The notes: generated from the letters alone by a model not told the origin. A stretch of 50,319 bases of DNA from Campylobacterota bacterium (GCA_030837195.1 JAUPKZ010000002.1:1-50319); one strand, 5' to 3'. Counted from the first letter of the stretch, positions 1-50,319 are shown. Program-made: numbers and translations.

Positions 1-2030
1 TTGGAATCGACAAGCCGATTTCGATGGAGGTAAACCGTCGAAGCGATCGCGCGATTATTGATTTTGTCAATGATGTTTTTGCACCTGCGATGGCGGAACG
101 AGAAGTAGTACACTTTAAAAAGATTGCACCTTTGCATGAAGCAAAAATCGATAGCTGTATCGAGTTGTTTAACCGATATGCTGATTTTAGCCCAATCAAA
201 GTCGATTTTGAAGCTAAATATGACAAGCTAAGTACTCCGCAAGAAAAAGCAGAAGGAACACTTGCCATCTTGGCAACACCAGTGGATCACACAGTTCCTG
301 ATTGTGAAGATGAGTGTTCCGAATCGCTTCAAGAGCTGCGCCACATCGCTTCGTTTATCGATGCAGTCATACGAGGTGAACATCCTCAATACGCCGATGT
401 CAAAAAAGCCTATGACGAAGGTAAAAAAGCGATTGCTATTCTTTTTGATTCTCGCAAATTTATGCTCCCTCTAAAACAGAGACTACTAGAGCTTGGCATT
501 CGAGCCAAAGTAAGCGATAGCGGGAATTTCTTTGACACCAAAGAGGTCAACGATATTTTTATTGTTCTTAAACTCCTATCGCTTATGGACAAACTCGATT
601 GGGAAAATTTAACTTCTAAAACCAAATATGTTCTCATCGGCGCACTGCGATCAAATATTTTACGATGCAGTGCAGATGAGATTGAATCAACTCTGCGCAC
701 ACAAGCACTCCCATCCATTGTAGAGCGTTGGAAACAACTCTCATTTTATAAACCTATTCATGAAATGATCGAGATTATCGCTCAGGAGAGTGGATTACTC
801 CATTTCTATCGTCATATTGATGGATATGAGCAACGAGAAGCCAACATTGAACAGCTTATCACTATGGCGTATGAATATTCAACTCACAGCGGATCGGATT
901 TTAATGGCTTTGTAGAAGAACTTGAATCTTTTATCCATAATGAAAACATCTCCGAAGATGAAGCATTTGTAATAGTAGATGGTGTCGGATCGATTGAGAT
1001 TGTTACGATGCACGGTTCCAAAGGGTTAGAGTGGCCAATGGTCATCATCGGAAGTATGAGCCGCTCGTTTTTAGGGATGTCCAAACAAGAGACATTGGTA
1101 TATGATAGGTTTGAAGAGAAGGAGTTGATCGGATTTAAAATCGGTGATTATGAACCGTTGGTCTATAAGTTCATCAAAGATCGTATCAACCAAAAATATA
1201 TTGCTGAGCGCAAACGCCTCTTTTATGTTGCGATGACCCGTCCTGAGCACCATCTGGTTCTCTCAACTGCTATCAACAACTATAAAAACAGTGTGCGTTT
1301 ATGTTACAACTGCGGCAATAACAACTATTTTACCCTCATTAACAATGTACTTCAAATCGATTATACAAAGCTCTATGAGAGAAATATTGATAAGGTTCGT
1401 AATATCGATGTGTTTTACCCTAGGGAGTGGAGAGGAGAGGATGTCGGTGCTGCCCAAATAGAGGTTGTTTCACCTGTTATGATTGAGCCAAAATTATTCA
1501 CTCACCAATCAACGATTCGCCCTAGCGGTAAAATAGATCTATTTAGCTTCTTGGATGATGATACTTTTGATGCCGCAAATGCTGGGTCGATTGTTCATAA
1601 AATAGTGGAGAAACACTGGCATGAATTGGGTCGTGATGATATTTTTGAAAACTATTTTGCAGAGTATATGGTTCCAGAGAGCTTCAAAAACAACATTATC
1701 CGTATGTCTCGTAATTTTTGTACCTCTAAACACTACAAAAAACTCATAGAGGGTGCAGAAGGCTACTTTGAACATGATTTTGTGATGATGCAAGAAGGAA
1801 ATCGCATCCGAGGCAGCATCGATCTGTTTTACTTTGATAAAGAAGCGGATGGATGGGTAATTGTAGATTTTAAAACAACAGCCCTAAGAGGTCAAGACAC
1901 TAAAACTATGATGCTTGAAAACGGTTACGACACTCAACTAAAGATGTATGAACAGTATCTCTTAAGCGTGGTAAAAGAAAAAATTGTCTCTAAAGAGATT
2001 TGTTGGTTAAATGAGCATATAGAGGCATAA
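1..2030 (+). CDS. UvrD/RecB-type helicase with C-terminal PD-(D/E)XK nuclease (AddA-like), 5' end outside window
   Basis: The reading frame is already open at base 3 and reads GIDKPIS before the first ATG at 24, so the gene starts upstream of the window. The remaining ~675 residues contain (numbering from the ATG) a motif-IV-like NRRSD at 4-8, superfamily-1 motif V (VTMHGSKGLEW, from about 327), motif VI (AERKRLFYVAMTRPEH, from about 394) and a RecB-family nuclease signature: D600 in GSIDL, D615-x-K617 in VDFKT, then Q638 and Y642. The Walker A half of the helicase must lie outside. Family knowledge says such proteins process double-strand ends (AddA/RecB) or act in defence islands. The next gene is convergent and starts its stop codon 3 nt away. 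Base composition matches the following island genes rather than the chromosome after 5.5 kb. It could be the housekeeping AddA; the neighbours argue for an accessory copy. Confidence 0.85.
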   Translation, partial: GIDKPISMEVNRRSDRAIIDFVNDVFAPAMAEREVVHFKKIAPLHEAKIDSCIELFNRYADFSPIKVDFEAKYDKLSTPQEKAEGTLAILATPVDHTVPDCEDECSESLQELRHIASFIDAVIRGEHPQYADVKKAYDEGKKAIAILFDSRKFMLPLKQRLLELGIRAKVSDSGNFFDTKEVNDIFIVLKLLSLMDKLDWENLTSKTKYVLIGALRSNILRCSADEIESTLRTQALPSIVERWKQLSFYKPIHEMIEIIAQESGLLHFYRHIDGYEQREANIEQLITMAYEYSTHSGSDFNGFVEELESFIHNENISEDEAFVIVDGVGSIEIVTMHGSKGLEWPMVIIGSMSRSFLGMSKQETLVYDRFEEKELIGFKIGDYEPLVYKFIKDRINQKYIAERKRLFYVAMTRPEHHLVLSTAINNYKNSVRLCYNCGNNNYFTLINNVLQIDYTKLYERNIDKVRNIDVFYPREWRGEDVGAAQIEVVSPVMIEPKLFTHQSTIRPSGKIDLFSFLDDDTFDAANAGSIVHKIVEKHWHELGRDDIFENYFAEYMVPESFKNNIIRMSRNFCTSKHYKKLIEGAEGYFEHDFVMMQEGNRIRGSIDLFYFDKEADGWVIVDFKTTALRGQDTKTMMLENGYDTQLKMYEQYLLSVVKEKIVSKEICWLNEHIEA

Positions 2031-2032
2031 TA

Positions 2033-2962
2033 TTAAAGCCCTTTTGTATAAGCGGCAATTTTATCCATCAGCATATCATTCATCCATTGAGGCTCAAGGA
2101 TACGGATATGTGGAAGATACCACTGTACAATCGGCAATACTTCCATCTCATGCGTTACATTTAAAACAACTTCTATTGACCCATCGGCGTCACGCCCTTG
2201 AATACTTTGTCCACGATATGGTTTGCGTTCAAAATAGGGAGCAATCTCTTTATCGACCCATAAGCGTACTTCAAAGGGTTTATCCAATGTAAACCACACC
2301 GAAAATGCTTTTTCGATTGTTAGGGCAACTTCTTTTGGATAGGTAAATATTTCATCGAGTGTGGCAATAGTGCTGAGTGATTTGAGATGGAATTTTTTAA
2401 AAGTGTCTTTTGAGTCGGCATCAAACGCCAAGAGATACCAATACCCATCGAAAAATGCCAAGCGAATGGGCTTGAGTTTGACATTGCGTCTTTTTTTATT
2501 CACAGTAGTATAAGCAGCGGTGATGAGATTTTTGCTTTTGATTGCATTTTCTAGAAGAGTAAATGTTTTGAGATGCTCTTCCAAAAGAGTTTCAGAGTCC
2601 ATGCTGGCAAAGAGAGGATGATCGAGCTGACAGGTAACTTGTTCGAGCAGTTGGTGTGCTTTGTTATAAAAAGCAGGGCCGGCATGTTTTGCCAAAGAGT
2701 CAAGGACTCCTAGTACAATGCGTTCTTCATTGGCAAGACCATCTTGCGCACTGTTACGGCTCAGCTTCCAACGCCTGCCGTCACAATAGACACCACTACC
2801 CGATAATGCTTCATGAAGATCGCGCTGGAGAGTTTTAGTGCTGACATTGAACTCTTCTGCAAGGTCTTTTATCGTTACCCCATCAGGTGAGCGAGAGAGT
2901 CGGTCATAGATATAGCTAAGACGGTCATATTTTGAGCCGCTTTTTTCGAAATGAAGTGTCAT
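2033..2962 (-). CDS. WYL-domain transcriptional regulator (HTH + WYL + WCX)
   Basis: The 309-residue protein has an N-terminal winged helix-turn-helix of the DeoR/HTH_11 type (about residues 12-67, with VTIKDLAEEFNVSTKTLQRD), a middle WYL domain centred on GYWYLLAF (173-180), and a WCX-like C-terminal extension (about 215-309, FEVRLWVDKEIAPYF). WYL regulators bind a ligand, thought to be nucleic acid or nucleotide, and often control phage-defence and DNA-damage operons. The gene is divergent from the tandem AAA+ gene, and the 129-nt gap between them carries a palindromic operator, so it probably controls that gene and itself. Its 3' end abuts the helicase gene convergently. The start at 2962 follows an in-frame non-coding gap and matches the expected HTH position. 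The family is certain from the sequence; the target is inferred. Confidence 0.88.
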   Translation of the reverse strand: MTLHFEKSGSKYDRLSYIYDRLSRSPDGVTIKDLAEEFNVSTKTLQRDLHEALSGSGVYCDGRRWKLSRNSAQDGLANEERIVLGVLDSLAKHAGPAFYNKAHQLLEQVTCQLDHPLFASMDSETLLEEHLKTFTLLENAIKSKNLITAAYTTVNKKRRNVKLKPIRLAFFDGYWYLLAFDADSKDTFKKFHLKSLSTIATLDEIFTYPKEVALTIEKAFSVWFTLDKPFEVRLWVDKEIAPYFERKPYRGQSIQGRDADGSIEVVLNVTHEMEVLPIVQWYLPHIRILEPQWMNDMLMDKIAAYTKGL

Positions 2963-3017
2963 TTATATCTCACTAGTAAATTAATTTAATATTTTAGCAA
3001 AAAAAAGAGACAAAAGA

Positions 3018-3047
3018 TGTCCAAATAATGTGGACAAAAATTGTCCA
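3018..3047. promoter_or_regulatory. Operator cluster between the WYL regulator and the AAA+ gene
   Basis: Bases 3031-3047 form the 17-nt palindrome TGGACAAAAATTGTCCA, with 7-nt arms TGGACAA/TTGTCCA around AAA. A further TGTCCA half-site sits at 3018-3023, giving three half-sites in alternating orientation. The cluster lies just upstream of a TATAGT hexamer (3058-3063) and a CATAAT hexamer (3066-3071) that could serve as the -10 of the AAA+ gene. Binding here would therefore occlude that promoter, and possibly the divergent one as well. That the WYL protein is the ligand is inferred from position only. Confidence 0.65.
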
Positions 3048-3091
3048 AAAATGTTTGTATAGTTTCATAATTTGAAATAACGGAGCCTACT

Positions 3092-5197
3092 ATGAATACA
3101 AATCAAACTACACTCAATCTGAGAATCAATGACTCTTATTATGTTGAAGAGCACAGCAAAGAGCTCGTGGCGTATTGGTCTTTGCTATCTATCGTAAAAT
3201 TGGGCGGAATGCGAAATTTTATGGATGATAATCGTATCAGATATGATGATGTAGCAGATTTTTTAGGATTGGGTGAGTATATCAACAGTGATGAAAAATT
3301 GGATCGCATAACTGTATTGAAAAGCTTTGAGAAACTGCTTCGCAAGTTGGAAAAATCCACTAAAAAATCATCGGTCATTTTAAATACCAATATTAAAAAG
3401 CTTTCATCGTTGATAGGACTTGACAGCGTTGAACAGGATATTCTCCATTTTGTAGCTTATCTTAATTATTATGATATTTTGGATGAAGCAACCCGCACAA
3501 TTGGGGATTTAACGGGAGAGCAAATACAGGTTGTTCTAAGTCTCTTGGTAGGGCATTCGAGAGAAGAGATAAAAAAGGCTATTTCGCCCAAAGGACGGTT
3601 GACTCAGGCAGGGCTCATAAGTATCGATCGTGACGGCAGCCATTCACTTAAATCAAAAATAGGTGTAGCCTACAGCGGGTTTATCGAAAAAATGATGACA
3701 TGTGATGATGACGATATCGAATCGATAATCAAAGACTCAGTTCGTCGCTGTGAGATGAACAGTTTGACATTAAACGATTATACGCATATCAGTGAGGAGC
3801 TCGAGATCTTGGTTTCGTACATGCGCACAGCGATTGAAGCGAAGCAAAAAGGGGTCAATATTCTTTTATACGGACGCCCCGGTACTGGGAAAACAGAGCT
3901 GGTTAAAACCATTGCCAAAGAGTTAGAGATTGAACTTTTCGAAGTAAGTTATGCCGATGAAGACGATGACCCCATCGATGGAGATCGCCGTTTACGCGCT
4001 TATCGAACCGCTCAGACACTTTTGCAAAAGAAAAAAATCATTCTGATGTTCGATGAGATCGAAGATGTTATGAAAGATGAAGATGTCGGATTGTTTGGTC
4101 CCAAAAAAAAGCAAAATAAGAAAGGGTGGTTTAATCGCATACTCGAGAACAATCTCGTTCCATCCGTTTGGATTACAAACAATGCTGATTCAATGGACGA
4201 TGCTACGATTCGACGATTCGATATGGTTTTGGAGATTCCAGTTCCACCAAAGGCGAAGCGTCGAGAAATTATCCAAAGTAACTCGGGTGCTTTTTTGAGT
4301 GATATGACCATAGAAAAAATAGCCAAAAATGAAAACATCTCACCGGCGATCATTACACGCGCTGCCAAAGTGGTTCAAGCGATTCAAGATCAAACACAAG
4401 AACCATCTTATGCCTTTGAGATGATTGTTGAAAATACTCTAAAAGCTCAAGGATATAGAGGACTTGAAAAAGAGAGTGCCATAGAGTTGCCATCAAGCTA
4501 TGATCCATCCTTTGTCAATACCGACCATGATCTTAAAGAACTCGTTAGCGGTATTTCCAAACACCAAAGTGCGCGTATCTGTTTGTATGGCGCACCTGGG
4601 ACTGGTAAAAGTGCATTTGGACAATGGATCGCACGAGAACTCGATCGACCATACTTGCTCAAAAAAGGATCAGACCTGATGTCGATGTGGGTTGGGGGAA
4701 CCGAGAAAAATATCGCTCGTGCCTTTAAAGAAGCAACAGAAGAGAATGCAGTTTTGATCTTCGATGAAGTAGATAGCTTTTTGCAAGATCGACGATCTGC
4801 TAAAGCATCATGGGAAGTAACGCAGGTAAATGAGATGTTGGTGCAGATGGAAAACTATAACGGTATATTCATCGCTACGACTAACCTGATGGATGGGTTG
4901 GAACAAGCTTCACTGCGACGATTTGATCTCAAGCTTGAATTTGGATACCTAAAACCCCAACAAGCTTTAGAGCTCTTTACGAAAGAGGCTACATTGATGG
5001 GGATTGGCACTATCTCAAGAGCCGTCAAAAACGATATCAAAAACTTGATAAGCCTCGCTCCGGGAGATTTCGCGGCAATTCGACGACAGAGTCGATTTTC
5101 CCCGATAAAAACAGCAGATGATTTGTTGGAACGATTGGTTGATGAAGTCAAAATCAAACAGTATGATGATTCTAAAAAGATGGGGTTTTTGCGATGA
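3092..5197 (+). CDS. Tandem AAA+ ATPase (two AAA modules), island-encoded
   Basis: The 701-residue protein has a roughly 240-residue helical N-terminal region without recognised motifs, followed by two AAA+ modules. Module 1 has Walker A GRPGTGKT (261-268), Walker B ILMFDEIED (about 317-325) and a TIRRFD arginine-finger/sensor segment. Module 2 has Walker A GAPGTGKS (500-507), Walker B VLIFDEVD (about 554-561), a WVGGTEKNI pore-loop-like segment, ATTN sensor 1 and SLRRFD. Both modules look catalytically intact and resemble FtsH/CDC48-type remodelling ATPases, but no protease or nuclease domain is fused. The next frame, a cREC-like fragment, starts at 5194 with an ATGA overlap, so the two were translationally coupled. 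A divergent WYL regulator and operator lie upstream. The substrate is unknown; a role in a defence or stress cassette is an inference. Confidence 0.85.
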   Translation: MNTNQTTLNLRINDSYYVEEHSKELVAYWSLLSIVKLGGMRNFMDDNRIRYDDVADFLGLGEYINSDEKLDRITVLKSFEKLLRKLEKSTKKSSVILNTNIKKLSSLIGLDSVEQDILHFVAYLNYYDILDEATRTIGDLTGEQIQVVLSLLVGHSREEIKKAISPKGRLTQAGLISIDRDGSHSLKSKIGVAYSGFIEKMMTCDDDDIESIIKDSVRRCEMNSLTLNDYTHISEELEILVSYMRTAIEAKQKGVNILLYGRPGTGKTELVKTIAKELEIELFEVSYADEDDDPIDGDRRLRAYRTAQTLLQKKKIILMFDEIEDVMKDEDVGLFGPKKKQNKKGWFNRILENNLVPSVWITNNADSMDDATIRRFDMVLEIPVPPKAKRREIIQSNSGAFLSDMTIEKIAKNENISPAIITRAAKVVQAIQDQTQEPSYAFEMIVENTLKAQGYRGLEKESAIELPSSYDPSFVNTDHDLKELVSGISKHQSARICLYGAPGTGKSAFGQWIARELDRPYLLKKGSDLMSMWVGGTEKNIARAFKEATEENAVLIFDEVDSFLQDRRSAKASWEVTQVNEMLVQMENYNGIFIATTNLMDGLEQASLRRFDLKLEFGYLKPQQALELFTKEATLMGIGTISRAVKNDIKNLISLAPGDFAAIRRQSRFSPIKTADDLLERLVDEVKIKQYDDSKKMGFLR

Positions 5198-5307
5198 GTT
5201 GTTGGAAGCTTTTTATAGATGACATCCGTAATCCACCAGATGATAGCTATACAGTAGCTAGGAGTGTTTTTGAAGCACAGTTGATGATTAGTTTTTATGG
5301 GATTTAA
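5194..5307 (+). pseudogene. N-terminal fragment of a cyclic-phosphate-processing receiver (cREC-like) protein
   Basis: A 37-codon frame overlaps the AAA+ stop codon (ATGA at 5194-5197). It reads WKLFIDDIRNPPDDSYTVARS at its core, the hallmark start of the cyclic-phosphate-processing receiver-domain family, which is related to response-regulator receiver domains and has an acidic DD pair. Family members run well past 100 residues. Here the similarity is lost after about residue 30 (EAQLM) and a TAA follows at 5305-5307. I read this as the surviving 5' end of a gene truncated by a recombination junction at about 5280-5300. It is too short to be functional, but it identifies the lost partner of the AAA+ protein. 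Confidence 0.65.
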
Positions 5308-5334
5308 GGCTAAAAAAGGTTTTAAAAGCAAATA

Positions 5335-5517
5335 ATGCAAGTTAGAAAACTGTATAATCTTAGACATACATTTGCTTCACAGCTTATAGCAGCTGGTGAA
5401 GATATGACTTGGGTAAGTAAGACATTGGGGCATAAAGATACTCAAACAACTTTGTTCTATTACACTAAGTTTATTAAAAAAGGCGAAGACGAAAGACTTG
5501 AAATAGGAGATATTTAA
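5335..5517 (+). pseudogene. C-terminal remnant of a tyrosine recombinase/phage integrase
   Basis: This 60-codon frame carries the catalytic C-terminal signature of tyrosine recombinases: R-H in YNLRHTFAS, the G-H of LGHKD, and the tyrosine pair in LFYYTKF. A full integrase has about 300-400 residues. Only the last ~55 are present, and an in-frame TAA lies just upstream at 5323-5325. It marks the right-hand edge of the higher-G+C island and implies that an integrative element was once here and later lost most of its integrase. Its last codons contain the AGGAG (5505-5509) that serves as ribosome binding site for the following ybgC-like gene. Confidence 0.8.
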
Positions 5518-5895
5518 GTGAAATTGAGAGTTTATTACGAAGATACGGATGCGGGAGGGATAGTTTATCACTCAAACTATCTAAATTTTTGCGAGAGGGC
5601 TAGAAGTGAGGCATTTTTTGCCAAAGGGCTTATGCCGTATATGGAAAATGGGCATTTTGTAGCAAAGAGAGTAGAGGCGGAGTATATAGCAAGCGCGAAG
5701 CTAGGAGATGAGCTATTTATAAAAAGCAGTATAGCAGAGTTTAAGGCAGCATCATTTACTCTCTTGCAAGAGATATATAAAGATGAAAAAAAGATATTTG
5801 AGTTGCGTATTGTGCTTGTCTATACGACTTTTGATGCAAAGCCGCAAAGAATTAGCAAAGATATAAAAGATCTTGTAGTTTCTCTATTTGCTTAG
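5518..5895 (+). CDS. ybgC: YbgC/4HBT-family acyl-CoA thioesterase
   Basis: The 125-residue hot-dog-fold protein opens with RVYYEDTDAGGIVYHSNYLNF, the 4-hydroxybenzoyl-CoA thioesterase/YbgC signature, including the catalytic aspartate in DTDAGG and the YHxNY segment. Members hydrolyse acyl-CoA or acyl-ACP thioesters and are linked to phospholipid and envelope metabolism. The start is GTG at 5518, directly after the TAA of the integrase remnant, with AGGAG 8 nt upstream. It is the first gene with the low-G+C composition of the rest of the window. The downstream gene is convergent with a 4-nt gap, so this is a single-gene unit whose original upstream region was probably replaced by the island. 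Confidence 0.88.
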   Translation: MKLRVYYEDTDAGGIVYHSNYLNFCERARSEAFFAKGLMPYMENGHFVAKRVEAEYIASAKLGDELFIKSSIAEFKAASFTLLQEIYKDEKKIFELRIVLVYTTFDAKPQRISKDIKDLVVSLFA

Positions 5896-5899
5896 GTTG

Positions 5900-7138
5900 C
5901 TACTCATTATACTCCATTCCCATAGGTACAAATTTTGAGAATGACGGCGTAGTTAACTCTATTGGGTAGAGCATTTGATTGTTTGAAATCTCTATATCAT
6001 ACTCTCTGCTTTGTGTATATATAAGATGCGCAAAGTAGTCAACGCCGACGGTTGTCGTGTAGTTGATCCAGTCATAAGAGATGTCATTATCTAAAAGAGA
6101 GTTTATCTCTACTAAAGCATCACTGTTTTTAGTAATTGAGTTTGCCAAAATCATATTTTTTCTATCATTTTGCTGTGTCATTGAAAAAAGAAGCGGTGTA
6201 TAGTTTGTTTGTAGCGATAAAATATTTTCTGCTTTTATGTCATTTAGCGTTAACTGAGACATAATCATACTGCTTTTTACTATAGGCGTATTTATAAAAA
6301 CTGAAGAAGCATTCATTCTAAGGTTGTCTTTTAGCTGATGTTGCAGGTTTGTTGTTTTTTCAGGAATTGCATATTTTGTAACACTGGCATTTGGATTTAT
6401 GTTTTTAAAATATCTCTCCTGATATGAAGAGATCTGCTCTCCCACCAAAGAGCTATCATTAAAAATATATAGTTTATTTTGCGCGTGTGCTAAAAGCTTT
6501 TCGCTTTGTGCTTTGTAGTCGATTCCTCCATAGTAAAAATTGTCTTCATTTGAAGAGGCATCTTTTTTATTTATAGTCGGAAAATAGATAACTATATCCG
6601 TATTTATTTTAGCAATCTCTTTTTCGCCGTTTTGAGTTACGGGAGCGATAACATAGTAAAATTTATCACTCTGTATTTTTGCAAGCGTTTTTGCAAACTC
6701 TTCTTGAGTTTCATTTTCTATCTTATAGCTTTTTACTTCAAAAGGGTAATTCTTTGAAATAAGATATGCAAGGGTGGCATTTGTTGTTGAAGTGGCATAT
6801 TTTCCTATCTTTTTATGCGGTAGCAGAAGTGCGATTTTAAGCTTGTTTTTTTGCGAAGGAGGAAGGACCCTCTCCTCTTTTGAGAGATATTTTTCTTTTT
6901 CTTTTTCGAGATTTACCGACTTTAGCTCTTTGTCGGATTGAAGCTCAGAATCTACAAAAGCCAAAAATGAGAAAATCATTCCCTCTTTTATAAATTTGCT
7001 TAGACATTTATCATTGCAAGGAAAAGGGTTTAGATTTTGTATGTGGATACTAGGTAGCGCAATATTAGACACTAAAAAGCTTTTTGCAAAAACTTGCAAA
7101 GGCAACAGCAGAAGTAGAATATATACTATTTTTTTCAT
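5900..7138 (-). CDS. Secreted protein with periplasmic-binding-like (LppC/LpoA-like) fold, function unknown
   Basis: About 412 residues with an N-terminal signal peptide (KKIVYILLLLLPLQVFA). After a ~75-residue linker it contains a stretch typical of type-1 periplasmic binding proteins: KIALLLPHKKIGKYATSTTNATLAYL, then DKFYYVIAPVTQ and alternating strand/helix segments to the end. This resembles the LppC/LpoA and branched-chain amino-acid receptor fold, although identity looks low. It could sense a ligand or help regulate peptidoglycan synthesis, but nothing proves either role. I chose the ATG at 7138, which overlaps the TGA of the upstream glycosylase gene in an ATGA, over a TTG two codons earlier. 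The two genes form a coupled operon. It is probably exported to the periplasm. Confidence 0.6.
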   Translation of the reverse strand: MKKIVYILLLLLPLQVFAKSFLVSNIALPSIHIQNLNPFPCNDKCLSKFIKEGMIFSFLAFVDSELQSDKELKSVNLEKEKEKYLSKEERVLPPSQKNKLKIALLLPHKKIGKYATSTTNATLAYLISKNYPFEVKSYKIENETQEEFAKTLAKIQSDKFYYVIAPVTQNGEKEIAKINTDIVIYFPTINKKDASSNEDNFYYGGIDYKAQSEKLLAHAQNKLYIFNDSSLVGEQISSYQERYFKNINPNASVTKYAIPEKTTNLQHQLKDNLRMNASSVFINTPIVKSSMIMSQLTLNDIKAENILSLQTNYTPLLFSMTQQNDRKNMILANSITKNSDALVEINSLLDNDISYDWINYTTTVGVDYFAHLIYTQSREYDIEISNNQMLYPIELTTPSFSKFVPMGMEYNE

Positions 7139-7791
7139 AAGCAACTCTTTATGGTTTTTAGGTCATTAAATGCAATTTTTTTATCATCCGGATTTCTAAG
7201 AAGATGATTTGGATGATACATAGGTACTAACTTATAATTTTTAAAGTTTATAATATGTCCTCTTACATTTTGGAAATTTTTTTCTTCAGATGTAACTTTA
7301 GCATAAGCATCTTTACCTAAGGTTACAATTACTTTGGGTTTTATAAATTCTATTTGAGAAAATAGGTAGCTTTTACAAGAATCCCACTCAGAGTTTGAAG
7401 GCAAGTTTGAATTTAGCGGTTTGCATTTGATAGCATGTGTTAGATACACATCTTCTATGCTAAGATGTAAAACATTTTCTATCATATTTTTAAGTATTTC
7501 GCCTGAGTGCCCTGCATAGTAGCTATTTGTGCTATCTTGACTCATTGAAACTGAGTAGTCTATAAACATGATATCGGCATTTGGGTTGCCGTATCCGCTC
7601 ATACTCTGTACTCTTGATTTGCTTAAGTCACATAAGAAACATGTCGATATAGTCTTATTTAGTTCAAAAATAGAATGTGGTTTTTCATCAACCGTCTTTT
7701 GATTTATTGCAAAAGAGTCGCTATAGCTAAACCCGATAGCTTTTAGTCTATAGAGGTTTTGAAGTAAAAGCAGATTTTGAAATGACTTCAA
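7135..7791 (-). CDS. Uracil-DNA glycosylase family 4-like [4Fe-4S] protein with divergent motif A
   Basis: The 218-residue protein matches family-4 uracil-DNA glycosylases in its four cysteine ligands for a 4Fe-4S cluster (C51 and C54 in CFLC, C123 in IKCKP, C139), the GYGNPNADIMFI strand, the AGHSGEILKNMI helix and the terminal MYHPNHLLR motif B (H193-P-N). Family 4 enzymes remove uracil from DNA. The usual GE(A/G)PG motif A after the first strand is replaced by IDYSVSMSQD (about 77-86), so catalytic activity or specificity may be altered. The first ~40 residues precede the conserved region. The gene overlaps the downstream secreted-protein gene by 4 nt. Family assignment is firm; activity is uncertain. 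Confidence 0.78.
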   Translation of the reverse strand: MKSFQNLLLLQNLYRLKAIGFSYSDSFAINQKTVDEKPHSIFELNKTISTCFLCDLSKSRVQSMSGYGNPNADIMFIDYSVSMSQDSTNSYYAGHSGEILKNMIENVLHLSIEDVYLTHAIKCKPLNSNLPSNSEWDSCKSYLFSQIEFIKPKVIVTLGKDAYAKVTSEEKNFQNVRGHIINFKNYKLVPMYHPNHLLRNPDDKKIAFNDLKTIKSCL

Positions 7792-7864
7792 TAGTAACCT
7801 TTTGAAATAAAATTATAATTGTTATTCTATTTAAAGTGTTGTTAAAATCTACTTTAGTTTTTTA

Positions 7865-7873
7865 TGCTAGAAT
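7865..7873 (+). promoter_or_regulatory. Extended -10 promoter of the GGDEF-EAL gene
   Basis: TGC directly precedes TAGAAT (7868-7873), giving a TGN-TANAAT extended -10 about 15 nt before the first candidate start codon and 30 nt before the TTG at 7903. No convincing -35 is visible. The very short leader to ATG 7888 is one reason to consider the later start. Confidence 0.45.
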
Positions 7874-7887
7874 AGTGCTACGCAAGG

Positions 7888-9489
7888 ATGTGGAGATATG
7901 AGTTGAGTTTAAATACGGATATATTAGAGATTGAAAATTATACGCTGCTCTCATCAAGCGATGTAGCATCTGTCATTTCGAAGCTTGAGAAGCTTAAAGA
8001 AGTAAATGCCCTTGTACATATTTTTTCATTTTTACATAATACTATACTTGTTCAAAATTTAAAAAATGAACTCTTAAAAAAATTTCCTCATGCAAAAGTG
8101 GTTCTCTTAAAGCACGATGATAAAAATAAAACAAATTTAACACTATACATACTCAACAAAAATAGCAATATAGAAAATATTCATGATGAGATACTGCAAG
8201 AACTTCATAAACAGGCAACTAAAAAAGATGTCAGCGTAGAGGAGTATAGAGATAAGCTATTTAGCAGATATTTTACGGATCATCTTACAAACCTTCCGAA
8301 TATTTACAAGTTAAGAAGTGATTTAGACGATAAAAAAGGCTTTGTACTTATTGTCCTAAATATAGATGATTTCCATACAATAAACAATTTTTATGGCCAT
8401 ATAGTCGGTGACTATGTTCTTGAACATATAGGAAGATACCTGCAAAATAATTTGCAAAAACACACCATCTACAAGCTCTCAGGCGATGAATTTGCGTTGG
8501 TGTTAGATGAAGATATGGGTTTTTATGATTTAAAAGAGCATATGGAAGAAGTTTATAAAAAAATCAAAAATATAGTCGTTGCCTATAAAGGTATAAAGAT
8601 TTATGTTGATTTTACGCTTGCTTCATGCTCAAACAAAGAAAATCAAGATATTTTTTCAAAAGTTGCCATGGCGCTTAAGCATGCTAAAGAAATAGGCGCT
8701 AATTATTGGATATATGAAGACAGAATGAATTTTGAGAGTGAATATGAGAGAAACATAAAGCTCTCATGTATAGTTAGAGAAGCTGTTGAAGCTTCAAGAA
8801 TAGTTCCATACTATCAAGCTATTGCAGATGTAAAAACACATGAGATAAAAAAGTTTGAGTGTCTTGCCAGACTTATAGACAAAAATGAAAAGATACTCTC
8901 TCCAAACCTTTTTATTCCCATAGCAAAACGAATTAAAATTTATAAAGAGATAACAAAGGCTATTATAGAAAAATCTTTTGAAACTTTTGAAGATAATGAT
9001 TTTGAATTTAGCATAAATCTTTCCATAGAAGATATTATGTGCACAGAGATATTTGAGTTTATTATTAAAAAGCTCAAAAGCTCAAAAGCTTCAAAAAGGG
9101 TTATATTTGAACTGATAGAGTCTGATGCCGTTGAGGATTTTAGAAAAGTTGAACGGTTCATATCGGAAGTAAGGCGCTATGACGCCAAGGTTGCAATAGA
9201 TGATTTTGGAAGCGGATACTCAAATTTTAGATATTTGGCAAATATGCGTCCAGACTTTATAAAAATAGACGGCTCTCTTGTTCAAGATATGGATGTTGAT
9301 CACAATTTATATATGATTGTAGAGAGTATTGTCGAGTTTTCAAAAAAATTAGGTATTAAAACAATAGCGGAGTATGTTCACTCTAGTGTTGTTTTAGAGT
9401 CTGTAGCAAAGCTTAAGATAGACTTTGCACAGGGTTTTTATATAGACGAGCCTTCAATATCTTTAAATAAAAAAGGTCTCTTCTTTTAG
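7888..9489 (+). CDS. GGDEF-EAL protein, probable c-di-GMP phosphodiesterase
   Basis: The 533-residue cytoplasmic protein has an N-terminal ~115-residue domain slightly reminiscent of FIST sensors, a GGDEF domain (about 125-280) and an EAL domain (about 295-530). The GGDEF active site reads SGDEF (198-202), so cyclase activity is doubtful. The EAL domain retains the key acidic residues: E324 (in ECL), N377, E408, D438-D439 in DDFGSG, K459 and E495. It should therefore degrade cyclic di-GMP, with the GGDEF half perhaps binding GTP as a regulator. No transmembrane segment is seen. The start is uncertain: ATG 7888 has AAGG only 2 nt away, whereas the in-frame TTG at 7903 has GGAG (7892-7895) at good spacing. 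It is a single-gene unit facing a convergent hydrolase gene. Confidence 0.85.
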   Translation: MWRYELSLNTDILEIENYTLLSSSDVASVISKLEKLKEVNALVHIFSFLHNTILVQNLKNELLKKFPHAKVVLLKHDDKNKTNLTLYILNKNSNIENIHDEILQELHKQATKKDVSVEEYRDKLFSRYFTDHLTNLPNIYKLRSDLDDKKGFVLIVLNIDDFHTINNFYGHIVGDYVLEHIGRYLQNNLQKHTIYKLSGDEFALVLDEDMGFYDLKEHMEEVYKKIKNIVVAYKGIKIYVDFTLASCSNKENQDIFSKVAMALKHAKEIGANYWIYEDRMNFESEYERNIKLSCIVREAVEASRIVPYYQAIADVKTHEIKKFECLARLIDKNEKILSPNLFIPIAKRIKIYKEITKAIIEKSFETFEDNDFEFSINLSIEDIMCTEIFEFIIKKLKSSKASKRVIFELIESDAVEDFRKVERFISEVRRYDAKVAIDDFGSGYSNFRYLANMRPDFIKIDGSLVQDMDVDHNLYMIVESIVEFSKKLGIKTIAEYVHSSVVLESVAKLKIDFAQGFYIDEPSISLNKKGLFF

Positions 9490-9520
9490 AGATATGCAAT
9501 AATCTTTGGGCGCTATTTGT

Positions 9521-10114
9521 CTAAAGATGTTCTATCCAATAATCGACATATTGTTGCTCTTGTTTTATGGTTGTTGTTCCGCCATGTCCGGGATATATAG
9601 TTTTATCATATGTGATGGCTTTAAATCTTTTTAGACTCTCTTTCATGTCACTAGGGTTTGAATACGGAAAATCTGTTCGTCCTATGGAGCGCTCAAAGAT
9701 AAAATCACCGCTAAAGAGTGCATCGCCTATCTCTATGGCAGAACATCCCTCTGTATGACCGGCAAAGTGCAGGAACTTTACTTTTATGCCATCAAAGTCG
9801 AACTCTTCGTTTGGTTTTACGGCAACATCTGGATATGAGGGCGGTAAATCAGGCATCCATGAGCTTGAAGAGAGAAGTTTTATATCTGCCGATGGAGAAT
9901 ATAGAGGTATTTTTAGCTTTTCTTGTAGTTCTGCATTACTCCATACATGATCAAAATGCCCATGAGTATTAAAGATGGCTATGGGATTTGTTACATTTTG
10001 CATAACCCAAGATGTCGCTCCTATGCCGGGGTCAATGATAAAATCTTTTCCCTCAACACTCACAATATAGCAATTTGTTTGATACTCACCCATTGCTTTT
10101 GCTTTTATTTTCAT
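9521..10114 (-). CDS. MBL-fold metal-dependent hydrolase (glyoxalase II-like)
   Basis: A ~197-residue metallo-beta-lactamase-fold enzyme. Metal ligands are visible in THGHFDHVW (HxHxDH), the later histidine of HFAGHTEGC, the aspartate in LFSGDFIF and the histidine of YPGHGG. The SGDFIFERSIGRTDF segment is typical of the glyoxalase-II/YcbL subgroup, which hydrolyses thioesters such as S-lactoylglutathione; a small-thiol substrate is possible but not shown. I chose the ATG at 10114, which has AAGG 8 nt upstream and starts at the MKIKAKAMGEYQTN typical of the family, over an upstream in-frame extension beginning near 10150. It is divergent from nadE and convergent with the GGDEF-EAL gene. Confidence 0.85.
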   Translation of the reverse strand: MKIKAKAMGEYQTNCYIVSVEGKDFIIDPGIGATSWVMQNVTNPIAIFNTHGHFDHVWSNAELQEKLKIPLYSPSADIKLLSSSSWMPDLPPSYPDVAVKPNEEFDFDGIKVKFLHFAGHTEGCSAIEIGDALFSGDFIFERSIGRTDFPYSNPSDMKESLKRFKAITYDKTIYPGHGGTTTIKQEQQYVDYWIEHL

Positions 10115-10167
10115 TCTATAAAACCTTGATTTTTTATGAAATTGTAACAAAATAAGTTACTAATTTT

Positions 10168-10176
10168 TGATATAAT
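10168..10176 (+). promoter_or_regulatory. Extended -10 promoter of nadE
   Basis: TGA directly precedes a perfect TATAAT at 10171-10176, followed by a T-rich leader and AAAGG (10197-10201) before the ATG at 10208. No clear -35 is present. The arrangement fits the housekeeping promoters of Campylobacterota. Confidence 0.6.
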
Positions 10177-10207
10177 CTTTTTTATTAAAGTTTTTTAAAG
10201 GTTGTTG

Positions 10208-11014
10208 ATGACAAGGTATGCGCATATCGCAGAATATTTAGAACATTTCTTAGATAATGAAGTCCGAAAAACCGGTTTGAAGAGTGTTGTTCTTGGGCTT
10301 AGCGGCGGTATAGATTCCGCAGTCGTAGCCGTACTTGCGCATAATGTGTTTAGCAAAGATTTGCTTTGTGTTAAAATGCCATCACACTATTCATCAAAAT
10401 CTTCTTTAGATGATGCGGATGAGTTATGCAAAAAATTTAAGCTAGAGTCTATAACGGTTACTATAGAACCGATGCTCAGAGCGTATGAACAGCAAAATCC
10501 GGATATGGATAATCTAAGAAGAGGAAACTTTTCGGCAAGGCTTAGAATGGCGACTTTGTTTGATATTTCGGCAAAACAAAAAGCACTTGTACTCGGTACT
10601 AGCAATAAAAGTGAGTTGATGCTTGGATATGGGACGCTTTATGGCGATTTGGCAAGTGCTATTAATCCTATAGGGGATTTATATAAGAGTGAAATTTTTG
10701 AGTTTGCAAGGTACTTGGGTATTCCTCATAGCATTATAAATAAAGCTCCGTCTGCGGATTTATGGGAAGGGCAGAGTGATGAAGCAGACCTAGGGTATAG
10801 CTATGCCGAGCTTGATGGAGCACTTAGGCTATATGTAGAAGAGAGGCTCACAAAAGAAGAAGTTATCAAAAGTGGATACTCAAAAGAGATGATTGATATG
10901 ATAATAGATAAAATTTATAAAAATCAGTTTAAAAGGAAGATGCCCGTTATTGCAAAACTGACATCTAGAACGATAAACCATGATTTTAATTACCCAAGAG
11001 ACATTACACTGTAA
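10208..11014 (+). CDS. nadE: NH3-dependent NAD+ synthetase
   Basis: The 268-residue ATP-pyrophosphatase family enzyme has the PP-loop SGGIDS (32-37), LGTSNKSELMLGYGTLYGD and the NKAPSADLWEGQSDEADLGYSY segment that binds deamido-NAD and ATP. It amidates nicotinic acid adenine dinucleotide to NAD+. There is no glutaminase domain, so ammonia is the expected nitrogen donor. I chose ATG 10208, preceded by AAAGG at good spacing, over two TTG codons directly before it. The gene leads a unit that continues with a DegT-type aminotransferase 12 nt downstream, then lpxK and argB. Confidence 0.95.
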   Translation: MTRYAHIAEYLEHFLDNEVRKTGLKSVVLGLSGGIDSAVVAVLAHNVFSKDLLCVKMPSHYSSKSSLDDADELCKKFKLESITVTIEPMLRAYEQQNPDMDNLRRGNFSARLRMATLFDISAKQKALVLGTSNKSELMLGYGTLYGDLASAINPIGDLYKSEIFEFARYLGIPHSIINKAPSADLWEGQSDEADLGYSYAELDGALRLYVEERLTKEEVIKSGYSKEMIDMIIDKIYKNQFKRKMPVIAKLTSRTINHDFNYPRDITL

Positions 11015-11026
11015 AGGAGAGAAAAA

Positions 11027-12148
11027 ATGAAAGTTGCATTTTGTAAGTATGAGAGCGGTAGAGAGGCTTATTCACTGGTAAGTGATGTTTTGGATGCAGA
11101 AGATGTGGATCAGGTTAAAGAGCTTGAGGATGAGTTCGCTTCTTATGTGGGTGCCGACTATGCACTTGCAACTTCTCACGGTACGGCTGCGCTTCATCTG
11201 GCTATGCTTGCTCTTGACTTAAAACGGGGGGACAAAGTCGTTTGTTCGGTAAATGCACATCCTAATGTACCCGAAGTTGTCCGTCATTTCGATGCAGAAC
11301 CGATTTTTATAGACATTGATGCGCAGACTTATAATATAGACCTTGATAAACTAGAAGAGTTTTTAGAAGACAATAAAGCAAAAAAACTAAAAGCAGTCAT
11401 TGTTACTCATATTGCGGGGCAATGTACAGATTTAGACAGGCTTTATAGAATGGCGACAATATATGATGTAAAAATCGTCGAAGATGCAAGTGAGGCTTTG
11501 GGTGCAACTTACAAAGGAGATAAGATTGGCTCAACCGGTGCCGATATTACTTGCTTTAACTTCTCTTCCCATCTAAAAAAGAATGTTTGCAACGGGGGTA
11601 TGCTTGTTTCAAACTCACAGGAAATCATCGAGAGAGCAAGACTTCTTAGTTCTCACGGTATGAAAAAAGCTCAAGACTCTCTTGAATATATCTATGATGT
11701 TATAGATATCGGGTTTGACTACTCAATGAGCCAGCTAGATGCGGCATACATAAGAGCGCAGATTCAAGAGATGGATAAAAGCCTAGAGCGCATTAAAGAG
11801 ATAGCAGTGATGTACAATAAAGCTTTTGAGGGCGTAGATCACATCACGATTCCGTATGCGCATAATGATGAACATCCTTATTCTCTCTACATTATCAAAG
11901 TAGATAAAAACAGAGACTCATTTGCGCTTGAACTAAAAAAAGAGGGTGTTGAGGTTGGTCTTCACTATATACCGCTTCACTTTTTGTCTTACTATAAAAA
12001 CAAATATGCGCTTAAAGTAAACAATTTTCCAATCGCACTTAAAATATACCAAAAAGTGATGTCGCTTCCTATTTATGCTAGTATGCAAGATAAAGAAGTG
12101 CAGTTCGTTATAGATAAAGTAAAAGCAGTAGCTTCTACAAGAGTATAG
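11027..12148 (+). CDS. DegT/DnrJ/EryC1/StrS-family PLP aminotransferase
   Basis: The 373-residue fold-type I PLP enzyme shows the family's SHGTAALHLAM cofactor segment (50-60), the VEDASEALGATYKG aspartate motif (about 151-164), and FSSHLKKNVCNGGM, where Lys185 (or Lys184) is the likely Schiff-base lysine. Members transaminate nucleotide-sugar keto groups for surface polysaccharides or lipid A. Placement directly before lpxK (TTG start 3 nt after this stop) suggests a role in lipid A or another envelope glycan. A GnnB-like function, making 2,3-diamino sugar for lipid A, is possible, but no gnnA is nearby. AGGAG precedes the ATG. The exact substrate is not deducible. Confidence 0.85.
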   Translation: MKVAFCKYESGREAYSLVSDVLDAEDVDQVKELEDEFASYVGADYALATSHGTAALHLAMLALDLKRGDKVVCSVNAHPNVPEVVRHFDAEPIFIDIDAQTYNIDLDKLEEFLEDNKAKKLKAVIVTHIAGQCTDLDRLYRMATIYDVKIVEDASEALGATYKGDKIGSTGADITCFNFSSHLKKNVCNGGMLVSNSQEIIERARLLSSHGMKKAQDSLEYIYDVIDIGFDYSMSQLDAAYIRAQIQEMDKSLERIKEIAVMYNKAFEGVDHITIPYAHNDEHPYSLYIIKVDKNRDSFALELKKEGVEVGLHYIPLHFLSYYKNKYALKVNNFPIALKIYQKVMSLPIYASMQDKEVQFVIDKVKAVASTRV

Positions 12149-12151
12149 CAT

Positions 12152-13075
12152 TTGAGAAAAGAGCTAGTTTTTTGGGTTGAAGAGTATTTTTACAACCCAA
12201 ACTCTATGCAAAAACTCATTTCATTGCTGATTTCTCCTCTTTCATATCTCTACTGCTTTGTAATGTATCTTAGATATAAAACAAAAAAAGCACAAGATTT
12301 TGGTATTGACATTATCAGCATCGGAAATCTTAGTGTCGGCGGCAGCGGTAAAACTCCTCTTGTAAGTGCGCTTGCATCAAAGTATGCTAATTGTGCGATA
12401 ATTCTTCGCGGATATGGCAGGCAGAGTCAAGGGCTTTATGTAGTGAGTGATGGAGAAAAAATACTCACAGATGTAAGCATTAGCGGAGATGAGGCGATGA
12501 TTTATGCTAAAAAAGTACCAAATGCCATAGTTATAGTTAGTGAAGATAGAAAAAAAGGTATCCAAAAAGCCAAAGAGATGGGTGCTAAAATTATATTTTT
12601 AGATGATGCCTACTCAAAACACGATATCAAAAAACTTGATTTTCTTATAGAAGTAGAGAGTGAAAATAAATTTTGTCTTCCATCCGGAGCGTTTAGAGAG
12701 AGACTCTGGAAGGGTAAAGAAGCAGTTGTTCTAAAAGAGGGCATTGATTTTAAAAGAGTAGTTGAACTTAAAAATAAAAGTGATAAAATGTCACTCATAA
12801 CTGCCATAGCAAGACCAAATCGACTAAATAGCTACTTGCCTGAAGTTTTAAGTAAAAACTATTTTGAAGATCATCACTCTTTTACAAAAGAGGAGATAGC
12901 GTCAATACTAAAAAGAGATGCTTCTGATTCGGCTTTGGTAACTTACAAAGATTTTGTAAAATTAGAGCAGTTTGATTTGCCGCTTTCGCTGCTTGATTTA
13001 GATGTGGAAGTCAGCGAAAATATTTTTAAAACTATAGATAATTACAGAGGAAAAAACAGTGCAAAAAAAGATTGA
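12152..13075 (+). CDS. lpxK: Tetraacyldisaccharide 4'-kinase (lipid A synthesis)
   Basis: The 307-residue membrane-associated kinase phosphorylates the 4' position of the lipid A disaccharide precursor. It has the N-terminal hydrophobic anchor (LISLLISPLSYLYCFVMYL), the P-loop SVGGSGKTP preceded by the conserved IISIGNLS, ILRGYGR, and FLDDAYSKH near the catalytic region. The usual DDGxQH reads DDAYSKH here, a slight divergence. The proposed start is TTG 12152, 3 nt after the aminotransferase stop; no better start precedes the conserved N-terminus. The 3' end overlaps the argB start by 17 nt. Length is near the usual ~310-330. Confidence 0.93.
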   Translation: MRKELVFWVEEYFYNPNSMQKLISLLISPLSYLYCFVMYLRYKTKKAQDFGIDIISIGNLSVGGSGKTPLVSALASKYANCAIILRGYGRQSQGLYVVSDGEKILTDVSISGDEAMIYAKKVPNAIVIVSEDRKKGIQKAKEMGAKIIFLDDAYSKHDIKKLDFLIEVESENKFCLPSGAFRERLWKGKEAVVLKEGIDFKRVVELKNKSDKMSLITAIARPNRLNSYLPEVLSKNYFEDHHSFTKEEIASILKRDASDSALVTYKDFVKLEQFDLPLSLLDLDVEVSENIFKTIDNYRGKNSAKKD

Positions 13076-13910
13076 AACAGTTCAAACCCTTCTTGATGCT
13101 TTACCGTTTATAAAGCAGTTCAATAAAGAAATAGTAGTCATTAAATATGGAGGCTCTGCGCAAGAGACCCCACAGCTTAAAGAGAAGTTTGCGGAGGATA
13201 TTCTTTTGATGTATCTTGTAGGCATAAGACCCGTAGTTGTACACGGCGGAGGAAGGCAAATCAATGAGATGCTTGATGCTCTAAAGCTGGAATCAAAGTT
13301 TATAGACGGGCAGAGAGTTACATCAAAAGAGGTTATGCGTATAGTCGAGATGGTTTTAAGCGGCGAGATAAACAAAGAGATAGCTTCGCTTTTAAATTCA
13401 CACGGTGCAAAAGCCATCGGCATAAGCGGTAAAGATGCGCATTTTATTACCGCAAAAGCAAAAGATTTTGCAAAATTCGGGCTTACGGGCAATATTACTG
13501 ATGTTAAAGCGGATGTCGTATTAAATCTTATAGATGAGGGTTTTATCCCTGTAATTGCTCCTATCGCAGCAGGTGAAGAGCTTGGGCATCCGGGATTTAA
13601 CATCAATGCAGATTTATGTGCATCATTTGTAGCAAAAGCAATCGGAGCAAATAAAATTATATTTTTGACGGATACGGCAGGCGTTTTAAATAACAATAAA
13701 GAGCTTTTTAGTTCTCTTACAAAAGATGAAATAGAAGTACTAAAAGCCGATGGAACCATACATGGCGGAATGGTGCCAAAAGTAGATGCTTGCCTTGAAG
13801 CAGTGGACGGCGGAGTTAAAAAAGCACATATTATAGACGGAAGAATAGAACACTCTTTACTTTTAGAACTATTTACATCTGCCGGAGTCGGTACGGAGAT
13901 TGTTGCATAG
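13059..13910 (+). CDS. argB: Acetylglutamate kinase
   Basis: The 283-residue amino-acid-kinase-fold enzyme performs the second step of arginine synthesis, phosphorylating N-acetylglutamate. Visible motifs are VVIKYGGSAQ (ATP lysine and glycine loop), VVVHGGGRQIN, VLSGEINKEIASLLN and NINADLCASFVAKAIGANKIIFLTDTAGV. The GTG start at 13059 lies inside the end of lpxK (17-nt overlap) and has AGAGG upstream, so translation is probably coupled. argH, a later step of the same pathway, lies separately at 23.9 kb. The next gene is convergent with a 14-nt gap. Confidence 0.96.
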   Translation: MQKKIETVQTLLDALPFIKQFNKEIVVIKYGGSAQETPQLKEKFAEDILLMYLVGIRPVVVHGGGRQINEMLDALKLESKFIDGQRVTSKEVMRIVEMVLSGEINKEIASLLNSHGAKAIGISGKDAHFITAKAKDFAKFGLTGNITDVKADVVLNLIDEGFIPVIAPIAAGEELGHPGFNINADLCASFVAKAIGANKIIFLTDTAGVLNNNKELFSSLTKDEIEVLKADGTIHGGMVPKVDACLEAVDGGVKKAHIIDGRIEHSLLLELFTSAGVGTEIVA

Positions 13911-13924
13911 ATTTATAGGGTAAT

Positions 13925-15067
13925 TTAGCTTTTTCTAGCTGCTTTATAAAAAAGTTTTTGAGTAGATATCTCTTGTGGAATGGGTGCGGCATTTAAAATA
14001 TGCTCACCGAGCATTTTTGCCAAATAGGGTGCTAAAACAAAGCCTCTTGAACCAAGAGCATTTATGATGTATAGATTTGGAAAATACTCAAGTAGGTTTG
14101 GCGGGATTTTAGTCCCGTTTTTTATTGACGGGTATTTTTTTAAACTCTCATCAAAGTTTACAACTCTGCCTATTGTAGGGAAATAACTCTTTATAGTAGC
14201 CCTTGCGCCTTTATATATATTGACTACTTCTAAGTTTTCCAGCTCTATAAGTTCATTTGCCGAAGTTAAGAGCTCTTTTATCTGCATTTCATCACTGTTT
14301 ACATAAAAAGCACATTTATCACATGTTGTTAGGCATTGCATATTTTGCATATCGTGCCTTTGTTTGGTTGCGCCTATTGCAACAGTGCCGTCATTTTTGT
14401 TCGTAGATATAGAGATAGATTTATGTATATTAAACGGTACTTTTGTTGTAGTTTTTACATCTATTTTTACACCGTATATGGGAGAAATATCTATATATGG
14501 CATAGGAACAAGCGGTTTTATAGTCCCTTGCGTCAATATGATATTAGTTGATATTAAGTCATCTATTATGTAAAAACCGTTTTTAAAGATAAGTTCCTGA
14601 ACATCTTTTATATAAAAATCACAACCGTTTAAAAGTTTTTCGCACACCTCTTTAGGAGTTAAAACGGCTGCATTTTCGTAAAAAAAACCATCTATGTCAT
14701 ATTTAAAATTTAAAGAGATATTTTTTAGCTTTTTATTATCGTAAAAACTTGCGTCACTGTTTGTTTGGAGTTTTTCTTTGTCAAAGTTGTCGTTTGCAAC
14801 TCTTAGCACGCCTTTTTTTTGTATTGCTTGAGGAATAAGTTTTTCATAAAAATCTAAACTAAAAGCAAGAGCGCTGTTTACAAGAGTGTTGTATGGGTTT
14901 TTTTTACCGGGAAGAGGAGATAAAAAAGCTCCTGCAGCGCCGCTTGCGCCTTTTGCGATGCCTTCTTTATCAACGATTGCTACTTTTTTGCCACACTGTT
15001 TTAAGTAGTAGGCGATATTGCATCCGGCGCTTCCTGCACCGATTATTAAATAATCATATTTTTTCAT
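13925..15067 (-). CDS. MnmC2-like FAD-dependent oxidoreductase (tRNA wobble modification), stand-alone
   Basis: A ~380-residue DAO-superfamily flavoprotein. It has the Rossmann motif IIGAGSAGCNIAYYL near the N-terminus, then KGASGAAGAFLSPLPGKKNPYNTLVNSAL, typical of the C-terminal domain of MnmC, and a C-terminal INALGSRGFVLAPYLAKMLGEHI. In E. coli MnmC this domain oxidises cmnm5s2U34 of tRNA to nm5s2U, and a fused methyltransferase domain completes mnm5s2U. Here only the oxidoreductase half exists, so the methyltransferase must be separate or absent. I chose ATG 15067 over a TTG two codons earlier; no strong ribosome binding site is seen. It is convergent with argB and divergent from the DUF2018 gene. 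Confidence 0.78.
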   Translation of the reverse strand: MKKYDYLIIGAGSAGCNIAYYLKQCGKKVAIVDKEGIAKGASGAAGAFLSPLPGKKNPYNTLVNSALAFSLDFYEKLIPQAIQKKGVLRVANDNFDKEKLQTNSDASFYDNKKLKNISLNFKYDIDGFFYENAAVLTPKEVCEKLLNGCDFYIKDVQELIFKNGFYIIDDLISTNIILTQGTIKPLVPMPYIDISPIYGVKIDVKTTTKVPFNIHKSISISTNKNDGTVAIGATKQRHDMQNMQCLTTCDKCAFYVNSDEMQIKELLTSANELIELENLEVVNIYKGARATIKSYFPTIGRVVNFDESLKKYPSIKNGTKIPPNLLEYFPNLYIINALGSRGFVLAPYLAKMLGEHILNAAPIPQEISTQKLFYKAARKS

Positions 15068-15121
15068 AATCAAAATTGTATAGAAAATAGACTTAGTGTT
15101 AAGTTATTATTATTGTAGGAG

Positions 15122-15130
15122 TGTTATAAT
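15122..15130 (+). promoter_or_regulatory. Extended -10 promoter of the DUF2018-hemA-hemC operon
   Basis: TGT directly precedes a perfect TATAAT (15125-15130), 24 nt before the ATG at 15155; a TTAGGA lies before that start. The genes from 15155 to about 23330 follow with gaps of at most 9 nt or with overlaps, so this promoter could drive the whole cluster. Confidence 0.6.
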
Positions 15131-15154
15131 ACAAAAAATTTTTTAGGAATAAAT

Positions 15155-15439
15155 ATGCATGGATTATTTGAAGACGAGGATGATATATTTGTCGGCTCTA
15201 TAAAGAGCAAATTGATGGATATCATCTTCAATGCCAACAATGATGTTGTAAGATATCAATTAGAAAAATTTATAGATAGAATGGCAGCGTTGGAATTACT
15301 GGCAGCTCAAAAGCTTGGAGAGGAAATTGATGAGAGAGAGCTAAACACTTTTCTGATTTCAAATGCCGATGAAGTTGAGGGTTATGCAAAAAGTCTTTGC
15401 ATAGAGATGATGGGCAATATATTATCACAAAGTGAATAG
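15155..15439 (+). CDS. DUF2018 family protein (HP0242-like, knotted fold family)
   Basis: A 94-residue, largely helical acidic protein. Its pattern (IIFNAN near the start, a central helix rich in ALELLAAQKL, and a MGNILS C-terminus) matches the Campylobacterota-specific DUF2018 family, represented by Helicobacter pylori HP0242, whose crystal structure is a knotted homodimer. Position supports this: in both H. pylori and C. jejuni the family member lies just upstream of the polyprenyl synthase, hemA and proS genes, as here. Its molecular role is unknown. It is the first gene of a long operon; the next gene begins immediately after its stop. Confidence 0.75.
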   Translation: MHGLFEDEDDIFVGSIKSKLMDIIFNANNDVVRYQLEKFIDRMAALELLAAQKLGEEIDERELNTFLISNADEVEGYAKSLCIEMMGNILSQSE

Positions 15440-15856
15440 TTGAAGTTTTTTTTACCTATTTTTTTCTTTGTCTTTTTTTCTATAAACTCTTTGGAAGCTA
15501 TAGATTTTAGACAAAAGATTGAAATAGTGCTTAAAAAAGATCAGAAAAAAAAGATTGTCGTAAAGTATGAAGATAAAGAGAAGCTCTTTGACTTTAGGTG
15601 GACGCTCTATAAAAACGGCGGTTTGGTAATTCATAGAGTTTACGATAAGATTGTCGGTCAAAATGTCTTATACTTAAGAGATAAAAACCAAAGTTTTAGA
15701 GTAGAGCTAAAAACGAGAGACGGTGATTTCTATAATCTGCCATATATTTTAGTAAAGTTTAAAGAGTTTAAACAAGAGAGCAAGGAAGCGGTTTTTGAGC
15801 TCTTTTTATGGGATAAAAAAGAAGATATATTTTTAGAAGAGTTAAAAGAGAGCTAA
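15440..15856 (+). CDS. Secreted hypothetical protein conserved in this operon
   Basis: The 138-residue protein begins with a signal peptide (FFLPIFFFVFFSINSLEA, probably cleaved after SLEA) and continues as a beta-rich, lysine-rich domain without motifs I recognise. The TTG start lies directly after the TAG of the DUF2018 gene, which suggests translational coupling; the signal peptide begins right there, supporting this start. C. jejuni has a small exported protein in the same position between its DUF2018 gene and the polyprenyl synthase gene, so it is probably a conserved periplasmic protein. No function is proposed. Confidence 0.65.
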   Translation: MKFFLPIFFFVFFSINSLEAIDFRQKIEIVLKKDQKKKIVVKYEDKEKLFDFRWTLYKNGGLVIHRVYDKIVGQNVLYLRDKNQSFRVELKTRDGDFYNLPYILVKFKEFKQESKEAVFELFLWDKKEDIFLEELKES

Positions 15857-15865
15857 AGAGAGAAT

Positions 15866-16753
15866 ATGCAAAGAGTCGAGAGCGAAATAATAAGGCTAAT
15901 AGAAGAAATCGGATATGGTGAAGCAACGCGACTTTTTAAAACGCTCGAGGGCGGAAAAAGAGTTCGTGCAAAGCTTATATTAAAAATTGCTTCTTCGAAT
16001 GAAAGAGCGCCTCTATTGGCAGCGATTGTAGAACTTATCCACGCTGCGAGCCTGCTTCACGACGATGTTATAGATGAAGCTACCACAAGAAGAGGAGTTG
16101 CATCTGTAAATGCTACTAGCGGAAGCAAAACGGCAGTTATGCTTGGAGATATTTTGTATTCAAAAGCTTATAGCGAGCTTGTATTTTTTGGTGCAGAGAT
16201 TGCAAAAATTATTGCAAATTCCGTAACACTGCTAAGCATAGGCGAGATGATGGATGTTGAGATGTCAAGTGAGTTTAATAGCGATGAAGATAAATATCTT
16301 AGTATGCTCTACTTAAAGACCGCTACACTTATAGAAGCTTGTGCCGCTGCTGCTGCTACGCTTGCAGGCAAAGATATAGCATCTCATGCTTTGTATGGAA
16401 AAAATCTAGGATTGTCATTTCAGATAATTGATGATATACTAGACATTACGGCAGATGCAAAGACTCTCGGAAAACCTGCTATGAATGATTTTAGAGAAGG
16501 TAAATGTACGCTGCCATACATATATCTTCATAACCTTTTATCAAAGGATGAACAAAAAAAACTTGTTTCATTTCACGCAAAAGAGTTAAATGAAGGAGAA
16601 TCTGCATGGATTTTACAAAAAATGAAAGAGCATAAAACGATAGAAAAGTCTTTTGAGTTGGCAAAAAAACTCTCAGACGAAGCAAAAGAAATTATTAAAA
16701 ACGATACCCAATTAGTCTCCATTTTAGAGGCTATGATACAAAGAAGTTACTAA
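15866..16753 (+). CDS. Polyprenyl diphosphate synthase (IspB-like)
   Basis: The 295-residue trans-isoprenyl synthase has the first aspartate-rich motif in LLHDDVIDEATTRRG, the second in QIIDDILDITAD, the GGKRVRAKL substrate segment and GEMMDVE. These enzymes extend farnesyl or geranyl diphosphate with IPP to the side chain of quinones or other isoprenoids. Placed with hemA, hemC and a UbiD-like decarboxylase, it probably makes the menaquinone side chain. The chain length cannot be read with certainty. AGAGAG lies before the ATG. The stop codon overlaps the hemA ATG by 1 nt. Confidence 0.9.
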   Translation: MQRVESEIIRLIEEIGYGEATRLFKTLEGGKRVRAKLILKIASSNERAPLLAAIVELIHAASLLHDDVIDEATTRRGVASVNATSGSKTAVMLGDILYSKAYSELVFFGAEIAKIIANSVTLLSIGEMMDVEMSSEFNSDEDKYLSMLYLKTATLIEACAAAAATLAGKDIASHALYGKNLGLSFQIIDDILDITADAKTLGKPAMNDFREGKCTLPYIYLHNLLSKDEQKKLVSFHAKELNEGESAWILQKMKEHKTIEKSFELAKKLSDEAKEIIKNDTQLVSILEAMIQRSY

Positions 16754-18051
16754 TGCACTATTTAAATATAAGTTTTTCACATAAAAATTCAACTCTTGAA
16801 ATTAGAGAAAAGCTATCTTATCCAGATGATGAGCATGTGAAGGGTTGTTTGGCTATACTAAAATCTAGTCCGGCTATAAATGAAGCTATACTCATTTCTA
16901 CTTGTAATAGAATGGAAGTTTTTTGCAGCTGCAGCGATTTGCCTGAAGCAACAAGGCATATATTTGAAGCTCTCTCTAAAAGGTCTAAAATCTCTATTGA
17001 AGAGTTAGAAGGCAGAGCAGATGTATTTGATGACAGCAGCGCAATCCATCACCTATTTGCCGTTGCTTCGTCTCTTGACTCTATGGTTGTAGGCGAGACA
17101 CAAATTGCAGGTCAGTTAAAGGATGCTTTTAGGCTCTCTTATGATAGCGGATTTAGCGGTCAAAAACTAGCCCGTGCTATGCATCATGCTTTTAAATGTG
17201 CGGCAAAAGTGCGAAATGCAACGGATATATCCTCAAAACCGGTTTCAATTGCGAGCGTGGCGGTTGCTAAACTTAAATCGGTTCTTGAAAATATATCCGG
17301 CAAAAAAGCTCTAGTTATAGGCGTAGGCGAAATGTCAGAAATCACGGCAAAGCATTTGGTAGCTAGCGGCGCAGATGTTTATATGATGAATAGAACAAGA
17401 GATAAAGCCGAAAAGCTCTCAAGAACATGTGGTGTAAAAGTTTTAGATTTTAGCGAGCTTCCAAAAGCAGTTAATGAATTTGAGATTTTATTTACTGCAA
17501 CATCTTCTCCCGTTCCTATTATAACGGATGAGATTATAAAACCTTGCGATTTTGACAGATATTGGTTTGACTTGGCACTTCCTAGAGATATTAATTATCA
17601 TAAAGGCGAGAGAATTAACTTATATACCATAGACGATTTAAAATGCATTGTCGATGAAAATATGGCTCTTCGCGAAGATGAAGCTAGAAAAGCTCACGGA
17701 ATTATAGGTAGAAGTACGGTTGAGTTCTTTGAGTGGTTGGATACTCTAAATGTAGAACCTATGATAAAAGAGATTTATCAAAAAGCTTACGAAGCTGCAA
17801 GTATTGAGAGCAAAAGAGTTATAAAAAACAGATATATTCCAAAAGAGTATGAAGCTCAAGTTCATAAAATGGCACAGCAGGTTATGAAAAGATTTTTACA
17901 TGAAATGACTTCAAAAATGCGCAGCGTTTCTGAAGAGTCAAAGTCCGATATGGTAACAAGCGCTTTACAGTTTTTGATAAAAAAAGATAAAAATGATATG
18001 CCCGACAAGTATAAGTGTGAGCATGCCTTAAATATTATAGAAGGAAGATAA
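16753..18051 (+). CDS. hemA: Glutamyl-tRNA reductase
   Basis: The 432-residue enzyme reduces glutamyl-tRNA to glutamate-1-semialdehyde, the first committed step of C5 heme synthesis. It shows the catalytic cysteine segment [12 protein letters not shown], the [16 protein letters not shown] signature, an NADPH-binding [15 protein letters not shown], the [12 protein letters not shown] strand and a C-terminal dimerisation helix. Length is typical. It overlaps the polyprenyl synthase stop and the proS start by 1 nt each, so it sits in a tightly coupled operon that also supplies hemC two genes after fxsA. Confidence 0.97.
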
Positions 18052-19358
18052 TGAGAAGAAGCAGAGCTTTTATACCTACCTCAAAGGAGGCGCCATCTGA
18101 TGCGACTCTGCCTAGTCATAAATTTTTGCTCAGAGGCGGTTTTATTAACCAGCAGGGGGCAGGTCTTTACAATTTTATGCCTTTAGGCAAAATCGTACTG
18201 GAGAAAATCAGGGCTATAGTAAAAGAGGAGTTAGATAATGCAGGCTGCCAAGAGGTACAGCTTAGTTTTGTTACTCCGATTGGGTTATGGGAGAGAAGCG
18301 GTCGCTCCGAGGCTATGGGTAAAGAGATGCTTCGCATACACGACAGACATGAAAATGAGTTTGTACTTAGCCCGACAAATGAAGAAGCTATTGTAGAGCT
18401 TGTTAAAAACAGAGTAACAAGCTATAAAGATTTGCCGCTTAATCTCTACCAGATAAACACGAAATTCCGCGATGAAGCAAGACCTAGATACGGACTGATG
18501 AGAGGCCGTGAATTTTTGATGAAAGACGGCTATTCTTTTCACTCTACCCATGAAGATATGGTAAGAGAATTTAATCTAATGGAAGAGACTTATAAAAAAA
18601 TTTTTACAAGACTCGGTCTTGACTTCAGGGTTGTTGCAGCAGATAGCGGAGCAATAGGCGGAGATGGAAGTAAAGAGTTTCATGTTCTGGCAAATAGCGG
18701 TGAAGATACTTTGGTCGTATGCCAAGAGTGTAATTACGGTGCAAATATAGAGACTATTTATGATAGTGAGGAGGAGATTGATGCTTTGAAGGCAAAATCT
18801 TACGACGAACTTCAAGAGTTGAAAATTGAGAAAAAATGCTCTTGCGGTGCGGCTCTTCACTTTAAAAAAGGGATTGAAGTAGGACATATTTTTCAACTCG
18901 GTACCAAATATTCTGCGCCGCTTGAAGCACATTTTAACGATGAAAACGGCAGATCAAAACCTTTTGAAATGGCAACATTCGGCATAGGCGTAAGCAGGCT
19001 GGTGGCAGCTATAATTGAGCAAAACCACGATGAAAACGGTTGTATTTGGACGAAAGCTACTGCACCTTATGTAGTCAATATTATGGTTTCAAATATTAAA
19101 GATACTGCGCAAATGAACTTAGGTGAAGAACTGTATGAAAGACTCAAAAAAGCAGGAGCGGATGTTATCTTTGATGATTCAAAAGAGAGATTTGGGTTTA
19201 AAATGAAAGATGCGGAGCTTATAGGTTTTCCATATACGGTTATTATAGGAAAAGAGCTTGAAGGCGGTTTGGTTCAAATATATGATAGAAAAACAAAAGA
19301 GACTGTTTCTATCAGTGCAAACGATGTATATTCTAAGCTTACGGAATTTCTTTCATAG
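18051..19358 (+). CDS. proS: Prolyl-tRNA synthetase lacking the INS editing domain
   Basis: A class II synthetase with motif 1 (about 48-75), the PTNEEA segment (108-113), motif 2 ([21 protein letters not shown], 139-159), motif 3 ([16 protein letters not shown]) and the anticodon-binding domain at the end. It is only 435 residues, whereas most bacterial ProS, including those of Campylobacter and Helicobacter, are ~570. The missing part is exactly the ~180-residue INS domain that clears misacylated Ala-tRNA(Pro), normally located between GGSxSHEF and [13 protein letters not shown]. In its place is a ~50-residue segment with four cysteines, C224-x2-C227 and C263-x-C265, suggesting a small zinc site. 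The gene is intact and in frame, and overlaps the hemA stop. Confidence 0.95.
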
Positions 19359-19787
19359 ATGATATATTTTATAGTATATCTATTTTTAGAGGTATTGGTA
19401 TCTGTAAATATCTCATCTGCAATAGGCGCACTTGCAACTTTTATGGAGATAGTCGTAAGTGCACTCGCAGGTATTGTTATTTTGTTAAATTTCAAGACAA
19501 CGCTTAGAGAAAATTTTACGGCGGTTACATATAATTTTATCAATATAGAGCAGTTTCAAAAGTTAAACCTTTTTACTATTATAGGAGCAATTTTACTTAT
19601 TCTGCCGGGATTTTTAACTGATATAGTCGGTGTTTTGTTGCAGTTTGGCAGTTTTACTACGATGCTTGTTAACCGTTATAGTATAAAATCCCAAATACAC
19701 AAAAGAGAACAAAAAATAAATACCAAAAGAGAGGATAAAGATGTCATTGATGTTGAAATTATTAGCGACAATAGCGCTATTAAGTAG
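19359..19787 (+). CDS. fxsA: FxsA family inner-membrane protein
   Basis: The 142-residue protein has the FxsA topology: an N-terminal membrane segment (MIYFIVYLFLEVLVSV), a second at about 20-45, and a third in IIGAILLILPGFLTDIVGVLLQF with the conserved LILPGFLTD motif. A charged cytoplasmic tail follows. FxsA was named for suppressing F-plasmid exclusion of phage T7 when overproduced; its normal role is unclear. The ATG immediately follows the proS TAG. Its last 47 nt are shared with the start of the following thiol-disulfide protein gene in another frame. Confidence 0.85.
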   Translation: MIYFIVYLFLEVLVSVNISSAIGALATFMEIVVSALAGIVILLNFKTTLRENFTAVTYNFINIEQFQKLNLFTIIGAILLILPGFLTDIVGVLLQFGSFTTMLVNRYSIKSQIHKREQKINTKREDKDVIDVEIISDNSAIK

Positions 19788-20571
19788 TTTTTTAATAGCC
19801 GATGAGCAAAATAAAAAGATAGAGGATTTTTTAAAACAGCTCTATAGCAGTAATCCAAATATAAAATCACTCAAAATAAAAATAACCGATAGAGTTGATG
19901 TAAAAGAGCATCCGGGTTGGAGCGCTTATATAGTTGATTTTGACGCGATTTTAGCTAAAGAGAACCGTCAGGCTAGCCAAAAAATGGTTTGGTTTTCGGA
20001 TGGAGATGTTATCTCTAAGGAAATTTTTAGCGTAAACGATAAAAAAGATTTAAAAGATTTTGTTTCTTTGACATTTAAGAGTGAATATTATAAAAAAGAG
20101 AATCTTATATACGGAAATGAAAATGCAAAACACAAGGTAGCGATATTTTCAGATCCACTATGTCCGTTTTGTAAAAAGTTCGTTCCGGAAGCTTTAGAAT
20201 ATATGAAAAAGTATCCTAACAAATTTGCGGTTTATTATTATCACCTTCCGCTAGAGGCACTTCATCCTGCTTCTGTTGAACTCTCACAAGCTGCTATAGC
20301 ACTTGAGTTACAAGGTCGAAAAGATGTAGTACTGGATCTTTATAAAATAAATATCGATCCAAAAGAGAGAGTAAACGAGGTTATATTGGGGACATTCAAC
20401 AAAGCAATGAATTCTAAGATCACGGTTGCAGATTTAATGTCCGCAGAGGTTACAAAACATTTTCAAAGTGATTTGGAGATTGCGGATAAAAATATGGTAA
20501 ACGGGACACCTACAATGTTTTTTGACGGTGTGTTAGATAAAACAAAAAATAAATATAAAGAGGTTAAGTAA
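19741..20571 (+). CDS. DsbC/DsbG-like periplasmic thiol-disulfide protein
   Basis: The 276-residue exported protein has a signal peptide (LLATIALLSSFLIA), an N-terminal ~110-residue domain like the dimerisation half of DsbC, and a thioredoxin-fold domain with the active site CPFC (C141, C144) in FSDPLCPFCKKF and a cis-proline in NGTPTMFFDG. It probably isomerises or reduces disulfides in the periplasm, for instance for cytochrome c maturation. The ATG at 19741 has GAGG about 6 nt upstream and lies inside fxsA, giving a 47-nt out-of-frame overlap. As I recall, the syntenic Campylobacter block passes directly from the FxsA-like gene to hemC, so this gene appears to be a lineage-specific insertion. 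Confidence 0.82.
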   Translation: MSLMLKLLATIALLSSFLIADEQNKKIEDFLKQLYSSNPNIKSLKIKITDRVDVKEHPGWSAYIVDFDAILAKENRQASQKMVWFSDGDVISKEIFSVNDKKDLKDFVSLTFKSEYYKKENLIYGNENAKHKVAIFSDPLCPFCKKFVPEALEYMKKYPNKFAVYYYHLPLEALHPASVELSQAAIALELQGRKDVVLDLYKINIDPKERVNEVILGTFNKAMNSKITVADLMSAEVTKHFQSDLEIADKNMVNGTPTMFFDGVLDKTKNKYKEVK

Positions 20572-21513
20572 ATGAAAAAATTAGTAATAGCAACAAGAGG
20601 CTCACAACTTGCCCTATGGCAATCAAACCATATCAAAGCAGTTTTAGAAGAGCAAAATCCGGGGCTTGAGGTTGAGCTTAATGTTATTGTAACAACCGGG
20701 GATAAGATTCAAGATAAAGCACTATCAAAAATCGGCGGTAAAGGTCTGTTTTTAAAAGAGCTTGAAGAGGCGATGCTTAGAGGCGAAGCACATATTGCAG
20801 TTCATTCATTAAAAGATGTTCCTACTGTTATGCCAGAGGGACTTTTACTGGCTGCTATTACGGAGAGAGAAGACTCAAGAGATGCACTTTTATCTGAAAA
20901 ATTTCCAAACATAGACTCTCTCTCTAAAGGGGCAGTCGTAGGTACATCTTCACTTCGCCGCAAGATGCAGATACAGAAGCTTCGCCCTGATTTAATTATT
21001 AAGGATTTAAGAGGAAATGTTGATACAAGAATCAGAAAGCTAAAAGAGGGAGAATTTGATGCAATTATACTTGCAGCAGCAGGCATAAATAGGCTCTCTT
21101 TACTTGATAGCGTAAGATATATCTATCCGATATCGCTTGATGAAATGATTCCTTCTATGGGGCAGGGTGCATTGGGAATTGAAGCAATCAATGATGCAGA
21201 AGTGTTAAAAATAGTTGCAAGACTTGAAGATGAGTATAGCAGAATTGAGACCACTATAGAGAGAGCTTTTGTTGATAAGCTAGAAGGCGGATGCCAAGTG
21301 CCAATAGGTGTTAATGCATCTGTTTTAGAGGATTCTACCATAAGCGTAAAAGCCGTTTTGGGACTTCCTGATGGAACAGAGATGTTAAGCGATGCTAAAA
21401 TAGTTTCAAAAAGAGACTATGAAAGAGTCGGCAGTGAAATGGCTCTTGAATTTATCGGCAGGGGAGCTAAAGAGCTTCTTTTGCGTGCTGAAGCTATGAT
21501 GGAAAATAAGTAG
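20572..21513 (+). CDS. hemC: Hydroxymethylbilane synthase (porphobilinogen deaminase)
   Basis: The 313-residue enzyme polymerises four porphobilinogen units to hydroxymethylbilane. It begins with VIATRGSQLALWQSNHIK and contains TGDKIQDKALSKIGGKGLF, the AVHSLKDVP segment, GTSSLRRKMQ, DLRGNVDTRIRKL and the dipyrromethane-cofactor cysteine C241 in LEGGCQVPIG. The ATG directly follows the upstream TAA. It works in the same pathway as hemA two kilobases upstream, and the next gene begins 2 nt after its stop. Confidence 0.97.
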   Translation: MKKLVIATRGSQLALWQSNHIKAVLEEQNPGLEVELNVIVTTGDKIQDKALSKIGGKGLFLKELEEAMLRGEAHIAVHSLKDVPTVMPEGLLLAAITEREDSRDALLSEKFPNIDSLSKGAVVGTSSLRRKMQIQKLRPDLIIKDLRGNVDTRIRKLKEGEFDAIILAAAGINRLSLLDSVRYIYPISLDEMIPSMGQGALGIEAINDAEVLKIVARLEDEYSRIETTIERAFVDKLEGGCQVPIGVNASVLEDSTISVKAVLGLPDGTEMLSDAKIVSKRDYERVGSEMALEFIGRGAKELLLRAEAMMENK

Positions 21514-21515
21514 CA

Positions 21516-23330
21516 ATGAAAAGAAGTATTGAGTTACTAAAACAAAACAATGAATTAAGAGTTATTGAAGAAGAACTTGATATTTACTTAGAGATTCCGC
21601 ATTTGGCATATGCAGAGGTGAAAAAAGAGGGTGGTGGCAAAGCCCTTTTGTTTACAAATGCCGTAGATAAAAAAAGCCAAAAAAAATTTAGTGAACCCGT
21701 AGCAATGAATCTTTTTGGCTCATATAAACGCTGTGAGCTTCTTTTTGGCAGAACTATAGAGTCTGTTGCCGATGAGATAACCAAACTTCTACATATGAAG
21801 CCGCCCTCGACGATGATGGGTAAATTTTCGATGCTTGGAGAACTTTTTTCACTTAAAAATATTTTTCCTAAAAAACTTAGCGGCAGCGGTGCTTGTCAAG
21901 AGGTAAAATATTTAGACGATACGATTGATTTATACAAACTTCCTGTTTTGACGACTTGGGAGGGCGACGGCGGACCGTTTATAACAATGGGGCAAGTTTA
22001 TACACAGAGTTTAGACGGCAGTATGGTAAATCTCGGTATGTATAGGCTTCAAGTCTATGATAAAAACCATTTGGGTATGCATTGGCAGATACACAAAGAC
22101 TCCTCACACTTTTTTGATCAATACCAAAAAGCAGGCAAAAAAATGCCCGTAAGTGTTGCAATCGGCGGAGATCCGCTCTATACATGGTGTGCGACTGCAC
22201 CGCTTCCTTACGGTGTAAATGAGCTTTTAATGTATGGATTGATAAAGAAAAAAAGTGCAAAACTTGTAAAATCACTTACCAATCCTCTTTATATTCCCCA
22301 AGATGCGGATTATGTTATTGAGGGGTGGGTAGATCCTAATGAGATGAGGATAGAGGGACCTTTTGGAGATCATACGGGTTACTATACTTTAAGAGAGCCT
22401 TACCCCGTTTTAGAAGTAAGCGCAATTACTATGAAAAAAAATCCTATCTTTTTAGCAACAGTCGTTGGAAAACCGCCGCTTGAAGATAAATATATGGGAT
22501 GGGCAACAGGAAAGATATTTTTTCCGCTTCTAAAGACTACTGCACCTGATTTGCTTGATTATCATATGCCGGAAAACTGCGGGTTTCACAATCTCATAAT
22601 AGCAAAAATGCAGCCTCTGTATAAAGGTCATGCAAAACAATTTATGCATGCGTTTTGGGGTGCAGGGCAGATGAGCTTTGTAAAACATGCAATCTTTTTA
22701 GATGAAAAAGCTCCTTCTTTGGAAAATTATGAAGCGGTTACAACATATATTCTCGATAGATTTACGCCAAAATCGCTTTTTATTACGGAAGGGATTTTAG
22801 ATGCGCTTGATCACTCTTCACCGGAGGCTCTTGTAGGAGGGAAGTTGGGCATTGATGCAACAAGCGCAAACAGGGTAGAAGCACCTGAATTGCTTGGAGA
22901 TGAAGAACTCTTAGCAAGAGTCAAGAGTGTTGTTCCTGATGCAAAAGAACTTCATCAGTTTATGCGTAGAACAAAAAACCCTGTTACTGTTATCTCTATA
23001 GCCAAAACAAGAAATGCAAAAAAGTATTTTGATGCTCTTTTAGAATTAAGCAATCATTTAAGAGTCGTTGTATTTGTAGATGAAGCTAAAAATGATATTT
23101 TTAACCCATATATGCTGCTTTGGAGAGTAACAAACAATATAGATGCGCTAAGGGATATTTTTATATCAGGGCTTATGGTCGGAGTTGATGCAACAACTAA
23201 AAATATGTTGGATGATTTTACTAGAGAGTGGCCGGATGATGTCGAGTGTACACCGTCTGTCGTAGCATCTCTAAAGGCAAAAGGCGTTTGGGATTTGGAC
23301 GAAAATATATACCAAAAGTTTCAATTGTGA
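21516..23330 (+). CDS. UbiD-family prenylated-flavin decarboxylase (probably menaquinone pathway)
   Basis: The 604-residue UbiD-type enzyme has the conserved GMYRLQVYDKNHLGMHWQIHKD segment including the catalytic arginine, IGGDPLYTWCATAPLP, EGPFGDHTGYY with catalytic acidic residues, and FGIG-like metal/prFMN-binding segments. Such enzymes decarboxylate aromatic acids and need prenylated FMN made by a UbiX protein, which is not in this window. Campylobacterota make menaquinone by the futalosine route, so this is more likely an MqnL-type 1,4-dihydroxy-6-naphthoate decarboxylase than a ubiquinone enzyme; this is inferred from lineage and from the polyprenyl synthase in the same operon. It is the last gene of the cluster. 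Confidence 0.85.
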   Translation: MKRSIELLKQNNELRVIEEELDIYLEIPHLAYAEVKKEGGGKALLFTNAVDKKSQKKFSEPVAMNLFGSYKRCELLFGRTIESVADEITKLLHMKPPSTMMGKFSMLGELFSLKNIFPKKLSGSGACQEVKYLDDTIDLYKLPVLTTWEGDGGPFITMGQVYTQSLDGSMVNLGMYRLQVYDKNHLGMHWQIHKDSSHFFDQYQKAGKKMPVSVAIGGDPLYTWCATAPLPYGVNELLMYGLIKKKSAKLVKSLTNPLYIPQDADYVIEGWVDPNEMRIEGPFGDHTGYYTLREPYPVLEVSAITMKKNPIFLATVVGKPPLEDKYMGWATGKIFFPLLKTTAPDLLDYHMPENCGFHNLIIAKMQPLYKGHAKQFMHAFWGAGQMSFVKHAIFLDEKAPSLENYEAVTTYILDRFTPKSLFITEGILDALDHSSPEALVGGKLGIDATSANRVEAPELLGDEELLARVKSVVPDAKELHQFMRRTKNPVTVISIAKTRNAKKYFDALLELSNHLRVVVFVDEAKNDIFNPYMLLWRVTNNIDALRDIFISGLMVGVDATTKNMLDDFTREWPDDVECTPSVVASLKAKGVWDLDENIYQKFQL

Positions 23331-23375
23331 CAATTTACTCTCAAATTTGCCAAATTTTATTTTTTGTAAGGTAAA

Positions 23376-23381
23376 TATAAT
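23376..23381 (+). promoter_or_regulatory. -10 element upstream of the cytochrome c gene
   Basis: A perfect TATAAT lies at 23376-23381, 43 nt before the ATG at 23425, in an A/T-rich leader. It has no TGN extension and no clear -35. AAGGG at 23414-23418 supplies the ribosome binding site. Confidence 0.5.
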
Positions 23382-23424
23382 AATTCGTGATGTAACATAA
23401 GGCATTATTAAAAAAGGGTATGTG

Positions 23425-23766
23425 ATGAATAAGCTTTTTGCGTTTGTGTTTTCCATTTTTCTTCTTGCTCCGGCTGCATTAGAAGCGGCTGTTTATAAAG
23501 GTCAAAACGAGTTTGTAAAAAAATGTACTAAATGTCATAAAAGCGGTCAGGACTTTGTTTCTACAAAAACCCAAAAAGAGTGGAAAAAGCTTATGAATAA
23601 TAAGGGTGAAGAGCTTGCAAGTATTCATATAAACAGCACAAATTCGGATGCTTCTGCTTCTAGCGAATATTTTGAGAGCAGCGCATATGCTAAGAAAGCA
23701 AAACACCTAAGCGACTTTTTAGAAGAGTATGCAAAAGATAGTGGTAGAGTTCCTGCCTGCAATTAA
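23425..23766 (+). CDS. Small periplasmic c-type cytochrome
   Basis: The 113-residue protein has a signal peptide (LFAFVFSIFLLAPAALEA) followed by a single heme-attachment motif CTKCH (C34, C37, H38). A distal methionine is not obvious: the mature part has only M51 or so in KKLMNNKG, which could be the axial ligand. It presumably carries electrons in the periplasm. I chose the ATG at 23425 over the GTG directly before it because AAGGG has the better spacing. It has its own promoter, and a possible terminator hairpin follows. Confidence 0.78.
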   Translation: MNKLFAFVFSIFLLAPAALEAAVYKGQNEFVKKCTKCHKSGQDFVSTKTQKEWKKLMNNKGEELASIHINSTNSDASASSEYFESSAYAKKAKHLSDFLEEYAKDSGRVPACN

Positions 23767-23781
23767 ATAATTATAAATATT

Positions 23782-23815
23782 CTCTAAAGCGCTCATTTTT
23801 TGTATTGCTTTAGAG
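23782..23815 (+). terminator. Hairpin downstream of the cytochrome c gene
   Basis: The perfect 9-nt inverted repeat CTCTAAAGC (23782-23790) / GCTTTAGAG (23807-23815) encloses a 16-nt loop containing a T6 run. No T tract follows the second arm, so it is a weak candidate for a terminator of the cytochrome gene. Confidence 0.35.
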
Positions 23816-23913
23816 CTACTGCAATTTTGTACAAATGCTATAGACGCTACGGCGGCATTTTGTAAAATCACTTATTTTCGTTAAAATAACAAACTTTAAT
23901 TATCGGAGAAATT

Positions 23914-25293
23914 ATGGATAAGATGTGGTCAGGTCGTTTTTCTGCAGGTGCATCGACTCTTTTAGAGGAGTTTAACGGTTCAATTATGTTTGATAGAGAG
24001 CTTTACCGTGAAGATATAGAGGGCTCTATCGCACATGCAACTATGCTTGAGAAACAAGGGATTTTAACATCTCTAGAATTGGCAGATATAGTAAAAGGGC
24101 TCTCTCAAGTAAAACAAGAGATTGAATCTAATATATTTGAGTGGAAAATCGGTGATGAAGATATCCATATGGCGGTCGAGAAAAGGCTTACGGCAATAAT
24201 CGGCGAGGCAGGAAAAAAGCTTCATACCGCAAGAAGCCGCAACGATCAGGTTGCAGTTGATTTTCGTAGATTTGTTTTAAGAAAAAATAGAGAGATTATT
24301 GATGCTTTAAAGCTTTTAATGAGTGAAATTTTAAATATAGCAGCAAATCATACCGATACGCTGATGCCGGGTATGACACATCTTCAACATGCACAACCGA
24401 TTAATTTTGCATTTCATTTAAGCGCATATCTGGCAATGTTTAAAAGAGACATAGAGAGATTTAACAGCTCTTATGAGAGAAATAATATTTCTCCGCTTGG
24501 ATGTGCAGCATTAGCCGGAACGCCACATAATATAGACAGAGGAGTGAGTGCAAATCTTTTAGGTTTTGAGAGTGCAAGTATTAATTGCCTTGATACCGTA
24601 AGCGATAGAGATTTTGCGCTAGAGATATTATTTAATATTTCAACTATGATGATGCATATATCTCGCCTTAGCGAAGAACTTGTAATGTGGTCAAGTTATG
24701 AATTTAGATTTATTGAGCTTAGTGATGAGTACTCAACGGGCTCGTCAATTATGCCGCAAAAGAAAAATCCCGATGTTCCGGAGCTTCTCCGTGGTAAAAC
24801 AGGCAGAGTTTACGGTTCACTAATGGGTCTTTTAACGGTTATGAAAGCGCTTCCGCTTGCATACAACAAAGATACTCAAGAAGATAAAGAGGGTGTTTTT
24901 GATGCAGTAAAAACCGCACAAATTTCATTGGAGATACTTAAAGAGGCATTAAAAACAATGACGATTAAGCCTCAAAATATGTTAAGTGCTTGCAAAGTCG
25001 GTCATTTGAGCGCAACGGATTTAGCGGATTATTTAGTTCAAAAATGCTCTATTCCTTTTAGGGAAGCGCATTTTATTACAGGTAAAGCAGTTGCAAAGAG
25101 TGAAGAACTTAAAATTGATTTGAGTGATATAGAACTAAAGTATCTTCAAGAGATAGACGGTAGAATCGGTGAAGATGTTATAAAGTATCTATCAATTAAA
25201 AATTCTATGAATGCAAGAACTTCCGAGGGAGGAACTTCTACGCAAAGGACTCTAGAGCAATTAAAATATTTTAAAAATTTTTTGGAGCAATAA
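23914..25293 (+). CDS. argH: Argininosuccinate lyase
   Basis: The 459-residue fumarase/aspartase-superfamily enzyme cleaves argininosuccinate to arginine and fumarate, the last step of arginine synthesis. It has MWSGRFS at the N-terminus, [28 protein letters not shown] and the superfamily signature [20 protein letters not shown] with the catalytic serine. Length is standard. CGGAGAA before the ATG is a good ribosome binding site, and TAAAAT at 23882-23887 could be its -10. An OsmC gene follows after 3 nt. Confidence 0.97.
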
Positions 25294-25296
25294 AAG

Positions 25297-25761
25297 ATGA
25301 AAGTAACGGTATCGCATTTAAATGAGATGAAATTTGAGGCAAAAACAGAAAAAAGCAGTTTTATAATAGACTGCCCGCAAATCACTCCGATAGAATATTT
25401 TTTGGCAGGGATTATCTCTTGCAGTGCGACAGATATAGTTCAGATACCAAAAAATCAAAACAAGAGCGTAACGAATTTGGTAGTAGAAGGCGATGCTATT
25501 AGAAACGATGATTTTCCTAGAAAATTTAACTATTTGCATTTGGATTATAAATTTGATTCGGATGCCGATGACTTGATGGCGGCTAGATGGGTTATGGCTT
25601 CGTTGGAGACATACTGTTCTACGGTAAACACTATCAGGGATTCTGTTATAGTATCTTACTCAGTAACTCACAACGGCGTTAAAATTAAAGACAATGAAAA
25701 AATTATTTCAGGTGGCGGTGTTAAGATAGATTTAGGTTCGATTGAGAGCTGCCCGTCCTGA
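25297..25761 (+). CDS. OsmC/Ohr-family peroxiredoxin-like protein
   Basis: The 154-residue OsmC-fold protein has the first catalytic cysteine in the ISCSATDIVQI helix and the second in SLETYCSTVNTIRDSV. OsmC and Ohr proteins reduce organic hydroperoxides. The arginine that normally completes the catalytic triad is not clear to me. It lies 3 nt after argH, so it is co-transcribed. The next gene is convergent and the strong hairpin at 25792-25829 separates the two. Confidence 0.82.
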   Translation: MKVTVSHLNEMKFEAKTEKSSFIIDCPQITPIEYFLAGIISCSATDIVQIPKNQNKSVTNLVVEGDAIRNDDFPRKFNYLHLDYKFDSDADDLMAARWVMASLETYCSTVNTIRDSVIVSYSVTHNGVKIKDNEKIISGGGVKIDLGSIESCPS

Positions 25762-25791
25762 TAACGGATAACAAAAAGCAGAAATTAGTGC

Positions 25792-25829
25792 TAAATCAGT
25801 TCCTTGCAAAACTGCAAGAAGCTGATTTA
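25792..25829. terminator. Bidirectional hairpin terminator between osmC-like and HIT genes
   Basis: TAAATCAG (25792-25799) pairs with CTGATTTA (25822-25829), and CTTGCA pairs with TGCAAG inside it, around an AAAC loop, giving an almost continuous 17-bp stem. It lies between two convergent genes and contains the stop codon of the HIT gene (25827-25829). Confidence 0.6.
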
Positions 25830-26183
25830 AATCATCTCTTTTGGATTTGCATCGCTTAGATGCTGCCATGCAAGTTTAGCACCGCCTAGTATGTGAAAAT
25901 GTAGGTGTTTAACCTCTTGCCCTCCGTCATTACCCACATTTGTGATAACTCTATAGCCACTTTTGTCTATGTGTAACTCTTTTGCTGTTTCTTGCATAAA
26001 TATTGACATTTTTTTCATAGTTTCAGAGTCAACTTCATTAAAGCTATCAAAATGTTTTTTAGGGATAACGAGAACATGAATAGGCGCTTTTGGGTTTATA
26101 TCATGAAACGCTAAAAATGCATCATCCTCAAGTATAATATTTGATGGTATCTCTTTTTTTACAATTTTACAAAATATGCACAT
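25827..26183 (-). CDS. HIT-family nucleotide-binding hydrolase (HinT-like)
   Basis: The ~118-residue protein starts MCIFCKIVKKEIPSN and ends with the histidine triad HLHFHILGG, the signature of HinT-type purine nucleoside phosphoramidate hydrolases. The frame is open for ~59 codons upstream, but the real start is the ATG at 26183: it matches the family N-terminus and has AAGGAG at ideal spacing. It is divergent from pheS, an arrangement I also recall from Campylobacter. Confidence 0.93.
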   Translation of the reverse strand: MCIFCKIVKKEIPSNIILEDDAFLAFHDINPKAPIHVLVIPKKHFDSFNEVDSETMKKMSIFMQETAKELHIDKSGYRVITNVGNDGGQEVKHLHFHILGGAKLAWQHLSDANPKEMI

Positions 26184-26252
26184 ATCTATCTCCTTTTTTC
26201 TTATTTTATCATAGAAATTGACGAATGAAGCTATATATAAATTATATTTAAA

Positions 26253-26258
26253 TATAAT
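26253..26258 (+). promoter_or_regulatory. -10 element of the pheST-aroA-ispH operon
   Basis: A perfect TATAAT at 26253-26258 in a very A/T-rich stretch, 67-72 nt before the pheS TTG start. AAGAGG follows at 26275-26280. No -35 or attenuator hairpin is evident. Confidence 0.5.
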
Positions 26259-26324
26259 CGCATATTTAAAATTTAAGAGGTTTTTTGAGGCGCTCTCAAA
26301 TACTTCAAGATATGGATAACAGTA

Positions 26325-27317
26325 TTGAAAAAGTGGTATGACGCAATAAAAGAGGCACAAAGTGTTGATGAGATCGAAGAGATTCGTATTGCCGTGTTTG
26401 GAAAAAAAGGTGTTTTGGTCGCAGAATTTGCCAAGTTAAAATCGGCAAGCGATGATGAAAAAGCAAAAATAGCGCAAGAGTTAAATATTCATAAAAATGC
26501 GTTAATGGATGAGCTTACTTCAAGAAAAATCACTCTTCAAACATTAGAACTCCAAGCTGCGATGAGATCCGAATCGATTGATGTTTCAATGTTTAGTAAA
26601 ACATCGCAATCAGGCGCATTGCATCCTGTTATGCAAACTATGGACAGAATAGTGGAGTATTTTAGTGCAATGAATTTTGCAGTAAAAACTGGAACTATGG
26701 TTGAGGATGATTTTAACAATTTTGAAGCCCTAAACCTACCAAAACACCACCCTGCCAGAGATATGCAAGATACTTTTTATTTTAAAGATGAGATGCTGCT
26801 TCGTACACACACTTCGCCTGTACAAATAAGAACTATGATGAGCACAAAGCCGCCTATTAGGATGATAGCTCCGGGGGCTGTTTTTAGAAGAGATTACGAT
26901 ATTACGCACACCCCGATGTTTCATCAGGTAGAGGGGCTTTTAGTTGACAAAGAGGGAAGAGTCTCTTTTGCAAATTTAAAATATATACTTGAAGATTTTT
27001 TAAAGTATATGTTTGGTGATGTAAGAGTTCGTTTTCGCCCAAGTTTCTTTCCTTTTACTGAACCTTCTGCCGAAGTTGATATATCATGTGTTTTTTGTGA
27101 TGGAGATGGTTGTAGAGTATGTTCAAAGACGGGTTGGCTAGAGGTTCTGGGTTGCGGAATCGTAGATCCTAATGTATTTGAAGCAGTAGGATACGAAAAT
27201 GTGAGCGGATATGCTTTTGGCTTAGGTGTCGAGAGATTTGCAATGCTTATACATCAAATAGGGGATCTTCGCTCGCTCTTTGAGGGAGATATTAAATTGT
27301 TGGAGCAGTTTCAATGA
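26325..27317 (+). CDS. pheS: Phenylalanyl-tRNA synthetase alpha subunit
   Basis: The 330-residue class II synthetase subunit forms an alpha2-beta2 enzyme with PheT. Visible are FGKKGVL at the N-terminus, [60 protein letters not shown] (motif 2) and [22 protein letters not shown] (motif 3). Length matches C. jejuni PheS. The TTG start at 26325 has no ribosome binding site. An overlapping small frame from TTG 26285 (with AGAGG upstream) to TGA 26339-26341 contains ATG 26312, and its end matches this N-terminus if one A is removed from the A run near 26327-26331. So the start is either TTG with coupled initiation or affected by an indel. Confidence 0.95.
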
Positions 27318-29656
27318 TAGTAACAAAAAGCTGGTTAAATGAGTGGATAGATATAAGCAAAGTATCTACAGATGTGTTGGCGAAAATGCTAAATTCTATC
27401 GGGCTTGAGGTTGATAGAGTACATAGTTACAATATTGCAAAAGGCATTGTCTTTGGAAAAGTTTTAGAGTGTGAAAAACACCCTGAGGCGGATAAACTCT
27501 CTGTTTGTAAAGTAGATGTGGGGGGCGAGAGTCCACTTCAAATAGTTTGCGGCGCTTCAAATGTAAGAGCAGGACTTGATGTTGTAGTTGCTACAATCGG
27601 TACCGTTATGCCAAGCGGCTTAGTTATAAAGCCCGTAAAACTCAGAGGCATAGAGTCAAGCGGGATGATATGCTCCGCCGTAGAAATAGGACTTGAGGAT
27701 TGCCAAAGCGGTATTATTGAACTTGATAAAAGCATAGGAAAGTTTGTTCTAGGACAAGAGGTATGTGAAAATCCTTTTTTTAATGATGATTTGATAGAGA
27801 TTGAACTTACCGCAAACAGAGGCGATTGCTTAAGCATTATGGGGATAGCAAGAGATTTGAGTGCAGCTCTTGATAAGCCTCTTAGAGAGATAACATACAA
27901 AGAAGATGAAGAAAAAAGAGTCGGAATCGGAAGAATTTTGTCTCTTTCTCATGAAAATAACCTTAATGTAAACCTTAAATACCGTGCAGTTGATTTAAAA
28001 GAGTTAAAGATCCCTTTTCTGATGAAGTTAAGGTTATCTCAAATACAGAGCAAAGCAGACTCAAATATAGACTATTTGATGTTGTATGTGATGCATAATT
28101 GCGGAGTAGTTTTAAGAGCGTATAATTACGGCTTTTTCTCTATTGCTAATGAGCAGTTGGCTAAAGTTGCACTTTTGCAAGATGAGAACGGTTTTGCTTC
28201 TATAATGAATAAATCAAAAGAAAAAGCCTCTGCTATAGGCGTTATGCAAGAAGATGCTTCTAGAGTCACATATGAAAACGGTATAGTTTTGATTGAAGCA
28301 AGCTATATCGCCCCGGATGAAATCTCAAAAAAAATGCAAAGTAAAAAAATAGCCTCAAATTATGACTACTATAGAGCATCAAGAGGAAGTGAGCCTTACT
28401 TGGATATAGGTCTTAATTCTGCTATCGGAATGATACAAAAAAATTCATCTTCATCTGTGTATGGCGGAGTAATTGAACTGTGCGAAGAGCCTGAAGATAA
28501 GATAATAAGCGTTTCTAAAAATGAGATTGATGAAATTATAGGTACAAAAATAGATAAAGCTAAAATTACAAAAATACTTAAAAACCTAGGTTTTGATACT
28601 GAAAAATCATCAGGCGAAAACTTTGTCATTAGCGTTGCGCAACATAGACACGATATCGTAAATAGACAAGATATTGCAGAAGAGATTGTAAGAATGGTCG
28701 GCATTGACAACATCGAGTCAAAACCGTTTATTTTTAGTGAAGAAAATAGACTAAAAGATGACTATTTTGCCTATAAAAAAAGACAAACTTACAGACAGAA
28801 GGCGGCATATAGCGGTTTTTTTGAGAGTGTTCATTTTGTTTTTGACGAGAAAAAAGTGCTTCAAGAGTATGGCTTTGACACTATAGATGAGGATAAAGAG
28901 TTATTAAACCCCATAGTAAATACGCTAGATACTTTAAGAACGACTTTATTGACAGGGTTGCTTAGAGCGGCATCAAATAACAGTAAAAACGGTTATTCGT
29001 CTATCAGACTATTTGAAGTCGGCTCTGTTTATAGTGCGCAAAGAGAAGAATCGCTAAAAATGGCACTTCTGTTTTCTGGGGATAGAGAGACTCAAAACCT
29101 CTCAAATGCAGGAAGAGCCGCAAAAGTTGATTTCTCTTTTTTTGCACAAAAGATTTCCGATATTATCGGAGATTTTACGCTAAGCGAGTATAAAACAAAA
29201 CATAGTCTTTCTCATCCGTATCAGTGCGCTGCTGTCAAAATCGGTAATGATAAGATAGGCGAACTATTTAGGGTTCATCCTGAGGTTGAAGAGAGTTATG
29301 ATTTGGGCGCAACATTTATGTGTGAACTTGACTTTAACAAATTGGATTTTGCGATAAAAACTGCAAAAAACTCTTCAAAATATCAGGCTTCTTTTAGAGA
29401 CTTGAGTATAGTGATGCCAAAAGAGATGAGCTATGAAAAGGTAAAGAGCACAATAGAAAAGTCTGCAACAGGCGAGCTTGTTCGTTTTTATCCGGTAGAT
29501 AAATATAGCGATGCTACTTTAGGCGAAAATATGAGTTTAACGCTTAGATTTGTACTTCAATCGTATGAAAAGACTTTAGAAGAAGAGGATATTAGTAAAT
29601 CTATGAGTGCAATCTTGAACTCATTAAACAGTGAACTTGGAATTACAATCAGATGA
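27314..29656 (+). CDS. pheT: Phenylalanyl-tRNA synthetase beta subunit
   Basis: The 780-residue partner of PheS. It has an N-terminal tRNA-binding OB domain (about 40-150, [22 protein letters not shown]), B3/B4 editing and B5 domains, the [12 protein letters not shown] segment, [21 protein letters not shown], and a C-terminal ferredoxin-fold anticodon-binding domain ([10 protein letters not shown] to the end). Length is typical for bacteria. The ATG overlaps the pheS TGA by 4 nt, and the gene itself overlaps aroA by 4 nt, so translation is coupled along the operon. Confidence 0.97.
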
Positions 29657-30933
29657 ATAGTGCAAAAGTTACAAAAGCATCACCTTTTTCGCTTAATATA
29701 GATACTATCGCACCGGATAAATCTATCTCTCATCGTTGCGCAATGTTTGCAATGCTTGCAGATGGAGTAAGCGAGATAGAAAATTTTTTAAGAGCGGAGG
29801 ATACTCTTAACTCTTTAAATATAGTTAAAAATCTGGGTGCAAAAGTAGAGGATGACGGTAATATTATAAAAATCAGCTCTGAGGGCATAAAAGAGAGTAG
29901 TGAAATTTTAGATTGTGGAAACTCAGGTACGGGCATAAGACTTTTTTGCGGACTTTTAAGCTCTGCAGAGGGTCATTTCGTTTTAACGGGAGATGAATAT
30001 CTTCGCCGTCGTCCTATGAAGAGAGTTACGCAACCGCTAAGAGATATCGGAGCAAAGCTTGACGGACGGAAGGATGGAGATTTGGCACCACTTAGTATCC
30101 GTGGAGCTTCGCTTAAAGCATTTCATTATGAAAGCAAAATTGCATCTGCCCAAGTAAAAAGCGCAATGATACTCGCAGCACTTAGAGCAGATGGAATCTG
30201 TACATATACTGAGCCGGAACTAAGCCGTGACCATACCGAGAGAATGTTAAAAGGTATGGGTGCAGATATTGAAGTAAACGGACTGAGAACAACTATTAAG
30301 CCAATGACAAAACTTTTGACCCCTTTAAAAATCAGAGTTCCTGCAGACCCATCAAGCGCATTTTTCTTTGCGGTAGCAGCTGCTATAACTCCAAATGCAA
30401 GTATTGTGTTAGAAGGGGTAACACTAAATGTTACAAGAATAGAAGCATTTAGGGCATTAGAGAGAATGGGTGCGGATATCAGATATGAGATAACGCAAGA
30501 TAAATATGAACCTATAGGAAATATAAGTGTTAAGCATGCTCCTCTAAAAGCTATTACGGTTGAAGATAATATCTCATGGCTTATAGACGAACTTCCGGCA
30601 CTCTCTATTGCTTTTGCGTGTGCAGAGGGCATAAGTGTGGTTAAAAATGCCGAGGAACTTAGAGTAAAAGAGAGCGATAGAATCTCCACTGTAGTAAACG
30701 GCTTAAAAGCTTGTGGCATAGAGGTTGAAGAGTTCCATGACGGTTATAGCGTAAAAGGCGCAGAACTTAAGGAAGCAACGGTTAATAGTCACGGAGATCA
30801 TAGAATAGCTATGAGTTTTATGATAGCAGGGTTAAAGTGTGGAATGAGTGTAGAAGATGTAGATTGTGTAAATACATCTTTTCCTAACTTTTTTGAACTG
30901 CTCTCTAGGATAACAAAAGTTGAAGTAAAGTAG
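29653..30933 (+). CDS. aroA: 3-phosphoshikimate 1-carboxyvinyltransferase (EPSP synthase)
   Basis: The 426-residue enzyme joins shikimate-3-phosphate and phosphoenolpyruvate in the chorismate pathway. Motifs are PDKSISHRCAMF (lysine and serine of the PEP site), DCGNSGTGIRLFCG, GDEYLRRRPMKR, DPSSAFFFAVAAA and ELRVKESDR. It overlaps pheT by 4 nt and precedes ispH by 10 nt, the same order as I recall in Campylobacter. aroB, another gene of the pathway, lies at 48.2 kb. Confidence 0.97.
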   Translation: MNSAKVTKASPFSLNIDTIAPDKSISHRCAMFAMLADGVSEIENFLRAEDTLNSLNIVKNLGAKVEDDGNIIKISSEGIKESSEILDCGNSGTGIRLFCGLLSSAEGHFVLTGDEYLRRRPMKRVTQPLRDIGAKLDGRKDGDLAPLSIRGASLKAFHYESKIASAQVKSAMILAALRADGICTYTEPELSRDHTERMLKGMGADIEVNGLRTTIKPMTKLLTPLKIRVPADPSSAFFFAVAAAITPNASIVLEGVTLNVTRIEAFRALERMGADIRYEITQDKYEPIGNISVKHAPLKAITVEDNISWLIDELPALSIAFACAEGISVVKNAEELRVKESDRISTVVNGLKACGIEVEEFHDGYSVKGAELKEATVNSHGDHRIAMSFMIAGLKCGMSVEDVDCVNTSFPNFFELLSRITKVEVK

Positions 30934-30943
30934 GGTTGCTATC

Positions 30944-31771
30944 GTGAGAATTGAACTTGCAGAGAGTTATGGGTTTTGTTTTGGAGTTAAAAGAGCTATA
31001 AAAATAGCAGAAGAGAATAAAAACTCTGCAACCTACGGACCGCTTATTCATAACTCAAAAGAGATAGAAAGACTGGAGAAGGATTTTAAAGTCGGACTTA
31101 CTAATGATCATAAAAGCTTTTCTTCAGGCGAGAAGGCAGTAATTAGAACACACGGTATCCCGAAAAATGAACTAGAAGAGTTAAGGGCAAACAAGGTAGA
31201 TGTTGTAGATGCAACTTGCCCTTATGTGACCAAGCCGCAGCAAATTTGTCAGGAGATGAGTGAAGCCGGATATGAAATAATTATATTTGGGGATGATGCG
31301 CATCCTGAGATAAAAGGCGTTAAAAGCTATGCAAAATATGGTGCAACGGTTGTAACATCGTCTTTGGATTTGGAAAATATAAAACTCAAAGATAGGATTG
31401 CTCTTGTTGCGCAAACTACTAGGCGCGTTGAAGATTATTTGGAAATTGCCAACTATCTTATACCCAGACATAAAGAGGTTAGAGTTTTTAATACTATTTG
31501 CAATGCAACATTTGAAAATCAAGAAGCAGCTCGAAAACTTGCCAAAAAAGCAGATGTTATGATTATAGTCGGCGGTAAAAACTCCTCAAACACAAAAGAA
31601 CTTTTTAAAATAGCTTCCGATAACTGCAAAGACAGTTACCATATAGAGGATGAAAAAGAGCTAGATTTTTCTTGGTTTGAGGGTAAAGAGCTTTGCGGTA
31701 TTAGTGCAGGGGCATCTACTCCGGATTGGATTATTCAAAATGTTGTTAGTGCTATAGAGAGCAATTTATAA
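30944..31771 (+). CDS. ispH: 4-hydroxy-3-methylbut-2-enyl diphosphate reductase
   Basis: The 275-residue iron-sulfur enzyme of the last step of the MEP pathway yields IPP and DMAPP. The three cluster cysteines are C12 (GFCFGVKRA), C92 (DATCPYV) and C186 (NTICNATF). The substrate histidines sit in GPLIHN and RTHG, and GKNSSNTKEL is also present. The start is GTG at 30944; the protein aligns from its first residues with the family. Its product feeds the polyprenyl synthase at 15.9 kb. The next gene has its own promoter. Confidence 0.97.
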   Translation: MRIELAESYGFCFGVKRAIKIAEENKNSATYGPLIHNSKEIERLEKDFKVGLTNDHKSFSSGEKAVIRTHGIPKNELEELRANKVDVVDATCPYVTKPQQICQEMSEAGYEIIIFGDDAHPEIKGVKSYAKYGATVVTSSLDLENIKLKDRIALVAQTTRRVEDYLEIANYLIPRHKEVRVFNTICNATFENQEAARKLAKKADVMIIVGGKNSSNTKELFKIASDNCKDSYHIEDEKELDFSWFEGKELCGISAGASTPDWIIQNVVSAIESNL

Positions 31772-31827
31772 ATATTTCCCTTTTGTAAAAATTTATACAA
31801 TTTATAAAAATATTATCAATAATTGGT

Positions 31828-31833
31828 TATAAT
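31828..31833 (+). promoter_or_regulatory. -10 element of rpsA
   Basis: A perfect TATAAT at 31828-31833 (context TTGGT-TATAAT-TGC), 33 nt before the rpsA ATG at 31866, in the 94-nt ispH-rpsA gap. AAGAGG at 31853-31858 is a strong ribosome binding site. A good -35 is not visible. Confidence 0.55.
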
Positions 31834-31865
31834 TGCGAAATTTTTATGTAACAAGAGGATAGGCT

Positions 31866-33524
31866 ATGGCGTTCGTTAACGAATCATTTGAAGAAGAAGA
31901 AAATTTTGCAGAGATGTTTGCAGCAAGTGAAAAACAACAAGAAACTACTCGTATAGTAGAGGGAGAGATTGTTGAAATTCAAGCAGAGGAAAATAGAGCT
32001 TTAGTCGGTATCGGCGATAAGTTAGAAGGTATTCTTAGTTTAGACGAGATCAGCGAAAAAGGCAAACTAAAGTTCAAAGTCGGCGATAAAATCAAAGTTA
32101 TGGTAACGGGTTATTATAATGAGCGCCCGAAAATATCGTATAAAAAAGTTTTAGAGCAACAAAAGACAATCGACTTTATAGATGCACATAAAGATGATTT
32201 TGAAGATGTTATCATTGATGGCGTTATTACTAAGAAAAACCGTGGCGGTTATGTCGTAGAAGCTAATGATGTGACATTTTTCTTGCCTCGTTCTCTCGCT
32301 GCATTCAAAGATAGTGATGAAGTAATCGGTCGTAAAATCAAAGCACAAGTTGTAAAGATAGATCAAGACCAAAATACAATCGTTTTATCTCGCCGCAAAC
32401 TTTTCAATGAAGAGCGCAAAAAGAAAAAAGAAGTAATTGATAGTCTTTTAGAGAGCGATGCAATCATTCAAGGGACCATTAAAAAAATCACAAGCTATGG
32501 TATGTTCGTAGATGTTGGCGGTGTTGATGGATTAGTTCACTATAATGAAATAAGCTACAAAGGTCCTGTTAACCCTTCTAAACTTTACAAAGAGGGTGAT
32601 GTTGTAGATGTTAAAGCTATCTCTTACGATAAAGACAAAAGACATCTTTCTTTATCGATTAAAGCAGTTCAATCAGACCCATGGGCAGAGGTTGAGAGCG
32701 AGTTAGACGAGGGCGATACTATTACCGTTACGGTTTCTAATATTGAAGCTTACGGAGCATTTGTAGATCTCGGAAACGATATTGAAGGCTTCTTGCACAT
32801 ATCTGAAATATCTTGGGATAAAAATGTTAAGAACCCTGCAGATTACTTAACGGTAGGGCAAGAGATTGATGTTGAAGTTATAGAAATTAATCCTAAAACA
32901 CATAAATTAAGAGTTTCACTAAAAAAACTTCTGCCTAAGCCTTTTGATGAATTTTCAAAAAAACACAGTGAAGGTGATGTAGTATCGGGTGTTGTCACAT
33001 CTATTACAGACTTTGGTGCATTTGTTCGCATTGACGGAGTGGAAGGTCTTTTACATAATCAAGATATCTCATGGGATAAAAATGCAAAATGTAAAGATGT
33101 TTTAAAAGTTGGCGACAAGGTTGAAGTAAAAATTGCAAAAATCAGCCCTGAAGATCAAAAAATATCACTTAACAGAAAAGCTCTATTGGAGAGTCCGATA
33201 GATACATTTGCAAAAACACACAAAATTAATACGATTGTAAGCGGCACTATTCGCGACATTAAAGACTTTGGCGTATTTGTTTCATTGCAAGACGGCGTAG
33301 ATGCTCTTATCCGTGATGAAGATTTAGCTCCGCTTGTAAAAGATGAACTAAAAGTAGGGCAAACTATAGATGCTGCAATTGCTGTTGTAGATACTAAAAA
33401 AGATCGTATCCGTCTTTCCGTAAAAAAATTAGATTACATAAAAAATCAAGCAATGCTTGAAGAAATCAATGATGATGAATCACACTCTCTTGGTGATTTA
33501 ATAAAAGATAAATTTAAGAAATAA
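31866..33524 (+). CDS. rpsA: 30S ribosomal protein S1
   Basis: The 552-residue mRNA-binding ribosomal protein is built of six S1 OB-fold repeats (roughly 30-95, 115-175, 200-265, 285-350, 370-435 and 460-525). The best-conserved repeats read GMFVDVGGVDGLVHYNEIS, GAFVDLGNDIEGFLHISEIS and GAFVRIDGVEGLLHNQDIS. It recruits mRNA to the 30S subunit. Length is close to the E. coli protein (557). It follows ispH with a 94-nt gap holding its own promoter and is followed by a small membrane-protein gene after 2 nt. Confidence 0.96.
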   Translation: MAFVNESFEEEENFAEMFAASEKQQETTRIVEGEIVEIQAEENRALVGIGDKLEGILSLDEISEKGKLKFKVGDKIKVMVTGYYNERPKISYKKVLEQQKTIDFIDAHKDDFEDVIIDGVITKKNRGGYVVEANDVTFFLPRSLAAFKDSDEVIGRKIKAQVVKIDQDQNTIVLSRRKLFNEERKKKKEVIDSLLESDAIIQGTIKKITSYGMFVDVGGVDGLVHYNEISYKGPVNPSKLYKEGDVVDVKAISYDKDKRHLSLSIKAVQSDPWAEVESELDEGDTITVTVSNIEAYGAFVDLGNDIEGFLHISEISWDKNVKNPADYLTVGQEIDVEVIEINPKTHKLRVSLKKLLPKPFDEFSKKHSEGDVVSGVVTSITDFGAFVRIDGVEGLLHNQDISWDKNAKCKDVLKVGDKVEVKIAKISPEDQKISLNRKALLESPIDTFAKTHKINTIVSGTIRDIKDFGVFVSLQDGVDALIRDEDLAPLVKDELKVGQTIDAAIAVVDTKKDRIRLSVKKLDYIKNQAMLEEINDDESHSLGDLIKDKFKK

Positions 33525-33526
33525 CT

Positions 33527-34006
33527 GTGCAAATGATACTAAAATGGCTTACTCCGCTCATAGCAGTAGGAGTGGCTATTTTTATCGTTCTTTTTCTTGT
33601 TTCAATTAATTCAAACGATCAGGCTATCAATGTAGTTTCACATGAAGAAAAAGGTGAAGCTATTGTAGAAAAACAAAAAGAGACTTGGCTGGACAGTTTT
33701 TCAAAAACTCAGATTCTGGGTTATTTTTATCCGGTTAACGAAGTATTAATCAAAGTTGATCTAAATGAGAATGCAGTAAGTCATACAGCATATAAACTAT
33801 CCGCATCACTACTTGACCCTTATCAACTTTTTTGTTTAGAAGAAGAATTAAAACAGCATGAGTTAAAATATTTTCTCAAAAAAGAGAAAGATAGCACGGA
33901 ACTGCTTATTTACTCCAAAGAGAAGGAAAAGCTAGATTCCCTAATTAAAGTGTTAAAAAACTATCAAATTAAAGCCGAAATAGGGCTACATAAAGAGGAT
34001 ATATAA
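33527..34006 (+). CDS. Membrane-anchored hypothetical protein between rpsA and serA
   Basis: The 159-residue protein has one N-terminal transmembrane segment (WLTPLIAVGVAIFIVLFLVSI) and a ~125-residue soluble, probably periplasmic domain rich in lysine and glutamate, with no motif I recognise. Starts at GTG 33527 or ATG 33533 are both possible; the ribosome binding site is weak. It begins 2 nt after rpsA and its stop overlaps the serA ATG by 1 nt. A hypothetical gene sits in the same place between rpsA and serA in Campylobacter, so the gene is probably conserved in the phylum. Confidence 0.7.
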   Translation: MQMILKWLTPLIAVGVAIFIVLFLVSINSNDQAINVVSHEEKGEAIVEKQKETWLDSFSKTQILGYFYPVNEVLIKVDLNENAVSHTAYKLSASLLDPYQLFCLEEELKQHELKYFLKKEKDSTELLIYSKEKEKLDSLIKVLKNYQIKAEIGLHKEDI

Positions 34007-35595
34007 TGCAAAAATATACTATAGTCGTTTGTGATCATATTCATGAAGCAGGTTTAGATATACTAAAAAAAGATGATAATATTAATCTTATCATGGCCGC
34101 AGATGAGGATAAAGAGAAATTATTAACAATTATTGAAAGCGCCGATGTCGCAATAACAAGAAGTTCTACAGATGTTGATGAAAAGTTTATAGCACATTGT
34201 AAAAATATGAAAGCAATCGTTCGTGCAGGCGTAGGTGTCGATAATGTCGATATTCAAGGATGCTCTAAAGAGGGTATTATAGTTATGAATGTTCCTACTG
34301 CAAACACTATTGCGGCAGTTGAGCTTACTATGGCTCATATGCTCTCTTGTATGAGATCGTTTCCATACTCTCATAACCACCTTAAACAAGAGAGAGTTTG
34401 GAAAAGAGAAAAGTGGTATGGCTATGAGCTAAAAGGCAAGAAACTTGGTGTTATAGGTTTTGGTAACATAGGAAGCCGTGTTGCAAAGAGAGCACAGGCG
34501 TTTGAGATGGATATAGTCGCATATGACCCATACATCAATCCTTCAAAAGTAACCGATCTTAATATGCTCTATACTAAAAATTTTGATGATATTTTGGCTT
34601 GTGATATTATTACTATTCATACGCCAAAAAACAAAGAAACAACAAATATGATAGATAGTGCAGAGATAGCAAAAATGAAGGACGGTGTTGTTCTTATAAA
34701 CTGTGCAAGAGGCGGTCTTTATAATGAAGAAGCACTTTATAACGGACTAAAGAGCGGTAAAATTCGTTTTGCAGGTATAGATGTTTTTATGAAAGAGCCT
34801 GCCATAAATCATCCGCTTCTTGATTTAGATAATGTAACGGTTTCTCCACACTTGGGTGCAAATACTTATGAATCGCAATATAATATAGCAGTGCAGGCTG
34901 CAGAGAATGCAATTCAGGCAGCAAAAGGCATTGCATACCCGCATGCTATGAATTTACCGATTGATGAGACAAAAATACCGGCATTTGTAAAACCGTTCTT
35001 AGAGATGGGGCAAAAAATAGGGTTTTTAGAGACTCAGCTTAATCAGTCTCAAATCGTATCTATAAAAGTAAGCGGGCAGGGTGAAATAGCAAAATATGTT
35101 GACTCTCTTGCTACATTTGTTGCAGTCGGTGCTATGAGCCAGATAAGTGATGATACTATAAACTATGTAAACGCCGACTTTGTTGCAAAAGAAAAAGGTA
35201 TAAAAATAGAGTTTGAAGCATTGCAAGACTCAGTTGTATATAAAAACCTAATTACTATAAAGCTAACAACTGCAGCCGGCGGTACCACGACGATTAGTGC
35301 GACAATTTTTGATGACAATGTCTTTAGAATAGTCTCGATTGACGGTTTTGATATTGAAGTTGCATTTAAGGGCGATATGATTGTACTTAAAAATCAAGAT
35401 GTTCCGGGAGTAATAGGAAGCATTGGAACTATTTTAGCGAAGCATAATGTTAATATTGCAGACTTTTCTCTCGCTAGAAACAGTAAAAAACAGGCACTCG
35501 CCGTTATACTTGTAGATAGCATTATAAGCAATGAAACTTTGGATGAGCTATTGAAAATTGATGCTTGTTCAAGTGTACAGTACGCTAGACTTTAA
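34006..35595 (+). CDS. serA: D-3-phosphoglycerate dehydrogenase
   Basis: The 529-residue enzyme is the first of serine synthesis. It has the NAD-binding GKKLGVIGFGNIGSRVAKRA, the catalytic arginine in VLINCARGGLYNEEAL, a histidine in VSPHLGANTYESQ, an intervening allosteric substrate-binding domain (about 310-450) and a C-terminal ACT domain (DVPGVIGSIGTILAKHNVNIADF). This is the long form with ACT regulation by serine. The ATG overlaps the previous stop by 1 nt. A strong hairpin at 35617-35644 follows, facing a convergent efflux operon. Confidence 0.96.
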   Translation: MQKYTIVVCDHIHEAGLDILKKDDNINLIMAADEDKEKLLTIIESADVAITRSSTDVDEKFIAHCKNMKAIVRAGVGVDNVDIQGCSKEGIIVMNVPTANTIAAVELTMAHMLSCMRSFPYSHNHLKQERVWKREKWYGYELKGKKLGVIGFGNIGSRVAKRAQAFEMDIVAYDPYINPSKVTDLNMLYTKNFDDILACDIITIHTPKNKETTNMIDSAEIAKMKDGVVLINCARGGLYNEEALYNGLKSGKIRFAGIDVFMKEPAINHPLLDLDNVTVSPHLGANTYESQYNIAVQAAENAIQAAKGIAYPHAMNLPIDETKIPAFVKPFLEMGQKIGFLETQLNQSQIVSIKVSGQGEIAKYVDSLATFVAVGAMSQISDDTINYVNADFVAKEKGIKIEFEALQDSVVYKNLITIKLTTAAGGTTTISATIFDDNVFRIVSIDGFDIEVAFKGDMIVLKNQDVPGVIGSIGTILAKHNVNIADFSLARNSKKQALAVILVDSIISNETLDELLKIDACSSVQYARL

Positions 35596-35616
35596 TCTTC
35601 TAACTATTGTGTTACG

Positions 35617-35644
35617 CACTAAAACGAACGAGTTCGTTTTAGTG
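35617..35644. terminator. 13-bp perfect hairpin, bidirectional terminator or REP-like unit
   Basis: CACTAAAACGAAC (35617-35629) and GTTCGTTTTAGTG (35632-35644) are perfectly complementary, giving a 13-bp stem with a CGAG-type loop after opening the closing pair. It separates the convergent serA and RND genes. A second, smaller hairpin (AGGAACTTTAGTCCCT, 35647-35662) is right beside it, so the pair may be one unit of a dispersed repeat. Only one copy lies in this window. Confidence 0.6.
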
Positions 35645-35678
35645 GCAGGAACTTTAGTCCCTAATTCAAAACTCTCTT

Positions 35679-37361
35679 CTAATTTAAGTTAAAATGCCTT
35701 TTTAAATCCGCATTATACATAAGCACCGGTACAACCATCAAAGAAGCTACAACTGCAGCAACGGTTCCAAATATGAGTGCAACTCCAAGCCCTCCAAATA
35801 CTGCATCCCCTGCTAAAAGAGTAGAGGCTAGTATAATTGCTGCAGCAGTTAGAAAAATAGGTTTTGCACGGGTGGCGGTTGCGTATGCTATAGCTTCAGC
35901 TTTGTTCATCCCTTCATCGCGCATAAGAGATGCCGTAAAATCTATAAGAAGCAACGAGTTTCTTGAACTAATTCCAATGAGAGCAATAAAACCTATAAGC
36001 GAAGTAGCAGTTAAAAAGAAAGTATCTGAACTAAAAATATCCATAATCCAATGACCTACTATAACACCGATGATAGACAAAAATGAGCCAAGAAGTATAA
36101 TGCCGCTTAAAGTATAGCTCTTATAATAGATCACCATAAGTAAAAATATAAGAACAAGTGCGGCAATAAACGCAGCGCCAAGCTCAACAAATGTATCAAG
36201 CGTTACTTCCATTTCACCGTCCCACATCAACTTATAAACTTTAGAAGTTTGCTTATCTGTAAGCTGAAGGTTGAAAAGTCCGATTTTTTCAATTTCATAT
36301 TTATCGCTAAAAGTGTTTAAAATCTCATCTCTTGCATCAAGCAGAGGATAGACTTGAGAAACCATATCGGTTTCAGCCATAACATTTGTCATTTGATGTA
36401 GGTTTTTACTCATAATCATAGGATTTGATTTTTTAGGCATTATATTTACGAGTTCCGTAAGAGGTATCATCATCCCTTGTTGATTCATCATCTTAAGAGA
36501 AGAGAGCTTTGCTTTTAGTGCCTCCATATCTTTTGATGAAAACTTTTTAGACTCAAGGCTAAGAGAGAGGTATATAGGGATTTGATCGCTTATAGCATCT
36601 GAGTTTTTTACCGCAATTTGCATACCTTCAAATGCTAAATATAAAATATCGTTTATTTGTTTGATATCTACACCAGATAGTGATGCCTTAGTACTATCTA
36701 CTTTTATCTCAAACGAATCATATATCTCATCTTGCATAATTTCTATATCGACCAAACCGTCTGTTTTGCTAAAAACAGATGCTACTTTGCTTGAGAGTTC
36801 TCTTATGCCTTTGGAATCATCACCGTAAATTTCAGCTACAAGTGCAGCCAAAACCGGAGGGCCTGCAGGAGGCTCAACAAAAGATATAGTAGTGTTTGCA
36901 AATATATTTGAACACTCTTTTTGGATTGCAGGTCGTATGCGTTGAACCATAAAGTATGATGGCTCTGTTCTATGATGTTTTTTTGTAAGATTGATGACTA
37001 TCTCTGCAAGGTTTTCAGAATTTTTAAAATGTGAACCTTTTATAAGACCTGCAAAATCTAGCGGAGCACCCATGCCTAAAAATACTTCAAAGTCTGTTAT
37101 CTCTTTCTCTTTTTTAAGATGATCTGCTACGCAGTTTGTAACCTGATTTGTTTGTTCGATAGAACTGCCTTCTGGCAAAGTAGTATATATAGTAAATGTA
37201 TCGTTGTTTTTACCCGGTAACATTTTTGCTAAAACCATTTTTGTCGGGGCAATCATTAGAATAGACAAAATAAACGCCACAAGGGTAACTATTAGTATTA
37301 TATTTCTCTTAAATGGATTTTGAATACCGTTAAATACGGCATCTTGAAATTTTTTAAACAT
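35679..37361 (-). CDS. RND efflux permease, C-terminal half as a separate gene
   Basis: The 560-residue protein corresponds to the second half of an AcrB/CusA-type RND permease. It has TM7 (IILIVTLVAFILSILMI), the large PC1/PC2 periplasmic loop (FTIYTTLPEGSS to about 390), then TM8-TM12 with GFIALIGISSRNSLLLIDF and a terminal VPVLMY. It lacks the N-half proton-relay TM4 aspartates. Its ATG at 37361 overlaps the TAA of the N-half gene (TAATG), with GAGGAG about 8 nt upstream. Upstream codons in this frame contain stops, so the split is clean and sits exactly at the internal duplication point of the family. Together the two halves (527 + 560) equal a full permease. Confidence 0.85.
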   Translation of the reverse strand: MFKKFQDAVFNGIQNPFKRNIILIVTLVAFILSILMIAPTKMVLAKMLPGKNNDTFTIYTTLPEGSSIEQTNQVTNCVADHLKKEKEITDFEVFLGMGAPLDFAGLIKGSHFKNSENLAEIVINLTKKHHRTEPSYFMVQRIRPAIQKECSNIFANTTISFVEPPAGPPVLAALVAEIYGDDSKGIRELSSKVASVFSKTDGLVDIEIMQDEIYDSFEIKVDSTKASLSGVDIKQINDILYLAFEGMQIAVKNSDAISDQIPIYLSLSLESKKFSSKDMEALKAKLSSLKMMNQQGMMIPLTELVNIMPKKSNPMIMSKNLHQMTNVMAETDMVSQVYPLLDARDEILNTFSDKYEIEKIGLFNLQLTDKQTSKVYKLMWDGEMEVTLDTFVELGAAFIAALVLIFLLMVIYYKSYTLSGIILLGSFLSIIGVIVGHWIMDIFSSDTFFLTATSLIGFIALIGISSRNSLLLIDFTASLMRDEGMNKAEAIAYATATRAKPIFLTAAAIILASTLLAGDAVFGGLGVALIFGTVAAVVASLMVVPVLMYNADLKRHFNLN

Positions 37362-38944
37362 TAGTGCTTCTCCTCATCGCTAAAAGTAGGTTTTTTAAGC
37401 ATTCTTGCCGCTAGGTACGGTGTAAATATATATGCGACAAAAAGTGAGGCTATAAGAGCAACTGGAACATTGGCAGGGATGGGCTTCATAAACTGCCCCA
37501 TCATTTGCCCTACAAACGCCATTGGCACCATTGTCATAATGATTGCCAGAGTTGCTATATTTGTAGGCGGTCCTATCTCATCAGTTGCTTTTATCATAAT
37601 GTCATCTACGCTTTCATGTTGAGCCTCTTTGGAGTGAAAGTGTCTGTGTATATTTTCTATAACTATAATAGCCGCATCAACCAGAAGTCCCAAAGAGAGT
37701 AAAAACGCAAAAAGAGTGATTCTGTTTATAGTTTGCCCGCTTAGATAAGCAACAAAAAGAGTAATTGCTAAAATAGCAGGAACCGTAAATGTCACTATTA
37801 GCGACTCTCTCCAACCTAGCACTAAAATAAGCAGTATCGCAATAATTACGATAGAGAGTAGTAAGTGAAAAACAAGTTCATTTACGGCTTCGTTTGCTCT
37901 CTCTCCGTCATTTCTAGTTATAACAAATCCTATGCCCTCCTTGTTTAAAGACTCTTTATATAACTCTAGCTCTTTTTTTACCGCATCTGCAATTACAACC
38001 GCATTTGTACCTTGGAGTTTTGAAACTGTTAGTGTTACTTGGTTTTGAAGCGGAGTAAAATTGCCGCTTTCATCTTTTTGGCTAATCGTTGCAGACTTGA
38101 AGTTTTGGATATCGTAGGAACTTGTAACTTTTGCAACTTGTTTTAAATAGACGGGAGAACCCATATATTGCGCAATAATAATCTCTCCTATGTCCTCTTC
38201 GCGCTCAATCGCATTTTTTACGCCAAGCATGATGATTTCATTCTCTTTAGTTCTGTTTTTAACGGCAGGAACACTATAAGATAGGGATTGGACTCCTTGA
38301 ACGATTTGCCCCATAGAGATATTGTATCCTGAGAGTTTATGCAGATCTACTTCAATATTAAATTGATGCTTATTGCCACCTTTTAATTCGGTTACCGCAA
38401 CATTTTCAAGCCCGTTGATGCGATGTTGTATCTCTTTTACCTTGTCATAGAGCTCAGTTTTGCTCATAGCTTCATTTTTTGAGTAAAATGCAACTGAGAC
38501 GACGGGAATATCTACATCAATGTCAAGCGGCTTTATAATCGGAGTCATAGCGCCTTTTGGAAACATATCCGCATTTTGCATAATTTTGTCATATATTTTT
38601 AGATTTGAGTCCTCTTTTTCTTCGCCAATGTAAAATGCAGCATTTACGACGCCTACATTATCCATCGCCATGCTCATAATATTTTCAACGCCTTTTACCT
38701 CTTTGAGCTTTCTCTCCAATGGTTTTACGATCACTTTTTGGATTTCTGCGGCACTTGCCCCCGGAAGAGCAACAATAACCGTTGAACCGCTTACGACCAT
38801 CTGAGGATTCTCTTCTCGCGGCATAATATTTAAAGCCAGATAGCCTATAGCGAGTAAAAAAACGCCAAGAACAACGGTAAGCGGATTGCGTAAAAATCCT
38901 GATGCTAATTTTCCGGCAATATCTGTTGGGGTATAACTATTCAT
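37361..38944 (-). CDS. RND efflux permease, N-terminal half as a separate gene
   Basis: The 527-residue protein contains TM1 (NPLTVVLGVFLLAIGYLAL), the conserved PN1/PN2 periplasmic loop (ALPGASAAEIQKVIVKPLE), and TM2-TM6 including ALLVDAAIIVIENIHRH-like TM4 (LLSLGLLVDAAIIVIENIHRH) with the proton-relay aspartate. It ends just after TM6 (FTPYLAARML). A normal RND protein would continue into TM7; here the gene stops, and the second half starts in another frame with a 1-nt overlap. It likely pairs with the second half to form the inner-membrane pump driven by proton motive force. The substrate is unknown; the sequence looks like the hydrophobe/cation-type HAE/HME group. It starts 10 nt after the adaptor gene. 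Confidence 0.87.
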   Translation of the reverse strand: MNSYTPTDIAGKLASGFLRNPLTVVLGVFLLAIGYLALNIMPREENPQMVVSGSTVIVALPGASAAEIQKVIVKPLERKLKEVKGVENIMSMAMDNVGVVNAAFYIGEEKEDSNLKIYDKIMQNADMFPKGAMTPIIKPLDIDVDIPVVSVAFYSKNEAMSKTELYDKVKEIQHRINGLENVAVTELKGGNKHQFNIEVDLHKLSGYNISMGQIVQGVQSLSYSVPAVKNRTKENEIIMLGVKNAIEREEDIGEIIIAQYMGSPVYLKQVAKVTSSYDIQNFKSATISQKDESGNFTPLQNQVTLTVSKLQGTNAVVIADAVKKELELYKESLNKEGIGFVITRNDGERANEAVNELVFHLLLSIVIIAILLILVLGWRESLIVTFTVPAILAITLFVAYLSGQTINRITLFAFLLSLGLLVDAAIIVIENIHRHFHSKEAQHESVDDIMIKATDEIGPPTNIATLAIIMTMVPMAFVGQMMGQFMKPIPANVPVALIASLFVAYIFTPYLAARMLKKPTFSDEEKH

Positions 38945-38954
38945 TTGCCCCTTC

Positions 38955-39743
38955 CTACTCTACTACAACGGTTGCATACATACCGGGATAGATAGACTTA
39001 TATACATTTTTAAAAGATATTTTTATTTTAAACGAGTGTGTCATAGGATTTGAACTAGGGATAATCGCGCTAATTGTCCCTATGGCTTGTATATTTCTTG
39101 ATGGAATATTTACCGCCACTTTCTGCCCTTCATGAATGCGCCCTAAATTATCTTCTGCTATTTCGGCAGAGATTTTTAAGTTTGATAAGTCCGATAGTTC
39201 AAATGCAGGCATACCAGGCATTGCCATTTCTCCGACATTTATATTTTTTGTTACGATTACACCGTCGTTTGGAGCGGTTACATTAAGATAACGATATTGG
39301 TTTTTTACCTCTTCGAGTCTTGTTTGTGCTTGAGAAACCTGCTTTTTAGATATATCTATCATATTTGCAAGATTTTGTTCTGCAAGTATCAAGTTTTCAA
39401 CCTCAAATTTAGAAACCATATCTTTTTCTAGCAGCCTTTTGTGTCTTTCTAGGTTAAGTTTAACATTTGTATATTGGTTTTGATACATTTGAAGCGAGAG
39501 CTCTGCTTGAGAGATGCCAAGTTGAACTTGTGTCATAGCAGAGTCTATCTCTTTTGAGTCGATTGTATAAAGCAAGTCGCCTTTTTTAACATAGTCGCCC
39601 TCAGCTACCTTTACATCCGTTACAAAGCCCATAAAACGGCTTGTAATCATCTTTCTGTTATCACTCATCACTGTACCTGATAGTGTGATGCTCTCAGCTA
39701 TGAGTGAAGCCGCTAGGGCTAAAAATAGTAATGTTTTTTTCAT
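38955..39743 (-). CDS. RND periplasmic adaptor (membrane fusion protein)
   Basis: The 262-residue adaptor has a signal peptide (LLFLALAASLIA), a biotinyl-lipoyl-like half (VKVAEGDYVKKGDLLYTID), an alpha-helical hairpin (about 65-150), the second lipoyl half (VTAPNDGVIVTKNINVGEMAMPG) and a beta-barrel (KISAEIAEDNLGRIHEGQKVAVNIPS). It is shorter than most adaptors (350-400), apparently because the membrane-proximal domain is reduced. It links the inner-membrane pump to the TolC-like channel. Its ATG overlaps the TolC-like gene's TGA by 4 nt, and the permease N-half follows 10 nt downstream. Confidence 0.9.
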   Translation of the reverse strand: MKKTLLFLALAASLIAESITLSGTVMSDNRKMITSRFMGFVTDVKVAEGDYVKKGDLLYTIDSKEIDSAMTQVQLGISQAELSLQMYQNQYTNVKLNLERHKRLLEKDMVSKFEVENLILAEQNLANMIDISKKQVSQAQTRLEEVKNQYRYLNVTAPNDGVIVTKNINVGEMAMPGMPAFELSDLSNLKISAEIAEDNLGRIHEGQKVAVNIPSRNIQAIGTISAIIPSSNPMTHSFKIKISFKNVYKSIYPGMYATVVVE

Positions 39744-41116
39744 TTGTCTTCTCCGTTTGCTAATTTTTCAAGTGCAAAAACTCTTTCGTTTCGCATATTC
39801 ATTGTTTGTTGTAGTTGCAATATTTTTTGAATTTGTTCCGATTGTTTGATGATAACATCACTCATAGAAGAGAGTTTTTCTTTGTATCTTGCTTCATAGT
39901 TTTTATATATCTCATCCGCTAGAGCAAGCTCATTTTTAAGAGATTCTATCTCTTTATCGTAACTTTGTATCTCAGTTTTAATCTTTTGTATTTGAAGTTC
40001 AATCCCGCTGTTTGCAAGTGCAACCTGAGTTTTTGTTTTTAGGTACTCAAGTCTTGCTTTTTCTATGTTTGCGCCGTCTATGCCGCCGTTAAAGATATTC
40101 CAAGTGGCTCTAGCCCCCACCGTATAAGCAGAATGGTCGCTTGCATCGCCTAAAAGCGTGTTGTCTGCAGTTGCAACTTCTCCAAAAGCGCCAACCATAG
40201 GATAGTATGATGATTCTTGAAGTTTTACCATGCTCTTTTTAAGGTCCAGAGCATTGTTTGCCATTTGTATATCTAAGTTTGTATTTAAAATATCGTCGTT
40301 TGAGAGCGTAGGCATTGCAACTTCAAGCGGCGGAGTTTTGATGGAAGATACTTTTTGATTTAGTAAAAAACTTATATAGTGGTAAAGAAGTTTTTTATTT
40401 GCATCCATTTGAGAGAGAAGTCTCTCGACATTGCCCTTTTTTGCCTTAACTTCAAGAAGATCGACCTTTTTTGCATAGCCGACATCTATCATCTGGTTTG
40501 TCATCTTCTCTAAAGTATCTATATTTTGTAAAATTATGCTTAGATTTGAGATAGACTCTTCAAGAAGTGCCATATCATGGAAGCTTTTTCTAAGCTCATA
40601 TATCTTCTCGCCGACTACTTTAGATTTTTCAAGTTTTCTTATTTTTGCAACGGAGTTCATAATCTCTTCATAGCTATTTATTTTAAAGCCTGTAAAAAGC
40701 GGTACTTCATACTTAAGTTTGCTTTGAAAATAGTTTCTTGAGCTCGGATAGTTAAGTTCGTGAGGCGGGGTTGTATAATCTCCATCGCCCGTCATCATAT
40801 TAAAATTTTGCACAAACTCTTCTGCTCCAAAATCCCCAAAATTTGCCTCTCTTGAGCTTAGTTTGAAACCAAAAACATTTCCGGCATCATTAGAGCGTGC
40901 AAAGTCTTGGATGATATCTAGTTTTCCGTAATGGTTGCCTGATGCTATTTTTGTATCTTGCAATGCCGTGTCTATATCAAAAGCGGCGCCTTTTATCTCT
41001 AGGTTGTCGGATTTTAGTATCTCTATGGCATCATCGAGCGAAATAGATGATGCAGCAGCGGCATTAGAGGTATGAAATAGAAGTACAGCAAAGACAAAAG
41101 CAAATAAATTTCTCAT
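39740..41116 (-). CDS. TolC-family outer-membrane efflux protein
   Basis: The 458-residue protein has a signal peptide (LFAFVFAVLLFHTSNAAAA) and two tandem OEP repeats of long helices with beta strands, e.g. YEVPLFTGFKI in the first half and ATWNIFNGGIDGANIEKARLEYLKTKTQ in the second, the usual TolC pattern. It forms the outer-membrane channel for the adaptor and split RND permease encoded next. It is the first gene of the operon, with an extended -10 promoter just upstream. Confidence 0.9.
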   Translation of the reverse strand: MRNLFAFVFAVLLFHTSNAAAASSISLDDAIEILKSDNLEIKGAAFDIDTALQDTKIASGNHYGKLDIIQDFARSNDAGNVFGFKLSSREANFGDFGAEEFVQNFNMMTGDGDYTTPPHELNYPSSRNYFQSKLKYEVPLFTGFKINSYEEIMNSVAKIRKLEKSKVVGEKIYELRKSFHDMALLEESISNLSIILQNIDTLEKMTNQMIDVGYAKKVDLLEVKAKKGNVERLLSQMDANKKLLYHYISFLLNQKVSSIKTPPLEVAMPTLSNDDILNTNLDIQMANNALDLKKSMVKLQESSYYPMVGAFGEVATADNTLLGDASDHSAYTVGARATWNIFNGGIDGANIEKARLEYLKTKTQVALANSGIELQIQKIKTEIQSYDKEIESLKNELALADEIYKNYEARYKEKLSSMSDVIIKQSEQIQKILQLQQTMNMRNERVFALEKLANGEDK

Positions 41117-41149
41117 AATAATCCTTTACTTATTTTTAATTAAGTTCAA

Positions 41150-41158
41150 ATTATAACA
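41150..41158 (-). promoter_or_regulatory. Extended -10 promoter of the TolC-adaptor-RND operon
   Basis: On the minus strand TGT directly precedes a perfect TATAAT (complement of 41150-41155), about 34 nt before the start of the TolC-like gene; AAAGGAT lies just before its ATG. No -35 is evident. The promoter separates this operon from the glmU-transglycosylase unit upstream. Confidence 0.55.
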
Positions 41159-41251
41159 TATATTTTGTTTCGTTATATATTTATTATTTAAATTTTTTTA
41201 ATAAAATTGTGATTTATTTTACTTTTTTATTGCGCTAAATGCAAATCTGTT

Positions 41252-41857
41252 TTATAAAATTCTGTAAAAAAGGTTTTTGGAACTATTTTCGTGAGGAAGA
41301 AGAAGTTTTCTAAACTCTGCGGAGACCTTGGCATAATAATCATTTCCCACCAATTTGCCGTTATAGGCATTTATTGCTTTTGACGGTGAACGGTGTTTTT
41401 TGTAGCAATCCCATAAAATTTCTGCGCCGACTTTTACATTTACCGTTTCGCTCAGGAGGTCGTATAGCTCAATATTTTTATTTAAAAGGGTTTGTTTATG
41501 GATATTGTTTATCTGCATTAAGCCTATATCAAAGCTTGGGTAGCCATATTTGTCTAAAAAATAGATTACTTCTCTTGCTTCGGTAATATTTCTATTTTGG
41601 ATTTGTATGACTTTACTAAGGATTTTATACGGTATGTTTTTATAATTAAGAGCATTATGTAAATTTTTATATTGTTGCGGTGATAATTTTTGAAAGTTTA
41701 CAGATACAAGAAGAGGCGAAACATTGCTCTCAATTTTAGAAATAGCATATAGTAGTCGCGGTTCTATGCCGTATGCTCTGCCCGTAGCAACCCAAAGGTT
41801 TGTACTGGCATGAGCCGTTGCAAGCAGCAACAAAAGCATCCACCACAATCTTTTCAT
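41252..41857 (-). CDS. Secreted lytic transglycosylase (SLT domain)
   Basis: The 201-residue protein has a signal peptide (MLLLLLATAHA) and a goose-lysozyme-like SLT domain. The catalytic glutamate is probably E48 in YAISKIESNVSP, followed downstream by the IGLMQINNIHK and AINAYNG motifs. It cleaves the glycan backbone of peptidoglycan to 1,6-anhydro products. It is short, essentially one SLT domain with a ~50-residue insertion after the glutamate. It lies 28 nt after glmU on the same strand, so it is co-transcribed with a gene that feeds peptidoglycan synthesis. Confidence 0.82.
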   Translation of the reverse strand: MKRLWWMLLLLLATAHASTNLWVATGRAYGIEPRLLYAISKIESNVSPLLVSVNFQKLSPQQYKNLHNALNYKNIPYKILSKVIQIQNRNITEAREVIYFLDKYGYPSFDIGLMQINNIHKQTLLNKNIELYDLLSETVNVKVGAEILWDCYKKHRSPSKAINAYNGKLVGNDYYAKVSAEFRKLLLPHENSSKNLFYRIL

Positions 41858-41885
41858 TTTTCTTTGTCTCCTTTATGCCAAATCT

Positions 41886-43190
41886 CTATTTTTTAAAAAA
41901 TTTATAGTAAAAGTTTTCTAAAAATTTTATTTTGACTCTACTAATCGCTAAAGAGCCTTTTTTTACACTTCCGCTTGTAACGGTTGTGCCTGCTGCTATC
42001 ATAACATCGTCTTCGACCGTAACGGGGGCAACAAGTTGGCTGTCACTTCCTATAAATACATTTTTACCTATAATAGTCTTATATTTTTTTATACCGTCAT
42101 AGTTGCAGGTAATAACCCCCGCACCTATATTTGTACCTTCATCGACTTCTGAGTCGCCAATGTAGCTTAAATGACCTGCTTTTACACCTTTTAGGGAGCT
42201 TTTTTTAACTTCTACAAAATTGCCTATATGAGTATTTTGTATGTATGAGTCAGGGCGTATATGAGCCATGGGACCTATATCGGAGTCTTTTATAGTGCTA
42301 TCTTCTACAACGCTATGAGCTTTGATATGCGAGTTTATGATTTTGCTTTTTGCAGTGATGCGGCAGCCGTTTTCAACAATGCACTCTCCTTCAAATACAA
42401 CACCTTCTTCTATGTATATGGAAGAGGGCAGCTGCATTATTACGCCGTTATTCATCCAGAATGCCTTAATTGCATCTTGCATTATCACTTCACTATCTGC
42501 TAGATCTTTTTTAGAGTTTACACCCTTAAAATAGACCTCTTCGACTAAGAGCGGAGTTATTTTTACTCCGTCGGCTCTTGCCATAGAGATAATATCGGTT
42601 AGATAATACTCTTTTTGTGCATTCTCGTTTTTTAGAAGCGGTATATATTTTTTAAGCAGTGACGCACTAAAGGCATAAACTCCTGCATTTACGGTTGTAA
42701 CTTTTAGCTCTTCTTTAGAAGCATCTTTTTGTTCTACTATTTTTTGAACTTCATTTTCTTCTATTATGACCCTGCCGTACCCATCAGGGTTTTCAAGATT
42801 AAAAACAGACATAGTTACATCGCTTTTAGAGGTTAAAAAACCATCTAAAGATGAAGCAGTTATAAGAGGCATATCTCCGTTTAAAATTAAAACTTTTTCG
42901 TTTTTTATATTTATACCTCTTAATGCTCCGCCGGTACCGGGAAAGTTTTGCATATCTTGCACGCACCATTTTAGGTCAGTAAAATAGCTATCCATTTGTT
43001 CTATAACAGACTCTTTTTGATGTGCAACGACAATCGTAATATCATTACTAATCTCATAAGCAGTTTTTATAATATGATAGAGCATAGGCTTGCCGCAAAC
43101 AGTATGAAGAACTTTTGCCTTCTTAGATTTCATTCGCGTGCCTTTTCCGGCAGCTAAGATTACTACGCTTAGGCTATTTTTATTTACCAT
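41886..43190 (-). CDS. glmU: Bifunctional GlmU (N-acetylglucosamine-1-P uridyltransferase / glucosamine-1-P acetyltransferase)
   Basis: The 434-residue enzyme makes UDP-GlcNAc for peptidoglycan and lipid A. The N-terminal uridyltransferase has the pyrophosphorylase signature [18 protein letters not shown] and LILNGDMPL. The C-terminal left-handed beta helix has hexapeptide repeats, with [26 protein letters not shown], the [13 protein letters not shown] acetyltransferase segment and TTVTSG. It is slightly shorter than the E. coli protein (456). It is divergent from motA; a fliP/glmU neighbourhood also occurs in Campylobacter. Confidence 0.96.
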
Positions 43191-43256
43191 TTTATTACTC
43201 TGTAAAATCTATTTTAAAAGAAGCAGTATATCTTTTGGTAGTTGTAATATAGATAA

Positions 43257-43265
43257 ATTTTAGCA
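43257..43265 (-). promoter_or_regulatory. Putative extended -10 promoter of glmU
   Basis: On the minus strand TGC directly precedes TAAAAT (complement of 43257-43262), about 67 nt before the glmU start. It lies in the divergent gap shared with motA. Confidence 0.4.
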
Positions 43266-43301
43266 AATTATTCTCATTAATGTAGAGGCTAATATTTTTT
43301 G

Positions 43302-43310
43302 TGGTATTAT
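43302..43310 (+). promoter_or_regulatory. Extended -10 promoter of motAB-fliP
   Basis: TGG directly precedes TATTAT (43305-43310), about 30 nt before the motA ATG at 43341, with CCAAGG (43328-43333) as ribosome binding site. This looks like a housekeeping sigma promoter rather than a sigma-28 or sigma-54 site; I see no GG-N10-GC element. Confidence 0.45.
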
Positions 43311-43340
43311 AAGCACAATATTTTACTCCAAGGTATTTAA

Positions 43341-44105
43341 ATGGATTTAGGTACGGTCATTGGTCTTGTTTTAATTATTATCTTATTGCTCGGTTCTATG
43401 GCAATGGGCGTCGGAATTGGTCCATATATAGATATTCCATCTGTTTTGATTGTTGTGGGTGGCAGTATCGGAGCCTTAATGATCTCATTTAAACCGACAC
43501 AGATGAAGTCGTTTGTGAAAATTTTTATGGTTGCTATTAAGCCTCCGCAGGAAGATAGAGCAGAACTTATTAAAAAACTTGTTCATTTTGCGACAAAAGC
43601 CAGAAAAGACGGCATATTGGCGCTTGAGAGCGAAGTGAATGACGAACCTAATGCTTTTTTGAAAAAAGGACTCTCAATGGCAATTGACGGCAATGAGCCA
43701 GATAATATAAGGGCTTTGCTTGAGATTGAGATGGAGCAGACAAGCTCAAGACATAAGGGGAATAGTGCTATTTTTTCTCAGTGGGCAGGGCTTGCAGGAG
43801 CTATGGGTATGGTTGGAACGCTGATAGGTCTAGTTGCGATGCTTATGAACATGGCAGACCCTTCTGCGATAGGTCCCTCAATGGCAGTAGCATTGCTTAC
43901 GACTCTTTATGGTGCTGTTATCGGGAATGTTGTTGGAAACCCTATTGCAAATATTCTTAATATCAGAAATGATGATGAAGTTTTGGTTAAAGAGATGATT
44001 TTAACCGGCATTATGTCTATACAATCAGGTGATGCTCCAAGAGCATTAGAAGCAAAGCTTTTAAGCTATCTTGCTCCTTCTGAGCGTGTGAGTCAGTTTA
44101 ACTAA
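43341..44105 (+). CDS. motA: Flagellar motor stator protein MotA
   Basis: The 254-residue inner-membrane protein has four transmembrane segments: IGLVLIIILLLGSMAMGVG, IPSVLIVVGGSIGALMISF, and a C-terminal pair in WAGLAGAMGMVGTLIGLVAML and GPSMAVALLTTLYGAVIGNVVGNPIANIL. The charged cytoplasmic loop (about 60-150) contacts the rotor. With MotB it forms the ion-driven stator. The conserved proline of TM4-type segments is in VGNPIAN. Its stop overlaps the motB ATG by 1 nt. Confidence 0.95.
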   Translation: MDLGTVIGLVLIIILLLGSMAMGVGIGPYIDIPSVLIVVGGSIGALMISFKPTQMKSFVKIFMVAIKPPQEDRAELIKKLVHFATKARKDGILALESEVNDEPNAFLKKGLSMAIDGNEPDNIRALLEIEMEQTSSRHKGNSAIFSQWAGLAGAMGMVGTLIGLVAMLMNMADPSAIGPSMAVALLTTLYGAVIGNVVGNPIANILNIRNDDEVLVKEMILTGIMSIQSGDAPRALEAKLLSYLAPSERVSQFN

Positions 44106-44869
44106 TGGCAAAAAATAAGTGTCCTGAATGTCCTCAATGTATGCCTGAGTGGTTGGCTGCATTTGGGGATTTGATGTCTTTGCTTTTGTGCTTTTTCGTA
44201 CTTCTTCTCTCTATGTCAAGTATGGATGCAAAAAAAGTCTCAGAGGCTATAGGCTCACTATCCGGTGCTATGAGCGTGTTAGAAGGCGGGATAAAAACCG
44301 AAGTGTCAAAGCGCCGTATCCAAGAATCTACTCCTATAGAGGCTCAAGATGAAACCTCCGATGGTGTTAATAGAGTTGCAGAGGCTATAGCAGAAGCAAA
44401 TGAAATGACAAGTAAGTCGGAAGGCTCGGCTATAACTATGGAGGAGTCTCAAGATGGGTTTGTTATAGAACTTCCTGCCTCTTTGCTTTTTGAACGCGGT
44501 AGTGCAACTATTCAAAACGACGATACACTTCTTTTCTTAAAAAGAATGGCACTTATCATCTCTGAGCTTCCATATGACGCGCAAGTTAGTGTTCAAGGAC
44601 ATACCGACAATCAAGGTCCAAAAACAGACACTCCATACAAAGACAATTGGGAACTTTCATCTGCAAGAGCCATCTCAGTCGTACATGAGTTACTCTTAAA
44701 CGGAGTAGATCCAAAAAGAGTCAGTGCTGCAGGATTTGCCGAGTTTAATCCAAAAGCAACAAATGTAACGGAAGCAGGAAGAGAGAAAAATAGACGCGTT
44801 GAACTTCATTTTTACGCCCCAAAATCGGTTGATAAGTCTAAAGTCAAAAAAACCGTATTAGACCAATGA
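44105..44869 (+). CDS. motB: Flagellar motor stator protein MotB
   Basis: The 254-residue protein has one transmembrane helix (AAFGDLMSLLLCFFVLLLSMSS) with the ion-carrying aspartate D22 and a plug/linker region. Its C-terminal OmpA-like peptidoglycan-binding domain shows VSVQGHTDNQGP, LSSARAISVVHELLLNGVDPKRVSAAGFAEFNP and REKNRRVELHF. It anchors the stator to peptidoglycan. Two CPxC-like pairs at the very N-terminus (CPECPQC) are a small oddity. It overlaps motA by 1 nt and precedes fliP by 10 nt. Confidence 0.95.
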   Translation: MAKNKCPECPQCMPEWLAAFGDLMSLLLCFFVLLLSMSSMDAKKVSEAIGSLSGAMSVLEGGIKTEVSKRRIQESTPIEAQDETSDGVNRVAEAIAEANEMTSKSEGSAITMEESQDGFVIELPASLLFERGSATIQNDDTLLFLKRMALIISELPYDAQVSVQGHTDNQGPKTDTPYKDNWELSSARAISVVHELLLNGVDPKRVSAAGFAEFNPKATNVTEAGREKNRRVELHFYAPKSVDKSKVKKTVLDQ

Positions 44870-44879
44870 AAAGTTTAGA

Positions 44880-45620
44880 ATGTTAAGAGTTGCTATTTTA
44901 TTTTTAATGCTTGGTCTTGTAAATGTTTTTGCTGCGCAAGCGCCGGTCGTGCCTACTATGAATTTTGAGCTATCGGCTCCTTCTTCTCCGCAACAACTTG
45001 TGAGTTCACTAAATGTTTTAGTTTTACTTACTTTGCTTTTTCTAGCACCTAGCATGGTACTTGTTATGACAACTTTTACAAGGTTTGTTATAGTGTTTGG
45101 GTTTTTAAGACAGGCTCTTGGAACGCAGCAAGTTCCTCCCACGCAGCTGCTTGTTATGCTTGGTATGATTTTAACATTTTTTGTTATGGAGCCAATCGGT
45201 ACAAAGGCCTATAATGACGGGATTAAACCCTATATAGAAGAAAAAATAGGGTATGAAGAAGCGTTTGATAAAACAACGCTTCCTTTTAAAAATTTTATGG
45301 TTAGAAACACTAGAGAAAAAGATTTGGCACTCTTTTTTAGAATTAGAAAAATGGAAAATCCAAAATCAATAGAAGAAGTACCTCTCTCGGTTATCATTCC
45401 GGCTTTTGTAATTAGCGAGCTTAAGACCGCTTTTGAGATAGGTTTCTTACTGTTTTTACCGTTTTTAGTCGTAGATATGGTTGTTGCTTCTATTCTTATG
45501 TCTATGGGTATGATGATGCTTCCTCCGGTTATGATATCTCTACCTTTTAAGATACTTATTTTTATCCTTATAGACGGTTGGAACCTCTTGGTAGGCAATT
45601 TGATTGCTTCGATAAAGTAG
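44880..45620 (+). CDS. fliP: Flagellar export apparatus protein FliP
   Basis: The 246-residue core component of the type III flagellar export gate has a cleavable signal peptide (LRVAILFLMLGLVNVFAAQA), TM segments VLVLLTLLFLAPSMVLVMTTFTRFVIVFGFLRQALG with the family signature TTFTRFVIVFGFLRQALGTQQ, LLVMLGMILTFFVMEP, and the C-terminal signature VSMGMMMLPPVMISLPFK (here ILMSMGMMMLPPVMISLPFK). It forms the FliP5-FliR-FliQ4 channel. Sharing a unit with motAB couples export gate and stator expression. Confidence 0.95.
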   Translation: MLRVAILFLMLGLVNVFAAQAPVVPTMNFELSAPSSPQQLVSSLNVLVLLTLLFLAPSMVLVMTTFTRFVIVFGFLRQALGTQQVPPTQLLVMLGMILTFFVMEPIGTKAYNDGIKPYIEEKIGYEEAFDKTTLPFKNFMVRNTREKDLALFFRIRKMENPKSIEEVPLSVIIPAFVISELKTAFEIGFLLFLPFLVVDMVVASILMSMGMMMLPPVMISLPFKILIFILIDGWNLLVGNLIASIK

Positions 45621-45627
45621 AGCATAT

Positions 45628-46749
45628 ATGGATTGCAAATATTTTGGCAAATGCGGAGCATGTGTTGTATGGGACAGTGGATACGAAGCTCAACTATTAC
45701 AAAAAGTGGAAGAAAATAGACAAAGATTTAGTGAATTTCATACAAAACACATAAGCATATTTAAATCAAAAGAGAAACATTATCGTTCAAGAAGCGAGTT
45801 TAAAATATGGCATATAGACGATGAAATATTTTATGCAATGAACAGCATCGATAAAAGCGGTGTTGTTCTGGTTGATGAATGCCCGCAGGTAGAAAATGCT
45901 ATTTTTGAACTGATGCCGAAACTTTTGCATGAGATAAAAGAGTTTGACATAGGTTTTAAGCTCTTTGGTGCAGATTTTTTATGTTCAAGAAGCTCTGAAG
46001 TAGCAGTTTCGCTTTTGTACCACAGAGAACTTGACTCTATTTGGAGAGAAAAGGCAGCTAAGATAGCACAAAAGTTCGGCATTTACATTATAGGAAGAAG
46101 CAGAGGGCAAAAAATTGTTATCGGACAAGATTATGTAACTCAAGAGCTCTATATTGACGGTGAAAAGTTAAAATTTAAATATATAGAAAACAGTTTTACG
46201 CAGCCAAACTCATTTGTAAATGAACAGATGGTAACTTGGGCTTTAGATAAAATTTCAAATTCTAAAGGTGATTTGTTAGAGCTTTATTGCGGTGCGGGAA
46301 ATTTTACTATTGCATTTGCAAAAAAAATCAATAAAATCTTAGCAACAGAGATATCAAAATCATCCATTAATGCGGCTAAAGAGAATATGCTATTAAACGG
46401 CGTGTCAAATATAGAATTTGTTAGAATGGGCGTTGAAGAGTTTGTTCAGGCGCTTGATGGCGTTAGAGTATTTAACAGGATGAAGCATATAGATATTGCA
46501 TCTTATGATATTGATACTATTTTTGTAGATCCTCCAAGAAGCGGAATGGATGAAGCATCATGCAGATTTGCCTCAAGGTTTAAGCATATACTTTATATAT
46601 CTTGCAATCCTTTGACGCTTAAGCGAGATTTGGAGATTTTATGCGAAACCCACTTAGTCGAGGATATGGCTCTTTTTGACCAATTTCCATATACAAAGCA
46701 CGCAGAAATGGGTGTAAAACTAATTCTAAAAGAAGATAACGGTAGATGA
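45628..46749 (+). CDS. trmA: tRNA (uracil-5-)-methyltransferase
   Basis: The 373-residue SAM-dependent methyltransferase of the TrmA/RlmD family has the N-terminal HYRSRSEFKIWH, the QPNSFVNEQMV and LELYCGAGNFTIAFA SAM-binding segments, the IFVDPPRSGMD motif and the catalytic cysteine in ISCNPLTLKRDL, plus a general-base glutamate in HAEMGV. It makes m5U54 of tRNA. The absence of a TRAM domain and the short N-terminus favour TrmA over RlmD. It begins 8 nt after fliP, and its last 4 nt overlap the following gene. Confidence 0.9.
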   Translation: MDCKYFGKCGACVVWDSGYEAQLLQKVEENRQRFSEFHTKHISIFKSKEKHYRSRSEFKIWHIDDEIFYAMNSIDKSGVVLVDECPQVENAIFELMPKLLHEIKEFDIGFKLFGADFLCSRSSEVAVSLLYHRELDSIWREKAAKIAQKFGIYIIGRSRGQKIVIGQDYVTQELYIDGEKLKFKYIENSFTQPNSFVNEQMVTWALDKISNSKGDLLELYCGAGNFTIAFAKKINKILATEISKSSINAAKENMLLNGVSNIEFVRMGVEEFVQALDGVRVFNRMKHIDIASYDIDTIFVDPPRSGMDEASCRFASRFKHILYISCNPLTLKRDLEILCETHLVEDMALFDQFPYTKHAEMGVKLILKEDNGR

Positions 46750-48152
46750 AAAAAATTTTAATTATCGGCGACGGTGATACATTTAAGAGGTTTATTCACA
46801 GAGTTTCTCAAACATATACGAGTGAAAATATGTATTATGTCGTTGAAACAAAAGCAAATAAACATAAAGATATAAACCCTGCTAGATTCAAATTTTTCGA
46901 GTTTGACCCTACTAGTTTTCATAAATTATCCAATCTTCTTAAAATGGAGTTTGCACAAGTCATAGTAGTTATGCAAAAACAATCAGATGCACTGCATACG
47001 ATTAAAAACATAAGAGTTCTTAAAAAGCAACTACGAATTATAGTTTTAAGCAAATGGAGTTTTGAAAACGAAGACCCCAATGTTGTTGTTATCAATGCAA
47101 ATGAAATTTTATCATCCAGACTTATCGACTATCTTCCAAATGTTCCCGTAATAGCGCAAAATGTCGGACTTGGAGAAGGTGAGATTATGGAGGTTTCCGT
47201 TCCTTTTGGAAGCTCTTTTGTTTACCGCCATATAGGAGTTATAGAGCAAAAAGAGTGGCGAATTGTTGCAATATATAGAAATAGAAAGCTTATTATGCCT
47301 GATAGAAGAAGGATGATACATCCAAATGACACTCTTTTGCTAATCGGAGAGCCGAGTGTACTAAAGTCTGTCTATCTTGCCATAAAAAGAGAGCTTGGTC
47401 AGTTTCCGGAGCCGTTTGGTTCAAATTTATACCTATATCTGGATATGAATCTTTTAAATTTTAAAACTACGCAAAAATTGATAAATAGAGCATTGTTTGT
47501 ACAAAATAAATTAAATAAAACGCTAATTATCAGGGTTACTAATCCAAACAATTTTGAAACTCTTTGGCAAATTAAGGCATATAGGTCTTCTAGCGTTATT
47601 ATTGAAATAGAGTTTGACGGTAAAAATCTTAAAGAGAAGCTTTTACAGGATATTAAAATATTTCATATAGGTTTAATTATGGTCTCAAAAGAGATATTTG
47701 CGGATTATGAGACTAGGTTAAATCTCTACGAAACGAAAATTCCGGTGTTAAAGCTCTCAAGCAAGCCTTTTTCTTCGCTAAGGGATACGGCTATAATACT
47801 AGGGGATAATCGTGATTTGGAAAAAATTTCATCTACGATTTTTGATATTGCACAACAGATGAATTTTAATTTGGAACTATATAATTATCTAAATGAACAT
47901 CAAGAGTCAAAAGAACAGGTAATAGAGCACTTTACAAATCTCTCAAATCTCTTCTCAAAAAATATAAAGGTTATAAAAGAGACTCAAAACCCTATTAAGC
48001 TCTTAAGAAAAAGGGAAAACTTTTTGCAGATTGTTCCTTTTACAAGACATACAACAAGAAAAAGGGTACACTCTCTTTTATCGGCAAATAGCGAAAAACT
48101 ATACTTTAAATTGGATGAGTATCATCAAATTTTTATTCCGATACAGACATAA
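46746..48152 (+). CDS. TrkA-like NAD-binding/RCK_C protein (COG3400-type), function unknown
   Basis: The 468-residue cytoplasmic protein starts with a Rossmann motif, ILIIGDGDTFKRF, as in TrkA-N domains (about 1-125). A TrkA-C/RCK_C domain follows (about 145-215, GEGEIMEVSVPFGSSF through HPNDTLLLIGEP), and then a ~250-residue C-terminal region unlike known K+ transporters but somewhat universal-stress-like in its strand/helix rhythm. I recall this arrangement as COG3400, found mainly in Campylobacterota. It may be a ligand-sensing regulator of ion transport, but no transporter gene is adjacent. The ATG overlaps trmA by 4 nt. Confidence 0.7.
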   Translation: MKKILIIGDGDTFKRFIHRVSQTYTSENMYYVVETKANKHKDINPARFKFFEFDPTSFHKLSNLLKMEFAQVIVVMQKQSDALHTIKNIRVLKKQLRIIVLSKWSFENEDPNVVVINANEILSSRLIDYLPNVPVIAQNVGLGEGEIMEVSVPFGSSFVYRHIGVIEQKEWRIVAIYRNRKLIMPDRRRMIHPNDTLLLIGEPSVLKSVYLAIKRELGQFPEPFGSNLYLYLDMNLLNFKTTQKLINRALFVQNKLNKTLIIRVTNPNNFETLWQIKAYRSSSVIIEIEFDGKNLKEKLLQDIKIFHIGLIMVSKEIFADYETRLNLYETKIPVLKLSSKPFSSLRDTAIILGDNRDLEKISSTIFDIAQQMNFNLELYNYLNEHQESKEQVIEHFTNLSNLFSKNIKVIKETQNPIKLLRKRENFLQIVPFTRHTTRKRVHSLLSANSEKLYFKLDEYHQIFIPIQT

Positions 48153-48220
48153 AGCACTTTATTAACATTTTTTAAGTATTATTTACTACTAAAAAAATAA
48201 TAAATTATTTCGGATATTAA

Positions 48221-49270
48221 ATGCAGGTACATATTCCTCTAAAAAAAGTCGTAGATGACTCTTATGATATAACTATTGATACGCTTAAACCTCTTCATTT
48301 CAACACAAAAATAGCTATTGTCACAAACGAGACTGTTGCAGGGCTACATCTTGATTATTTGCTCAAAAAAATAAGCGCAAAAGAGCTGATAATCATAACG
48401 CTCAAAGACGGTGAAGAGTATAAAAACCAACAGAGCATAGATACTATTTTAAATTCACTCTTTGAGCATCGTTTTAACCGCAAGTCTATACTTGTAGCCT
48501 TTGGCGGTGGGGTTATCGGCGATATGACGGGATACGCTGCTAGCATATATCAAAGAGGAATTGATTTTATACAAATACCAACAACGCTTCTTTCTCAAGT
48601 TGATGCGAGTGTCGGCGGAAAAACAGGTATAAATAACAAGTACGGAAAAAATCTTGTAGGCGCATTTCATCAACCAAAAGCAGTCTATATAGATCCGTAT
48701 TTTTTAACTACTCTTCCAAAAAGAGAGTTTAGTGCAGGAGTTGCAGAGATAGTAAAGATGGCTGTTACTTTTAATAGAGAATTTTTTGAGTTTTTAGAGC
48801 ATAATGATTTATACGATGCAAAAAATTTGCAAGAAGCCATCCGTTACTCGGTACAGACGAAGGCAGATGTCGTTTCAGAGGATGAAAAAGAGCAGGGCAT
48901 ACGAGCGGCTCTTAATTATGGGCATACTTTTGGGCATGTTATAGAGAATGAGACGGCATATAAAACCTATCTTCACGGCGAAGCGGTGGCTATTGGTATG
49001 TGTATGGCAAACGAGATGGCTCTTAAGATGAATCTTCTAACTCAAAAAGAGCAAGAAAGAGTGGAGGAGTTATTGAAAAAATATGATCTTCCGACGACTT
49101 ATAAGATTAAAGATGTAAGAAAGTTTTATGAGGCTTTCTTTTTGGACAAAAAAAGCCTTGATTCATCTATCACTTTTATACTTCCCTTTGGAATAGGAAA
49201 ATTTTTGATTACCGATAAAGTCGATATATCTACCACGATGTGTGTTTTAAATAAATTCGGAGAACTGTAG
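48221..49270 (+). CDS. aroB: 3-dehydroquinate synthase
   Basis: The 349-residue NAD- and metal-dependent enzyme catalyses step 2 of the shikimate pathway. Motifs are LVAFGGGVIGDMTGYAAS, GIDFIQIPTTLLSQVDASVGGKTGIN, the metal-site glutamate in FSAGVAEIVKMA, and histidines in LNYGHTFGHVIEN and YLHGEAVAIGM. Length is typical. The start is ATG 48221 after a 68-nt A/T-rich gap. It is followed at once by an MscS channel gene, an order I also recall from C. jejuni. Confidence 0.97.
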   Translation: MQVHIPLKKVVDDSYDITIDTLKPLHFNTKIAIVTNETVAGLHLDYLLKKISAKELIIITLKDGEEYKNQQSIDTILNSLFEHRFNRKSILVAFGGGVIGDMTGYAASIYQRGIDFIQIPTTLLSQVDASVGGKTGINNKYGKNLVGAFHQPKAVYIDPYFLTTLPKREFSAGVAEIVKMAVTFNREFFEFLEHNDLYDAKNLQEAIRYSVQTKADVVSEDEKEQGIRAALNYGHTFGHVIENETAYKTYLHGEAVAIGMCMANEMALKMNLLTQKEQERVEELLKKYDLPTTYKIKDVRKFYEAFFLDKKSLDSSITFILPFGIGKFLITDKVDISTTMCVLNKFGEL

Positions 49271-50319
49271 TTGAAAAAAATATTTCTTTATTTTGCACTG
49301 CTTCTTGCCACTGCTCTTTTTGCACAAAAAAATATAAATGAGGCGCAAATTTTAAAAGAACAAGAGTATCAAAAAGAGCTTATTGCAAAAGAGGAAGAAA
49401 AAAAAGAAAAGATTGCAAAACATAAACAAGAGCTTCAAGCGCTTGAAGAAAAGATAACAAAAAAAGATAGTGTATGGATGAAAAGTTACGCATCTTACAT
49501 CACATCTTTAGAAATTAGAGAGAGTTTGGGAGAAATCAAAGAAAAGATAAAGCTACTGGAAAGCAAAGGTAAAAAATCACTAAGTGAGAGCGATGAGCTT
49601 GTTTCTTTAGTTGCAAAGGAGAAAATTTTAGCTTCTCAGATAGAAAAGCTAAAGAAAAAAGACAGTGCTCCTTTTTCAAATATCTTAACGCCTCCAAATA
49701 TTGATGAAGTACCATCAATTACAAATCCTATGGATATTTTTGCGGGTATCTCTTTTGTTAAAACTGCCGAACAGGGTTTTAGCGACTACAATTTGAAAAA
49801 AAAAGAGCTAGGAGAGATAGTATCTCTTTTAAAAGCTCAGATGCAAATATATACGGAACTTCAAGACCTAAACGAAACAAGCTATAAAGACGCGGCAATG
49901 CTTAAGCATAGCCAACTTGAGAGTTTTGCATCCGCATATGATACTATGAGTGTTACTGCCGATGTTTACGAAAAAAGATTGGATGTTATTGAAGTAAATA
50001 TTAACAAAGACATAGAGTATCAAATCGTAAAACTTGCCAAGATAGGCGTAATTGTTTTTGTAATTTTTGTCATATTTTTTCTTTTAAAACTATTTATTAA
50101 AAAATATATTACGGATAACGAGAGATTTTATATGGCAAATAAAATCATTACATTTTTAAATGTTACAATCGTTATTCTTATACTTTTTTTTAGCTATATT
50201 GAGAATGTGAGCTATTTGGTTACTATTCTTGGATTTGCATCAGCAGGTATAGCAATTGCAATGAAAGATTGGTTTATGAGCATACTCGGTTGGCTCGTAA
50301 TCGTTATCGGTGGTAGTTT
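49271..50319 (+). CDS. MscS-family mechanosensitive channel, 3' end outside window
   Basis: The frame from TTG 49271 is open to the window end (349 codons). It encodes a signal peptide (IFLYFALLLATALFA), a long charged coiled-coil periplasmic region (about residues 18-245, rich in EKK and LKKK), a transmembrane segment (IGVIVFVIFVIFFLLKLF), a second one (IITFLNVTIVILILFFSYI) and the pore-lining helix VTILGFASAGIAIAMKDW followed by ILGWLVIVIGG, the MscS hallmark. It is thus a large MscS/MscK-type channel that releases solutes under hypo-osmotic stress; the beta domain lies beyond the window. The TTG directly follows the aroB TAG. Confidence 0.85.
   Translation, partial: MKKIFLYFALLLATALFAQKNINEAQILKEQEYQKELIAKEEEKKEKIAKHKQELQALEEKITKKDSVWMKSYASYITSLEIRESLGEIKEKIKLLESKGKKSLSESDELVSLVAKEKILASQIEKLKKKDSAPFSNILTPPNIDEVPSITNPMDIFAGISFVKTAEQGFSDYNLKKKELGEIVSLLKAQMQIYTELQDLNETSYKDAAMLKHSQLESFASAYDTMSVTADVYEKRLDVIEVNINKDIEYQIVKLAKIGVIVFVIFVIFFLLKLFIKKYITDNERFYMANKIITFLNVTIVILILFFSYIENVSYLVTILGFASAGIAIAMKDWFMSILGWLVIVIGGS

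Follow-up and report, generated by a model that had tools for sequence, protein, structure and literature searches.

What joins the genes crowded into the start of this Campylobacterota contig, and what switches them on? The window, that is, the whole stretch of 50,319 nucleotides analyzed here, is an entire contig (C58) of a 134-contig assembly, and a preliminary description recognized at its start an acquired island of five accessory features: a helicase-nuclease, a WYL regulator, a tandem AAA+ ATPase, a cREC remnant and an integrase remnant (Table 1). The WYL gene and the double-AAA+ gene, divergently transcribed from an intergenic region of 129 bp, make up the core unit. The best explanation of the locus, to which we assign roughly one chance in two, is that the WYL protein is an activator that works from twin palindromes to induce both its own gene and an AAA-cREC operon, that the AAA protein is a two-ring unfoldase, and that positions 1-5304 are a horizontally acquired, WYL-controlled island fragment that landed in an integrase hotspot and has since been truncated.

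Table 1. Positions of the genes and promoter elements at the start of the window.
Feature	Position	Strand	Basis or remark
AddA/RecB-like helicase-nuclease, 3' part, 675 codons	3..2030	+	UvrD_C and PDDEXK_1 (Pfam)
WYL-family transcription regulator, HTH_11-WYL-WCX, 309 aa	2033..2962	-	Pfam HTH_11, WYL and WCX above cut-off
Predicted -10 box of WYL promoter, TAAAAT on - strand	2991..2996	-	12 nt from operator 1
Operator 1, GACA-N5-TGTC, GACAAAAGATGTC, positioned for WYL promoter	3009..3021	.	Retained in L042
Operator 2, GACA-N5-TGTC, GACAAAAATTGTC, inside TGGACAAAAATTGTCCA, positioned for AAA promoter	3033..3045	.	Retained in L042
Predicted -10 box of AAA promoter, TATAGT	3058..3063	+	12 nt from operator 2; same in L042
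701-aa double-AAA+ ATPase with helical N-domain	3092..5197	+	PF00004 twice (Pfam)
cREC (PF20274) gene stub, 37 codons	5194..5304	+	Similarity to L042 cREC; stop at 5302-5304
Tyrosine recombinase C-terminal stub	5335..5517	+	Phage_integrase (Pfam)
Core thioesterase gene adjoining the integrase stub	5518-5895		

The preliminary description was right to place an operator between the WYL and AAA genes, and that operator is more general than it supposed, recurring across loci and genomes. The true unit of the palindrome becomes visible only by comparison across loci; the longer operator TGTCCA-N7-TGGACA, sought in the window with at most two mismatches, gave one match for 1.05 expected, which is not significant. 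At the locus of the closest AAA relative (L042, 85% identity), both palindromes are kept although the sequence around them has for the most part diverged. Of 98 loci, 45 have GACA-N5/6-TGTC ahead of the AAA gene, where dinucleotide shuffling leads one to expect 0.64; the excess is seen exclusively with spacers of 5 and 6, and the element usually stands 55-62 nt before the start. Counted over the AAA loci as a whole, N5 and N6 account for 66 and 105 copies, compared with 5-17 for other spacings, and 40 control regions hold 5 and 2 copies, respectively. Many copies belong to other genes: 82 of the 188 stand 20-110 nt before a gene that is neither AAA nor WYL (1-4 for composition-matched patterns), with a peak 40-50 nt before the start, and the genes behind them are a mixed set that includes Sir2, peptidyl-arginine-deiminase-like, DUF2779, Fic, GNAT, ankyrin and 5'-nucleotidase genes and a DnaA paralogue.

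The palindrome also keeps a fixed distance from the promoter. A -10 box (TANNNT) follows exactly 12 nt after it on 139 of 376 sides, against a background of about 13 and 0-2 in controls; a second peak, at 14 nt, takes in 51 of the 376 sides. The 12-nt rule was measured on the very loci that had suggested it, although the genome-wide count given below is largely independent. Elements resembling a -35 box are nearly absent from these promoters. Both window promoters show the same geometry: here, as in the family-wide peak, the palindrome stands at a fixed distance from the -10 box and takes the place of a -35 element.

The presence of a WYL gene predicts the element, as counts by genome class indicate. 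In the set of 397 Campylobacterota genomes, those with AAA carry on average 4.77 full elements, those with WYL but without AAA 2.77, and those without WYL 0.93, and the control pattern read backward stays flat (0.77, 0.86 and 0.71). The difference between the second and third classes has p=1.3e-17, a value that overstates independence because the genomes are related by descent. The choice between a 5-nt and a 6-nt spacer goes with WYL similarity (19 of 21 nearest neighbors; permutation p=0.003, again among genomes related by kinship) and is not tied significantly to AAA similarity (p=0.16). Proximity of a WYL gene, on the other hand, makes no difference: the element is no commoner at AAA genes with WYL within two genes (13/29) than at those without WYL in the locus (23/58), and WYL would therefore need to exert its effect from another place in the genome. 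At 20 WYL loci lacking AAA, the element was never found before WYL itself. The recurrence of the element across the phylum in WYL-carrying genomes suggests one shared switch for many accessory, probably anti-phage, genes.

Comparison with known WYL systems indicates what kind of switch this may be. The window WYL has the HTH-WYL-WCX layout of PafBC and DriD, and has relatives that are 82% identical in L042 and 64% identical in L050; phmmer against PDB sequences (E 0.1) gave no match, and hence no similarity to solved WYL regulators. Compared with the published promoters, the half-site and spacing of the element match those of the PafBC and DriD activators. The consensus of mycobacterial PafBC, tTGTCRgtg-8nt-TannnT, amounts to TGTC-N12-TANNNT (PMC5656591); ssDNA turns PafBC on, and the protein is positioned between the DNA and domain 4 of sigma (PMC11804915). 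In this sigma adaptation, as would be the case here, the -35 contact is replaced (PMC5656591, PMC11804915), but PafBC is a heterodimer that reads a nonpalindromic site before chromosomal DNA-repair genes, whereas here the site is palindromic, there is just one WYL gene, and the genes concerned belong to islands. For Caulobacter DriD, the accessible text of the source (PMC12340889) gives an ssDNA-activated protein with a GAC(X)7GTC site at a constant distance from the -10 box and over the -35 region; the N5 form of our element is GAC-N7-GTC, equal to this consensus, and the accessible text reports no N6 form. DriD differs in its length (914 aa according to PMC9122601, vs 309 aa for the window WYL) and in its targets, didA, bapE, recJ and dnaG.

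In the activator reading, the WYL protein would bind the two GACA-N5-TGTC palindromes of the divergent promoter, each followed by a -10 box at a distance of exactly 12 nt and occupying the position of a -35 element. When a nucleic-acid signal reports phage attack or DNA damage (for PafBC and DriD the signal is ssDNA), the protein would recruit RNA polymerase and so switch on its own gene, the AAA-cREC operon and, in complete islands, other element-bearing genes. The AAA protein would then assemble into a two-ring unfoldase, thread its substrate through the second ring by means of an aromatic pore loop, and dismantle a phage or host complex. The window operon would now yield the unfoldase only, because its cREC gene is broken. 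The main rival, possible but doubtful in our view, is that the WYL protein is a BrxR/CapW-type repressor that sits on the palindromes and blocks both promoters until a nucleic-acid ligand binds. BrxR (BREX) and CapW (CBASS) share with the window WYL a similar domain layout, a defense-island setting and promoter palindromes; according to their descriptions (PMC9122589, PMC9122601, PMC9122588) they are HTH-WYL-WCX homodimers that repress defense genes, and the BrxR half-sites are 5 nt apart. A site overlapping a -35 element can repress, and twin operators with a site before WYL itself would suit autorepression. However, the BrxR site overlaps the -35 element in Acinetobacter, CapW sites overlap the -10 box, and in the passages compared no fixed -10 spacing is reported for either, unlike the 12 nt found here. 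Repression would not call for a distance kept exactly on well above a hundred site sides, the half-site and spacing match activators, and the fixed spacing together with the near-absence of -35 elements points to activation.

The gene facing WYL does encode the tandem AAA+ protein initially proposed. All 56 aligned members of its family conserve, in both rings, the Walker lysines, the Walker B aspartates, the sensor-1 asparagines and one RRFD-motif arginine; position 533, in the pore loop of ring 2, is W, Y or F in every one of them, and the pore region of ring 1 has an acidic loop, unlike the aromatic ring 2. With two AAA rings and intact Walker A/B motifs and arginine fingers, the protein has the makeup of a type II AAA+ ATPase. 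Its AlphaFold2 model (mean pLDDT 89) is matched best in the PDB, by Foldseek, to Rix7, p97 and Cdc48, and the natural reading of the model is a predicted CDC48/p97/Rix7-like protein unfoldase. The two rings, the aromatic ring-2 pore loop and the best fold matches are held in common with CDC48/p97, Rix7 and NVL, but it is a bacterial accessory gene, its helical N-domain has no meaningful PDB fold match, and it scores 83 bits against the cut-off of 803 for the CDC48 family profile TIGR01243. Its likeness to the IetAS anti-phage ATPase extends to the AAA module and the defense setting; the NCBIfam profile IteA_antiphage gives 123 bits (cut-off 510) and matches one AAA module at a time. Identification as IetA, TRIP13 or DolB was rejected, these sharing only the AAA module, with scores far below cut-offs.

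Relatives of the AAA gene occur in 39 of the 397 Campylobacterota genomes, in many other phyla, and on proteobacterial plasmids beside BREX, RtcB, macro-domain, Sir2 and DUF2779 genes; viral contigs yielded only three, all distant, and phage records one. Around 31 Campylobacterota AAA loci we found WYL at 21, GmrSD at 14, Sir2 at 13, PDDEXK_4 at eight and DUF2779 at seven, against none of 40 control regions of the same genomes for each family, although the neighbor profiles derive from the AAA loci themselves and so favor the enrichment counts, a circularity that control regions and genome-wide counts counter only in part. Genome-wide, 37 of the 39 genomes with AAA have a WYL gene, compared with 127 of 358 others (p=1.4e-13, overstated in that Campylobacterota genomes share descent). 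Of the neighbors whose recurrence beside AAA was first proposed as a check, WYL is recurrent and cREC is not; the latter is present at only 2 of 107 AAA loci and above cut-off in only 4 of 298 Campylobacterota genomes, and we rejected it as a fixed AAA partner. In the window, the cREC remnant is confirmed: the stub aligns with the full PF20274 protein of L042 (44% over 39 columns, E 1.4e-7), where an intact cREC occupies the same place. Its start codon overlaps the AAA stop codon (ATGA), and the stub is translationally coupled to AAA; it ends without the FDHDLG segment, short of a complete receiver domain with catalytic aspartates.

Such neighbors raise the idea of a modular defense system in which an invariant AAA component is combined with interchangeable effectors encoded in the same operon (FtsZ-like, DUF2779 nuclease, GmrSD, PDDEXK_4 or cREC). 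In many loci the downstream gene overlaps or almost touches AAA: five have an overlapping FtsZ-like gene, several have DUF2779 no more than 54 nt away, and L042 has cREC; the enrichment of GmrSD, DUF2779 and PDDEXK_4 around AAA fits as well. We nevertheless regard the proposal as rather unlikely, given that 20 of 96 downstream neighbors lie on the opposite strand, 35 of 96 are more than 60 nt away, and any one effector-type family directly follows AAA in at most about 7 of the 107 loci. A less probable account still, and an unlikely one, has AAA act as an unfoldase in general stress, carried along in defense islands but not itself part of defense. The predicted CDC48-like machine, its lack of a constant partner, and the response of the WYL activators PafBC and DriD to DNA damage are all compatible with this; the patchy distribution of the gene, its carriage on plasmids and a neighborhood strongly enriched in restriction genes argue otherwise.

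That the segment is acquired and of defense type, as first described, is upheld, the AAA relatives being found in variable islands with restriction, NAD-related and very often WYL genes. Positions 1-5304 have 40.0% G+C, against 35.8% in the downstream part of the window, and the first 5 kb of the window ranks first of 91 windows in G+C and first of 46 in tetranucleotide distance, even if the G+C contrast is modest, other single 1-kb windows reaching 41%. The claim that all five features deviate in composition stands for this most deviant stretch and fails for the integrase stub, which at 32.8% G+C is host-like. A related island in genome G362 has 39.4% G+C and five other stretches of that genome 42.5-46.9%, so the island DNA looks foreign in both hosts. 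The integrase remnant itself is real: over 53 aa it shares 64% identity with the end of a full-length integrase at the same place in genome G328 (L253), where that integrase has a restriction island on one side and the same thioesterase gene on the other. The layout in G252 is like that in G328, with type I restriction, PsyrT-like and Dsr1 proteins. The spot beside the thioesterase gene is an integration hotspot in this genus, and an acquired, truncated island fragment there is an ordinary part of the finding. An assembly artefact at about position 5304, fusing an island fragment to a host contig, would likewise account for two genes truncated at the join, a shift in base composition and a piece at the contig end; we think it very unlikely, with assembly contamination at 0.04% and with two relatives that carry an intact integrase at the same spot by the same thioesterase gene, where an island is therefore expected.

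The helicase-nuclease belongs to a different module. Its 5' part is missing because the contig begins there, and it is not a remnant; the best NCBIfam match is addA_Gpos, far below cut-off, and the scores for the AddA equivalog (116 bits vs 708) and NF010485 (58 vs 650 bits) are lowered by the truncation of the window copy. In G362 (L259/L273) a full-length relative of 1107 aa, 70% identical to the window protein, stands last in an operon of McrB-like, McrC (PF10117) and AddB-like PDDEXK genes about 13 kb from AAA, and relatives in L044, L269 and L272 are also accompanied by McrC and/or McrB-like genes. This operon marks the helicase-nuclease as a separate, McrBC-AddAB-like module, and we rejected it as a member of the WYL/AAA system. 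The preliminary view that the five features form one WYL/AAA/cREC/helicase-nuclease system is barely credible: G362 does hold helicase-nuclease, WYL, AAA and cREC within about 25 kb, but the first lies in its own operon at the distance given, the neighborhood survey, with cREC rare at AAA loci, disfavors a five-part system, and the integrase stub is a hotspot scar.

What emerges as new is a mobile promoter element that, judged from sequence, would join WYL, the double-AAA+ unfoldase and many accessory genes in one predicted regulon; we found no earlier description of element or regulon in the literature searched, most subscription journals lying outside its coverage. We infer an inducible WYL-activator regulon with a CDC48-like unfoldase as its commonest target in these loci. 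Plausible, if short of probable, is a wider claim, that throughout the phylum single WYL activators reading GACA-N5/6-TGTC-N12-TANNNT switch on whole islands upon the arrival of invading or damaged DNA. If this is true, the members of the mobile regulon would be unrelated accessory genes (AAA+ unfoldase, Sir2, FtsZ-like, nucleases and a second DnaA), and incoming genes would become part of the immune response through the promoter element that they bring with them. How bacteria hold costly or toxic defense genes off until they are needed is poorly understood. The characterized defense-island WYL proteins in the literature compared are repressors, and the opposite mode is predicted here for a large group of islands, a prediction that connects these islands with PafBC and DriD, activators that respond to DNA damage. 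A short DNA signature would allow the members of the regulon, genes of unknown function included, to be listed from sequence, and the prediction draws attention to a CDC48-like unfoldase, uncharacterized and widespread, as the target encountered most often at these loci.

Six loci that encode a WYL regulator but lack the double-AAA+ ATPase gene (L282, L285, L287, L290, L292, L293) carry GACA-N5-TGTC ~49 nt 5' of genes for small proteins with a hydrophobic, glycine-rich N-terminus, typically GGVALAATGYGVKK, and these are a predicted second target class. A near-identical element, GACAGATCATGTCATAGTTTAGTCCTAGCAT, is repeated in eight genomes of genus g9 (G144, G302, G154, G121, G140, G052, G091, G113); no WYL gene was detected in G144, G302 and G154. 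The G362 island (L042) bears a second DnaA, which shares 65% identity with the product of the main dnaA (C4:73), and a WYL-type element lies 47 nt 5' of the gene for this island copy.

Features outside the window
Feature	Locus coordinates	Genome coordinates
Second, island-borne DnaA	L042:14619-15950	G362:C4:1737521-1738849
Four-gene operon: McrB-like, McrC, AddB-like nuclease, AddA-like helicase-nuclease	L259/L273	G362:C4:1715190-1724109
One locus: ADP-ribosylglycohydrolase, AAA+ ATPase, WYL, FtsZ-like, Sir2, cREC, second Sir2	L091:6826-17522	

The site immediately 5' of the thioesterase gene (window 5518; L252, L253) is an integrase hotspot; in two genomes of the genus it holds genes for type I restriction as well as Dsr1 and PsyrT-like genes. 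The McrBC-AddAB-like operon, parts of which recur in L044, L269 and L272, may couple type IV restriction to end resection.

A short FtsZ-like gene overlaps the stop codon of the ATPase gene downstream in five loci (L086, L101, L094, L045, L088) and is divergent from it in two (L037, L042); its product could be a division-arrest effector or a substrate of the predicted unfoldase. The L091 cluster, followed by a 5'-nucleotidase-like gene, is likely an NAD/ADP-ribose conflict cluster.
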